44,268 nt of DNA. Source: Acidimicrobiaceae bacterium. Its GTDB lineage: Bacteria > Actinomycetota > Acidimicrobiia > Acidimicrobiales > RAAP-2. Each line of letters opens with the position of its first letter. Position 1 is the first letter of the stretch. The notes below the pieces were generated by a model. The model worked only from the letters and a program-made list of their open reading frames with translations, was not told where the DNA came from and did no database searches. The stretch spans positions 1 to 44,268 of the forward strand of contig PLBM01000119.1 in NCBI GenBank assembly GCA_003134515.1. Reading direction: 5' to 3'. Both the position numbers and the translations under genes were made by a program. Below, one piece after another: positions 1-44,268 of this stretch.

Positions 1-680
1 GAGTGAACGTGGTCGGCACCCAGTGCGTGCTTGACGCCGCCGACGCCACCGTGCCGACATCGCTCACGGTCATCGTGAGCTCGGCCGAGGTCTATGGCGT
101 CGTCGCCGAAAAGGACCTGCCGCTACGTGAGAGCTTTCGAGTCGCGCCCGCGAATCCCTATTCGGCGAGCAAGGTCGAAGCGGAACACGTCGCCCACGAA
201 GCCGTGCGCGTTCGCGGCCAGCGGGTGATTGTCGCACGCCCGTTCAACCATCTGGGACCCGGTCAAGCACTCACATTCGTCGTTCCGGCACTCGTGAGTC
301 GACTGCTCGACGCCCGCGAGCGCGGGGAAGACGAGATAGCGGTCGGGGATCTCTCCACCCGTCGCGATTTCAGCGATGTTCGTGATGTGGTTCGTGCGTA
401 TCGCTTGCTGGCGCAGCTTGGAAAAGCCGGCGAGATCTACAACGTCGCCTCGGGCCACGACGTCGCCATACATGACATCGCGACCCAGTTGGTGAGTCGA
501 CTCGCGCCCGACGTGCGTCTCGTCGTGGATTCGACGCTGCTGCGCCCGAGTGAAGTTCCCGTCGCCAGAGGCAGCTACGAAAAGTTGCACGCCGCCACTG
601 GTTGGTCGGCGAATGTTCCCCTGCACGTGTCACTCGACGACGTCATTGACGATGTCGCGGCGCGCCGTCGCCAAGGGTAG
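1..680 (+). CDS. rmd: GDP-6-deoxy-D-mannose reductase-like NAD-dependent epimerase/dehydratase (5' truncated by window)
   Basis: Extended short-chain dehydrogenase that would reduce or epimerise a GDP-sugar in the cytoplasm. The reading frame is open to the left edge. It begins with an NVVGT segment, which in this family lies near residue 95, so the Rossmann glycine motif is missing and the GTG at base 3 is not the true start. Visible are the catalytic Ser region (SSAEVYG), the YSASK Tyr-Lys pair about 53 residues in, RPFNHLGPGQ, and the RRDFSDVRDVVRAY substrate segment. The C-terminal RPSEVPVARGSYEKLHAATGW segment is typical of Rmd enzymes that make GDP-rhamnose. A GDP-mannose 4,6-dehydratase or another GDP-hexose epimerase is the alternative. 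The downstream glycosyltransferase and the phosphomannomutase at 10610 fit a GDP-mannose-derived surface sugar. Confidence 0.85.
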   Translation, partial: VNVVGTQCVLDAADATVPTSLTVIVSSAEVYGVVAEKDLPLRESFRVAPANPYSASKVEAEHVAHEAVRVRGQRVIVARPFNHLGPGQALTFVVPALVSRLLDARERGEDEIAVGDLSTRRDFSDVRDVVRAYRLLAQLGKAGEIYNVASGHDVAIHDIATQLVSRLAPDVRLVVDSTLLRPSEVPVARGSYEKLHAATGWSANVPLHVSLDDVIDDVAARRRQG

Positions 681-759
681 ACATTTCTCCGCAGGTGAGG
701 GATATGAACGATTCAACGGCCCAGCAAGCACTTCTCGGCCCACTAGCCTTGATGTACTG

Positions 760-3700
760 ATGGACTCTCGTGCTCCGGCCGTTGTTGCCGTCATCGTTAC
801 CACTGGTTCTGGGCCGGGCCTTGAAGCCGCCGCGGCCTCCCTGGCGGCCCAGAACTATGAGGAGCTCAGCCTGCTCGTTGTAGCGAACGGGGATGCGCTG
901 CAGGTGCCTGAGCGTGTCGCCGCCGTCGCGCCTAACGCCTTTGTGCGCCTGCTCGACGAGAACCGAGGCTTTGGCGCCGCATGCAACGAGGCGGCCCTGA
1001 TGGTCGACGGATCGGCCTTTTTTCTCTTCTGTCACGACGACGTACGCCTCGAGCCCGACGCGGTGCAACTCATGGTTGAGGCGGCCTATCGGGCGAACGC
1101 CGGCGTCGTCACGCCAAAAGTCGTCGCCTACGAAGACTCGCTCGTGCTGTTGCACGTCGGCCAGACCAGTGACCGGTTCGGCGTCGTTCGTGAACGCGTC
1201 GTCTTTGGCGAGATCGATCACGGTCAACAGGACCTGGAGCGCGACGTTTTCGTCGCGCCAGGGGGCGTCACGTTGGTGCGCGCGGACCTCTTTTCGACGC
1301 TGCGCGGATTTGACCCACTCATCACCCTGTTCGGTGAGGATCTCGATTTCTGTTGGCGCGCCCAAGTAGCGGGCGCGCGCATCGTCGTGGCGCCCTTGGC
1401 CAAGGTCGCGCACCGCGAAACCCTCGCCACGGGCGAGCGGCCGGTCACGGCCTTGGGCACGCGGCGCGCGAGTCGCCAGGACCTTCACCGTCGCCACCAA
1501 CTTTTGGTCGTGGCGACCGGTTGGGGCCGACGTACCACGGTGTGGACCTTGATGATGCTCTTCGTGCTCGACATCTTTGAAGTGGCGCTCGCGCTGGTGG
1601 GACGCGACACGGACCGAGCAGGCGCCATTGTCAATTCGTGGCGTTGGCTCATCAAACAGCGCCGGCGCGTTCGTCAACGTCGTCGCCAACTGCAGGGACT
1701 TCGCGTGCTCTCTGACGCTGAGCTGCGTCGACTCCAAGTCGGCGGTGCCAATCGCTTGAAGCAGTTTCTCTTGACGTTGTTGCGTGAGGGTTACGACCGC
1801 GCGCGCGGGATTTTGCCCGCCGAGGGGAGCGTCGAGCCCTTCGATGAGCCCGAAGAGGCCGGCGTCGGCTTCGCCGCGGCGTTCTCCGAGGACGAGGAGT
1901 TCGACGAGATCGCCGAAAGCGAGTTGCTCGAGTTGCGCGCGCGCCCCTCGCGCTTGATGACTTCGTTTCGCGCTCAGGCGGCGGTCGTCGCGGTGCTAGG
2001 GGTGTTGTGGTTGATTGGCTCGCGCAACCTCGTCGCGACGCACTTGCCGTTGATTGGACGCCTGGCGCCGCTCGACTCGTGGTGGACAACGTGGCGCCAC
2101 TTCTTCGCGTCGTGGTCCTCGAACGGCGTGGGCACCGGCACGCCGGGCATGCCCGGCTACGGCGTGTTGGGTTTTGCGGGCACGTTCGTCTTTGGTCGCA
2201 TGGGCATCTTGCCCAGGGCGGTACTGATCTTCGCCGTGCCGCTTGGCGCGTACGGGATGGGTCGGCTCCTGAAAGACCGCGTGTCCAACCGCGCGCGCAT
2301 GATCGGCGCCTTCGCCTACGCGGCGATGCCGCTGGGATTCAACATGATCAGCCAAGGACGCGTCGACGTGTTGATCGTCGTCGCGAGTCTGCCCTTTATC
2401 GTGCGGCGGATCTTTGAGTTGATGGAAGTGCCGGGCTTTCGTCTTCGTCCGTACGGCGAGCCGGTGCCCTTTGGTCATCGGGGTTGGCGAAGCTCAGAAG
2501 CCGGTGAGCGCATGGAACTGATCATGCTCATCGCCATCGTGACGGCGATGGCACCCGCCACGCTGGTCGTCGTGGCGCTGGTGATCGTCGGGGTCGTGCT
2601 CGCGCGCCACTTCGAACCCGATCGGGGCCACGTCGTTCTAAGTCCCTGGCGGTTCCTCGGTTCACTTGTCGCCAACGTCGCGATCTTTCTGCTTCCCCTC
2701 AGCATCGACGTCATCTTGGCCGGTCGGCGGGCCCTCGAGGTCTTTGGACTTCCGCGCGGACCGTGGTCGGTTCCGTCGTTCACGCGGTTGTTGCGCGACG
2801 TCGACGGCACCTTTGGGGTGTCGTGGTGGGGCTGGCTCTTGCCGGTGGCGGCGCTCTTCGCCTTGGTGCTCTGTAAGGGAGAGCGCCGTCTCGTCGCGTC
2901 CAAGGCGCTCGCCATCGCCGCGGTGACCCTCGTGTTGACCGCGTTGGTCTCGCGTCATTGGTTGGGTTCATTCTCGCCGGACCTGGACGTGATGCTGGCG
3001 CTCTACGCGGTGATGCTCGCGCTGTTGATCGGGCTCGGCGTTAGCGCGTTGGAACACGATCTTCGAGACGCGGGCTTTGGCTGGCGCCAGTTCGCGGCCG
3101 GACTTTCGGTGGTGACCTTAGTGATGGCGAGTCTGCCCTTCCTCGCGAGTTTTGCCAGCGGACGTTTCGACTTACCCACCACCAGCGTCGCGGAGTCGCT
3201 CAGCGCTCTCGCGCCCACGAGCGCAGGCGGATATCGCGTGCTGTGGTTGGGCGACCCTTCGGTCTTACCCCTGCCGGGCTGGTCGGTGGCGCCCGGACTC
3301 GAGGCCGCGACGTCCATGAATGGGCTGCCCGGGGGCGCCACGCTCTTTAGTCCGCCCGACTCGGGCACGAGTGACGTGATCATGGAGGCCCTGCAGAGCG
3401 CCATGGCCGGGCGCACCGTTCGCCTTGGACAACTCCTCGCGCCCGCGGGCATATCAACGATCGTGGTGATGAACTCGTCGGCGCCCGAACTCGCGGGTGT
3501 CCAGCACGTGCCGCTGCACCGCGCACCCGAGGTCTTGGTGAGCGCGCTCAACAACCAAAGTGACCTCGCGCTGGAGCTGCATACGCAGTCGGTCGAAGTC
3601 TTTTCGAATTCGCTCTTTCACGGCATTGTGGCCGCGACGAGTCCGGGCTCGACCAAACTGACGCCGATCTTTAGCTCGTCGTCGTTTTCCGGAGCGCTCA

Positions 3701-4017
3701 CTTCGGGTTCGACGGTGGTCGCGGGGCTCGCCCCCGCGGGAGCCTTCGCGCTGGACGTGAACGGCAAGGCCGCGCCGCGCACCACCTTCAACACCTGGAC
3801 GCCGTTCTACCAAGTCGCCGCCACGGCCACCGCGCCCACGGGCACCGTCGTGTTGCATCAGTTCCCCTTCAACGGACTCATCGCGCTCTTCACCTTGGGC
3901 ATGTGGGGGATTGTCTGGCTCGGGTTTGGTTGGATTCATCGACTCGAGTGGCTCTTCACCGGGCGTCGGCGTCGTGTGAGTACACCGCGACCCGTCGAGG
4001 AGACGATCGATGCGTAG
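760..4017 (+). CDS. GT2 glycosyltransferase fused to a large polytopic membrane and extracytoplasmic part
   Basis: Predicted 1085-residue membrane glycosyltransferase. Residues 1-250 form a GT2 domain: VIVTT near residue 11, NRGFGAACNEAAL at 69-81, an HDDV in place of the usual DxD at 92-95, and FGEDLDFCWR at 191-200. A first hydrophobic segment lies near 260-282, then a charged linker rich in Arg and Glu. From about residue 405 there are many membrane helices, a soluble stretch, and a last helix near 1037-1060 before an Arg-rich tail. The frame is open from base 550 and overlaps the previous gene, but ATG 760 starts directly at the GT2 fold, so I chose it. The stop overlaps the DUF5719 start by 8 bases, which implies translational coupling. 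It probably builds a cell-envelope glycan; donor and acceptor cannot be read from the sequence. Confidence 0.85.
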   Translation: MDSRAPAVVAVIVTTGSGPGLEAAAASLAAQNYEELSLLVVANGDALQVPERVAAVAPNAFVRLLDENRGFGAACNEAALMVDGSAFFLFCHDDVRLEPDAVQLMVEAAYRANAGVVTPKVVAYEDSLVLLHVGQTSDRFGVVRERVVFGEIDHGQQDLERDVFVAPGGVTLVRADLFSTLRGFDPLITLFGEDLDFCWRAQVAGARIVVAPLAKVAHRETLATGERPVTALGTRRASRQDLHRRHQLLVVATGWGRRTTVWTLMMLFVLDIFEVALALVGRDTDRAGAIVNSWRWLIKQRRRVRQRRRQLQGLRVLSDAELRRLQVGGANRLKQFLLTLLREGYDRARGILPAEGSVEPFDEPEEAGVGFAAAFSEDEEFDEIAESELLELRARPSRLMTSFRAQAAVVAVLGVLWLIGSRNLVATHLPLIGRLAPLDSWWTTWRHFFASWSSNGVGTGTPGMPGYGVLGFAGTFVFGRMGILPRAVLIFAVPLGAYGMGRLLKDRVSNRARMIGAFAYAAMPLGFNMISQGRVDVLIVVASLPFIVRRIFELMEVPGFRLRPYGEPVPFGHRGWRSSEAGERMELIMLIAIVTAMAPATLVVVALVIVGVVLARHFEPDRGHVVLSPWRFLGSLVANVAIFLLPLSIDVILAGRRALEVFGLPRGPWSVPSFTRLLRDVDGTFGVSWWGWLLPVAALFALVLCKGERRLVASKALAIAAVTLVLTALVSRHWLGSFSPDLDVMLALYAVMLALLIGLGVSALEHDLRDAGFGWRQFAAGLSVVTLVMASLPFLASFASGRFDLPTTSVAESLSALAPTSAGGYRVLWLGDPSVLPLPGWSVAPGLEAATSMNGLPGGATLFSPPDSGTSDVIMEALQSAMAGRTVRLGQLLAPAGISTIVVMNSSAPELAGVQHVPLHRAPEVLVSALNNQSDLALELHTQSVEVFSNSLFHGIVAATSPGSTKLTPIFSSSSFSGALTSGSTVVAGLAPAGAFALDVNGKAAPRTTFNTWTPFYQVAATATAPTGTVVLHQFPFNGLIALFTLGMWGIVWLGFGWIHRLEWLFTGRRRRVSTPRPVEETIDA

Positions 4018-5371
4018 GGTTCGTCGTCTCCCACTGATCGTGGTCGTGATCGGGGCGTTCGTCGCGACCGGCGTCGTGACTTCGCTCCAGAGAGCGACGA
4101 ATCCCTCCCAACTGCCCAGTGGCCTCGCGGTCTCTTTGAACGCCGAGTCGACCGCGCTCTACTGCACGGGCATCTCCGCTAACCCCGGACGACCGGGACG
4201 CGTCACGTTCTATAACACGTCGCCGGCCAGTCGCCGGCTCAGCGTGAGTGTGGTCTCGGATAAGGGCCACACCTTCACCACCTCTATTGAACTGTCCGGC
4301 CACGCCTCGCAGTCGATCGAGCCCAGCGCGGTCGACCCGGGCAACAACTTCGCGGTCGCGGTGCAGATCAATGGCGGCGGCGTGGTGGGCGAAGAGATCG
4401 CTGGCACTCGGCACACAGAGGTGCCCTGCGTGGCGAACGGGGTCACGCAGTGGTACGCCACGGGCTTTAACACCCTGGTCGGATCGAGTGCGTACTTAAG
4501 CGTCTACAACCCCACGGCGACGACGGCGGTCTTCAACGCCTCGATCTACACCACGTCGGGCTTCTCGGCACCCCAGTCGTTTCAAGGACTCTCGGTGCCC
4601 GCGCACACCCAAAGTGAAATCAATCTCGGCACCGAGGTCGTCGACACCGCCAACGTGGGCGTCGGGTTGATGGTGGTACGCGGCTCGATCGTGGTGGTAG
4701 GCGTGCAGGACGCCAATGGGGTCGTGTCGCTCGACCCCGGCGAGACGAGCACGGCGAACGAGACGTGGTTCCCCCTCGTCACCACGGCCCAAGGCGCGAC
4801 GGCGCAGATTCGAGTGGCCAACCCCAGCCACGTAAGGGCCGACGTCACGCTCGACGTCACGCTCGGCAAGTACCACGTGGTGGCCCAGACCTTGTCATTG
4901 GCGCCCTTCAGCACGGGTTTGATCAACGTCACCCCGAACCCGGCGATTCCGGCCGCCGGGTTCGCGAACCTGACGCTGCATTCGAGCGCGCCGGTCGTGA
5001 GTGCGCTGGCTACGGGCACCAGTACGTGGATGGCGCTCTCCTCGCCCTTCACTCCGGGCAACGCATTTTTGGTCAACGACTTCACCCAGTTCGGTTTTGG
5101 CGCCGCCACGGTGACCAACACTTCGTCGGTGCCCATCACGGTCAACGTGACGTCTTATCGCCGAACGACGCTCAAAGTCAACAGTGAGGTCGGCACGATA
5201 ACACTCGCGAGTGGCCAGTCCCAGAGCCTCTTTCAATCGGTGCCCTCGTTCTCGAGCAAGCCGAGCGCGACCTTTCTCGTGTCGTCCTCGAAGCTTTCGA
5301 TGGTCGTGTCCTTGACGTTGGCCACGCGCCCTCCCGGGCTGTACGTGGTGGCGCCCTTAGACGGCCGGTAG
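4010..5371 (+). CDS. DUF5719 family secreted or membrane-anchored protein
   Basis: A 453-residue protein with an N-terminal Arg-rich end and one hydrophobic segment (about residues 7-25), then an extracytoplasmic region of repeated beta-type segments rich in Ser, Thr, Val and Asn. Several units have the pattern W(Y/F)xxxG or W(F)P followed by a beta strand and YNP or NPS, as in YLSVYNPTATTA and IRVANPSHVRA, which suggests repeated immunoglobulin-like domains. It matches my recollection of DUF5719, whose genes sit directly after a giant membrane glycosyltransferase in many actinobacteria. The function of the family is unknown. The 8-base overlap with the glycosyltransferase suggests that the two act together at the cell surface. 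Its 3' end overlaps the convergent ftsH gene by 15 bases. Confidence 0.8.
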   Translation: MRRVRRLPLIVVVIGAFVATGVVTSLQRATNPSQLPSGLAVSLNAESTALYCTGISANPGRPGRVTFYNTSPASRRLSVSVVSDKGHTFTTSIELSGHASQSIEPSAVDPGNNFAVAVQINGGGVVGEEIAGTRHTEVPCVANGVTQWYATGFNTLVGSSAYLSVYNPTATTAVFNASIYTTSGFSAPQSFQGLSVPAHTQSEINLGTEVVDTANVGVGLMVVRGSIVVVGVQDANGVVSLDPGETSTANETWFPLVTTAQGATAQIRVANPSHVRADVTLDVTLGKYHVVAQTLSLAPFSTGLINVTPNPAIPAAGFANLTLHSSAPVVSALATGTSTWMALSSPFTPGNAFLVNDFTQFGFGAATVTNTSSVPITVNVTSYRRTTLKVNSEVGTITLASGQSQSLFQSVPSFSSKPSATFLVSSSKLSMVVSLTLATRPPGLYVVAPLDGR

Positions 5372-7381
5372 TTTCGGTGGCTGCCAGTTCGGCGCCGGCG
5401 CCGGATTCGTCGAGGGCGACGCCGCGGCCGGGGCCGCGATCACCGCTTCCTTGGAGGGCGCGGTTTTGCCGATCTGACTGAGCGACTTGACCGTCTTAGT
5501 ACCTTCTGGGTGCACCGGCTCGCCGTGCGCCTCGTCGATCAATCGGGCTGCTTCGGCGCCCTCGATCGTCTCGCGTTCGAGCAACGCGCGCGTCAGTGAT
5601 TCGAGGCCGCGACGGTGCAGCGTCAGCACCTCGATGGCGCGCGACTCCTGCTCTCGTAGGATGCGCTCGATCTCGTCGTCGATGACCTTGGAAGTGTGGT
5701 CGGAGTAGTCGCGTGTGTGCATGAGGTCCTCGCCCAAGAACACCTGGTTGTTCGAACCCCAGGCCATGGGTCCGATCTCTTTGGACATGCCCCACTCGCG
5801 CACCATTCGCCGCGCCAGTTCGGTGTTGCGCTGGAGGTCGTCCGCGGCACCCGTCGAGAGGTCGCCGTAGACGAGCAGCTCGGCGACGCGTCCGCCCATG
5901 CGCATGCACAGCGAGTCTTCGAGGTGTTGGCGCGCCATGATATGGCGGTCCTCCTCGGGCAGCGTCATGGTCACCCCGAGCGCCATGCCCCGAGGGATGA
6001 TCGTGATCTTGTGCAGGGGGTCGGTCTTATCGAGTACGTAGGCCAGCACCGCGTGACCGCTTTCGTGAAAGGCGATGCGCTCACGCTCTGCGTCTTGGAG
6101 GACCATGGTGTCGCGCTCTTGGCCCATCAGGACCCGGTCGCGCGAGGACTCGAAGTCCTCCATGCCGATGGTGGTCGAGTTACGACGAACGGCGTGCAGG
6201 GCCGCCTCGTTGACCAGGTTGGCCAAGTCGGCGCCGCTCATGCCCGGCGTGCCGCGCGCGACGATCATCATGTCGACCGAGGCGTCGAGCGGTTTACCCT
6301 TGGCGTGCACTTCCAGGATCGGCAGTCGTTCCTCCAAGTCCGGCAGGGGCACCACGATTTGACGGTCGAAGCGGCCTGGACGTAGCAGCGCCGGGTCCAA
6401 GACGTCGGGCCGGTTCGTCGCGGCAATGACCACGATGCCCTCGGTCGGTTCAAAGCCGTCCATCTCGCTCAACATCTGGTTCAGGGTCTGTTCGCGCTCG
6501 TCGTGTCCGCCGCCAAGTCCCGCGCCGCGTTTTCGACCGATCGAGTCAAGCTCGTCGACGAAGACAATCGCCGGCGACTGTTTGCGGGCCGTGGCGAAGA
6601 GGTCGCGCACGCGGCTCGCGCCCACGCCCACGAACATCTCCATGAAGTCCGATCCCGAGACGGAGAAGAACGGCACGCCCGCCTCACCCGCGACGGCGCG
6701 CGCGAGCATGGTCTTGCCGGTGCCCGGTGGTCCTACGAGCAAGATGCCCTTTGGTATGTTCGCGCCGATGGTCTTGTAGCGCAGCGGACTCTTTAGGAAC
6801 TCGACCACTTCGCTGATCTCAGACTTCACGCCGAGGTAGCCCGCGACGTCGGCGAAGGTGGTCTTGGGGTGGTCCTCATTGAACTGCTTGGCTTTGGAGC
6901 GCCCGACCGACATCATGCCGTTCATCTGTCCGCGCGCCTGGCGACTCACGTAGAACATGAAGGCGCCAAAGATGAGGATCCAGATCAGGTAGGGCAACAG
7001 CGTCCCGGCCAGGCTCGAGGGGTTAGCGAAGGTGACGTTGACGTTGTTGGTTCGAAGGGTGCTCACCTCGGCCGACAGGGCCGGAATCGGTCCATTCGTG
7101 GTGTAGTTCGTGCCGTTGCTCAGCTGGCCGGTAATCACGCCGTTGGAGTTATTGATGCTGGACGAGATCACGGACCCCTGGCGGGCGTCGCGGATGAGGG
7201 TGGAATAGGTGATGGTCTTGACGTTCTTATTGGAAAAGAATGACGGAATGACCAAGACCCCCAGGATGAAGGCGATGAGCGCGATCATGATGATCCGTCG
7301 GCGCATCTGGGGCGCCATCGGCCGCTCACCGCCTGGTAGAAACTTCTTGATTCCGTTTTGCTCGTTTGGGGCTTCGGCCAC
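5357..7381 (-). CDS. ftsH: ATP-dependent zinc metalloprotease FtsH
   Basis: Membrane-anchored AAA+ protease that unfolds and degrades membrane and soluble proteins. The 674 residues show a membrane segment at about 28-48, a small periplasmic domain, a second membrane segment at about 127-145, Walker A GPPGTGKT at 217-224, Walker B FVDELD at 274-279, pore motif FVG near 250, arginine-finger region RPGRFDR at 334-340, and zinc site HESGH at 439-443 with a candidate third ligand Asp 515. Two segments differ from the textbook forms: [12 protein letters not shown] where DVAGxDEAKEEL is usual, and [11 protein letters not shown] for DEIDAVGRQRG. This suggests a lineage-specific paralogue. The tail is Ala/Pro rich. 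The start is GTG without a clear ribosome site, so a leaderless transcript is possible. Confidence 0.96.
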
Positions 7382-7455
7382 GTATCTAATCTAGAGGTCA
7401 TCAGTCACAAGTCGGCTGCGCCTGTGCAAAACCTCAAGTTGAAAGCGTTACGCCT

Positions 7456-8205
7456 TTGAGTCCTCCATCGATACCACCACTGGCGCAGCGACCTCGCGTC
7501 GTTGCGATCGTGGTGGCGAGCTTTATCGGATTTTTAGCCGGCCAGATCCTCGCGCTACTTTTCAATCTGGTCGGTACGCTCGTCACGCACTATCCGGGCG
7601 GGCTGAACGCACTCGCTCGAGCCAGCACGCCGCCGTGGTGGTCGAACGCGCTCGGTTTAGCGGGACTCTGGGCGGGCTTCGCCGCGGCGATCTACTACGC
7701 CTATCACGAGGGACACCTGCGCGCACTGCCGGATCAGTGGCGCCCACGGCGAAGCGATCTCGTCTACGTGGTGCTGGGTGTCGCCTGTCAACTGGCGGTC
7801 GACCTTCTCTACGCCCCCTTTCACTTGAAGAGTCTCAACCGGCCAGTGCACCATCTCTTCAACGCGGCGCACGGACCGACCTTCGTACTCGTCGCCCTCA
7901 TGACGACTCTCCTCGCGCCGTTCTTCGAAGAGTGGCTATTTCGCGGCGTCATCTTTCGAGCAATTGCCGAAGGAGCGACGGGGATGTCGAGTCGTCGCGC
8001 GGTCGCGTTCGGCGTTGTCGTCAGCGCTTGTCTCTTCGGCCTGGCGCACGGCGAGGCGGTGCAGTTCGTGGGACTGGCGCTCTTTGGCGTCGTCCTGGCG
8101 GTACTGGTTCAGCGCACGAAACGCCTCGTGCCGAGTTTCGTCACTCACGTCTCATTTAACGCCGTCGCCCTCGTCGCGCTGATGGCCCAGCGCGCGGGAC
8201 ACTGA
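7456..8205 (+). CDS. CPBP family intramembrane glutamic endopeptidase
   Basis: Polytopic membrane protease of the CAAX-protease and bacteriocin-processing (Abi) family, 249 residues. The family motifs are present: EEWLFRG (motif 1, with the paired Glu residues and Arg) near residues 156-162, FGLAHG (motif 2 His) near 194-199, and HVSFNA (motif 3) near 232-237. About six hydrophobic helices are visible. The start is TTG; a GAAAG about ten bases upstream is the only ribosome-site candidate, so the start is uncertain by some residues. The stop overlaps the next ATG by one base (TGATG), placing it in an operon with the GT-C-like protein. Substrate unknown. It is divergent from ftsH with a 74-base gap. 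Confidence 0.88.
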   Translation: MSPPSIPPLAQRPRVVAIVVASFIGFLAGQILALLFNLVGTLVTHYPGGLNALARASTPPWWSNALGLAGLWAGFAAAIYYAYHEGHLRALPDQWRPRRSDLVYVVLGVACQLAVDLLYAPFHLKSLNRPVHHLFNAAHGPTFVLVALMTTLLAPFFEEWLFRGVIFRAIAEGATGMSSRRAVAFGVVVSACLFGLAHGEAVQFVGLALFGVVLAVLVQRTKRLVPSFVTHVSFNAVALVALMAQRAGH

Positions 8206-10598
8206 TGAAGCGTTTTCGCCCGTTCTGGACACCGCTACGGGTATTGGACGCGGTGCTGGTGTTCCTCATCATCTACGTCACGATCTGGGCGCTGCATCCC
8301 CAACTACTCTTCTCCTCGTCGCTCATCACGGGCGGCGACACCGGCTCGCACGTGGCGCTGCCGGCGTACTTGCGAACGACCGGCAATCTCTTTAATTTCA
8401 CGCCGTGGTACCCCGGCTGGCTCGCCGGACTTCCCGCCTACACCTACTACTTCGTCCTGCCCGACGTCCTCGCGTCGTTCGCGAGTTACGTCATTGGCTT
8501 CGCGGTAGCTTTCAAACTCGCGACGGTCCTGGGTTCGGTGCTGATGCCGATCACCGCCTACGCGATGGGCCGGCTCTTTCGAGCCCCCCGCCCCATCCCG
8601 CTCGCGCTCGCGCTCGCCACGTTGCCCTTTCTCTTTGACGCGTCATTCACGATTGACGGCGGCAATCTCTTTTCGACCATGGCCGGGGAGTACGCCTTCT
8701 CACTCTCGCTCGCCCTGGCGCTGTTGACGATCGGACTGTTCGCGCGCGGCGTGCGCTCCGGTCCGGGTTACTGGCTCGCGGCGCTTGCCCTCAGTGCCAC
8801 GCTGGCCTCGCACGTGCTGCCCTGGCTGTTCAGCCTCGCGGCGATCGCGGTGCTGGTCGTCTTTGAGCTCTTCCAGCGTCGAGGCATCGGCGATCCCCGT
8901 GACTTCGATCTCGTTCGCGGGGACTACGCCCGACCCGTTCGCTTCGCCGTGGGCGCCGGGTTGCTCTCCTTTGGACTCTCGGCCTGGTGGCTCTTGCCCT
9001 TGGCGACGTCTCAGTCGCTTTCGGATTCGCTCGGGTACGTGAACGACAAAGTCTCGACGTTGCACGATATTTTCACGACCCTGGGGTGGTTCAACGCGAG
9101 CGGCGGCGCGGCGGGGGACCGCTGGGTGATTCTCCTGAGTGCCGTGGCGATCATCGTGGCCGTCATCGTGCGAGATCGTCTGGGCTTGGTCCTGGCGACC
9201 CTGACGGTGTGCTCATTCTGGGCCTTCGTGCTCGACCCGCAAAGCGCCATTTGGAACGAACGTCTGGTGCCCTTTTGGTTCATCTCGATTCACCTCATTG
9301 CCGGTTGGCTCGTGGGGTATCTCGCCTGGCGCTGGGCCCAGCGCGAACCGACCCGCACGCGATGGCCGACGTCTATAAGAGACGACGACGCCAGCGACGT
9401 CGACGAGCTCGTCAGCGAAAGCGTCGCCGACGAGACCCTTGTCGACACGAATCTTTGGCGCGAGCACGACCTCGATCCGCAGCGTCGCACGCGTCGCATC
9501 GTGGGCGCCACGGTCGTCGTCGCGCTGCTCGGTTTTCTCTCCACGGTGCCCGGGCAGATCACGTCGATTGCGAGCGATCTGCACTTATCCACCAGCGGGA
9601 ACCAGGTGAGCAGTTGGGCGCAGTGGAACTACTCGGGCTATCAAGCCAGGCCCGCCTGGCCCGAGTACCACGACCTCATGACCACGATGGGCAACGTCGC
9701 CAAGCGCTACGGCTGTGGTCGCGCGATGTGGGAGTACAACTCTTCAGAGAATCGCTTCGGCACGCCCGAGGCGCTGATGTTGTTGCCCTACTGGACGAAC
9801 AACTGCGTCGACTCGATGGAGGGGCTCCTCATGGAGTCTTCGCCGACGACGCCCTATCACTACCTCGATCAAGCCGAACTCTCCGCGGCGCCGAGCAACC
9901 CCCAAGCGGGACTCGACTACGGCTCGCTCAACGTGAATCTGGGCGTGCGCCACTTGCAGATGCTCGGGGTGAAATATTTCATGGCCTTCTCCGCCAAGGT
10001 CATCTCCGAGGCCCAGGCCGACCCCCAACTCCAACTCATCGCAACGACCAGGGCCTGGCCCGCGCCCGGCGTGAAGTGGCGGATCTATCTCATAAGGCAC
10101 AGTCCCATGGTCCAGGCGCTGACGAAAACGCCCAACGTGGTCGCGAACATCGCGGGCCTCTCGCAGTGGCTCAAGGCCAATCAGACGTGGTGGCTCACTC
10201 CTTCGCTGCAGGGCGTCTACGCCGCCAGCGCCGGGCCGGCCAGTTGGCCCCGCGCGAGTTCCATCAAGTCCATGACCAGTTCATCGGTACTTCCGACAGT
10301 GGTGGTGAGCCACGTCAACGTCGGATTGCAGTCGATCTCGTTTCACGTCAGTCGCGTCGGCGTGCCGGTACTCGTGAAGATCTCGTACTTTCCGCGCTGG
10401 CACGCGTCGGGCGCCAGCGGCCCCTATCGAGTGAGCCCGAACCTGATGGTGGTCGTGCCGACTTCGAAGAACGTGTCGCTCAACTACACCACGACCCCGG
10501 CGCTCATCGTGGGCAACGTGGTGAGCGACCTCACCGTGCTCGCGGGCTTGGCGACAATCTGGTTTGCGATTCGAAGGCGTCGAAACCTCTCCCGGTAG
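8205..10598 (+). CDS. Polytopic GT-C-like membrane protein (6-PTPS-related domain family)
   Basis: A 797-residue membrane protein starting one base into the stop codon of the CPBP protease gene. After the first helix it carries GGDTGSHVALPAYLR (about residues 43-57) in the first external loop, the hallmark of the family annotated as 6-pyruvoyl-tetrahydropterin-synthase-related membrane proteins and of GT-C-fold transferases, where acidic loop residues bind a lipid-linked sugar. About ten helices follow. An acidic, Arg-rich cytoplasmic loop lies near 385-430, then an extracytoplasmic domain from about 455 to 760 and a final helix with an Arg-rich tail. It is most likely a lipid-phosphate-sugar-dependent glycosyltransferase of envelope biogenesis. 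The specific reaction is inference from the fold only. Confidence 0.75.
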   Translation: MKRFRPFWTPLRVLDAVLVFLIIYVTIWALHPQLLFSSSLITGGDTGSHVALPAYLRTTGNLFNFTPWYPGWLAGLPAYTYYFVLPDVLASFASYVIGFAVAFKLATVLGSVLMPITAYAMGRLFRAPRPIPLALALATLPFLFDASFTIDGGNLFSTMAGEYAFSLSLALALLTIGLFARGVRSGPGYWLAALALSATLASHVLPWLFSLAAIAVLVVFELFQRRGIGDPRDFDLVRGDYARPVRFAVGAGLLSFGLSAWWLLPLATSQSLSDSLGYVNDKVSTLHDIFTTLGWFNASGGAAGDRWVILLSAVAIIVAVIVRDRLGLVLATLTVCSFWAFVLDPQSAIWNERLVPFWFISIHLIAGWLVGYLAWRWAQREPTRTRWPTSIRDDDASDVDELVSESVADETLVDTNLWREHDLDPQRRTRRIVGATVVVALLGFLSTVPGQITSIASDLHLSTSGNQVSSWAQWNYSGYQARPAWPEYHDLMTTMGNVAKRYGCGRAMWEYNSSENRFGTPEALMLLPYWTNNCVDSMEGLLMESSPTTPYHYLDQAELSAAPSNPQAGLDYGSLNVNLGVRHLQMLGVKYFMAFSAKVISEAQADPQLQLIATTRAWPAPGVKWRIYLIRHSPMVQALTKTPNVVANIAGLSQWLKANQTWWLTPSLQGVYAASAGPASWPRASSIKSMTSSSVLPTVVVSHVNVGLQSISFHVSRVGVPVLVKISYFPRWHASGASGPYRVSPNLMVVVPTSKNVSLNYTTTPALIVGNVVSDLTVLAGLATIWFAIRRRRNLSR

Positions 10599-10609
10599 TG
10601 TGAAGAGTC

Positions 10610-11959
10610 GTGGACACGAGCGTCATCTTTAAGGCCTACGACGTGCGTGGCACCTACCCTGACCAGCTCGACGACGACGTGGCACGGGCCATCGGTTCGG
10701 CCTTCGCGACGTTCGCTCAGTCGCCGCGACTTGTGGTGGCGCGCGACATGCGCGTCTCGGGGGTGGCACTGGCTAACGCCTTCGCGCGGGGCGCGCGCGC
10801 CGTGGGTGTCGAGGTGCTCGACCTCGGTCTGGCGTCGACGGACTTTCTCTACTTCGCCTCCGGTTTTCTCGACGTGCCCGGCGCGATGTTCACCGCGTCG
10901 CACAACCCGGCCCAGTACAACGGCGTCAAGCTCTGTCTCGCGGGCGCCAAGCCGATCAGTCTGGAGTCGGGTCTTATCGAAATCGAAGCGATGACCAACG
11001 AGTTCTACGCCGCTCGCGCTGCGGGAGATCTGGCCCCGTACAGCACGCTCGATCTCACCAATGAGTGGGTGACCCACGTGCACACCTTCGCTGACGTGGC
11101 GGCCTTTCGCCCCCTTAAGATCGTCGCCGACACCGCCAACGGCATGGGCGGCTTCGTAGCGCCCCTGGTCTTTGCCGGACTGCCCTTCGAGCTCGAGATT
11201 CTCTATCCCGAACTCGACGGCACGTTTCCCAATCACCCGGCCGACCCGCTCAATCCTGAGAACGTGAAGGACTTGCAGCGACGGGTCCTCGAGACCCACG
11301 CGGACCTCGGTCTCGCCTTTGACGGCGACGCCGACCGCGTCTTTCTCATCGACGAACTGGCCCAACCGGTCAGTGGTTCCGCCACGACGGCGATGGTCGC
11401 GTCAGCGATGTTAAAACGTCACCCCGGCGCGACGATTCTCTACAACTTGATCTGTTCTAAATCGGTGCCCGAGGTCATTAGCGAAGAGGGCGGCGTCGCG
11501 CTGAAAACGCGCGTCGGCCACAGCTACATCAAACAGGTCATGGCCGAGAGCGGCGCCGTCTTTGGCGGCGAGCACTCGGGCCACTACTACTACCGCGACA
11601 ACTACCGCGCGGACTCCGGGATCATCACGGCCTTCGTGGTCTTGGAGTTGATGAGCGAATCGGAAAAGCCGCTGTCGGAGTTGGTGAAGCCCTTTCAGCG
11701 CTACGTCGACTCCGGAGAGATCAATACCGAAGTGACGAATCCCGCCGAGACGGTCGAGCGCGTCGCCAAGACGCTCGAGGGCAGTGGCGTCAGTGTGGAC
11801 CTGCTCGACGGTCTCACGGCCGACTACGGCTCGTGGTGGTTCAATCTTCGCCCCTCGAACACCGAGCCGTTGCTACGTTTGAACGTGGAAGCCAACGACG
11901 ACGCCTCGTGCCGCGCGCACGTGAAAGAAGTGCTGGCCCTAATCAAGGAGAACGACTGA
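10610..11959 (+). CDS. manB: Phosphomannomutase/phosphoglucomutase
   Basis: Interconverts mannose-6-phosphate and mannose-1-phosphate, feeding GDP-mannose for surface glycans. The 449 residues carry all four signatures of the alpha-D-phosphohexomutase family: phosphoserine loop TASHNP (Ser 97), metal site DGDADR (238-243), sugar specificity loop GGEHSGH (319-325), and phosphate-binding RPSNTEP (414-420). The GEHSGH form fits bacterial PMM/PGM enzymes that use mannose and glucose phosphates. The start is GTG, preceded by GAAGAG as a ribosome site. The stop overlaps the next start (TGATG). It sits with the Rmd-like and glycosyltransferase genes, which supports a GDP-mannose-derived product. Confidence 0.94.
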   Translation: MDTSVIFKAYDVRGTYPDQLDDDVARAIGSAFATFAQSPRLVVARDMRVSGVALANAFARGARAVGVEVLDLGLASTDFLYFASGFLDVPGAMFTASHNPAQYNGVKLCLAGAKPISLESGLIEIEAMTNEFYAARAAGDLAPYSTLDLTNEWVTHVHTFADVAAFRPLKIVADTANGMGGFVAPLVFAGLPFELEILYPELDGTFPNHPADPLNPENVKDLQRRVLETHADLGLAFDGDADRVFLIDELAQPVSGSATTAMVASAMLKRHPGATILYNLICSKSVPEVISEEGGVALKTRVGHSYIKQVMAESGAVFGGEHSGHYYYRDNYRADSGIITAFVVLELMSESEKPLSELVKPFQRYVDSGEINTEVTNPAETVERVAKTLEGSGVSVDLLDGLTADYGSWWFNLRPSNTEPLLRLNVEANDDASCRAHVKEVLALIKEND

Positions 11960-12186
11960 TGCCCCTGGACGCGTTTCTACTCGACCTGCTCGAGGACCCG
12001 GTTGATCACGGGACACTCTTGTACGTGCCCTCAAAGGACGTGCTGTTCAACCCGCGCCGTCGCGTCGCCTACGAGGTTCGCGATTCAATTCCGGTGTTAC
12101 TGCCCGACGAATCGCGTCCGGTGGATGAGGACGAAGAGCGCACCTTCAAGGAAGATCCCGACGCTCGTTTCACCGGCGTCAAGTAG
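11959..12186 (+). CDS. Trm112-like / UPF0434 family small protein
   Basis: A 75-residue protein with the Trm112 family pattern: an N-terminal LLDLLEDPVDHGTL, then LFNPRRRVAYEVRDSIPVLLPDESR. The last segment matches the highly conserved YxVxDGIPVLLPxEA end of the family. Zinc cysteines of the eukaryotic Trm112 are not present. In eukaryotes Trm112 activates methyltransferases; the bacterial role is unknown. The start ATG overlaps the phosphomannomutase stop by one base, so the two are translationally coupled. The pairing of a phosphomannomutase with this small protein is, to my knowledge, common in actinobacteria. The acidic C-terminal tail is unremarkable. Confidence 0.85.
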   Translation: MPLDAFLLDLLEDPVDHGTLLYVPSKDVLFNPRRRVAYEVRDSIPVLLPDESRPVDEDEERTFKEDPDARFTGVK

Positions 12187-12201
12187 TCGCTTGCTTAGCG
12201 A
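12187..12201. terminator. Small hairpin between convergent genes
   Basis: TCGCT and AGCGA are separated by a 5-base loop. The element starts right after the Trm112-like stop and covers the stop of the convergent thiolase. There is no T tract, so termination activity is uncertain. Confidence 0.3.
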
Positions 12202-13403
12202 AGGCGCTCGACGATCATGGCCATTCCCTGGCCGCCGCCCACGCACATTGACTCGAGGCCGAAGCGCTTGTCGGCGTCTTCGAGTGAGTTGAGCAACGTC
12301 GTCATGATGCGCGCACCGGTCATGCCAAAGGGGTGACCGAGGGCGATCGCGCCGCCGCGGATATTGAGCTTGTCGAGCTTGATGCCGAGGTGCTTCGCAC
12401 TCGGCAGGACCTGCGCAGCGAAGGCTTCGTTGATCTCGACCAGGTCAATGTCCTCCATGGTCATGTTCGCGCGGCGAAGCGCCTGGCGACAGGCCTCGAT
12501 CGGACCGAGTCCCATGATCTCGGGATTCAGTCCGCTGACGCCGCTCGCGACGACGCGCGCCAAGGGCTTGATGCCGAGCTCTTTAGCTTTGGTGTCACTC
12601 ATGACGATGACGCCCGCGGCGCCGTCGTTGAGCGGACAGGCGTTGCCGGCGGTGATAGTGCCGCCGGGGCGAAAGACGGGCTGGAGAGTGGCGAGTTTCT
12701 CGAGAGTGGTGCCGGCGCGCGGGCCGTCGTCTTTGGCGACGACGGTGCCGTCGGGCAACGTCACTGGCGTGATTTCGCGCTCGAAGAAACCGTTCTCTTG
12801 GTGCGCGACGGCGAGCTCTTGAGAGCGCAGCGCGAACTCGTCCATCTCGTGACGCGAGACCTTCTCGAACTCGGCGACGTTCTCCGCCGTTTGGCCCATG
12901 GCGATGTAGATGTCGGGCAGCCCCTCGGGCGGCGACCAGGGATCGGTGGCTTTTTCGGAGCGTTGCTTGCTGCGCTCGATCGCGTCGGCGAAGAGGGGGT
13001 TGCGGGCGGCGCCCGTGTCGCTCGCGCCGCTGGCAAATCGTGACACCGTCTCGACGCCCGCAGAGATGAAAATGTCACCTTCGCGGGCACGGATGGCGTG
13101 GGTGGCCATGCGGATGGTCTGCAGGGACGAGGAGCAGTAACGGTTGACCGTGACGCCGGGCACGTCGTCGAGACCGGCCAGCACCGCGGCCACCCGCGCG
13201 ATATTAAAGCCCGCCTCGCCAGCCGGCTGGCCGCAGCCCACCATGAGGTCTTCCACGCTGTGGGGATCGAGCTCGGGCACTTTTTCTAAAAGCGCGCGCA
13301 CGATGAGTACGGTGAGGTCGTCGGGACGCATGTCCACGAATGATCCCTTGAAGGCACGCCCGATCGGGGTACGCGCGGTGGCGACGATGACGGCTTCGGG
13401 CAT
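12195..13403 (-). CDS. Acetyl-CoA C-acyltransferase (thiolase)
   Basis: Degradative or biosynthetic thiolase of 402 residues that cleaves 3-ketoacyl-CoA or condenses acetyl-CoA. The nucleophile is Cys 90 in NRYCSSSLQ; the other conserved elements are NEAFAAQ, GGAIALGHPFGMTGAR with His 357, and CVGGGQG with the second catalytic Cys 387. Full family length, no targeting signal, so cytoplasmic. The ATG has a strong ribosome site GAGGAGGA just upstream. A perfect inverted repeat lies 13-32 bases upstream of the start codon and is a likely repressor site. The riboflavin synthase gene is upstream on the same strand, and an acyl-CoA dehydrogenase is nearby, consistent with beta-oxidation. The chain-length preference cannot be told. 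Confidence 0.94.
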   Translation of the reverse strand: MPEAVIVATARTPIGRAFKGSFVDMRPDDLTVLIVRALLEKVPELDPHSVEDLMVGCGQPAGEAGFNIARVAAVLAGLDDVPGVTVNRYCSSSLQTIRMATHAIRAREGDIFISAGVETVSRFASGASDTGAARNPLFADAIERSKQRSEKATDPWSPPEGLPDIYIAMGQTAENVAEFEKVSRHEMDEFALRSQELAVAHQENGFFEREITPVTLPDGTVVAKDDGPRAGTTLEKLATLQPVFRPGGTITAGNACPLNDGAAGVIVMSDTKAKELGIKPLARVVASGVSGLNPEIMGLGPIEACRQALRRANMTMEDIDLVEINEAFAAQVLPSAKHLGIKLDKLNIRGGAIALGHPFGMTGARIMTTLLNSLEDADKRFGLESMCVGGGQGMAMIVERLR

Positions 13404-13415
13404 GGATTCCTCCTC

Positions 13416-13435
13416 GAGTTACCAATACGTAACTC
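13416..13435. promoter_or_regulatory. Perfect inverted repeat upstream of the thiolase, candidate repressor operator
   Basis: GAGTTAC at 13416-13422 and GTAACTC at 13429-13435 flank the 6-base spacer CAATAC. The element abuts the thiolase ribosome site and lies in the short gap between ribC and the thiolase. Its size (7-base arms, 20 bases overall) fits a dimeric TetR-type operator such as those controlling acyl-CoA genes. The regulator is not in the window. Confidence 0.5.
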
Positions 13436-13468
13436 TGGCGAGCCTAGTGACTCGCTGGCGTGCACGAC

Positions 13469-13975
13469 TTAGGTCGCCTCGAGTGGTCCGGCGTCGGCGA
13501 AGCCCTGACGGACGCCGGTACCCGCACGACGCGCCAGCTGGTCCGGTTCGAAGAGCATCCAGTAGGCATTACGGGCGTGGCTGCGTGAGCGGTTCTCAAA
13601 GACCGTGGCCAAGACCTGGGGATCGTCGGATTCGTCTTCGTGCACGAAGACTTCGAGAATCGGCGTCGAGGTCATGAGTTGGGCCTGCATGATGCCGAGC
13701 GAGGCCTCGTGCGCGCACTGTTTGTCGATGGCGGCTGACCCGGGCATGCCGAGCACGACCACGATGGCGGCGCCGTCGCGTTCGATCATGTTCTTCGCGG
13801 CGACTGCCAGATCCTTAAAACCGGGCACGGTCTCGCTAATGACGTGAAACGTCGTGCCGTGGCCGGGGCACAGGGCGAGTTCGTTTCGAGCGGCGCGGCC
13901 CATGTCGTAGCGAGCGAACATCGTGTCGATCACGCCGATCTTCACCTTCGCGCGGGACTTCTTCTTGTTGTCCAC
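13469..13975 (-). CDS. ribC: Riboflavin synthase, archaeal type
   Basis: Converts two molecules of 6,7-dimethyl-8-ribityllumazine to riboflavin. The 168 residues resemble the methanogen enzyme, not the two-domain bacterial RibE. Recognisable blocks are KIGVIDTMFARYDM, TVPGFKDLAVAAKNM, LGMPG, DKQCAHEASLGIMQAQLM, VFVHEDE, HARNAYWMLF and the C-terminal AGTGVRQGFADAGP, all matching Methanocaldococcus RibC block by block as I remember it. The protein is a lumazine-synthase relative and probably forms a pentamer in the cytoplasm. An N-terminal Lys-rich extension of about ten residues precedes the first strand. The start is GTG. It is divergent from an FAD-dependent acyl-CoA dehydrogenase and upstream of the thiolase. 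Transfer from archaea or an ancient shared lineage is possible. Confidence 0.92.
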   Translation of the reverse strand: MDNKKKSRAKVKIGVIDTMFARYDMGRAARNELALCPGHGTTFHVISETVPGFKDLAVAAKNMIERDGAAIVVVLGMPGSAAIDKQCAHEASLGIMQAQLMTSTPILEVFVHEDESDDPQVLATVFENRSRSHARNAYWMLFEPDQLARRAGTGVRQGFADAGPLEAT

Positions 13976-14002
13976 GTGACTCCGATCCGTCTATCCAGTG
14001 TA

Positions 14003-14026
14003 GAGAGTGCGACGTCACGCGCTCTC
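14003..14026. promoter_or_regulatory. Imperfect palindrome between ribC and acyl-CoA dehydrogenase
   Basis: GAGAGTGCG and CGCGCTCTC, 9-base arms with one mismatch, flank the 6-base spacer ACGTCA. It sits in the 100-base gap between divergent genes and could be a shared operator. No clear promoter boxes were recognised beside it. Confidence 0.35.
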
Positions 14027-14075
14027 GGAGAAGAAAGGTCGATGCCCTAGAGTGGCCCCGAGAGAGAGGTGGGCC

Positions 14076-15380
14076 ATGGCCTGGGACTTTTCAACCGACG
14101 AAGCGTTCGAAGAACAATTGGTGTGGATGCGCGGCTTCGTGCGTGATGAGATCATGCCCTTAGAGACGTTGCGTCTCGAATACGACCAGATCGTGAAAGT
14201 GATTGAGCCCTTGCAAGAGCAGGTGCGCGCGCGGGGCCTGTGGGCGGCGCATTTGCCGAGTGAGCTCGGCGGCATGGGCTTTGGCCAGGTGAAGCTCGGC
14301 CTGATGCACGAAGTCCTGGGACAGTGCATGTACGCACCGGTCGTCTTTGGCAATAACGCGCCCGACAGTGGCAACGCCGAACTGCTCGCGGCCGGCATGG
14401 AGATGACCGGGCGAGAGGACATTCGAGAGCGTTGGTTGTATCCGCTTCTGAGCGGTTCGATTCGTTCGGGGTTTTCGATGACTGAACCCGACACGGCCGG
14501 CAGTGACCCGCGGCTCTTAAAGACCCGCGCGCGCAAAGACGGCGATGAGTGGGTCATCACCGGGCGCAAGTGGTATACCTCCAACGGCTCGGTGGCCGAC
14601 ATCTTGATCGTGATGGCCGTCACCAATCCCGACGTGCACCCCTACCAGGGCTCGTCGATGTTTGTCGTGCCCGTAGAGACGCCCGGAGTGAAGATCCTGC
14701 GCGACGTCGGTTCGATGGACGACCCCGACGTCGTCTTTGGACGCTTCGGCAACCACGCGGAGATCCTCTACGAAGACGTGCGCGTGCCCGAAGACCACTT
14801 GATCGGCCCCGAAGGATCGGGTTTCTTGCTCGCTCAGACCCGACTCGGACCGGGCCGGATACATCACTGCATGCGCTGGCTCGGACAGTCCCAACGCGCC
14901 TTTGACATGATGTGCGAACGGTCTCTCTCTCGGTTCACCCACGGGTCGCTCCTCGCCGAAAAGCAGACCGTCCTCAACTGGATCGCCGACTCCAAGGCCG
15001 AGATGCACGCGGCGCGCCTGATGACCCTGCACGCCGCTTGGAAGATGGATCAGGTGGGCGCCTCGGCGTCGCGTGACGAGATCGCGATGATCAAGTTCTA
15101 CGGGGCCAACGTATTGCACAACGTCATTGACCGTGCGATCCAGACCTACGGCTCGCTGGGCTACTCCTCCGACATGCCCCTCGAGGCGATGTACCGCGCG
15201 GCGCGCGCGGCAAGAATCTACGACGGCCCCGACGAGGTGCACCGCCAAACGGTGGCGCGCCACGCGCTGCGCGACTACCACGCCAGCGAGATCCCCACTG
15301 ATCACATCCCCACGCGCACGATCGCGGCCAAAAAGAAGTTTGCCGAAGTCTTGGAGTTCTTAGAAGCTGACTCGGTCTAG
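14076..15380 (+). CDS. Acyl-CoA dehydrogenase (ACAD10/11-like)
   Basis: FAD-dependent enzyme of 434 residues that introduces the alpha-beta double bond in acyl-CoA. It shows the helical N-terminal domain, the FSMTEPDTAGSDP flavin segment (about 136-148), ITGRKWYTSNG, the R-x-H-H segment GRIHHCMRWLGQ, QTYGSLGYSSDMPLEAMYR, and the terminal IYDGPDEVHRQTVARHAL. The catalytic-base position holds Asp in YDGPDEVH, where MCAD has Glu; this is normal for the ACAD10/11 group. ATG 14076 was chosen over an upstream in-frame codon because it has the ribosome site GAGAGAGGT and begins the conserved fold. It ends 4 bases inside the convergent LLM gene. Probably part of fatty or branched acyl-CoA breakdown with the nearby thiolase. 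Confidence 0.93.
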   Translation: MAWDFSTDEAFEEQLVWMRGFVRDEIMPLETLRLEYDQIVKVIEPLQEQVRARGLWAAHLPSELGGMGFGQVKLGLMHEVLGQCMYAPVVFGNNAPDSGNAELLAAGMEMTGREDIRERWLYPLLSGSIRSGFSMTEPDTAGSDPRLLKTRARKDGDEWVITGRKWYTSNGSVADILIVMAVTNPDVHPYQGSSMFVVPVETPGVKILRDVGSMDDPDVVFGRFGNHAEILYEDVRVPEDHLIGPEGSGFLLAQTRLGPGRIHHCMRWLGQSQRAFDMMCERSLSRFTHGSLLAEKQTVLNWIADSKAEMHAARLMTLHAAWKMDQVGASASRDEIAMIKFYGANVLHNVIDRAIQTYGSLGYSSDMPLEAMYRAARAARIYDGPDEVHRQTVARHALRDYHASEIPTDHIPTRTIAAKKKFAEVLEFLEADSV

Positions 15381-16330
15381 CGCGGCGCGAGACCTTCGAC
15401 GGCCGCCTTGAGATCGAGGCCAAAGGGCACGATCGCGAGGGTGGGGATCGCGACGCCGGCCTCCACGTAGCGCAAGACGTGCTCGCGACACTCGTCGTAG
15501 GAGCCGTGAATCACCAGTTCGTCGACTACCGAGTCGGGGATGACCTCGTTGGCCAGTTTGCGATCGCCCGCGGCCCAGGCGTCCCACATCGGCGTCAACG
15601 CCTCGCCGCGGCCGAGCCATTTGTGAAACTCGGCGTAGACCGTCACCGTTAGGTACGACGAGATCATCCGGCGCGCGATAAAGCGCGCGGTGTCGGTGTC
15701 TTCAGTGGGGATGACGAAGAGCCGGGCCGCGATGGACTTCCCCTCGCCGACCTCGGCTCGACATTGGGCGACGTCGCTCGCGGCGAGCCAGTTGAGGATG
15801 GCGCCGTCGGCCTCTTTCCCGGCGAGGCGCAACATGCCTGGGCGCAGCGCCCCTAAGAGAATCTCGGGACGGTGAATCACCGGGCGCGAGAGTTTAAAGC
15901 CGTGCACCTCGAAGGTCTCAAAGACTTCGTCGATCTTCTCACCGTCGAGGGCGCGCTTGACAAAACGCAGCACGTCGCGCGTTCTTTGATACGGGTGCTC
16001 GTAGGCGATGCCGTTCCAACGTTCGACGACGGGCTGGCTTGACGCGCCCAGGCCCATCGTGAAGCGTCCCTCGGCAACTTCGGCCAACGCCGCGATGCTC
16101 ATCGCGAGCAGACCGGGGCCGCGGGTGAAGACCGGCGTCACCGCGACGCCGAGATTGAGACGCGGCTCGACGGCCGCCGCCAAGGTCAAGGGAGTGAAGC
16201 CGTCGGCGCCGTCGACCTCGGCCGACCAGACGTCGGTGTAGCCGAGGTCGGCCAGACGATGGAACCACTCACGGTGTTCGTTGAGGGTGACGCCGTCAAA
16301 GGGAATGGTGATGCCGTAGCGAGAAGTCAT
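15377..16330 (-). CDS. LLM-class F420-dependent oxidoreductase
   Basis: A 317-residue TIM-barrel oxidoreductase of the luciferase-like monooxygenase family, probably using coenzyme F420. Conserved features are the N-terminal strand YGITIPFDGV, LGYTDVWSAEVDGADGFTPL, LGVAVTPVFTRGPGLLAMSIAALAEVAEGRFTMGLGASS, YQRTRDVLRFVKRAL, PEILLGALRPGMLRLAGKEADGAILNW, and a C-terminal GSYDECREHVLRYVEAGV. The frame is open further upstream, but ATG 16330 begins directly at the first strand. The substrate cannot be inferred; such enzymes act on many hydrides and xenobiotics. It overlaps the acyl-CoA dehydrogenase end by 4 bases (convergent). Confidence 0.88.
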   Translation of the reverse strand: MTSRYGITIPFDGVTLNEHREWFHRLADLGYTDVWSAEVDGADGFTPLTLAAAVEPRLNLGVAVTPVFTRGPGLLAMSIAALAEVAEGRFTMGLGASSQPVVERWNGIAYEHPYQRTRDVLRFVKRALDGEKIDEVFETFEVHGFKLSRPVIHRPEILLGALRPGMLRLAGKEADGAILNWLAASDVAQCRAEVGEGKSIAARLFVIPTEDTDTARFIARRMISSYLTVTVYAEFHKWLGRGEALTPMWDAWAAGDRKLANEVIPDSVVDELVIHGSYDECREHVLRYVEAGVAIPTLAIVPFGLDLKAAVEGLAPR

Positions 16331-16367
16331 GGCTTCAGTGTTCCAGATGGCGCGCACCCTCGCCGGT

Positions 16368-17147
16368 TCAGCCGAGGTAGTCGCCCTTACTGGGCGCCGG
16401 CACGTCCATGCCCCGACGGATGAGATCCTCGACCCATCGGTCGATGAGCGTCTCGAGCACGGCGACACGCGCGTAGTGCTTGTTCTCGGCCGCGATCAGG
16501 TTCCAGCGCACGTGGGGTTCGTCGGTGGCCTTCACCATGAACTTGAGGGCCTTTAGATAGCCCGCGCGGTGATCTCGGTTTTCCCAGTCGTCGGGGGTCA
16601 GCTTCCAGTGTTTGAGGGGATCGCTGGCCCGCTCGTTGAAGCGGCGCAGTTGCTCTTCGTCCGAGATGTGCAGCCAGAATTTCACCAGGGTGACGCCGTC
16701 GTTGCTGAGCATTCGCTCGAACTCCACGATCTCTTTCGCCGACTGGCGCGCCGTCTCTTCGTCAATGAGGCCCTCGACGCGCTCGACGAGGAGACGCCCG
16801 TACCACGAACGATCAAAGACCGTCATCTCGCCCTGTCCGGGCAGAGCCTCTTGGAAACGCCAGAGGAAGTGGTGGCGCAACTCTTCGGTCGTGGGCGGAC
16901 CGATCGGCTTTACCTGCACGTGGCGTGGGTCGAGACCGGCCGTCAGTCGTCGGATGGCCCCGCCCTTGCCGGCGGCGTCAAAGCCCTCGAAGAGCACGAG
17001 CAGACCGGGCCCGACCACATGGGGCTCGAGGAGTCCGGCGCTGAAGAGTCGTAGTTGGGTGAGGCGGCGTTGGGCCATCATCACTCGCTCGTCGGACTCT
17101 TCTTTGCTGAGCGTCTTCGTCAAGTCAATATTGTCGACTCGACTCAT
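16368..17147 (-). CDS. ppk2: PPK2 family polyphosphate kinase
   Basis: Transfers phosphate between polyphosphate and a nucleotide. The 259 residues carry Walker A FEGFDAAGKGGAIRRL (around residues 54-69), the DRSWYGRLLVERVEG Walker B and lid segment, KFWLHISDEEQLRRFNER, and the C-terminal W-x-L-I-A-A-E-N-K-x-Y-A-R core end typical of the family. Whether it prefers ADP, AMP or GDP cannot be decided by eye. The frame extends upstream to a TTG at 17198, but ATG 17147 lies in an ATGA overlap with the stop of an 11-codon ORF that has a good ribosome site, so I infer that the kinase starts here by translational coupling. It is downstream of the YfhO-like gene on the same strand. Confidence 0.9.
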   Translation of the reverse strand: MSRVDNIDLTKTLSKEESDERVMMAQRRLTQLRLFSAGLLEPHVVGPGLLVLFEGFDAAGKGGAIRRLTAGLDPRHVQVKPIGPPTTEELRHHFLWRFQEALPGQGEMTVFDRSWYGRLLVERVEGLIDEETARQSAKEIVEFERMLSNDGVTLVKFWLHISDEEQLRRFNERASDPLKHWKLTPDDWENRDHRAGYLKALKFMVKATDEPHVRWNLIAAENKHYARVAVLETLIDRWVEDLIRRGMDVPAPSKGDYLG

Positions 17148-17179
17148 TCGGCGAGTCCGACGAAATAGCAACCATTCAT
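17144..17179 (-). CDS. Possible 11-codon leader ORF coupled to ppk2
   Basis: ATG 17179 is preceded by AGGGAG five bases upstream and encodes MNGCYFVGLAE before a TGA whose TGA bases overlap the ppk2 ATG (ATGA at 17147-17144). The ppk2 start itself lacks a ribosome site. This looks like a leader peptide or a simple ribosome-loading ORF. The alternative is that ppk2 starts at TTG 17198 in another frame, which has no ribosome site. Confidence 0.45.
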   Translation of the reverse strand: MNGCYFVGLAE

Positions 17180-17253
17180 AGCAACTCCCTTTGGCCAAGG
17201 TACTTCAGGTTCCTCGAACAAGAATATTTGTTGACGGCCCGAGCCGGAGAGTA

Positions 17254-19506
17254 CTAGTACCCCGGGGTGCGGCGACGCTTCGTCACGAAGGGCAGTCGCT
17301 CATTGACAAACGATCCGATGAGAAAGAGTCCGCCGAGAAAGCCGAGCAGCAGGGCGTAGCGCTCGTGCGGGGGATAGAAGCTGTAACGCACCGTCGAGAA
17401 TCCGGCGGGCAGCGTGACTTGTTGGTAGACCCCGTCGATCGTGGTGATCGCGGCGGACTTCCCGTTCACCGTGGCGCTCCATCCGGCCATCGAGAGCTCG
17501 GTGCGCAGTAGCGTGGCGGGCTTGGCGCAGTCGACCGTGGCGACGTTGTCGTTGGTGCTCGTCACCGCGCACGACGCCGACGAGGTCGAAAAGAACGAGC
17601 GGGTGTGGGGCAGCTGGTAGATCGTCGCCAGCGAGTCCCGAAAGACCTGTTTCACGCCGAGCTTCGTCAGTGCGGGCAACAAGACCACGGAACTGGGCAC
17701 CAAGAGGTAGCGCACCGAGGCGTTCTCGTACGCCTGAAAGTGAGCGACGAGTTCGTTTTCTTGGGCTTCGATGCCGATGATGCCGCCCTTGATGACGAAC
17801 TGGTTGCCCGGCGTAAGGCCGGGGTAAAGATTGGTTTCAATGAAGTTCTTGAAGGACTTGGGGAACGGCAGGTCGATGGCGCTGAGTGAATTAATGCCGA
17901 ACTCGGTGGCCCAGTTAGGGTAGAGCACCGCGAAGTCCAAGTACCGTTCCTGGCCCTGGTGGGCCTGGAGGTAGTGCACGGGCGCGTAGTCGATGGTGAT
18001 CACCTTGGGCGATTGGGCGGTGGGAACAAAGAACAAAACCAGCGACTCACCAACTAAGACGATCGCGATGAGTAGTGGCGTCACGCGGGCCTTGGTGAAT
18101 CGGCCCAGTATGAGAAAGAGCGCCAGGGCAATGAAGGGCAACAGAGCGAGGCCAATGAAGACGACGTGGGTCGTGTGGGTCATGGTGACTCCGCGGTTCA
18201 GCGCCCGCGCGTTATAGGCCAGCAACCCGACCGCCAGCACCATGAAGATCGTCGAGGTGGTGAAGAGTCGTTTGGCCCTGGTACTCGCGACAAAGTCGCT
18301 CAGCCCGAGCACCGCCAAGGCGACCACCGCCATCTCACAACTCGGCATGACGTAGCGCGGAAAGGACGTCGCGTTCACCAAGGGAATGAGGTTCCAGATC
18401 TCGCGAGTGTGCAAGAAGTTGAGCACGCCGGCGAGCCCCGCGACGGTCCACAGCGCCAAGAAGATGCGCAGTGAGCGTAGCCGAGGACCAAAGAGACCGA
18501 TCAACGCGAGAACGCACACGCTGGCCCCGAAGTAGCCACCGATCCCGCCCCAGGACGTCGCCACGTTGGGGTCAAAGAAAATGGTGCCGTAGACGTAGGG
18601 GTCAAAGAACATGGCCAGGGACGCCGTCGGTAGGTGTTCGACCCCCGAAACGGCGGCGGTGTGACTGCCCACGAAGGCGACTTTCAAGAAATCAGCGAAG
18701 GGTACGAGCGCGGGCAACGCCAGCACGACGCCTATGGCGCCCCCGAGTCCCAGTCGGCGAAGCGCGCGCAGTCGCCGATCCCTCGGTAGTGAAAAGAGTC
18801 GCACAATCGCCCACGCGCCACAGAACAGGGCGTCAAAGTACGCGACTTCGGGGAAGCCGGCGTAGATCGACAGCGCCAGGGCGATCGCGGCGACGTACCA
18901 GCCCCGTTTTGAACTACTCGAGGCGCTGTCAATGATCATCTCGATCCCGAGCAGCAGCATTGGTAAGAAGGCGACCGGATTGAGTACCGCGTTGCCGAGC
19001 CAGGCGAAGGTACCGTCGAGGGCGAAGACCATACCCCCGGCGGTAGCGACGATGACGGGCAGCGAGAGTCGCCGAGCGAGGAAGTACGTCGACGCGCCCG
19101 CGATCACTTCGAGAGTGACGTGGAACCACATGAGGCCCGACGACAGCGCAAAGAGCAGCGTCAGGGGAAACAGTGCCGCGGACTGCATCTCACCCGCTAA
19201 GGGCTGACCGAGTCCTTGGTAGTAGTTCCACCACGGGAAGTGACCGTGCAGGATATCGATCGCCGCCTGGTGGCCGAGCGACTGGGTGATGAAACCCAAG
19301 TTCGGGTCAATCGCGGGTCGTCCACACTTGATGCGACACAGTGAGTGTGAGATGCCCGCCGTCCACGAGATCGGGTCGTTGTTCGCGAGGCCCAGTACGT
19401 ACATTGCGTTGCCGGCGAGCACGAGTAGAACGATGAAGAGAATGGGAATTGCGGAGGGAGGCAGCCGACGGTAGAAGGCGGTCACCCGGGCTCCGGTCGA
19501 ATTCAC
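17254..19506 (-). CDS. YfhO-like polytopic membrane protein (GT-C fold candidate)
   Basis: A 750-residue membrane protein. After the first helix (about 17-39) the external loop contains DPNLGFITQSLGHQAAIDILHGHFPWWNYYQGLGQPLAGEMQ at about residues 67-108, the family's typical acidic and aromatic loop, followed by roughly a dozen helices. A C-terminal extracytoplasmic domain (about 500-710) holds ELSMAGWSATVNGK and YQQVTLPAGFSTVRYSFYPP, the beta sandwich seen in the YfhO family, and then a last helix. YfhO in Gram-positives is linked to glycosylation of teichoic acids by GT-C-type transfer. The start is GTG with only a weak GAAGG site. Together with the GT2 gene upstream, it probably acts in envelope polysaccharide modification. 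Confidence 0.8.
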   Translation of the reverse strand: MNSTGARVTAFYRRLPPSAIPILFIVLLVLAGNAMYVLGLANNDPISWTAGISHSLCRIKCGRPAIDPNLGFITQSLGHQAAIDILHGHFPWWNYYQGLGQPLAGEMQSAALFPLTLLFALSSGLMWFHVTLEVIAGASTYFLARRLSLPVIVATAGGMVFALDGTFAWLGNAVLNPVAFLPMLLLGIEMIIDSASSSSKRGWYVAAIALALSIYAGFPEVAYFDALFCGAWAIVRLFSLPRDRRLRALRRLGLGGAIGVVLALPALVPFADFLKVAFVGSHTAAVSGVEHLPTASLAMFFDPYVYGTIFFDPNVATSWGGIGGYFGASVCVLALIGLFGPRLRSLRIFLALWTVAGLAGVLNFLHTREIWNLIPLVNATSFPRYVMPSCEMAVVALAVLGLSDFVASTRAKRLFTTSTIFMVLAVGLLAYNARALNRGVTMTHTTHVVFIGLALLPFIALALFLILGRFTKARVTPLLIAIVLVGESLVLFFVPTAQSPKVITIDYAPVHYLQAHQGQERYLDFAVLYPNWATEFGINSLSAIDLPFPKSFKNFIETNLYPGLTPGNQFVIKGGIIGIEAQENELVAHFQAYENASVRYLLVPSSVVLLPALTKLGVKQVFRDSLATIYQLPHTRSFFSTSSASCAVTSTNDNVATVDCAKPATLLRTELSMAGWSATVNGKSAAITTIDGVYQQVTLPAGFSTVRYSFYPPHERYALLLGFLGGLFLIGSFVNERLPFVTKRRRTPGY

Positions 19507-19550
19507 CTTCTCAGGCTACAAGGGCGTCTTGGCGCTTCGGGGACTGATGC

Positions 19551-21257
19551 TCAGCGCAAAAAGTAGTAAAACTTCTCGCCCAAGAGCAGCAGTGAGTCGG
19601 GGAAGTAGGGATCGCGAAACGAGCCAAAGATGTCCCAGCGACGAATGAATCGGTTGCGGTCGTCGAGCGGATCAAGATTGCCGCGCGACGAGCCGACGTG
19701 GTGCAACAGCTCCACGTAGGGGGTGTAGACCACGAGACGACCTTCCATCTGGCTGCGTAGACAGATGTCGACGTCATTCATGACGACCTTTAACTGTTCG
19801 TCCATGCCACCCAGCGACTGCCAGAGTTCGCGTTGCACCATCTGCACCGCGCCGGTCACCGCCGCGACGTCTCGGATCGCGCGCGAAAACGAGTCGACGT
19901 GGGGGTAGTTCGAATCGGTGCGCAGATGCTGGGGATAGGGCGCGATGATGATGCTCTCGTGCTCGCGCCGCCCGTCGGGATCTAACAGACAAGCTCCGAC
20001 AATGCCCACGTTGGGTAACGCCGCCAGGGCGAGCATCTGTTCAAGCCAATCGGGCGTGACGAGCACCGTGTCGTTGTTGAGCGTGACGACGTACTCCGCA
20101 CTTGAGTGGCTGACCCCTCGATTGACAATGTGCGCGTAGTTAAAAGATCCCGGACAGGCCACGACCCGGTACTTTGTCGAAGCAAAATAGTCGAGCGACG
20201 CGGCCTCTATCGAGTCGTTGTCCAAGAAGATGATGTCGTAGTTCGGATACGTCGTCTTCTCCTCAATGGAGGCGACGCATCTACGAACGAGGTCGATGCG
20301 GTCCCGGGTGGGAATAATGATGTCAATTCTTGGAGCGGGCCAAGGTGCCTCGAGCGACCAACGCACGAGGCCGGGCAATTCGCCCGGCGCCGTTGTGCCG
20401 CGCCACTTCTTTCGATCGAGCGCCGCCTGCACGACCCGACACGTGTCGACGTCGAGGCGGCTGGCGTCAAAGGAGCTGGCTGGGCGACCCGAGGGAAGCA
20501 CACGTGCGACGTGACGAAAGTGGGCGTTCGCCTCGCTCAGTCGCAGGTAGGCGTCGTGTTCGTAGGCCCATCCGGCACTGGGATCGAATCCGCCCGCGCT
20601 GTAGAGCGTCTCGACTCGAAGCAGCGCGGGCCGACCGACGACGTTGTAGCTGAGTAAGGTGTGCGGTCCAACGGCAGGACTTTTCAAAATCGGCGCGAAG
20701 TCGTTCGTTCCGACTTCGTCGGCGAAGACGACGTCGTCGTCGCGGGTCGCCTGGGCGAGCAGTGAGGCCGCACTGTAGCGGCGGCACTCGTCGCTACTCG
20801 AGACGTCAACAAGAAAAAGCCACTCGGCGGAGGTCTCGTTGAGGGTGTCATTGAGAATGTTGATGAGGTCCTCGGGTGACGACGCGATCTCGTCCAGCTC
20901 GACAATGGCGACGTCGCCGAGATTGACGTTCATCGCACCGAGCTCGTGGGCGCAGTCAATCGTGCGCGGTCGATAGTTGACGGGAAAGATCGCGGCCGCC
21001 TTGGCCGCGCTGACTCGAGTGACCTTGCGGGCTTCCTTCTTTCGTATGTCGCGTATCGCTTTTAGAATGGGGCGAAAGAGGAATCGAGCCAGCCGATAAC
21101 GGCGCGTGTCTTCTCCGAGGATGCGTCCGGCGGCGCGTTGGAATCGAGTGCCCGACATCAAGCGAATCTGGCGATGGAACTCGATCCATCGATGCTTGAT
21201 CTCCTTGGCGGTAATCGGCGTCGTCGTCTCGTCGTCAAATCGTTGAAGGAGTGGCAA
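19551..21257 (-). CDS. GT2 family glycosyltransferase with N-terminal extension
   Basis: A 568-residue soluble glycosyltransferase. The catalytic GT2 domain begins near residue 309 with IDIIIPTRDRIDLVRRCVASI, followed by YDIIFLDNDS, SFNYAHIVNRGV, the DxD-type LNNDTVLVTPDW (about 390-401), GGMDEQLKVVMNDVDICLRSQ and the HHVGSSRG acceptor-side segment, as in rhamnosyl- and galactosyl-type polysaccharide enzymes. Residues 100-300 look like a degenerate second transferase domain (WLFLVDVSSSD, VVFADEV, GGFDPSAGWAYEHDAYLRL). The basic N-terminal 80 residues may contact membrane lipid. The start is TTG with no strong ribosome site, so the true start may be internal, for example Met 34. It is upstream of the YfhO-like gene with a 44-base gap, probably in one transcript. 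Confidence 0.9.
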   Translation of the reverse strand: MPLLQRFDDETTTPITAKEIKHRWIEFHRQIRLMSGTRFQRAAGRILGEDTRRYRLARFLFRPILKAIRDIRKKEARKVTRVSAAKAAAIFPVNYRPRTIDCAHELGAMNVNLGDVAIVELDEIASSPEDLINILNDTLNETSAEWLFLVDVSSSDECRRYSAASLLAQATRDDDVVFADEVGTNDFAPILKSPAVGPHTLLSYNVVGRPALLRVETLYSAGGFDPSAGWAYEHDAYLRLSEANAHFRHVARVLPSGRPASSFDASRLDVDTCRVVQAALDRKKWRGTTAPGELPGLVRWSLEAPWPAPRIDIIIPTRDRIDLVRRCVASIEEKTTYPNYDIIFLDNDSIEAASLDYFASTKYRVVACPGSFNYAHIVNRGVSHSSAEYVVTLNNDTVLVTPDWLEQMLALAALPNVGIVGACLLDPDGRREHESIIIAPYPQHLRTDSNYPHVDSFSRAIRDVAAVTGAVQMVQRELWQSLGGMDEQLKVVMNDVDICLRSQMEGRLVVYTPYVELLHHVGSSRGNLDPLDDRNRFIRRWDIFGSFRDPYFPDSLLLLGEKFYYFLR

Positions 21258-21367
21258 GATTTCTTATCTCTCTTTACGCGAGCTCGGCGTCACCTACGAG
21301 CGCTCCGAGCAAATCTAGTAGTGATCAGTCGAGGGGCCCTGAGGCTGCGGTCACTCACCCTACGCTA

Positions 21368-21396
21368 CCGGTCATCAAGAGATCTTCGAAGACCGG
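21368..21396. promoter_or_regulatory. Imperfect hairpin upstream of the APC permease
   Basis: CCGGTC (21368-21373) and GACCGG (21391-21396) pair, with additional T-A and C-G pairs inside after a mismatch. It lies in the 217-base gap between the divergent GT2 and permease genes, about 80 bases before the permease start. It could be an operator or leader structure. No convincing -35/-10 pair was seen in the gap. Confidence 0.3.
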
Positions 21397-21474
21397 CGAA
21401 CCGCGCAACGTTCGTGCTACATTGCGACACCTCAATTTTTATCGAAGATGATACGAAAAAGGAGAACCGTTGCC

Positions 21475-22923
21475 ATGACCGATACTCTCGAGTCCCCGCT
21501 GGCTGATTCGTCCGAACACGCGCTTCGCCCAGGCGTACTCGGTCTCTTTGACTCGGTGATCATGGGAATCGCGGGCGTGGCGCCGGGATACTCCATCGCG
21601 GCCTCGACGGCGGTGTTGTTTGGCGCGGTACTCCTCGGCGGCGCGGCTTCGTTGTTGTACTGCGGCATCGCGATGTTCGGCATCGTCTTCGCCTTCAGCT
21701 ACCTCGGCCGGGTGGAAGCCAACGCCGGCGCGAGTTATTCGTGGGTACGACGAGCCTTGCATCCAGGGCTCGGCTATCTGTCGGGCTGGGCGCTCATCGT
21801 GTCGGCGTTGATTTTCATGGTGATCGCGACAGTGCCCGCCGGCGCCAACATCCTCGGTCTCTTTTCCACGAGCGCCGCGAATAACACCGCCGAGGTCACG
21901 ACGGTCGGGGCTGTCTTCTTTCTGCTGATGGTCGTTGCGGTGGCCGCGGGCGTGACCATCACGGTGCGAGTGCAGATCGTGATGTCGTGCGTCGAGTTGG
22001 CGCTCCTGTTGGTCTTTGCGGTGCTGGCGATTTTCCATGGTCATCACGTTCACGCGTTTTCGTGGCACTGGTTCTCGCCCGGCGTTTTTCACGGACAGTC
22101 CGGATTCGCTGCGGGGGCGCTGGTCGCCGCTTTTTACTACTGGGGATGGGACGTCACCGCGAACCTGAACGAAGAGACTAAGCGTGCCAAAAAGACGCCC
22201 GGTTTCGGGGCGATGATCGGCATGCTCATCGTCTTCTTTCTCTTCGAGGTCTTTACCATCGCGACGAATATGGTCTTAACGTCGGGTCAGATCACGCACA
22301 ACGCCGCCGACGTACTGAGTGTCCTCGGCCAGCAGGTCTGGCGCGGCAACGGGGGAAAGATCATCGTGCTGGCGGTGGTGTTGTCGACCGTGGCGACCTT
22401 GGAGACGACGCTCATTCAAGTAACGCGCACGATGTTCGCGATGGGACGCGACCACACGTTGCCCAAGCGCCTCGGCACCGTGCACCCCAGGCGTAAGACA
22501 CCCCTCGTGGCGACCGCGGTCGTCACGATCATCTCGCTCGGTCTCTTTATCGGCGGGCAGTTCATCGGTTCGATTAGCTCGATCCTGACGGACGGCATCA
22601 ACGCCATTGGTCTTCAGATCTGCATTTACTACTGCCTTGCCGGACTGGCCGTCGTCGTCTTGTACCGACGGCAGTTGTTGCGTTCGGTGTCGAACTTCAT
22701 CTTCATGGGTCTTTGGCCCTTCGTCGGCGCAGTGTTCATGGCCTATCTGTTCATCAAGGCCATTCCGACGCTGAACGACGCCTCGCGCTGGGTCGGACTG
22801 GGCGCGATGGCCCTCGGACTGATCCCGATGTTTTACTACTGGTCAAAGAAGAACCCCTACTTCAAGATGGCGGCCAAGGAGGATCGACACGCGGTGATCG
22901 AAGAGTTCGAGCAGAATCTCTAA
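21475..22923 (+). CDS. APC family amino acid permease
   Basis: Secondary transporter of 482 residues with about 12-14 membrane helices that probably imports an amino acid or amine by proton coupling. The first helix has GLFDSVIMGIAGVAPGYSIAAS, matching the unwound GxxG substrate segment of the amino acid-polyamine-organocation superfamily. ANAGASYSWVRRALHPGLGYLSGWALI and YYWGWDVTANLNEETKRAKKTPG are further family signatures. ATG 21475 was chosen because AAGGAG lies ten bases upstream; an ATG at 21448 lacks a site. The ligand is unknown; no catabolic partner genes lie adjacent. A hairpin lies about 80 bases upstream. Confidence 0.9.
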   Translation: MTDTLESPLADSSEHALRPGVLGLFDSVIMGIAGVAPGYSIAASTAVLFGAVLLGGAASLLYCGIAMFGIVFAFSYLGRVEANAGASYSWVRRALHPGLGYLSGWALIVSALIFMVIATVPAGANILGLFSTSAANNTAEVTTVGAVFFLLMVVAVAAGVTITVRVQIVMSCVELALLLVFAVLAIFHGHHVHAFSWHWFSPGVFHGQSGFAAGALVAAFYYWGWDVTANLNEETKRAKKTPGFGAMIGMLIVFFLFEVFTIATNMVLTSGQITHNAADVLSVLGQQVWRGNGGKIIVLAVVLSTVATLETTLIQVTRTMFAMGRDHTLPKRLGTVHPRRKTPLVATAVVTIISLGLFIGGQFIGSISSILTDGINAIGLQICIYYCLAGLAVVVLYRRQLLRSVSNFIFMGLWPFVGAVFMAYLFIKAIPTLNDASRWVGLGAMALGLIPMFYYWSKKNPYFKMAAKEDRHAVIEEFEQNL

Positions 22924-22980
22924 GCGCGGCTCCGCGGGCGAGGGTTGTCGCACATTGCGAGGGGTGCTCAAGATGTTCGT

Positions 22981-23655
22981 ATGAGAATCGTCAGTCTGGT
23001 GCCGTCGGTGACCGAATCGCTGAGCGCGTGGGATCGTACGCCCATTGCTTGTACCCGTTTTTGTGAGCGGGCTGACCTCGAACACGTGGGCGGTACGAAG
23101 GATCCTGACCTCGATCGTGTCGTCGAACTACGCCCCGACCTCGTTGTGGTCGACGCCGAGGAGAACCGGCGTGAAGATTACGACGCCCTCCTCGAGCGAG
23201 GGCTCGAGGTACACGTGCTGCACGTGCGCTCACTGTCGGACGTCAACTCCCAGATGGCCGACTTGGCCAATCGCGTCGAGGCGCGTTGGACACCGGTGAT
23301 ACTCGCTGAACCGATGACTCAGCGCTTGCGCGCATTCGTCCCCATTTGGCGCCGTCCCTGGATGGCGCTCGGCACCCCCACCTACGGCGCCTCGCTCCTC
23401 GCGCACCTTGGGGTGGCGACCGTGTACGACTCCGAGGGTCCGTACCCCGCGATGGAACTGGACGACGTCATCCGCCGTCACCCTGACGTGGTGCTCGCGC
23501 CCAGCGAGCCCTATCCCTTTACCCGGCGTCAGTTGAGCGAGCTAGAAGCGGTGGCGCCGACCACGTTCGTCGACGGCAAGGATCTCTTTTGGTGGGGCGT
23601 GCGAACGTCCGACGCGCTCACTCGTTTGGCGACCCAGCTAGCAACTTTGGGTTGA
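22981..23655 (+). CDS. Helical-backbone metal receptor-type (BtuF-like) protein without signal peptide
   Basis: A 224-residue protein of the substrate-binding fold used for cobalamin, haem or siderophores. Conserved features are the N-terminal IVSLVPSVTESL, TRFCE, HVGGTKDPDLDRVVELRPDLVVVDAEENRREDYDALLERGLEV, the mid-protein PTYGASLLAHLGV, and PDVVLAPSEPYPF. There is no signal peptide or lipobox, so it is probably cytoplasmic, as in the group annotated as cobalamin-binding proteins outside transport operons. No ABC permease or ATPase for it is adjacent. ATG 22981 starts at the first strand. It follows the permease gene by 57 bases and may be co-transcribed. Ligand unknown. Confidence 0.8.
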   Translation: MRIVSLVPSVTESLSAWDRTPIACTRFCERADLEHVGGTKDPDLDRVVELRPDLVVVDAEENRREDYDALLERGLEVHVLHVRSLSDVNSQMADLANRVEARWTPVILAEPMTQRLRAFVPIWRRPWMALGTPTYGASLLAHLGVATVYDSEGPYPAMELDDVIRRHPDVVLAPSEPYPFTRRQLSELEAVAPTTFVDGKDLFWWGVRTSDALTRLATQLATLG

Positions 23656-23669
23656 TCCCTCGCGGGATC
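23654..23669. terminator. Bidirectional hairpin between convergent genes
   Basis: GATCCC, 4-base loop TCGC, GGGATC: a perfect 6-base-pair stem lying exactly in the 18-base gap between the metal-receptor gene and the cupin gene. There is no T run, so it may be a weak terminator or transcript-end stabiliser. Confidence 0.45.
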
Positions 23670-23673
23670 GGCG

Positions 23674-24108
23674 TCAGGCGGGCTCCATGCCGTGGCGACG
23701 CATGAGATCGAGTTCGGCTTCGCGCACCGGCGGTTCGGCACCGGCCCAGAGTTGTTCCAACTCTTCGAAATAACGATCCAACGCGGGCGCGTGGATAATG
23801 AGGAGACGGGTCAGCTCGTCGCCGGTGTTGCCAAAGGTGTGCTCGTCACCCGCAGGGACCAACACGAACGTTCCCTTCGATCCCTCTAGGACTTCGTCAC
23901 CGACACGAAATTCCACCACCCCTTCCAAGACGAAGTAGGCCTCGTCGTTGCCGACGTGGCGGTGAGCGGGGGGCATTCGTCCGCCGGGAGGCAGTGTTCT
24001 CTCCATGAGAGAAAAACGTGATTGGGTGCTATCGCCGGTGGCCTTGAACCACATCTCGCTACCGCGCGCCTCTCGATGAATCCCCTCACCGCTGTCAAAG
24101 GTAATCAC
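23674..24108 (-). CDS. Cupin domain protein
   Basis: A single-domain beta-barrel protein of 144 residues. Motif 1 is PPAHRHVGNDEAYFVLEGVVEF with metal ligands His 49, His 51 and Glu 56; motif 2 is LVPAGDEHTFGNTG with His 90. All four ligands are present, so a metal-binding cupin is likely, either an enzyme (dioxygenase, isomerase) or a sensor. The C-terminal 35 residues form an acidic helix, EELEQLWAGAEPPVREAELDLMRRHG, which is found in short soluble cupins. The start is GTG. It lies downstream of the mycothiol-type gene on the same strand, with a hairpin between them. The substrate cannot be inferred. Confidence 0.85.
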   Translation of the reverse strand: MITFDSGEGIHREARGSEMWFKATGDSTQSRFSLMERTLPPGGRMPPAHRHVGNDEAYFVLEGVVEFRVGDEVLEGSKGTFVLVPAGDEHTFGNTGDELTRLLIIHAPALDRYFEELEQLWAGAEPPVREAELDLMRRHGMEPA

Positions 24109-24144
24109 GACAGAACTCCCAGGTCATTGGTCAACTCTCAATTT

Positions 24145-24176
24145 CTCACTCGCACCACTGACGAAACTCGAGTGAG
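24145..24176. promoter_or_regulatory. Long perfect hairpin upstream of the cupin gene
   Basis: CTCACTCG at 24145-24152 and CGAGTGAG at 24169-24176 pair perfectly over 8 bases around a 16-base loop. A second register pairs TCTCACTC with GAGTGAGA at 24174-24181, so two mutually exclusive structures are possible. It sits between the MDMPI-type gene and the cupin gene on the minus strand. It may be an operator or attenuator; there is no T tract. Confidence 0.4.
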
Positions 24177-24181
24177 TGAGA

Positions 24182-24808
24182 CTAATCCCTCGCCGTGAGG
24201 ATCGCGACCCCTTCGCCGGTGAGATCAACTAGGGCCCTTTTGCGTCCTCCCATGGCGAGAATGAGTGAGATCAGGGGACCAGAGACCTCGGGTCCTTCGC
24301 CGTGAACCCAGTTGACGTCGGTCGCACGCAGTTTGACTCCGGTGACTCGCTTCTTCGCGCCGATGAGCACGTTCGAATTCTTCCAATTGTCGGCGATGGC
24401 GACCAGCGCCGCCTCCGGGGTCGCGTGCGTCAGACCGAGAGGACGGCGGATATCTTCCCCGTGCACGACGATCTCACCCAACATCGCGATGACCGGGGCG
24501 GGGGGATGGTTCGTGGTGGTGGTTCGCGCTCGCAGACGGCGAACGAGTTCTTCGGGACTCAGGACTGAGAGTTTTCGGGCGCCCCGGTCGGCAAAGACGT
24601 TGAACTTAAATCCCGCCATGGCCATCTCTTTGATGAAATTCATCGGAGTCTGCTCCGCGGCCGACAGCACGTGACCCGCGGTGTCCTTGACCGTCCAGCC
24701 GCCGCACCAGGAACTTGTCGCCCACTGGTCGTTCGTCAACGTAGCCCAGGTAGTAGCCATATCGGCCCGTTCCGAGTGGATGTACTTCCAGATCTCTTCA
24801 GACTTCAT
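24182..24808 (-). CDS. Maleylpyruvate isomerase family (mycothiol-dependent type) protein
   Basis: A 208-residue protein of the DinB-like MDMPI group, whose characterised member is a mycothiol-dependent maleylpyruvate isomerase. Signatures are the N-terminal IWKYIHSERADM, WCGGWTVKDTAGHVLSAAEQTP (the W-x-V-x-D and His motif), and GEIVVHGEDIRRPLGL near the middle. A C-terminal domain of about 70 residues (KLRATDVNWVHGEGPEVSGP and VDLTGEGVAIL) is the typical second domain. ATG 24808 was chosen because GGGGA lies six bases upstream; in-frame starts at 24838 and 24859 are weaker. The substrate is unknown, but it supports a mycothiol-producing actinobacterium. Confidence 0.85.
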   Translation of the reverse strand: MKSEEIWKYIHSERADMATTWATLTNDQWATSSWCGGWTVKDTAGHVLSAAEQTPMNFIKEMAMAGFKFNVFADRGARKLSVLSPEELVRRLRARTTTTNHPPAPVIAMLGEIVVHGEDIRRPLGLTHATPEAALVAIADNWKNSNVLIGAKKRVTGVKLRATDVNWVHGEGPEVSGPLISLILAMGGRKRALVDLTGEGVAILTARD

Positions 24809-24897
24809 GGCGATCCCCAGTCTTTCTCGCTCGAGCATTGAACTATCTCGACTCGCCAAAACCTACACCGCGCGGCACGATGCGCTCTAAGGAACGC

Positions 24898-25437
24898 TCA
24901 CTGCTCGTTATCGAGCAGGCCCGCCTCGGTAACCCAGTCCCAGTGCATCTTTGCGTGATCGGCGTTCACGCCGAGGACGCCGCCGAGCGTACCGTCGGCC
25001 CACGGTGCCCCTTCCAGACGGTCCTCCAATTGGGTGTCGGAAAGTTCAGCCAGAAGATGCAGCGTCGCTCCGCGAGCGTCAGCGGTCAGCGCCACGACCG
25101 CGGAGAGCGAATCGCCGTGGTGCTGACGCTGAAATTCGTCGGTCATCGTGTGCACGCTTGCCATGATCTGCTCTCGGGATCGAGCCTTGCCACTGCTATC
25201 GGCGAGTAATCCCACGGGATTCTTGTGGCCGGAGAGATGACGGCGGATCATCCGTTCAAAATTTTCTTCAATGAGCGCCAGATGAGCAAAGTGATCGAGC
25301 GCGTTCCAAAGGTTCTCCGGATCGTGTTCGCTCTTGGTCAAAGGACGACGCAGTTGCTCCTCAGTGAGGTTGGCGTAGGTGGTCAGAATCCACGTGCGAC
25401 TCTCATTGAGCTTCGTTTCAATATCAATTCTCTTCAT
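24898..25437 (-). CDS. DinB-superfamily protein
   Basis: A 179-residue four-helix-bundle protein. The N-terminal helix KRIDIETKLNESRTWILTTYANLTEEQLRRP is characteristic of DinB-like proteins. Candidate metal-ligand histidines are in NALDHFAHLALIEENFERMI and NADHAKMHWDWV. Members bind divalent metal or act as thiol-dependent enzymes; no specific role can be assigned. ATG 25437 begins at the first helix, with GAAGTGA as a ribosome site; an upstream in-frame start at 25470 is less likely. It lies upstream of the MDMPI-type gene on the same strand, with an 89-base gap. A promoter candidate lies 27-53 bases upstream. Confidence 0.75.
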   Translation of the reverse strand: MKRIDIETKLNESRTWILTTYANLTEEQLRRPLTKSEHDPENLWNALDHFAHLALIEENFERMIRRHLSGHKNPVGLLADSSGKARSREQIMASVHTMTDEFQRQHHGDSLSAVVALTADARGATLHLLAELSDTQLEDRLEGAPWADGTLGGVLGVNADHAKMHWDWVTEAGLLDNEQ

Positions 25438-25462
25438 GTCACTTCGGCCTTCCCGGTTCACG

Positions 25463-25490
25463 CTTATCAACGATTCTCAATCCAAGTCAA
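25463..25490 (-). promoter_or_regulatory. Candidate promoter of the DinB-type gene
   Basis: On the minus strand TTGACT (25490-25485) is followed after 16 bases by GATAAG, or after 15 bases by TGATAA. The -35 box is good, but the -10 box and spacing are only fair. Confidence 0.35.
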
Positions 25491-25516
25491 CTCACAAAGA
25501 GATCTGCGAGGTGTCC

Positions 25517-25972
25517 CTACAACTGCTTGTTTTTCGATGTCCGTCCGCTATTTACCCTCTTGAGAGTATCGAGAGCCTGTTTGCCGGTCGAAATACCTTT
25601 GGAAATCCAGTGACGGTGCGTTGCCACCGCTCGATAGCACTTCGCCGACAGCGGATTCAAAGGGGCCGAGGTCAATGTTTGACCAACCAACCGAAGGGGA
25701 AGAGCGCCGGTGTTTAATACTGCGGCGATCGCATGGTGTCCGTACACCACATTCCCGTCTTCCAGGCGCGCTGGAACCTCGAGGCGCGCCCTCACGGGGT
25801 CCACGCCAAACGCAACCAGGTCCACCGACTGTATTGGTTGGAACTCAGCTCGAAGCTTTAGTCGCTTTGCAACCTTGGCACAGGTGACGCAGAAGGAACA
25901 ATCACCGTCGAAGAACAAGACGAACTTCTGATCTTTTGTGGACACGTGTTGAGTGTACGCAGCTACCCACAC
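25517..25972 (-). CDS. DCC family thiol-disulfide oxidoreductase (DUF393)
   Basis: A small protein of up to 151 residues with the family's FFDGDCSFCVTC motif near residue 21; the C-x-x-C in DGDCSFC gives the DCC name. It continues with RAEFQPIQSVDL, YGHHAIAAVL and a C-terminal basic segment, matching the family length of 130-150. Members are thought to be thioredoxin-like oxidoreductases, but few have been tested. The first codon is GTG 25972; a second GTG at 25945 is also possible, and neither has a clear ribosome site. Base composition is slightly lower in GC than the neighbouring glycan genes. It is upstream of the DinB gene, same strand, 79-base gap. Confidence 0.85.
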   Translation of the reverse strand: MWVAAYTQHVSTKDQKFVLFFDGDCSFCVTCAKVAKRLKLRAEFQPIQSVDLVAFGVDPVRARLEVPARLEDGNVVYGHHAIAAVLNTGALPLRLVGQTLTSAPLNPLSAKCYRAVATHRHWISKGISTGKQALDTLKRVNSGRTSKNKQL

Positions 25973-26141
25973 AACTCACTCGGTCGGTCGACTGGCTTAC
26001 TTCACTTGACCGAGTTAGGTACAGTGGCAAACTCACTTAGAAGAGCTTTTACGAGAGGCTCCCACTGTTCATCGGACATGATGACCTGAGTCGAGTCGGA
26101 AAGAGATTACGAGGAAAATTGAGAGTTCTAGGCTTGTACTC

Positions 26142-26654
26142 GTGAAACGAGACTGGATCGTGGTGATCGTTGCAATTGTCACGGTGCTCACCTCGACGCT
26201 CATCGTTCTTGCTCAAGGAGGAGAGACTACGAACGCCGGCTCGCCGCCAATGCAGAGTCTCAGCGATGCGACGTACGTGTCGCTTCCAAAGAGCCTCACT
26301 GTAGGAGGAGACTTCAGCTTTGCGCCACTTCGCCACTCGCAATTCGCAGCTGTGAAAGTGACGGCATCTGAGGCGATCGACTTTGCAAATCAAGCCGCAG
26401 GAACGAGGGTCGGTTCGACTTCGCCCGGCTCAAGAGTTACGGTCTCCCTCGGTAGCTTCATTAATGACCAAGCGATAATTACCGACTGGATTGGAACGAA
26501 GTCATTGATTCCAAAGGAGATACCGGTGTACGTGGTGATGATCTCGGGTTTGCACATCGAGTCTTTGGGACCGGTGAGTGCGGTCAATCACGAGTACGAC
26601 GTGCTCGTGAACGCGAGCAACGGCGACGTGTTCGAAACGATTTCGTATCGTTGA
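26142..26654 (+). CDS. Unrecognised membrane-anchored or secreted protein
   Basis: I do not recognise this 170-residue protein. An N-terminal Lys-Arg-Asp is followed by one hydrophobic helix (about 5-24), then an extracytoplasmic domain of about 140 residues. The C-terminal half, IPVYVVMISGLHI to HEYDVLVNASNGDVFETISYR, has the strand pattern of PepSY-like domains, where a short beta hairpin ends the fold; this is only a resemblance. The start is GTG without a good ribosome site, and GC content is lower than in the neighbouring glycan genes. It stands alone on its strand: a DCC-type gene lies divergently upstream after 169 bases, and a convergent histone-like gene lies downstream. Confidence 0.6.
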   Translation: MKRDWIVVIVAIVTVLTSTLIVLAQGGETTNAGSPPMQSLSDATYVSLPKSLTVGGDFSFAPLRHSQFAAVKVTASEAIDFANQAAGTRVGSTSPGSRVTVSLGSFINDQAIITDWIGTKSLIPKEIPVYVVMISGLHIESLGPVSAVNHEYDVLVNASNGDVFETISYR

Positions 26655-26709
26655 CGATCTTCATTCCGCGGAAAAGTTGAATCTTCAATCCAATCGGCAC
26701 CAGAGTCAG

Positions 26710-26725
26710 TGCAACTCAAGTTGCA
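26710..26725. terminator. Hairpin between convergent genes
   Basis: TGCAACT, spacer CA, AGTTGCA: a perfect 7-base inverted repeat in the 86-base gap between convergent genes. A smaller repeat, TTGAA/TTCAA, lies about 30 bases away. There is no T tract. Confidence 0.4.
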
Positions 26726-26740
26726 TACGACCCACTGCGC

Positions 26741-27319
26741 TCAGCGAGTCTTCTTCGTTGCTGACGCGGCGCGCTTCTTTGAGCTCTTCTTCGCCTTGGT
26801 GGCTTTGATCTTCGCCGACGCGACACCCTTCTTTGCCACCTTCTTCGCCTTGGTGGCTTTGGTCTTCGCCGACGCGACACCCTTCTTTGCCACCTTCTTC
26901 GCCTTGGTGGCTTTGTTCGTCGCCGACGCTACGCGTTTCTTCGCGCTCTTCCTTGCGGCGCTGGCCTTAGTCGTCGCCGACGCGACGCCCTTCTTTGCCG
27001 CCTTCTTCGCTTTGGTGGCTCTGGTCGTCGCCGACGCCACGCGTTTCTTCGCACTCTTCTTTGCGGCGCTGGCCTTCGTCGTCGCCGACGCAATACGCTT
27101 CTTCGCGCCTTTCTTTGCCTTGGCTAGGTTCTTCGCCATCGCCTTTCTCGCGGGCGCCGTACTCTTTTCGATGCGTTCTACGGTGTGTGAGCTGGTCACT
27201 ACCGCCGCGGCTTCGTTGAAACCCTGCTCGACTCTCGTGCCGGCGGCTGACGCGGCGGCCTCGATGGTGCCGAGGGCGTCGCCAATGATTTTTGCGGCGT
27301 GATCAAATTTGTTTTCCAT
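26741..27319 (-). CDS. Histone H1-like Ala/Lys-rich repeat protein
   Basis: A 192-residue very basic protein. Residues 1-55 form an amphipathic, mostly neutral helix region (HAAKIIGDALGTIEAAASAAGTRVEQGFNEAAAVV), somewhat like a phasin helix. Residues 68-192 are seven tandem units of 18 residues with the pattern A-K-K-x-A-K-K-(R/G)-(V/I)-A-S-A-(T/K)-x-K-A-(S/T)-(A/K). This resembles histone H1 tails and the Lys/Ala tails of actinobacterial HU proteins and of the PhaF phasin. A nucleoid- or DNA-binding role is inferred. The alternative is a storage-granule or polyphosphate-associated protein with the tail binding DNA. The start ATG has no clear ribosome site. Codon choice is constrained by repeat copying. 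Confidence 0.8.
   Translation of the reverse strand: MENKFDHAAKIIGDALGTIEAAASAAGTRVEQGFNEAAAVVTSSHTVERIEKSTAPARKAMAKNLAKAKKGAKKRIASATTKASAAKKSAKKRVASATTRATKAKKAAKKGVASATTKASAARKSAKKRVASATNKATKAKKVAKKGVASAKTKATKAKKVAKKGVASAKIKATKAKKSSKKRAASATKKTR
26744..27118 (-). repeat. 54-base tandem repeat array inside the histone-like gene (7 units)
   Basis: Seven units of 54 bases encode 18-residue repeats; the last unit is one residue short. Units 5 and 6 are nearly identical at base level, indicating recent duplication. Units 1-4 alternate between an R-type (SAKKRV) and a G-type (AAKKGV) version. Confidence 0.85.
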
Positions 27320-27364
27320 GGTTACGAGCGTAGTGACGCGGGCACGGGGTCGCTTCCGGGCGCA

Positions 27365-27418
27365 AATTGTGCAATTGCCTAAGGCCCGGTTTTGACTGGA
27401 AAACGTGTTTTCTAGACA
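27365..27418 (+). promoter_or_regulatory. Promoter-like boxes with internal palindromes between divergent genes
   Basis: AATTG-TG-CAATT at 27365-27376 is followed by TTGACT (27392-27397), a 15-base spacer holding GAAAAC-GT-GTTTTC (27399-27412), and TAGACA (27413-27418). An inverted repeat between -35- and -10-like boxes is a classic repressor arrangement. The spacer is short for sigma-70 promoters, so this is tentative. It would drive the Nit-type gene with a leader of about 100 bases. Confidence 0.35.
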
Positions 27419-27523
27419 CCGGGGGAGCCTCTCACGAGGAATATCACATTGAAGGCGGGTTCACGTTTGACGACACGTAAATTTTAAAAAGAGGGATACG
27501 CAGAGATAGGTGGATCGAGAACC

Positions 27524-28360
27524 GTGCAAGAGGGAACCAGCGTCGCGGCGGTACAGCTGACCTCGGGCTCCGACCCGGTGAAGAATGTTGACGCCGCCCT
27601 CGAACTCATACGTCTCGCCGCTCGCCGCGGTGCTTTGTACATTCAGGTGCCCGAGTACTTCAACTACCTCGGTCCCGTTGAGAACTATCAAAAGGTCGCT
27701 GAATCGATACCCGGACCGACGACCGATCGACTCGCGGCACTGGCCAAGGAACTCGGCGTCACCGTGCACATCGGCAGCATGCTCGAGACCTCTTTGACAC
27801 CTGGAAAGTTCTTCAATACGAGCGTGCTGCTCGATTCATCGGGACATCTCGGGGCCACGTATCGAAAGTCGCACTTATTCGACATCGACGTGCCCGGCGA
27901 AGTGGTGTTCAAAGAGTCCGACGCGATCGCTTCGGGCAATCAGTTGGTCGTCGCCGAGTGTGCAGGTTTTCGCCTCGGCATGTCGATCTGCTTCGATCTG
28001 CGCTTTCCTGAGATGTATCGAGCGCTCTCACTGATGGGCGCGACCGTCCTCGCGATTCCCTCAGCTTTCAATGCCGCTACCGGACGGGCCCATTGGGAAG
28101 TGCTGATACGGGCGCGGGCCATCGAAAATCACGCCTTCGTCGTGGCGGCGGCCCAGGTCGGCACCACCGCTGAGGGCATCGCCACCTTCGGTCACTCCAT
28201 GATCGTGGGACCGTGGGGTGAAGTACTCGCGCACTCGAAAAGTGTCGGCGAGGACGTGCTCGTGGCGACGCTCGACCTTGATGAAGTAGCTCGTCGAAGA
28301 TCGCAGATCGACGTCATGAAACTTCGACGCGCTGACCTGTACTCCTCACTCGACGAATGA
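27524..28360 (+). CDS. Carbon-nitrogen hydrolase of the Nit1/Nit2 type
   Basis: A 278-residue nitrilase-superfamily amidase. The catalytic triad is Glu 44 (VPEYFN), Lys 115 (YRKSHLF) and Cys 156 (SICFDLRFPE). The HLFDIDVPG segment matches omega-amidase Nit2, while PSAFNAATGRAHWEVLIRARAIENHAFVVAAAQVG and GHSMIVGPWG match both Nit1 and Nit2. It probably hydrolyses deaminated glutathione or a similar alpha-keto amide in the cytoplasm, as a metabolite-repair enzyme. The start is GTG with a weak site. The gene is divergent from the histone-like gene, separated by 204 bases. The exact substrate cannot be assigned by eye. Confidence 0.9.
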   Translation: MQEGTSVAAVQLTSGSDPVKNVDAALELIRLAARRGALYIQVPEYFNYLGPVENYQKVAESIPGPTTDRLAALAKELGVTVHIGSMLETSLTPGKFFNTSVLLDSSGHLGATYRKSHLFDIDVPGEVVFKESDAIASGNQLVVAECAGFRLGMSICFDLRFPEMYRALSLMGATVLAIPSAFNAATGRAHWEVLIRARAIENHAFVVAAAQVGTTAEGIATFGHSMIVGPWGEVLAHSKSVGEDVLVATLDLDEVARRRSQIDVMKLRRADLYSSLDE

Positions 28361-28368
28361 GGGCCCAC

Positions 28369-28399
28369 GCGGAGCCTTTTCGACCGCGCTGGACTCCGC
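28369..28399. terminator. Loose hairpin between convergent genes
   Basis: GCGGAG (28369-28374) pairs with CTCCGC (28394-28399), with extra CC/GG pairing past a bulge, in the 49-base gap between the Nit-type gene and the ABC permease gene. The loop is long. Confidence 0.28.
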
Positions 28400-28409
28400 C
28401 ATTCGCCGG

Positions 28410-29180
28410 TTAGGGCGATACGCGTCGCGTTCGAGATCTCGTCGCTTTGGTTCCGGTCACGAGGCGCTCACGATTAAACATACGAGAGACGATTCGCAGG
28501 GCGCGCAGATCGATTGCGAGGATCACCAACGCGAACGCGAACGCAACTCCGAACGTTGCATGGATCACGCCAACCGCCATAAGTAGGACCACGGCCACAA
28601 TGGGAAAGCTCGCGAGCGCTCCCAACTGCTGGGCAACGCGCACATCGTTCGCGCGCACGGACACCGCCAATCCAACGACGATCGCCCAGCCGGCCACCAG
28701 GGGCGCGAAGAGAAATAAAGCGAGAAGTACGGGGCCCTCATGAAACACCGCGGAGGAGATGGCGGGATGGGCGAAGAGCTGGACGCACAACAAGAAGAGT
28801 ACGTACAACGAGTACGAGAGCACCATCGTGGGGACCATGACCGCCGCCGCTTTGCCGAGGATGAGCTCGCTGGTGCGAAGCGGCGTCGTGAGTAGGGGTT
28901 CGAGTGTTCCCTGCTCTCGCTCGCCGACCACGGAGTACGCGGCGAGGGTGCTGGGCATCACGACCGGAACCAAGAGCATGTAGAGAAGGGGAAACGTGAC
29001 GAACTTGTCCAGGGACGCAGCCGATCCCGAGGGTGAAGCGACGAAGATGGACACGATCGGCTCGATGAGAAAGAAGAATGGAAAGATAATCATGGTCACG
29101 ACGATGGCCCTCGTACGCCGGTATTCCAAGAGCTCCTTGCGCATGACGGCGAGCACTCGGGTGGTGTCGGGGCCCCTCAT
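28410..29180 (-). CDS. ABC-2 type transporter permease
   Basis: A 256-residue permease with about six membrane helices. The N-terminal VMRKELLEYRRTRAIVVTMIIFPFFFLIEP is the usual entry of NatB-type ABC-2 exporters, and EREQGTLEPLLTTPLRTSELILGK is the conserved cytoplasmic coupling segment. It works with the ATPase encoded immediately upstream; the two genes overlap by 4 bases (ATGA). It is the last gene of the msrB-msrA-ATPase-permease operon. The exported substrate is not deducible. The basic tail RSRTRRVSP is cytoplasmic. Confidence 0.9.
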   Translation of the reverse strand: MRGPDTTRVLAVMRKELLEYRRTRAIVVTMIIFPFFFLIEPIVSIFVASPSGSAASLDKFVTFPLLYMLLVPVVMPSTLAAYSVVGEREQGTLEPLLTTPLRTSELILGKAAAVMVPTMVLSYSLYVLFLLCVQLFAHPAISSAVFHEGPVLLALFLFAPLVAGWAIVVGLAVSVRANDVRVAQQLGALASFPIVAVVLLMAVGVIHATFGVAFAFALVILAIDLRALRIVSRMFNRERLVTGTKATRSRTRRVSP

Positions 29181-30154
29181 GATTTAGTGGCCTCGACGTC
29201 GTCGTTGATGAGTTCGAGGTACACGTCTTCGAGCGAATGCTGCGCCTCAGCGATCGAGAGCACGTCGGCCCCGGCGCCGACGAGGCTTCGGGCCACTTCA
29301 GGCGCGGCGACGTTGGGGTCCGAAACTGAGAGCACGTAAGAGCCCGGTTCCTCTGAGCGCCAATTTTCGACGGCCGCCAGGTGGGCGAAGATCTTGTCGG
29401 GATCGCTCAGCGGCGCGAGGGTCCGGACGACGAGGGCCTTTTTGAAGAGACGCTCTCGTAGTTCGTCGGGCCGGCCGACCGTACGCAACGATTGATTCAT
29501 GATGGCCACGCGGTCACAGAGCTTTTCGGCCTCGTCGAGCCGGTGGGTCGTAAGAAAAATCGTCACGCCCTTTTGGCGAAGACCGATGATCAAGTTGTGC
29601 ACTTCAAGTGACGCCACCGGGTCGAGGCCCGAGGTCGGTTCGTCGAGGAACATGATCGCGGGGTCACTCAACAACGTTCGGGCGAGTCCTACGCGCTGGC
29701 GGAGGCCCTTGGAGAGTCCACCGCACAGATCCGACGCTCGATCGGCGAGGTTGACGGCCTCGAGGGCGTCTTTGATTCGCGCGGTGGGCTGGTGCAGACC
29801 GTAAAGACCGGCGAAGAACTCGAGGTTCTCAGTCACGGTCAGTCGTAGATAGAGCCCGGGTGACTCGGGCATAATCGCGATGCGCTGGCGAATCTCGACC
29901 CCATTGTCCGCGCTGAGGGGAATGCCCGCGACCGTGGCCGAGCCCGAGGTGGGCGCGAGCAACGTGCCAAGGGTGCGTACGGTCGTGGTCTTACCGGCAC
30001 CGTTGGGGCCCAAAAAGCCAAAGACCTCGCCGTAGCCGACTTCAAAAGAGATCTCGGAGAAAGCGGTGCGATCACCGAACCGTTTGGTCAAATTGCTGAC
30101 GACGAGGGCCGACTCACTCGTCGTGCCGTGCGACAGTGTCGGTGGGGCGCTCAA
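29177..30154 (-). CDS. ABC transporter ATP-binding protein
   Basis: A 325-residue cytoplasmic ATPase. Visible are Walker [13 protein letters not shown] (about 51-62), Q-loop region MPESPGLY, signature [13 protein letters not shown], Walker [14 protein letters not shown] and the switch His in [12 protein letters not shown]. The C-terminal part (about 225-315) is the extra domain found in drug- and Na-exporter-type ATPases. The start is TTG 30154, overlapping the msrA stop as TTGA, and the stop overlaps the permease start as ATGA. This coupling on both sides argues that it belongs to the Msr operon. Confidence 0.93.
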
Positions 30155-30681
30155 GTGGGTTGAGGGACGGTGGTGTCGCTACGTCGGGGCAGCACCCAGC
30201 CCGGACGCACGAAGTGGCAGGTGTAGCCGTTGGGGTAGTGCTCTAAATAGTCCTGGTGCTCGGGCTCGGCCTGCCAAAATGGTCCCGCGGGCTCCATCTC
30301 CGTGACGACCTTGCCGGGCCAGAGTCCCGACGCCTCGACGTCGGCGATGGTGTCCTCGGCAACTTGACGCTGCTCGTCGTTGAGATAGAAGATCGCCGAG
30401 CGGTAACTCATGCCGCGGTCGTTGCCTTGGCGGTTCTTCGTCGTGGGGTCGTGGACCTGGAAGAAGAATTCAAGGAGCTCGCGGTAGGAGGTCACCTTTG
30501 GATCGAAGACGATCTCGATCGCCTCGGCGTGGGTGCCGTGATGACGGTACGTCGCGTTGGCGACGTCGCCCCCGGAGTAGCCCACGCGCGTCGAAACGAT
30601 CCCCGGGCGCTTACGGATGAGGTCCTGCATGCCCCAAAAGCACCCCCCGGCCAGTACCGCCGTTTCCCTCTCGTCGCTCAT
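30151..30681 (-). CDS. msrA: Peptide-methionine (S)-S-oxide reductase MsrA
   Basis: Reduces the S epimer of methionine sulfoxide in proteins and free methionine. The catalytic Cys 14 lies in GGCFWG; further family segments are [53 protein letters not shown] and EPEHQDYL. A second Cys at 155 in [10 protein letters not shown] may resolve the sulfenic acid. ATG 30681 has GGGAG upstream and overlaps the msrB stop by 4 bases. Cytoplasmic; no signal peptide. It is the second gene of the operon. Confidence 0.96.
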
Positions 30682-31151
30682 GATGTCGCTCCCTTCTCGT
30701 CCGAGGAATCCTCGAACAAATTCTTGTACGCTCCGTAACCCTGGGCGTCGAGTTCTTGGTACGCGACGAACCGTAGTGCGGCCGAGTTGATGCAGTAGCG
30801 CAGCCCACCCGCGTCTATGGGTCCGTCGCTAAAGACGTGGCCGAGGTGCGAGTCGCCGTGGGCCGAGCGAACCTCGGTCCTCACCATTCCGAGACTTACG
30901 TCGCTGTTCTCAAGGATGTTCTCGGGGGTGAGCGGCGCCGTGAAGCTCGGCCAGCCGCAACCGCTGTCGAATTTCGTGGTGGAGGCGAACAGGGGCTCGC
31001 CCGAGACCACGTCCACGTACAGTCCGGCCGCCTGGTGGTCCCAGAACTCATTGTTGAACGCCGGCTCGGTGGCGCCCTCCTGGGTGACGCGATACTGCTC
31101 GGGGGTCAGTCTCGAAATCGCTTCGGGACTCTTCTCGTACTGGGCGGTCAT
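30678..31151 (-). CDS. msrB: Peptide-methionine (R)-S-oxide reductase MsrB, zinc-less form
   Basis: Reduces the R epimer of methionine sulfoxide. The 157 residues show SGCGWPSF (Cys 65, resolving), [10 protein letters not shown] and [12 protein letters not shown] with catalytic Cys 120. The two structural C-x-x-C pairs of zinc-type MsrB are absent: [13 protein letters not shown] replaces the first and [11 protein letters not shown] replaces the second. This is a known zinc-free subtype. ATG 31151 has GGAG five bases upstream; an upstream in-frame region is not conserved. It is the first gene of the operon. A TATTCT just upstream on the minus strand may be the -10 box. Confidence 0.95.
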
Positions 31152-31187
31152 ATCAACTCCATGGTAAAAGCAGAATAATGTCGTGGC

Positions 31188-31919
31188 GTGAAAGCGGGAT
31201 CGGACGCCTTTGGACACGCCGTCCTGGACTGGGCGAGAGGCGGCGCTATTCCAGAGATGATCGAACGAGACGACGGTCTTACGACCATTGGGGCAGGCCC
31301 CTTGGTGTACCTCTCAGACGTCAAGGGCTGGCCCTCGGCCGAGCGACAGTCGATGCGCTATGTCCGCGGGCGCGTGCTGGACGTGGGTTGTGGGGCGGGC
31401 CGCGTCACGTTGCATCTCCAACGGCGCGGCTTCGACGCGGTCGGTCTCGACGCGTCTTCGCTCGCAATTCAAGCCGCGCGACTGCGCGGGGTGAAGCAAC
31501 TCCGGTGTGCCTCGCTCGAGACGCTCGCTTCGAACATCGGTTCGTTCGACACGGTGGTGATGTTCGGGAACAACTTTGGGATATTCGGATCGACCGAGCG
31601 GGCTCGCAAGATCTTGACGCAGTGGGCGAAGAAGACGAACCCGCGAGCACGAATCTTTCTCGAGAGCACGAATCCCTACTGCGGTGGTGCGCCCGGGATC
31701 GATCGCGCGTACTACCGCCGGAACAAAGAGCGTGGCAATTCGCCGGGACTGGCGCGCTTTCGATACCACTACGACCACTACGTGGGCTCGTGGTTCTCTT
31801 GGCTCTACGTCTCTAGAAGTGAGTTGCGCGTGCTCGTTCGAGGAACGGGTTGGCATCTTGCCCACGTGCTGGGCGAGCACTCAAGCGAGCCCTACGTTGC
31901 CATTTTGGAGAGGGATTGA
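31188..31919 (+). CDS. Class I SAM-dependent methyltransferase
   Basis: A 243-residue cytoplasmic methyltransferase. Motif I is [20 protein letters not shown] (about 62-81), the acidic end of strand 2 is [10 protein letters not shown], and the motif IV region is [16 protein letters not shown], which fits an FNNDF-like segment of small-molecule enzymes. A C-terminal region with [35 protein letters not shown] completes the fold. The start is GTG. It is divergent from msrB with only a 36-base gap, so the promoters must overlap. The substrate is unknown. Confidence 0.85.
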
Positions 31920-31942
31920 CTGACTTCGTACCGCGTGACGTC

Positions 31943-32875
31943 TTAGCCGAGTGCCGGGATGACTTCTGACGCGATTTGGCCAACGTGATCTAGGTCACTC
32001 ATGTCCAATATCTGCAGATAGATGCGAGATACTCCGATTTCGCCGTACGTGAGAATCTTGTCCACTATTTGCGCTGGCGAACCGGCCAGACCGTTCTTGG
32101 AGAGATCGCTGACGTCACGCCCGATATTTGACGCACGCCGCTCAAGTTCAGCTTCGTTCTTTCCACAACACACAACGAGGGCCACCGAGCGGAGAAGTGA
32201 CGCAGGGTCACGGTCAACTTTTGCGCAGGCCCCGTCGACCAGTGTGAATTGAGTTCGACAGACTTCGTAGGGGGCGAAGGGGACGTTGAATTCATCGGCA
32301 AAGGTGGCGGCCAGACGGGGCGTGATCTTGGGACCGTGTCCACCGACGACGATGGGTGGTCGCGGCGACTGGAGGGGTTTTGGCAGCGCCGGACTATCGG
32401 TCAGCGAATAGTGCTTGCCGGAAAAACTGAAGGTCTCGCCAGCTTTGGTACCCCATAGTCCAGTGATGATGCCCAGCTGCTCTTCTAACTTCTCAAAGCG
32501 TTCGCCAAGGGAAGGAAAGGGAATGCCGTAGGCGGCGTGCTCCGCCCCGAACCAGCCGGCCCCAAGCCCGAGTTCCACGCGACCGCCGCTCATCGCGTCA
32601 ACTTCCGCGACGGCGATCGCGAGCGGGCCGGGATAGCGGAACGTGGCCGCGGTCAAAAGGGTGCCAAGGCGAATGTGACTGGTGTCGCGGGCCAGGCCCG
32701 CGAGCGTGATCCACGCGTCAGTAGGGCCCGGTAGTCCCGAGACCGAGCCCATCTTCAGATAGTGATCTGAGCGGAAGAAGGCGCCGAATCCGCCCTCTTC
32801 CGCGGCCAGCGCTAGCGACAGGATCTGGTCATACGTGGCACCCTGTTGGGGCTCGCAGAAGATTCGAAGTTCCAT
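31943..32875 (-). CDS. LLM-class F420-dependent oxidoreductase
   Basis: A 310-residue TIM-barrel oxidoreductase. It begins MELRIFCEPQQGATYDQILSLALAAEEGGFGAFFRSDHYL, typical of the F420-type subfamily that starts with an E-x-Q strand and has S-D-H-Y-L near residue 40. Further conserved are LGTLLTAATFRYPGPLAIAVAEVDAMSGGRVELGLGAGWFGAEHAAYGIPFP and PPIVVGGHGPKITPRLAA. Probable cofactor F420; substrate unknown. ATG 32875 has AGGAAAG upstream. It is downstream of the SDR gene on the same strand with a 68-base gap, probably in one operon with it and the CMD gene. Confidence 0.9.
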   Translation of the reverse strand: MELRIFCEPQQGATYDQILSLALAAEEGGFGAFFRSDHYLKMGSVSGLPGPTDAWITLAGLARDTSHIRLGTLLTAATFRYPGPLAIAVAEVDAMSGGRVELGLGAGWFGAEHAAYGIPFPSLGERFEKLEEQLGIITGLWGTKAGETFSFSGKHYSLTDSPALPKPLQSPRPPIVVGGHGPKITPRLAATFADEFNVPFAPYEVCRTQFTLVDGACAKVDRDPASLLRSVALVVCCGKNEAELERRASNIGRDVSDLSKNGLAGSPAQIVDKILTYGEIGVSRIYLQILDMSDLDHVGQIASEVIPALG

Positions 32876-32943
32876 TCTTTCCTACTTCCCTCGGACACTG
32901 GCCGCCTCGACTCGAGAAGCATGTTCTACCAGAGTCGCTTCTA

Positions 32944-33765
32944 TCAAGTCAGGCTGCTCAGCCCTCCGTCGACGGCGAGTACTTGTCCCGTCACGTAGCT
33001 CGCGTCGTTCGAAAGTAAAAAGGCTACGACGCTGGCTACTTCCCATGCGGTGCCTTGGCGACCGAGCGGCACCGGCGTCGTACTGCGACTGGGTCGACCA
33101 GCTGAGGCCATTCGACCCAGGGGAGTATCGATGAGGCCAGGGGCGACGACATTGGCTCGAACTTGGTGGCGAGCACCTTCGGCGGCGACGTGCCGGCACA
33201 GTCCCGCCAACGCCGCCTTCGACGCGTCGTACGCGGGAATGCGACTGCCCGGTTTGAGACCGGCCACTGACGACACGAAAACCACCGCAGACGAGGATCC
33301 TTCGCTGGCCGCCTTGGACAGCGCATCGAAGGCGGCTTGACAGAGTAGGAAGTGAGATCGGACGTTGACGGCAAAGGTCTGATCCCACTGGTCGGCTGTT
33401 GTGTTGGCGAGACCTCTTCCGAGGCCAGTGCCAACGTTCAGCACCAGGCCATCGAGACCACCGAGAAAAGTTGTCGCGTTGGCGACCGCTCGAACGCACG
33501 CTTCGGCACTGGTCACGTCAGCCTCGATGGCGACTCCGACCCCACCATCGGCTTCGATCATCGCAAGGGTTTCTTGGGACGCGGCGAGATCTCGGTCTAG
33601 GCAAGCAACGGACGCACCCTCGTGCGCGCAGCGCAGGCTGATCGCCCTTCCATTGCCAATCGGCGCGTTCGCGTCGTCACTCGCCTGGGTGCCCGCGCCG
33701 ACCACCAGTATTCGCCGCCCGGCGAGCCGACCGTGGTCGGAATGTCCTCGCGGGACAACGGTCAT
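32944..33765 (-). CDS. Short-chain dehydrogenase/reductase with expanded glycine loop
   Basis: A 273-residue NAD(P)-dependent oxidoreductase. The coenzyme motif is unusual: GAGTQASDDANAPIGNGRA (23-41) carries an insertion of about eight residues where TGxxxGIG is usual, and LNVG replaces NNAG at 109-112. The catalytic residues are normal: Ser 166, Tyr 179 and Lys 183 (YDASK). The end, VAFLLSNDASYVTGQVLAVDGG, is the standard SDR terminus. The start codon overlaps the CMD stop by 4 bases (ATGA), so the two proteins are coupled and may share a pathway. The insertion is shared by a distinct SDR subgroup in actinobacteria, as far as I recall. Confidence 0.88.
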   Translation of the reverse strand: MTVVPRGHSDHGRLAGRRILVVGAGTQASDDANAPIGNGRAISLRCAHEGASVACLDRDLAASQETLAMIEADGGVGVAIEADVTSAEACVRAVANATTFLGGLDGLVLNVGTGLGRGLANTTADQWDQTFAVNVRSHFLLCQAAFDALSKAASEGSSSAVVFVSSVAGLKPGSRIPAYDASKAALAGLCRHVAAEGARHQVRANVVAPGLIDTPLGRMASAGRPSRSTTPVPLGRQGTAWEVASVVAFLLSNDASYVTGQVLAVDGGLSSLT

Positions 33766-34319
33766 CGCGGGAATCCACTAAGGCCGTCGTCGAGTTCAAC
33801 GCCCAACGTATTGAGTGTCATTGCGACCAGGTGGTAGTGCCCGACGAGCATCGGAACCTCGATGAGTTGCGCGGTGTCGTAGCGCTCGGCGATGATCGAC
33901 CACGTCACCTCAGAGATCGTCGACGTTTCATGCAATTCGTCGGCCGCTCGTAGCAACGACGCTTCAAACGGCGACCATCCGATGGCATCTGGCCCTAGCG
34001 CCACGCGCTCCACTTCACTCGATGTGATACCCAGCCTCAGCGCAATCCGCGCGTGCTGGGCCCACTCATACTCGGCTCGACAGTTCCATCCCGTGCGCAA
34101 TATCAAGAGCTCTCGATCACGGGCCGGCAACTTCCCGTTGAGTAGCTTCCCGCCGAAAGGGAGCCAACGGCGAAAGAGTCCGGGTGCTTGGACCAGCGTG
34201 GTGAAGATGTTGGCATCGGTCTCCGCGCCCGAGGAGGACTGGTCCAGCAACTCTCGAACTTGACCGGTGCGCTCGGCCATTGGAACGGGCGCAATTCGTA
34301 AAGGTCTCGATGTACCCAA
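33762..34319 (-). CDS. Carboxymuconolactone decarboxylase family protein (AhpD-like)
   Basis: A 185-residue helical protein. LNGKLPARDRELLILRTGWNCRAEYEWAQHARIALRLGITSSEVERV is the family core, with one Cys and the conserved Glu and His of the active-site region. The second Cys of the peroxidase-type CxxC is absent, so a decarboxylase- or hydrolase-like role is more likely than AhpD. I chose TTG 34319 because the N-terminal RPLRIAPVP stretch resembles the family start and AGAGG lies upstream; ATG 34280 is the alternative. It heads a CMD-SDR-LLM operon that looks like a ring- or lactone-degrading set, but the substrate is unknown. Confidence 0.85.
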   Translation of the reverse strand: MGTSRPLRIAPVPMAERTGQVRELLDQSSSGAETDANIFTTLVQAPGLFRRWLPFGGKLLNGKLPARDRELLILRTGWNCRAEYEWAQHARIALRLGITSSEVERVALGPDAIGWSPFEASLLRAADELHETSTISEVTWSIIAERYDTAQLIEVPMLVGHYHLVAMTLNTLGVELDDGLSGFPR

Positions 34320-34367
34320 AGCGGTGCCTCTTTCATCTCAGCGGACGATCCTCGCATCCTAGGAGCA

Positions 34368-34491
34368 ACGCCTATTGGCGTCTTTGAGTTTGCTCATCGA
34401 ACTCAAGCGCGCTACGGGCCCCCAATCTCAAACCTATTGCGCGGTTGCTCCGGTTCACTCTTCGCACGATCGGTGTTCGACACATTCGAAC
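34368..34491. promoter_or_regulatory. Three stem-loops upstream of the CMD operon
   Basis: The 235-base gap between the Gmad2 gene and the CMD gene holds ACGCC-TATT-GGCGT (34368-34381), TTGAGTT-9-AACTCAA (34384-34406) and GTTCGA-CACAT-TCGAAC (34475-34491), all perfect. They could be a terminator of the Gmad2 gene, a structured leader of the CMD operon, or operators. No sigma-70 boxes were clear. Confidence 0.4.
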
Positions 34492-34554
34492 GTTCCGCTT
34501 TGAGACAAGGATTTGGCCGTGAAACGTAGTCGCTCGCTAGCGCTGGACGGCGCA

Positions 34555-35232
34555 TCATTTCGGAAAGGTAACTCGAATCACGCTGGCCTCAATGACATGC
34601 CCATCTTTGGCGGAGAGTGTGCGGAACAAGATCGCCCCTCCTTGAGACGACGGCAAAGCGAACGTCACCGACTTGGTGAAGGAATCCATGACGCCCATCG
34701 AGCCACCCATTACGGTGTCACTCCTCAAGGGGGCGAGTGTCCCGTCCTGGCGGATTACGACGTTGACCACCGCTTCGTACGCGGTACTGCGTCCCTTGAG
34801 TACTACGGGTGAAGAAATGCTTTCAGAAGCCAAGGGGCCCGTCACGACGATGTCCGCGCACGACGCGCCAAGGACCCACCATGAGTTCGCCGCTGTCAAC
34901 TGGCGCACCAATATCGTTGTCACCGCACCGGTTGGTGTGACCCTGACGGGAACTTCACCGGAGCGGCTATCGCCACGTTGAAACGCACCCACTATTGGAT
35001 TGACGAAGCCCAGGTAGTTCGTGGCAAAAGCCTGGGCCGTCAAAACCGGATCACCAAATCTCGTTACGTTTGTCGCGAAGGGCCATATTGCCGTTTCGGG
35101 TTGCGTCACTGGTCCAATGGTGGTAGTCGTCGTTGACGTCGACGGAGCCCTCCACTGGCGACCTGCCACTACTCCTAATACGCCCACCGCAGTTAGCGCG
35201 CTCACGATTACGGCGACCGTTTTCTTGTTCAT
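34555..35232 (-). CDS. Membrane-anchored Gmad2 (immunoglobulin-like) domain protein
   Basis: A 225-residue protein with an N-terminal hydrophobic segment (about 5-24), a Thr-rich linker (STSTTTTTIGP), then an extracytoplasmic region. Residues about 135-223 match the Gmad2 domain: VVLKGRSTAYEAVVNVVIRQDGTLAP, then FTKSVTFALPSS and AKDGHVIEASVIRVTF. Gmad2 is found in spore-germination and lipoprotein-like surface proteins as a structural domain. The preceding segment (about 50-130) may be another domain. There is no lipobox Cys. The function is not known; it is divergent from the VTT gene across a structured 306-base gap. Confidence 0.75.
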   Translation of the reverse strand: MNKKTVAVIVSALTAVGVLGVVAGRQWRAPSTSTTTTTIGPVTQPETAIWPFATNVTRFGDPVLTAQAFATNYLGFVNPIVGAFQRGDSRSGEVPVRVTPTGAVTTILVRQLTAANSWWVLGASCADIVVTGPLASESISSPVVLKGRSTAYEAVVNVVIRQDGTLAPLRSDTVMGGSMGVMDSFTKSVTFALPSSQGGAILFRTLSAKDGHVIEASVIRVTFPK

Positions 35233-35538
35233 CCTTCCAGTGTTGCCCGATTTTTATGAAAGCAATAGGGCTTTTGGTCACAATTTGAAATAACTTGCAT
35301 CTCTCCTCACAGCGCAATGCGTAAGGCGATATAGACCCGAGAGTTCTCGGACCCGTCGGTACCGCAGGGACACCGACGGGGCCGAGGTGGCGTGGGACCC
35401 TTTGGGGCCCGATGGCGCCGCGTCGCAACCAGAGAGTCCGGCGTGGCAGAACGACGGAATTGGTGATGGAGCTGCGCCGCAACATCGGTGCCTGGAACCT
35501 CGGCCGTTCGGTCAAACTGGAGCCATGGATCGCTCGCG
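35233..35538. other. 306-base intergenic region with a strong imperfect hairpin
   Basis: No gene is supported here. The arms 35346-35360 and 35372-35386 pair over 15 positions with one A-G mismatch around an 11-base loop. The left end, CTCGG 35346-35350, can instead pair with CCGAG 35337-35341, so two structures exclude each other. It lies 150-200 bases before the VTT start on the plus strand. It may be a structured leader, a small RNA, or an attenuator. I could not match it to a known riboswitch, 4.5S, 6S or tmRNA. Confidence 0.5.
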
Positions 35539-36090
35539 ATGAGATACATCATCCTCACCCTCGTGATCTTCGGCGTCAACCTCTTGCCGGCTTTCGGTCC
35601 GCCGACCTGGGCGGTGCTGGTCTTCGCCCGGCTTCAATGGCACCTAAATCCCGTCGCCCTCGTCGCACTGGGGGTGACGGCTGCGGCCTGTGGACGCTAC
35701 CTCCTCGCTCGAAGCGCCCGTAGATTCAAGACTCGGCTACCGACCCGATTGCGCGAGAACCTCGATGACGCGCAACACCTGATCCAGCGCAAACGCGTCG
35801 GCGCGCTGGCCCTCTTCGGCATCTTCGTCGTGTCGCCACTTCCCTCGGCCCAACTGTTTCTCGCCGCTGGGCTGCTCGATCTTCCCCTGGGTCCGCTCAC
35901 CTTCGCCTTCGTCCTCGGTCGCCTCGTGAGCTACTCGATCTACGTCAGTATCGCTACCGTCGCTGATCAACAGCTCGGCGGCGTCGTGCGCAACGCGTTC
36001 GGATCAGTATGGTCAATCGTCGGTCAATTAGTCCTTCTCGTCATCGTGTGTGGGTTGCCTTTCATCAGATGGCGGCGATTCGCCAAGTGA
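35539..36090 (+). CDS. VTT (SNARE-associated/DedA-like) membrane protein
   Basis: A 183-residue membrane protein with about four to five helices. The segments GVNLLPAFGPPTWAVLVFARLQWHLNPVALVALGV, ALFGIFVVSPLPSAQLFLAAGLL and FAFVLGRLVSYSIY fit the VTT domain family, whose members include YqaA-like proteins and are thought to handle lipids or ions at the membrane. ATG 35539 starts at the first helix. It overlaps the stop of a 5-codon ORF, MDRSR (35525-35542), as ATGA; a GGAG lies just before that ORF, so coupling is possible. It follows a structured 306-base gap. A hairpin directly follows the stop. Confidence 0.75.
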   Translation: MRYIILTLVIFGVNLLPAFGPPTWAVLVFARLQWHLNPVALVALGVTAAACGRYLLARSARRFKTRLPTRLRENLDDAQHLIQRKRVGALALFGIFVVSPLPSAQLFLAAGLLDLPLGPLTFAFVLGRLVSYSIYVSIATVADQQLGGVVRNAFGSVWSIVGQLVLLVIVCGLPFIRWRRFAK

Positions 36091-36114
36091 CGACGCGCAC
36101 GTGGGCGTCGCCTT
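36091..36114 (+). terminator. Terminator-like hairpin after the VTT gene
   Basis: CGACGC (36091-36096), loop GCACGTGG, GCGTCG (36105-36110), starting directly after the stop and followed by CCTT. The T tract is short, so this is a moderate candidate. Confidence 0.4.
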
Positions 36115-36309
36115 TGCTCGGGCGGCGACGGCCAAGCGTCCACAATGCGAGTTGCGAGCGAACTCCCGGCTCATTTTTGTGCATCGAATAGAAAGTCCGG
36201 TGACCCATCAGAAGATGGAGAACCCTTATGGAAAAAGGGGATCCTTTGGTGGAGCGAGAGTTCCTGTTTTGGCGGAGGTAAGGGCGGACCTTGCGCCACA
36301 CACTAAGAA

Positions 36310-36327
36310 CCGCTGAACGTACAGCGG
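36310..36327. promoter_or_regulatory. Perfect inverted repeat upstream of the amidase
   Basis: CCGCTG and CAGCGG flank AACGTA, 45 bases before the amidase start, in a 281-base gap. An operator or leader hairpin. The rest of the gap shows an AAGGG/CCCTT repeat near 36230 but no clear promoter. Confidence 0.35.
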
Positions 36328-36371
36328 CCCCGTCGCCGTTAAGCCAGAGTCTGTGGATAGTCTCTGGTTCT

Positions 36372-37784
36372 ATGAAGAGTGAACCATGGCTGGGCGACGC
36401 GTGTGCTCTTGTCGAGGCATTTCGCGCGGGCACCCTAAGCCCAACTGAGGCGCTCGAAGCTTCGCTCGCCGCAATTGAAGAGTCGCATCTCAATGCTTTC
36501 TCATTTGTCGACGCCGAAGCCGCCCGCGTTACGGCCGCCGACGCAGACGTCTCGCTCCCATTCGGTGGCGTACCAATAGCTGTAAAGGAGCTGGAGTCGG
36601 TGGCCGGGTGGCCCTACACCGAAGCCTCGCTAGTTTTCCGGGACCGTGTAGCCAAGTACGACAGCACCCAGGTCGCTCGCCTGCGAGTCGCGGGAACGGT
36701 TCTTGTCGCTCAAACGACCGCGTCGGAGTTTGGCGGCATCAACTGCACCAGCACGAAACTCCACGGAACGACACGTAACCCGTGGGACCCGACGCGAACA
36801 CCGGGCGGATCTTCGGGCGGTTCCGCGGCCGCGGTCGCCGGCGGACTGGTGCCGCTGGCCTCGGGTGGTGACGGCGGCGGCTCAATTCGTATTCCCGCAG
36901 GCTTCACGGGCCTGTTCGGGTTGAAATCCACGTTCGGTCGGATCCCGAGAGGTCCGTACGCCCAACAACCTCCCCTCACCGTGACCGTTGGCTGTGTTTC
37001 TCGCTCCGTACGCGATACCGCCCGCTGGTTCGACACGTGCAACGGATTTGATTCGCGAGACTCCTTGAGTCTGCCTCGCGTCCAAGGCTGGGAGGCGGGC
37101 CTCGACTCCTTTGATCTCGCCGGTAAACGAGCAGTGATTTCCATTGATCTCGGAGCCGCGATTGTCGAACCCGTTCAAGCTACTTTGCTCATCGCGCTGG
37201 CCGAGCAATTGATTGCTAAGGCAAAACTCAAACGAGTCGATCTCGTGATTCATTTTCCCGAAGGTGGTCTCGAGTGGTCTCTCTCAAACTTGATTGGCTT
37301 GGCCGGCGCGCTAGGTGATCGGTATCCAGACTGCCACGATGACCTGACGACTGAGATTCAATTAGGCATGAGTATGGCCGTGAAGAGATTCAGCCTTCAA
37401 AGTGCCGGGGGAGCCGAGATTTTCCGAGTCGAGTTCAACGAACAGATGGCCGACATCTTTGAACAAACGGACTTCATCTTCGCCGCGACCAATCCCGACG
37501 TGGCCTTCGCGGCGGCCGGACCAATGGCTACCACCGTGGGCAAAGTCGACATGGTGGCCGAATATGGATTCAACAAAGCCATTGGCAACAACGGAGCACT
37601 CACCATTCCCGCCAACTTCACGGGCAATCCCGCCATTACCATTCCCGCTGGCCTCGTTGACGGTCTGCCCGTGGGGCTTCAAGTCATTGGCCGCCATCAC
37701 GAAGAGCAGTTGCTCTTGGACTTGGCCCGCATTGCGGAGCGAGAACGCCCCTGGCCATTGGTAGCTCCGTCGACGCAGAGCTGA
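36372..37784 (+). CDS. Amidase (amidase-signature family)
   Basis: Hydrolyses a carboxamide; 470 residues. The Ser-cisSer-Lys triad is Lys 72 (VPIAVKELESVAG), Ser 147 in TPGGSSGGSAAAVAGG, and nucleophile Ser 171 in GGDGGGSIRIPAGFTGLFGLKSTFGRIP. The C-terminal ALTIPANFTGNPAITIPAGLVDGLPVGLQVIG is the standard end. The C-terminal half has a domain (about 300-400) typical of family members acting on small substrates. ATG 36372 begins the fold, and the upstream frame is not conserved. It is convergent with the FGGY kinase, 42 bases apart, and may serve the same pathway. It is not part of a GatCAB set, as no GatB or GatC is near. Confidence 0.93.
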   Translation: MKSEPWLGDACALVEAFRAGTLSPTEALEASLAAIEESHLNAFSFVDAEAARVTAADADVSLPFGGVPIAVKELESVAGWPYTEASLVFRDRVAKYDSTQVARLRVAGTVLVAQTTASEFGGINCTSTKLHGTTRNPWDPTRTPGGSSGGSAAAVAGGLVPLASGGDGGGSIRIPAGFTGLFGLKSTFGRIPRGPYAQQPPLTVTVGCVSRSVRDTARWFDTCNGFDSRDSLSLPRVQGWEAGLDSFDLAGKRAVISIDLGAAIVEPVQATLLIALAEQLIAKAKLKRVDLVIHFPEGGLEWSLSNLIGLAGALGDRYPDCHDDLTTEIQLGMSMAVKRFSLQSAGGAEIFRVEFNEQMADIFEQTDFIFAATNPDVAFAAAGPMATTVGKVDMVAEYGFNKAIGNNGALTIPANFTGNPAITIPAGLVDGLPVGLQVIGRHHEEQLLLDLARIAERERPWPLVAPSTQS

Positions 37785-37826
37785 GGTGAAGCGTGAGCCT
37801 CAAGCGCGGACAGCGTTTTCTAGCGG

Positions 37827-39371
37827 TCATTGAGGGTGTTTAAGCAGCCACTTCTTGTCGCGGGCGTAGAGAGTGGGAAGTTGATCTGCTCTCGCTCGGT
37901 ACAGGTCCGCGACACCCGAAGTGGGATGGAAGGTTACTCCTGACGCTGGTGCACTGACTTCATCAATCGAACGCTCACTCAGGGCCATGAACGCGAGGAG
38001 AGCGGCTCCGCGCATCTGGGCTAACAAGGGCTGAGAGACCTGCACGACGTCACAACCCAAGGTGTCGGCGTACATCTGACACCAGAGTCGCGACTGAGCA
38101 CCTCCGCCCAAGAGTCGAATGGGAGAGAGTGGTCGGCCGGCGAACTTCTCTACGTACTTAAAGAGCCAGGCACTGTTGGCCGCAACTCCTTCCATGACCG
38201 AGCGAATGAGGTCCGCGGTACAAGTCTGAACCGAGAGATTGGAGAATCCCGCTCGGATCTTCTTGTTACCTATAGGAGATCGTTCGCCGGCCAACCACGG
38301 GGTGAAGATAACCCCGTGAGCTCCGGGCGGCGACGTGGCGGCGAGGGTCGTCATCGCCTCGAAACTCATGTGTGCCCCCGTCCCCGCGAGGGCCTCTTGC
38401 AACCATTCGAGCGCTTTGGCGCCCGTCTCTTGGTTGTTGATGATGATGTAGGAATCATTCGTCAGTCCCGGGACCGACGCGATCGAATGATTGATATCGG
38501 TCTTCTTCTTGGGCATCGGACAACTTATCCATGACGTCGTCGAAAGTGCGAGGTGCGTGTCGTAGAAGTTTGTTCCACCCGAGCCCAGGGCGGCCGCGTG
38601 AAGGTCAGGTATCCCGGTAATCACGACGGTGTCGCTCGAAAGCCCCAACTCTGTGGCGACACTTGGCGTGACAGTGCCCACGATTGACCCAAAGGGCCGA
38701 AGCGGCGGAAGATAACTGACGTCCAGGCCCACCATCTTGAGCAGTTGTGGGTCGTAGTCGTAGTGAGACAGATGGCGATTGTCCGTCATCCACATGGCGA
38801 GGCGAGAGGCGTGCGTCGCCGACGCCACGCCGCTAAAGCGCATGGTCAAGTAATCCACGGGCTCCATGAACCAGCGGGTTGCCGCCATGACGTCGGGTTG
38901 ATCGTGCATCAAATACAACATCTGACCAATGGGATCGGCACCTGACGTCGAGGGGGCGCCGCCCGACTTACGGATGAAGGGCAGCACCTTTCGTGCGTTG
39001 TAGCCCTGGAACATCCCGCCGAGCGCTTGGCGCGAGTAGCGACCGCCTCGGGTATCGAGCCAGGTAAGACAGGGTCCCGTAGGACAGCCGTTGGCGTCGA
39101 CTGGAACCGTCGACGCGTACTGACCGGTCACCGCGACGGCTTTCACTCGACTGGAGGAAATGTCCGAAGCCCCCAGCAGCCGCTTCGTCGCCTCCGTGAT
39201 GAGCGCCCACCACTGATTGGCGTCTTGGGTCGCGGCGCCATCGTCACCGTGGTGCGTCGTCACGTGATGCACCTCGCTGGCGATGACCTCACCGTCCAGC
39301 GTCACGAGACCGACCTTCGGTCCACCCGTACCCAGGTCGACGCTGAGACATAGTTCTAAGGCAGCACTCAT
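37827..39371 (-). CDS. FGGY-family carbohydrate kinase
   Basis: ATP-dependent sugar or polyol kinase of 514 residues. N-terminal phosphate-1 motif SVDLGTGGPKVGLVTLDG (Asp 12), substrate-site WLDTRGG (Trp 104, Asp 106), catalytic base Asp 256 in GIPDLHAAALGSGG, and the adenosine motif LLGGGAQSRLWCQMYADTLG are all present, so it should be active. The DLGTGGPK variant instead of DLGTSSxK marks a subgroup distinct from classic xylulokinase. The start ATG overlaps the PLP lyase stop by 4 bases (ATGA). This coupling suggests that the kinase phosphorylates a precursor that the lyase then cleaves. The actual sugar is unknown; amino-polyol is inferred. Confidence 0.9.
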   Translation of the reverse strand: MSAALELCLSVDLGTGGPKVGLVTLDGEVIASEVHHVTTHHGDDGAATQDANQWWALITEATKRLLGASDISSSRVKAVAVTGQYASTVPVDANGCPTGPCLTWLDTRGGRYSRQALGGMFQGYNARKVLPFIRKSGGAPSTSGADPIGQMLYLMHDQPDVMAATRWFMEPVDYLTMRFSGVASATHASRLAMWMTDNRHLSHYDYDPQLLKMVGLDVSYLPPLRPFGSIVGTVTPSVATELGLSSDTVVITGIPDLHAAALGSGGTNFYDTHLALSTTSWISCPMPKKKTDINHSIASVPGLTNDSYIIINNQETGAKALEWLQEALAGTGAHMSFEAMTTLAATSPPGAHGVIFTPWLAGERSPIGNKKIRAGFSNLSVQTCTADLIRSVMEGVAANSAWLFKYVEKFAGRPLSPIRLLGGGAQSRLWCQMYADTLGCDVVQVSQPLLAQMRGAALLAFMALSERSIDEVSAPASGVTFHPTSGVADLYRARADQLPTLYARDKKWLLKHPQ

Positions 39372-40747
39372 AGTGGAGGGACGGCGGACTGCTTATCCAT
39401 CATGTCGGCCATGAAGAACTTGATGAGGGCGTCGGACTCTTCGCTGGGGCCGCCGGCGACGCCACCGTAAATGGCGCCTGACTTGGCCGCTTCATCCTTG
39501 TGGGTGGCGGCGTACGCGACGGCGTCAGCTAGATCAACGGACCATCGCTCGACGACGCCCGGAAGAGTTTGCGGACGAGTGACGGCCATGTGAATCGCGT
39601 TGGGGTACTGCTGGCCGTTCATCCGCCATCCGCGAGTGCGCAAGAAATCGTTCACCAAGTAGATGTCGAACTCATCCGAAGTGAAGGAGAAGAGGAAGGT
39701 TGGCTTACCCATGATGCGCAGCGACGGGTGCTCTCGAATCGCGGCCTGCATGGCGCTAGACGTGGCGAAGATCTTTTCGGCGTAGTGCCGGTAGCCCGAG
39801 CGCCCGAGATGCACCATGGCCGCCCAGGTGGCCGCGAGTAAACCCCCCGAGCGTGAACCGTCCATTCCCGGTGAGCAGTACTTCCCGCCCGACCAATCGG
39901 TGAGATAGAAGTACTGATCGTTGCGAAGCGCCTTATCCGCGAAGCACAACACACTGGTGCCCTTCAGGGCGTAACCGTATTTATGGGTGTCGGCGGAGAT
40001 GGTGGTTACCCCGGGTACCGAGAAGTCGAAGGGTTCAATCTCGTAGCCGAGTTCCCGGCCAAAGGGCAGTATGAATCCACCGAGGCAACCATCAACGTGC
40101 AAGCCAATGTCGTGTTCCAGGGCGAGAGCGCCGAGCTCGCTGATCGGATCGATCGTCCCGTAGCCGTAGTTACCAGCTGAGCCAATGAGCGCGACCGTGT
40201 GGGCGTCAATATTGGCCTTCACCCACTCGAGGTCGACTTGGGTCGTGTCCGGGTCCACGGGGGCGATCTTCATGTCGACGCCAAAGAGATGCCCGGCTTT
40301 ACTGAACGCCGGGTGCGCCGTCTCGGGCTTGATCATGTTGGCTCGACCTGCCGTCGGGTGGTGTTCGCGATAGGCCAATACGGCGTGGGCGATCGAGTTT
40401 GAACCTCCGGAAGTAATGAGGCCGGCGGGCGTGGTGTCCGTGAGGTTGCGCGCCCCCAAGAGGTCCAGCGTCATGGCGATGATCTCGGCTTCAAATTTGG
40501 TCGCGCTTGGACACATGTCGCGCTGAAGAGAATTCACGTACGAGAAGTAGGAAAACGCGAGGTTCAAATAGTCGTAGTGATCGTGGTCTCCGCAGTACAT
40601 AGTGCCCGAGCATTGACCGCTCTCCCACACCGGATCCTCGGCCAATGACATTGACGACAGCATGGACAGAACGACGTCCTTATCGACGCCTTCCTCGGGG
40701 AGCGTTCGATTAATCCCGAACTGCTCCGCGTACGGGAACCCACTCAT
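39368..40747 (-). CDS. PLP-dependent lyase, sphingosine-1-phosphate lyase-like
   Basis: A 459-residue fold-type I PLP enzyme of the group II decarboxylase / S1P lyase family. The PLP Lys 256 lies in SADTHKYGYALKGTS, nearly identical in pattern to the CDTHKYGYAPKGSS of S1P lyases, and the cofactor Asp 219 is in HVDGCLGGFILPFG, also an S1PL signature. GLITSGGSNSIAHAVLAYREHH is the phosphate-cup region. No membrane helix, so it is soluble, unlike human SGPL1. S1P lyases split 1-phospho-2-amino-3-hydroxy compounds into phosphoethanolamine and an aldehyde; the substrate here could be a sphingoid base or another amino-alcohol phosphate. It is the first gene of a two-gene operon with the kinase, with the ribosome site GAGGAG. 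Confidence 0.9.
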   Translation of the reverse strand: MSGFPYAEQFGINRTLPEEGVDKDVVLSMLSSMSLAEDPVWESGQCSGTMYCGDHDHYDYLNLAFSYFSYVNSLQRDMCPSATKFEAEIIAMTLDLLGARNLTDTTPAGLITSGGSNSIAHAVLAYREHHPTAGRANMIKPETAHPAFSKAGHLFGVDMKIAPVDPDTTQVDLEWVKANIDAHTVALIGSAGNYGYGTIDPISELGALALEHDIGLHVDGCLGGFILPFGRELGYEIEPFDFSVPGVTTISADTHKYGYALKGTSVLCFADKALRNDQYFYLTDWSGGKYCSPGMDGSRSGGLLAATWAAMVHLGRSGYRHYAEKIFATSSAMQAAIREHPSLRIMGKPTFLFSFTSDEFDIYLVNDFLRTRGWRMNGQQYPNAIHMAVTRPQTLPGVVERWSVDLADAVAYAATHKDEAAKSGAIYGGVAGGPSEESDALIKFFMADMMDKQSAVPPL

Positions 40748-40887
40748 GTTGCTCTCCTCACGTGCATTTTCAAGAGCGTAAACGAGGAGTCCGGTGCTCG
40801 GAAAATCCCATTCTGAGCAGGCTCGAAGAGTGATGTCATAATCGCCGGGGAAAGCGGTTGCTTTGGCTGACGGTTTGACCTCATTGC

Positions 40888-40917
40888 TTGAACGGTTTCA
40901 GAGAGACCTTCTAGGAT
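40888..40917 (+). promoter_or_regulatory. Sigma-70-like promoter of the SDR gene
   Basis: TTGAAC (40888-40893), an 18-base spacer and TAGGAT (40912-40917). The start would be near 40924, giving a leader of about 14 bases with AAGGGGGG before the ATG at 40938. Confidence 0.5.
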
Positions 40918-40937
40918 TACAAAAAACAAGGGGGGCC

Positions 40938-41903
40938 ATGGAGAACTTCGCGGGACGAATCGCGGTCGTCACGGGCGGGGGCACGGGAATGGGGCGCGAA
41001 CTCGTTCGCCAGCTGGCGAAGGAAGGTTGCCACGTGTCGGCCTGTGACGTCTCGGCGACGGCACTTGACGAGACGCGAGCACTGGCTCTCGAAGCGGCGC
41101 CGACTGATACTCGAGTGTTGACCTTTGTCGCTGACGTGGCCGATGAAGACCAGTTGCTCGCCTTTCGTGACGACGTCGCCAAAGGGCACGCCACGACGTC
41201 GATCAACTTGCTGTTCAACAACGCCGGTATCGCTGGCGCGGGCAGCTTCGTCGATGACGATAGAAGTGCGTGGGAGCGCACTTTCGCCATCGACTGGGGT
41301 GGTGTCTACCTGGGCACGAGGACCTTTCTCGGCATGCTGATGGCGGCCGATGAGGGGCACATCGTCAATACGAGCAGCATCAACGGAATCTTCGCGTCGG
41401 TCGGTCCCAATCGGCCGCACACCGCCTACAGCGCCGCCAAATTCGCTGTGCGCGGCTTCAGCGAGGCCCTCATCACCGACCTGCGGATGAACGCGCCGCA
41501 CGTGCGGGTCTCGGTCGTGATGCCGGGCCACGTCGGAACCTCGATCGTCATCAACTCCGGCATCGTGCACGGCAAAGAACCGGACTCCCTCGACCAGGAG
41601 GACCTCGTGAAGGTTCGACGTCAATTGGCGGCCGATGGCACGCCAGTCGATGAAGTCTCGGATGACGATTTGCGCAAAGGTGTCGCCATGTTCGGCGAGG
41701 CCTTTCGCGACCTCGCCCCGCTGAGTGCCGCCTCGGCCGCGGCGATCATCCTCGACGGCGTGCGCCAGAACAAGTGGCGCATCCTCGTTGGCGAGGACGC
41801 GGTGATCACCGACCAAATGGTGCGCGACGACCCCGAGCACGCTTACGAACCCGAGTTCTGGCGCGCCCTCCAGGCCCGGGGTTTCTTTGGCGGCTTCCAA
41901 TAG
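40938..41903 (+). CDS. Short-chain dehydrogenase/reductase
   Basis: A 321-residue NAD(P)-dependent oxidoreductase. Glycine motif TGGGTGMG at 12-19, NNAG at 94-97, catalytic Ser 147, Tyr 164 and Lys 168 (YSAAK) are intact. The C-terminal 90 residues are longer than in classic SDRs and contain a helix-rich lid and the end RDDPEHAYEPEFWRALQARGFFGGF. ATG 40938 has the ribosome site AAGGGGGG and a promoter-like pair upstream. It is divergent from the PLP lyase and kinase, so it may oxidise or reduce the aldehyde or alcohol that the lyase produces, but this is inference from position only. Confidence 0.92.
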   Translation: MENFAGRIAVVTGGGTGMGRELVRQLAKEGCHVSACDVSATALDETRALALEAAPTDTRVLTFVADVADEDQLLAFRDDVAKGHATTSINLLFNNAGIAGAGSFVDDDRSAWERTFAIDWGGVYLGTRTFLGMLMAADEGHIVNTSSINGIFASVGPNRPHTAYSAAKFAVRGFSEALITDLRMNAPHVRVSVVMPGHVGTSIVINSGIVHGKEPDSLDQEDLVKVRRQLAADGTPVDEVSDDDLRKGVAMFGEAFRDLAPLSAASAAAIILDGVRQNKWRILVGEDAVITDQMVRDDPEHAYEPEFWRALQARGFFGGFQ

Positions 41904-42249
41904 AAAAATGATTACGCGAGAAAGCGGATTGGATCAAGACGAGGTATACACGCCGAAGCAGGCAGGAATCCGAATGGGTGAGTTCCTTATACCAGCGCAA
42001 CCGCAATCAGCCCTTCTGTCGCTTAGTTGCATGGTTCCAGGTGAGTTTCCGAATTGTTACGGGTCAGACATTGTTGGTGTCGGAGACCCGACGTCGTCGA
42101 TCTCCTACCAGTCACTGGCGGCTCACGACCTGAGTTGGCTCGCTGCATCCCAGTTCGCTCGAGATCACATCGTTGAATCGTGGTGAGATGTGATATCGCG
42201 AGTTTCCTTTTAAAGACCTTTGACACGACTAATCGACCAGGGAGTTCGC
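41904..42249. other. 346-base region with no supported gene
   Basis: An open frame at 41910-42186 could encode 92 residues but resembles nothing and has no ribosome site, so I do not accept it. A TTGACA at 42220 has no -10 box at the right distance. GGAGA/TCTCC near 42090 form only a weak stem. I see nothing else. Confidence 0.6.
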
Positions 42250-43119
42250 GTGGGCGAGTGCCAAGATGTTGTAATGAACGACTATGTCAAAGTAAACCTC
42301 GCGAACTGGAACAGCCGGGTGCCTCACCACGTGCGCGGCTACGGACTCGAGCAGTTCCGCGCCGACCCGGAACACTTATCGCACGTGGTTCGCTTCGACC
42401 TTGAGAGGTTAGGCAGCATCGAGGGACTGGATGTCGTGCATCTGCAGTGCCACATCGGCACCGACACCTTGTCACTGGCTCGGCTTGGGCCTCGCAGCGT
42501 TACGGGAATTGATTTCTCACGGCCGGCACTGGACGCCGCGGCCGCACTCGCCACTGAATGCGGCGCCGAGATCACCTACGTCGAGAGCGAGGTCTACTCC
42601 GCCATCGACGCGGTCGGGTCTGAACGATTTGATCTCGTCTACACGGGCGTAGGGGCATTGTGCTGGCTGCCCGACATTAAGCGGTGGGCTCGGACCGTCG
42701 CATCACTCCTCCGACCCGGTGGTCGCCTGTTCATGCGAGAAGGACATCCGATGCTGTGGTCGATGGCCGATCCAAGGCCCGACGGACTCCTGGTGGTTGA
42801 GTACCCATACTTTGAAACTGAGGGAGTCCCCTTCTCTGAGCCGTTTAGCTACGTTGAACACACTGAACCTCTGAAATCTCCCGACATCATCCACTTCAAT
42901 CACGGTCTCGCGCAGATCATCACTGCCCTAATGGACGCGGGCATGCAATTGACAGCCATAGAAGAACACGACACTGTCCCGTGGAATCCCTTTGACGAGG
43001 CGATGGAAGAGGTGGGCGAAGGAGAGTACCGATTGCGCCAAGAGCCAGAAAGGCTGCCTGCTACATACACGCTCCAGGCAGTGAGGTTGGACGGCGCAGG
43101 TTCGCCAGACACGCCCTGA
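42250..43119 (+). CDS. Class I SAM-dependent methyltransferase
   Basis: A 289-residue cytoplasmic methyltransferase. NLANWNSRVPHHVRGYGLEQFRADPEHLSHVVRFDL is the typical N-terminus of a small-molecule methyltransferase group. Motif I is modified: VVHLQCHIGTDTLSLARLGP replaces the usual D-x-G-C-G-x-G with L-Q-C-H-I-G-T-D, as is normal in that group. GIDFSRPALDAA, FDLVYTGVGALCWLPD and LRPGGRLFMREGHPM follow. GTG 42250 has GGGAG five bases upstream and was chosen; ATG 42274 is the alternative. The substrate is unknown. Confidence 0.85.
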   Translation: MGECQDVVMNDYVKVNLANWNSRVPHHVRGYGLEQFRADPEHLSHVVRFDLERLGSIEGLDVVHLQCHIGTDTLSLARLGPRSVTGIDFSRPALDAAAALATECGAEITYVESEVYSAIDAVGSERFDLVYTGVGALCWLPDIKRWARTVASLLRPGGRLFMREGHPMLWSMADPRPDGLLVVEYPYFETEGVPFSEPFSYVEHTEPLKSPDIIHFNHGLAQIITALMDAGMQLTAIEEHDTVPWNPFDEAMEEVGEGEYRLRQEPERLPATYTLQAVRLDGAGSPDTP

Positions 43120-43365
43120 CTGGATGCGAAGTTTCTCGCAAATATCAATTCGTCGCACTCACAAAATCAGAGTTCAACGAGATCGGTGTCGGACATTCGA
43201 CATTGCAGATCGTCGGCCACTGGAGAGTAACTGCGCAACGAAAGTGAAAGTTCCAGTTCCGGTCACTGCTCTACGCGGGGAGGTCCATTCGGAACTTGCT
43301 CATAACCATCACACCCCCGAGGAATTCAAAGTGCCAAGTGGGCCGTCCCACAGCATCACGACGAA
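43120..43365. other. 246-base gap between convergent genes
   Basis: No gene is supported. TGCGA/TCGCA near 43125 forms a weak 5-base-pair stem after the methyltransferase stop. I see nothing else of substance. Confidence 0.5.
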
Positions 43366-43758
43366 TCAATCCGGAAAATCCCCCGGCCCGGCTGGTACGT
43401 CCACGGCGTGCTCACGGAGAGCATCGAGAGGCACGATTTCGAGGGCGCGCTCGTTTGTCGAGGCTAGGACGACGTAGGCCGCCGCCCCATCGAGATGGGC
43501 ACGCAGCCAATTGGCGGCGGTCACACACCACCGATCGCCGGGCACCAGTCCCGGGAAGTCGTATTGAGGCATCGGCGTGGTCAGGTCGTTACCGATTCCT
43601 CGCTGGTGCTCGAGAAACTCAGCGGTGACCACGGCGCAGATGGTGTGACTCCCCAGGTCCTCTGGTCCAGTCGTGCAACAGCCGTCACGGTAGAAGCCCG
43701 TGACGGGGTCGGTGCCACACGGTTCCAAGGACCCACCCATGACGTTTCGTTCGACCAT
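43366..43758 (-). CDS. DUF2237 family protein
   Basis: A 130-residue protein matching the DUF2237 pattern: NVMGGSLEPCGTDPVTGFYRDGCCTTGPEDLGSHTICAVVTAEFLEH, then GNDLTTPMPQYDFPGLVPGDRWCVTAANWLRAH and a C-terminal ALEIVPLDALREHAVD. It is rich in conserved cysteines (GCC and others), but the biochemical role is unknown. ATG 43758 begins the conserved block; an upstream in-frame region is not conserved. It is divergent from a decayed recombinase-type gene. Confidence 0.9.
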   Translation of the reverse strand: MVERNVMGGSLEPCGTDPVTGFYRDGCCTTGPEDLGSHTICAVVTAEFLEHQRGIGNDLTTPMPQYDFPGLVPGDRWCVTAANWLRAHLDGAAAYVVLASTNERALEIVPLDALREHAVDVPAGPGDFPD

Positions 43759-43775
43759 GGAACCAGTATCGCCCA

Positions 43776-44096
43776 ATGGAAAGGCAAACACCGAAAGTTC
43801 ACACCTCGTCTGATTATCAACTACTCGGCTCATTCCGTCAACAACCGAGACGGCTCACCGAGGCTCAGGCGACCGAAAGGGCCGCGCGTTACGAGGGAGG
43901 AGCCACGGTGTACGAGTTAGCTTTTCAATTCGACCGTCATCGCACGACGAACGCCGCACGGCTCAAGATGGCTGGAATCGCGATGCGCTGCCAGTCTCCG
44001 ACGCCCGACGCCATCGACTCGCTGGTGCGTCTAGACGCGTCCGGACTTTCGCCCATGGAGGTCGGCAAGCCACTCGGATTCTGCGTCTCGAGTTGA
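43776..44096 (+). pseudogene. Decayed recombinase-type helix-turn-helix gene
   Basis: A 106-residue frame. QQPRRLTEAQATERAARYEGGATVYELAFQFDRHRTTNAARLKMAGIAMR resembles the C-terminal helix-turn-helix half seen in resolvase/invertase proteins and stand-alone HTH proteins (a first HTH of the RRLTxxE-RYxxGATVYELAxxFxxHRTTxxxLKxAGxxxR type), followed by a second repeat, SPTPDAIDSLVRLDASGLSPMEVGKPLG. The second repeat should continue with a V-S-x-x-T-V helix; that sequence (S-A-S-R-V-E) is present in another frame just after GKPLG, so a frameshift has ended the protein early. The N-terminal catalytic domain of a recombinase is absent. The stop is 14 bases before the next gene. Confidence 0.6.
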
Positions 44097-44110
44097 GGTA
44101 GTCTCACCTT

Positions 44111-44268
44111 GTGAGCGACCAGAAGCGAAGTGTTCCGACCGGCGTTGCGTTGATGGTCAGCTCACTGCTCGTCGCGGTGTCCCTCCTCTTTGGATTGGTT
44201 GCCGTCGGCCGCGGAGTGTCGGTGCGCGGCAGCGCCACCGGCATCACCATCACCGGCGAGGCGTCGGC
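44111..44268 (+). CDS. N-terminal part of a membrane-anchored or secreted protein, possibly SIMPL (DUF541) (3' truncated by window)
   Basis: GTG 44111 opens a frame that runs to the right edge (52 codons). A short basic N-terminus (SDQKRS) is followed by a hydrophobic helix of about 20 residues and then VGRGVSVRGSATGITITGEAS. The ITITGEAS stretch resembles the first strand of SIMPL domain proteins, which are periplasmic or membrane-anchored and of poorly known function. Too little is visible to be sure. It follows the decayed HTH gene after 14 bases; a GAGG lies before the start, but the spacing is long. Confidence 0.45.
   Translation, partial: MSDQKRSVPTGVALMVSSLLVAVSLLFGLVAVGRGVSVRGSATGITITGEAS

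Follow-up and report, generated by a model that had tools for sequence, protein, structure and literature searches.

Riboflavin synthase exists in nature as two unrelated enzymes, one of them usually found in bacteria and the other in most archaea. The locus described here raises the question of whether an actinobacterium has come to make its riboflavin with the enzyme of the other group, and, if so, what became of its own. The window, by which we mean the whole 44,268-nucleotide stretch analysed (contig PLBM01000119.1 of assembly GCA_003134515.1, from an Acidimicrobiaceae bacterium within the order Acidimicrobiales), carries on its minus strand, at 13469..13975, a gene with a GTG start that encodes a protein of 168 amino acids. 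A GGAG sequence lying four bases before the GTG (13980..13983, minus strand) reads as a putative ribosome-binding site. An initial annotation had described the product as an archaeal-type riboflavin synthase, similar from end to end to the RibC of methanogens and distinct from bacterial RibE, and had regarded such an enzyme as unusual in a bacterium.

The family assignment is confirmed by several lines of evidence, and the activity is predicted from it. The NCBIfam equivalog model for archaeal riboflavin synthase (TIGR01506, ribC_arch) recognizes the protein with 176.2 bits against a cut-off of 100.55 (E = 3.8e-52), and the match covers the complete profile (protein residues 12-165 aligned to positions 1-151 of 151). 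Identity to RibC of Methanocaldococcus jannaschii is 53% (82 of 154 columns), and the C-terminal block reads RQGFADAGP in the window protein and RQGFEDAGP in the methanogen. Only four sequence relatives were found in the PDB, namely M. jannaschii RibC (2B98/2B99) and constructs of that protein or of a design based on it. An AlphaFold monomer model built with 31 sequences (pLDDT 88.3, pTM 0.83) has a lumazine-synthase-like fold, and its closest PDB structure is again the methanogen enzyme (2b98_C, E = 2.8e-18, TM 0.84/0.92, rmsd 1.7, 52% identity). Pfam detects only the DMRL_synthase domain and no PF00677, the lumazine-binding domain that occurs twice in the two-domain bacterial RibE; the reaction and pathway step of the latter enzyme are those predicted for the window protein, but it belongs to a different sequence family. 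The window protein thus resembles archaeal RibC in homology over the whole profile, in identity and in predicted fold, and differs in its setting, an actinobacterial genome with bacterial-type RibD, RibBA and RibH, as well as in a short Lys-rich N-terminal extension that is present in part of the genus. According to the relevant section of PMC10366380, archaeal synthases are homopentamers whose sequences are completely different from those of the trimeric bacterial, yeast and plant enzymes; membership in the family suggests that the window RibC may be a homopentamer as well.

Since RibC and RibH (lumazine synthase) have a common fold and the window protein exceeds the cut-off of Pfam DMRL_synthase (48.4 versus 26.7 bits), it might instead be a second or diverged lumazine synthase, a RibH paralogue without riboflavin synthase activity. 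We consider this very improbable. The lumazine synthase model TIGR00114 gives only 26.5 bits against a cut-off of 84.6, whereas the RibC model is far exceeded, and the best lumazine synthase structure matches the predicted fold with E = 6.2e-9 and 21% identity. In a tree of 62 of the 102 gathered rows (L008 was left out of the sequence set), RibC and RibH are split with 100/100 support on a very long branch, and the window protein, for which a grouping with lumazine synthases had been named as a point to check, falls with RibC. The block Arg93-Gly94-x-Thr96-x-His98 (RGxTxH), invariant in ten RibHs and containing His98, which we take to be catalytic, is replaced by Pro-Gly-x-Ala-x-Ile (PGxAxI) in RibC, as judged from a profile alignment of 61 columns with a probability of 79.6. 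Moreover, a separate and true RibH (TIGR00114, 151 bits, over the cut-off) is encoded in the rib operon of the same genome, on contig C111. RibH is a distant homologue of RibC within the same fold class that differs in family score, tree position and active-site block, and identity of the window protein with lumazine synthase was rejected on these grounds.

The genes nearest ribC carry the Pfam labels thiolase, acyl-CoA dehydrogenase, luciferase-like, PPK2 and phosphomannomutase. Directly downstream and co-directional is an acetyl-CoA C-acetyltransferase (thiolase; 12195..13403, minus strand; PRK07851, 704 bits; Pfam Thiolase_N/C), and divergent from ribC is an acyl-CoA dehydrogenase (14076..15380, plus strand, with the start at 14076 chosen by hand; Pfam Acyl-CoA_dh_1/M/N). 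Two genes with a Bac_luciferase domain in Pfam were also detected, one being the second gene from ribC (15377-16468) and the other lying at 31943-32875. The earlier description of a flank of flavin-dependent fatty-acid genes is appropriate for the divergent dehydrogenase but not for the co-directional neighbour, as thiolase is presumably not a flavoenzyme, and we know of no role for it in the riboflavin pathway. The thiolase is the neighbour of ribC in much of the genus and adjoins it in at least 19 of 80 named loci (the best 80 of at least 573 relatives, several of these loci being broken by contig ends). A functional tie between ribC and the thiolase/acyl-CoA dehydrogenase flank was not supported, and no functional meaning of the flank for ribC is evident. 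Rfam at gathering thresholds detected no FMN riboswitch, either within the window or within five stretches of rib operon.

The same neighbourhood bears on whether the window contig might be archaeal contamination in a bacterial metagenome-assembled genome (MAG), which is conceivable for a draft of 142 contigs. Against it, the arrangement of ribC and thiolase recurs in separately assembled genomes, a relative resides on a 1.2-Mb contig (L154), and the GC3 of ribC (0.82) falls within the 0.64-0.84 spanned by eight further genes of the window, which is what a long-established gene would show. Given this recurrent synteny and ordinary codon composition, contamination was rejected, and the chance that it explains the locus is practically negligible.

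If the gene belongs to the genome, the next question is whether the bacterial enzyme is present as well. The genome has 2.02 Mb and is 83% complete, so that the lack of any PF00677 match in it would be weak evidence alone; however, the domain was also not found in any of the 25 genomes of the genus searched, and the same Pfam library recovered it in the RibE of a relative. Among these 25 genomes, RibC was over the cut-off in 19 and RibH in 24. In a set of 41 relatives including the own genome, 20 had RibC, 12 had RibE and none had both over the cut-off. An even sample of the class (247 genomes) gave a similar picture at cut-off level: RibC in 17, RibE in 194, neither in 36 and both in none (Fisher p = 4e-13, a value that is uncorrected for relatedness and thus counts relatives, not independent events). 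Of the 195 genomes with any PF00677 match, the weakest belongs to a RibC genome, G143 (a single match, E = 1.8e-4), which must be the one under the cut-off. RibE was therefore not found over the cut-off in RibC genomes.

Across the phylum, RibC exceeded the cut-off in only nine of 396 sampled genomes, all of them within the order of the window, which for this phylum agrees with the view that it is unusual in a bacterium. Its presence extends to five families of that order (f1, f9, f20, f24 and f33). Genus-wide, RibC was over the cut-off in 84 of 99 genomes, and a match was found in 54 of 59 good-quality genomes. Counted apart from the 84 is a genome in which RibC occurs in two overlapping pieces (G639:C55:34520-34979), probably because of a frameshift or an assembly error. 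Control genomes fitted the bacterial/archaeal divide of synthase types, with Haloferax showing the bacterial type.

An archaeal-type synthase in actinobacteria is not without precedent. RibE2 of roseoflavin-producing Streptomyces (S. davaonensis and S. berlinensis) is likewise of this type, and the sections of PMC11039241 that concern it describe the S. davaonensis protein as a riboflavin synthase that leads to higher riboflavin levels and mention an earlier proposal of horizontal transfer; a search of passages of PMC6709556 gave nothing on RibE2. In addition, a homologue that is 57.7% identical to the window RibC is located on a linear 273-kb plasmid of S. camelliae (L193:14995-15471, NZ_CP115301.1), near rosB and ribX and, by annotation, three genes away from a ribA copy. 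Because these published bacterial relatives are accessory and the plasmid copy has such neighbours, the window RibC might also be an extra enzyme dedicated to flavin-derived secondary metabolites, with the main synthase encoded elsewhere. This is very improbable, considering that RibE was found in none of the 25 genomes of the genus, that none of the Pfam labels nearest ribC recalls a ros cluster, and that the distribution of the gene across the genus resembles that of a core gene. Whereas Streptomyces RibE2 is an additional synthase inside the roseoflavin cluster, the window RibC is apparently the sole one and occurs lineage-wide. Archaeal-type synthases in actinobacteria are thus already known as extra copies, and what appears to be new is the lineage-wide replacement. 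A search of the open-licence PMC literature by group name gave PMC7320173, on a gut metabolic network, as its only match.

The rib operon bears on this replacement as well. In the genome studied, the genes def-fmt-rpe-ribD-ribBA-ribH are located together on contig C111, with ribD and ribBA overlapping, and RibD (TIGR00326, 309 bits) and RibBA (PRK09311, 638 bits), like RibH, are over their cut-offs and of the bacterial kind. Operon genes were named by Pfam and NCBIfam in this genome and by tblastn with its proteins elsewhere. Among the 12 RibE genomes found in the order, the operons of five were examined, and in all five ribE lies between ribD and ribBA, the hits of which are 609-754 bp apart. 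In all 16 RibC genomes in which both genes could be seen, the two hits are -1 to 201 bp apart, and none of these genomes gave a ribE hit at this place. In a further RibC genome, G098, 932 bp of contig precede ribBA, and these contain no hit to ribD or ribE. The slot also lacks ribE in five genomes of the genus without a detected RibC. With the slot empty and RibC located elsewhere, it appears that RibE was removed from the operon and that RibC took its place. As far as sequence can tell, no normal RibE, which would have spoken against this reading, was found elsewhere in the genome. Of the earlier proposal of transfer or replacement, replacement is well supported by the mutual exclusion of the two enzymes and the empty slot, while transfer from archaea may have taken place, as judged with M. 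jannaschii as the one archaeal sequence compared.

Several relatives have no recognized synthase. The sister genomes G013 and G016 (99/95), which belong to the same genus, are 96-97% complete at 1.5 Mb and keep ribD-ribBA-ribH, and neither RibC nor RibE was found in them; RibC can therefore be missing while the upstream rib genes stay. In G013 (L055, L194), a gene for an AMP-binding, acyl-CoA-synthetase-like protein replaces ribC beside the orthologous thiolase. No close thiolase was detected in G014, G016 (locus L054) or G019, the best ones being 38-41% identical. In G001 and G008, the contigs end on the ribC side of the thiolase, so that the missing RibC is not informative there. A search of six RibC-null genomes of the genus with the RibC profile, at E values up to 10 and with no positive-control genome included, returned nothing. 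G019, from the same genus (1.4 Mb, 96% complete), lacks detectable RibH, RibC and RibE and is possibly a riboflavin auxotroph; RibC was also not found in G696 of this genus, and the same three proteins were not found in G030 (99% complete) and G039 (95% complete) of the same order. The RibC-null genomes G013, G016, G019 and G696 are small; loss accompanied by riboflavin uptake, assembly gaps or an unrecognized synthase are possible explanations. One variant of these would be that, after the change from RibE to RibC, the reduced-genome sub-branch of G013 and G016 lost RibC too and either has a third, unrecognized synthase or makes lumazine without converting it in the same cell; we regard this as unlikely.

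As to whether RibE was replaced once or more often, a tree of rpe-ribD-ribBA-ribH with 32 rows (seven flagged as less than half filled) unites 19 of the 20 rows of the RibC lineage, among which three RibC-null rows from the genus are counted, as a single starred group (96/98). The position of G207, from family f24, is unresolved in this tree. A single clade of all 20 rows was not rejected (p-AU 0.289); in the best tree of the operon genes the enzyme type has to change twice, and a single change suffices in only 9% of 200 bootstrap trees. The simplest account would be one ancient replacement of RibE by RibC before the split of about five Acidimicrobiales families.

The donor may have been an archaeon or an archaeal-derived source. 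In the RibC tree, the only archaeal sequence, that of M. jannaschii, lies inside the bacterial RibCs. It groups with L148 (95/80, starred), and its branch is long and of odd composition, so that the tree does not give the direction of transfer. No relative was detected in viral contigs with either the M. jannaschii protein or A1 as the query. Of the best 80 of at least 573 relatives in genome contigs, none is titled as an archaeon; 76 are titled Acidimicrobiales, Acidimicrobiaceae or other actinobacteria, three Acidobacteria and one simply "bacterium", and several isolate names in this set refer to palsa, bog or fen. MAGs titled Acidobacteria or Acidobacteriota with an actinobacterial RibC were seen at L094, L153 and L169; in L153 and L169 the ribC-thiolase-pgm neighbourhood is also of the type found in the genus, and their titles look wrong for this reason.

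Taken together, the window RibC is very probably a working synthase and most likely the only one of the organism, RibE having apparently been lost and RibC having taken over in what looks like one old non-orthologous replacement. We infer activity and essentiality from family membership, the lack of another known synthase and the wide occurrence of the gene in the genus. In the proposed pathway, bacterial-type RibD, RibBA and RibH, whose genes are clustered on a different contig, would lead to 6,7-dimethyl-8-ribityllumazine, two molecules of which would be dismutated by RibC to riboflavin and one pyrimidinedione, and the latter may return to RibH for reuse. The loss of RibE from between ribD and ribBA, and its takeover by RibC from elsewhere in the genome, would date to the common ancestor of about five Acidimicrobiales families. 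The pattern resembles an exchange of enzymes throughout the lineage more than a fault of annotation, and the enzyme that was replaced is presumably essential.

A bacterial lineage that apparently depends on an archaeal-type synthase, in an otherwise bacterial-type pathway with an empty RibE slot, would represent a clean case of non-orthologous replacement. It also implies that a search for RibE only would wrongly label these uncultured bacteria as riboflavin auxotrophs. Furthermore, as described in the corresponding part of PMC10366380, RibE of Bacillus subtilis sits inside the RibH capsid; since RibC replaces the type of RibE that is enclosed in this way, these organisms may offer a chance to test the interplay of RibC and a bacterial RibH.
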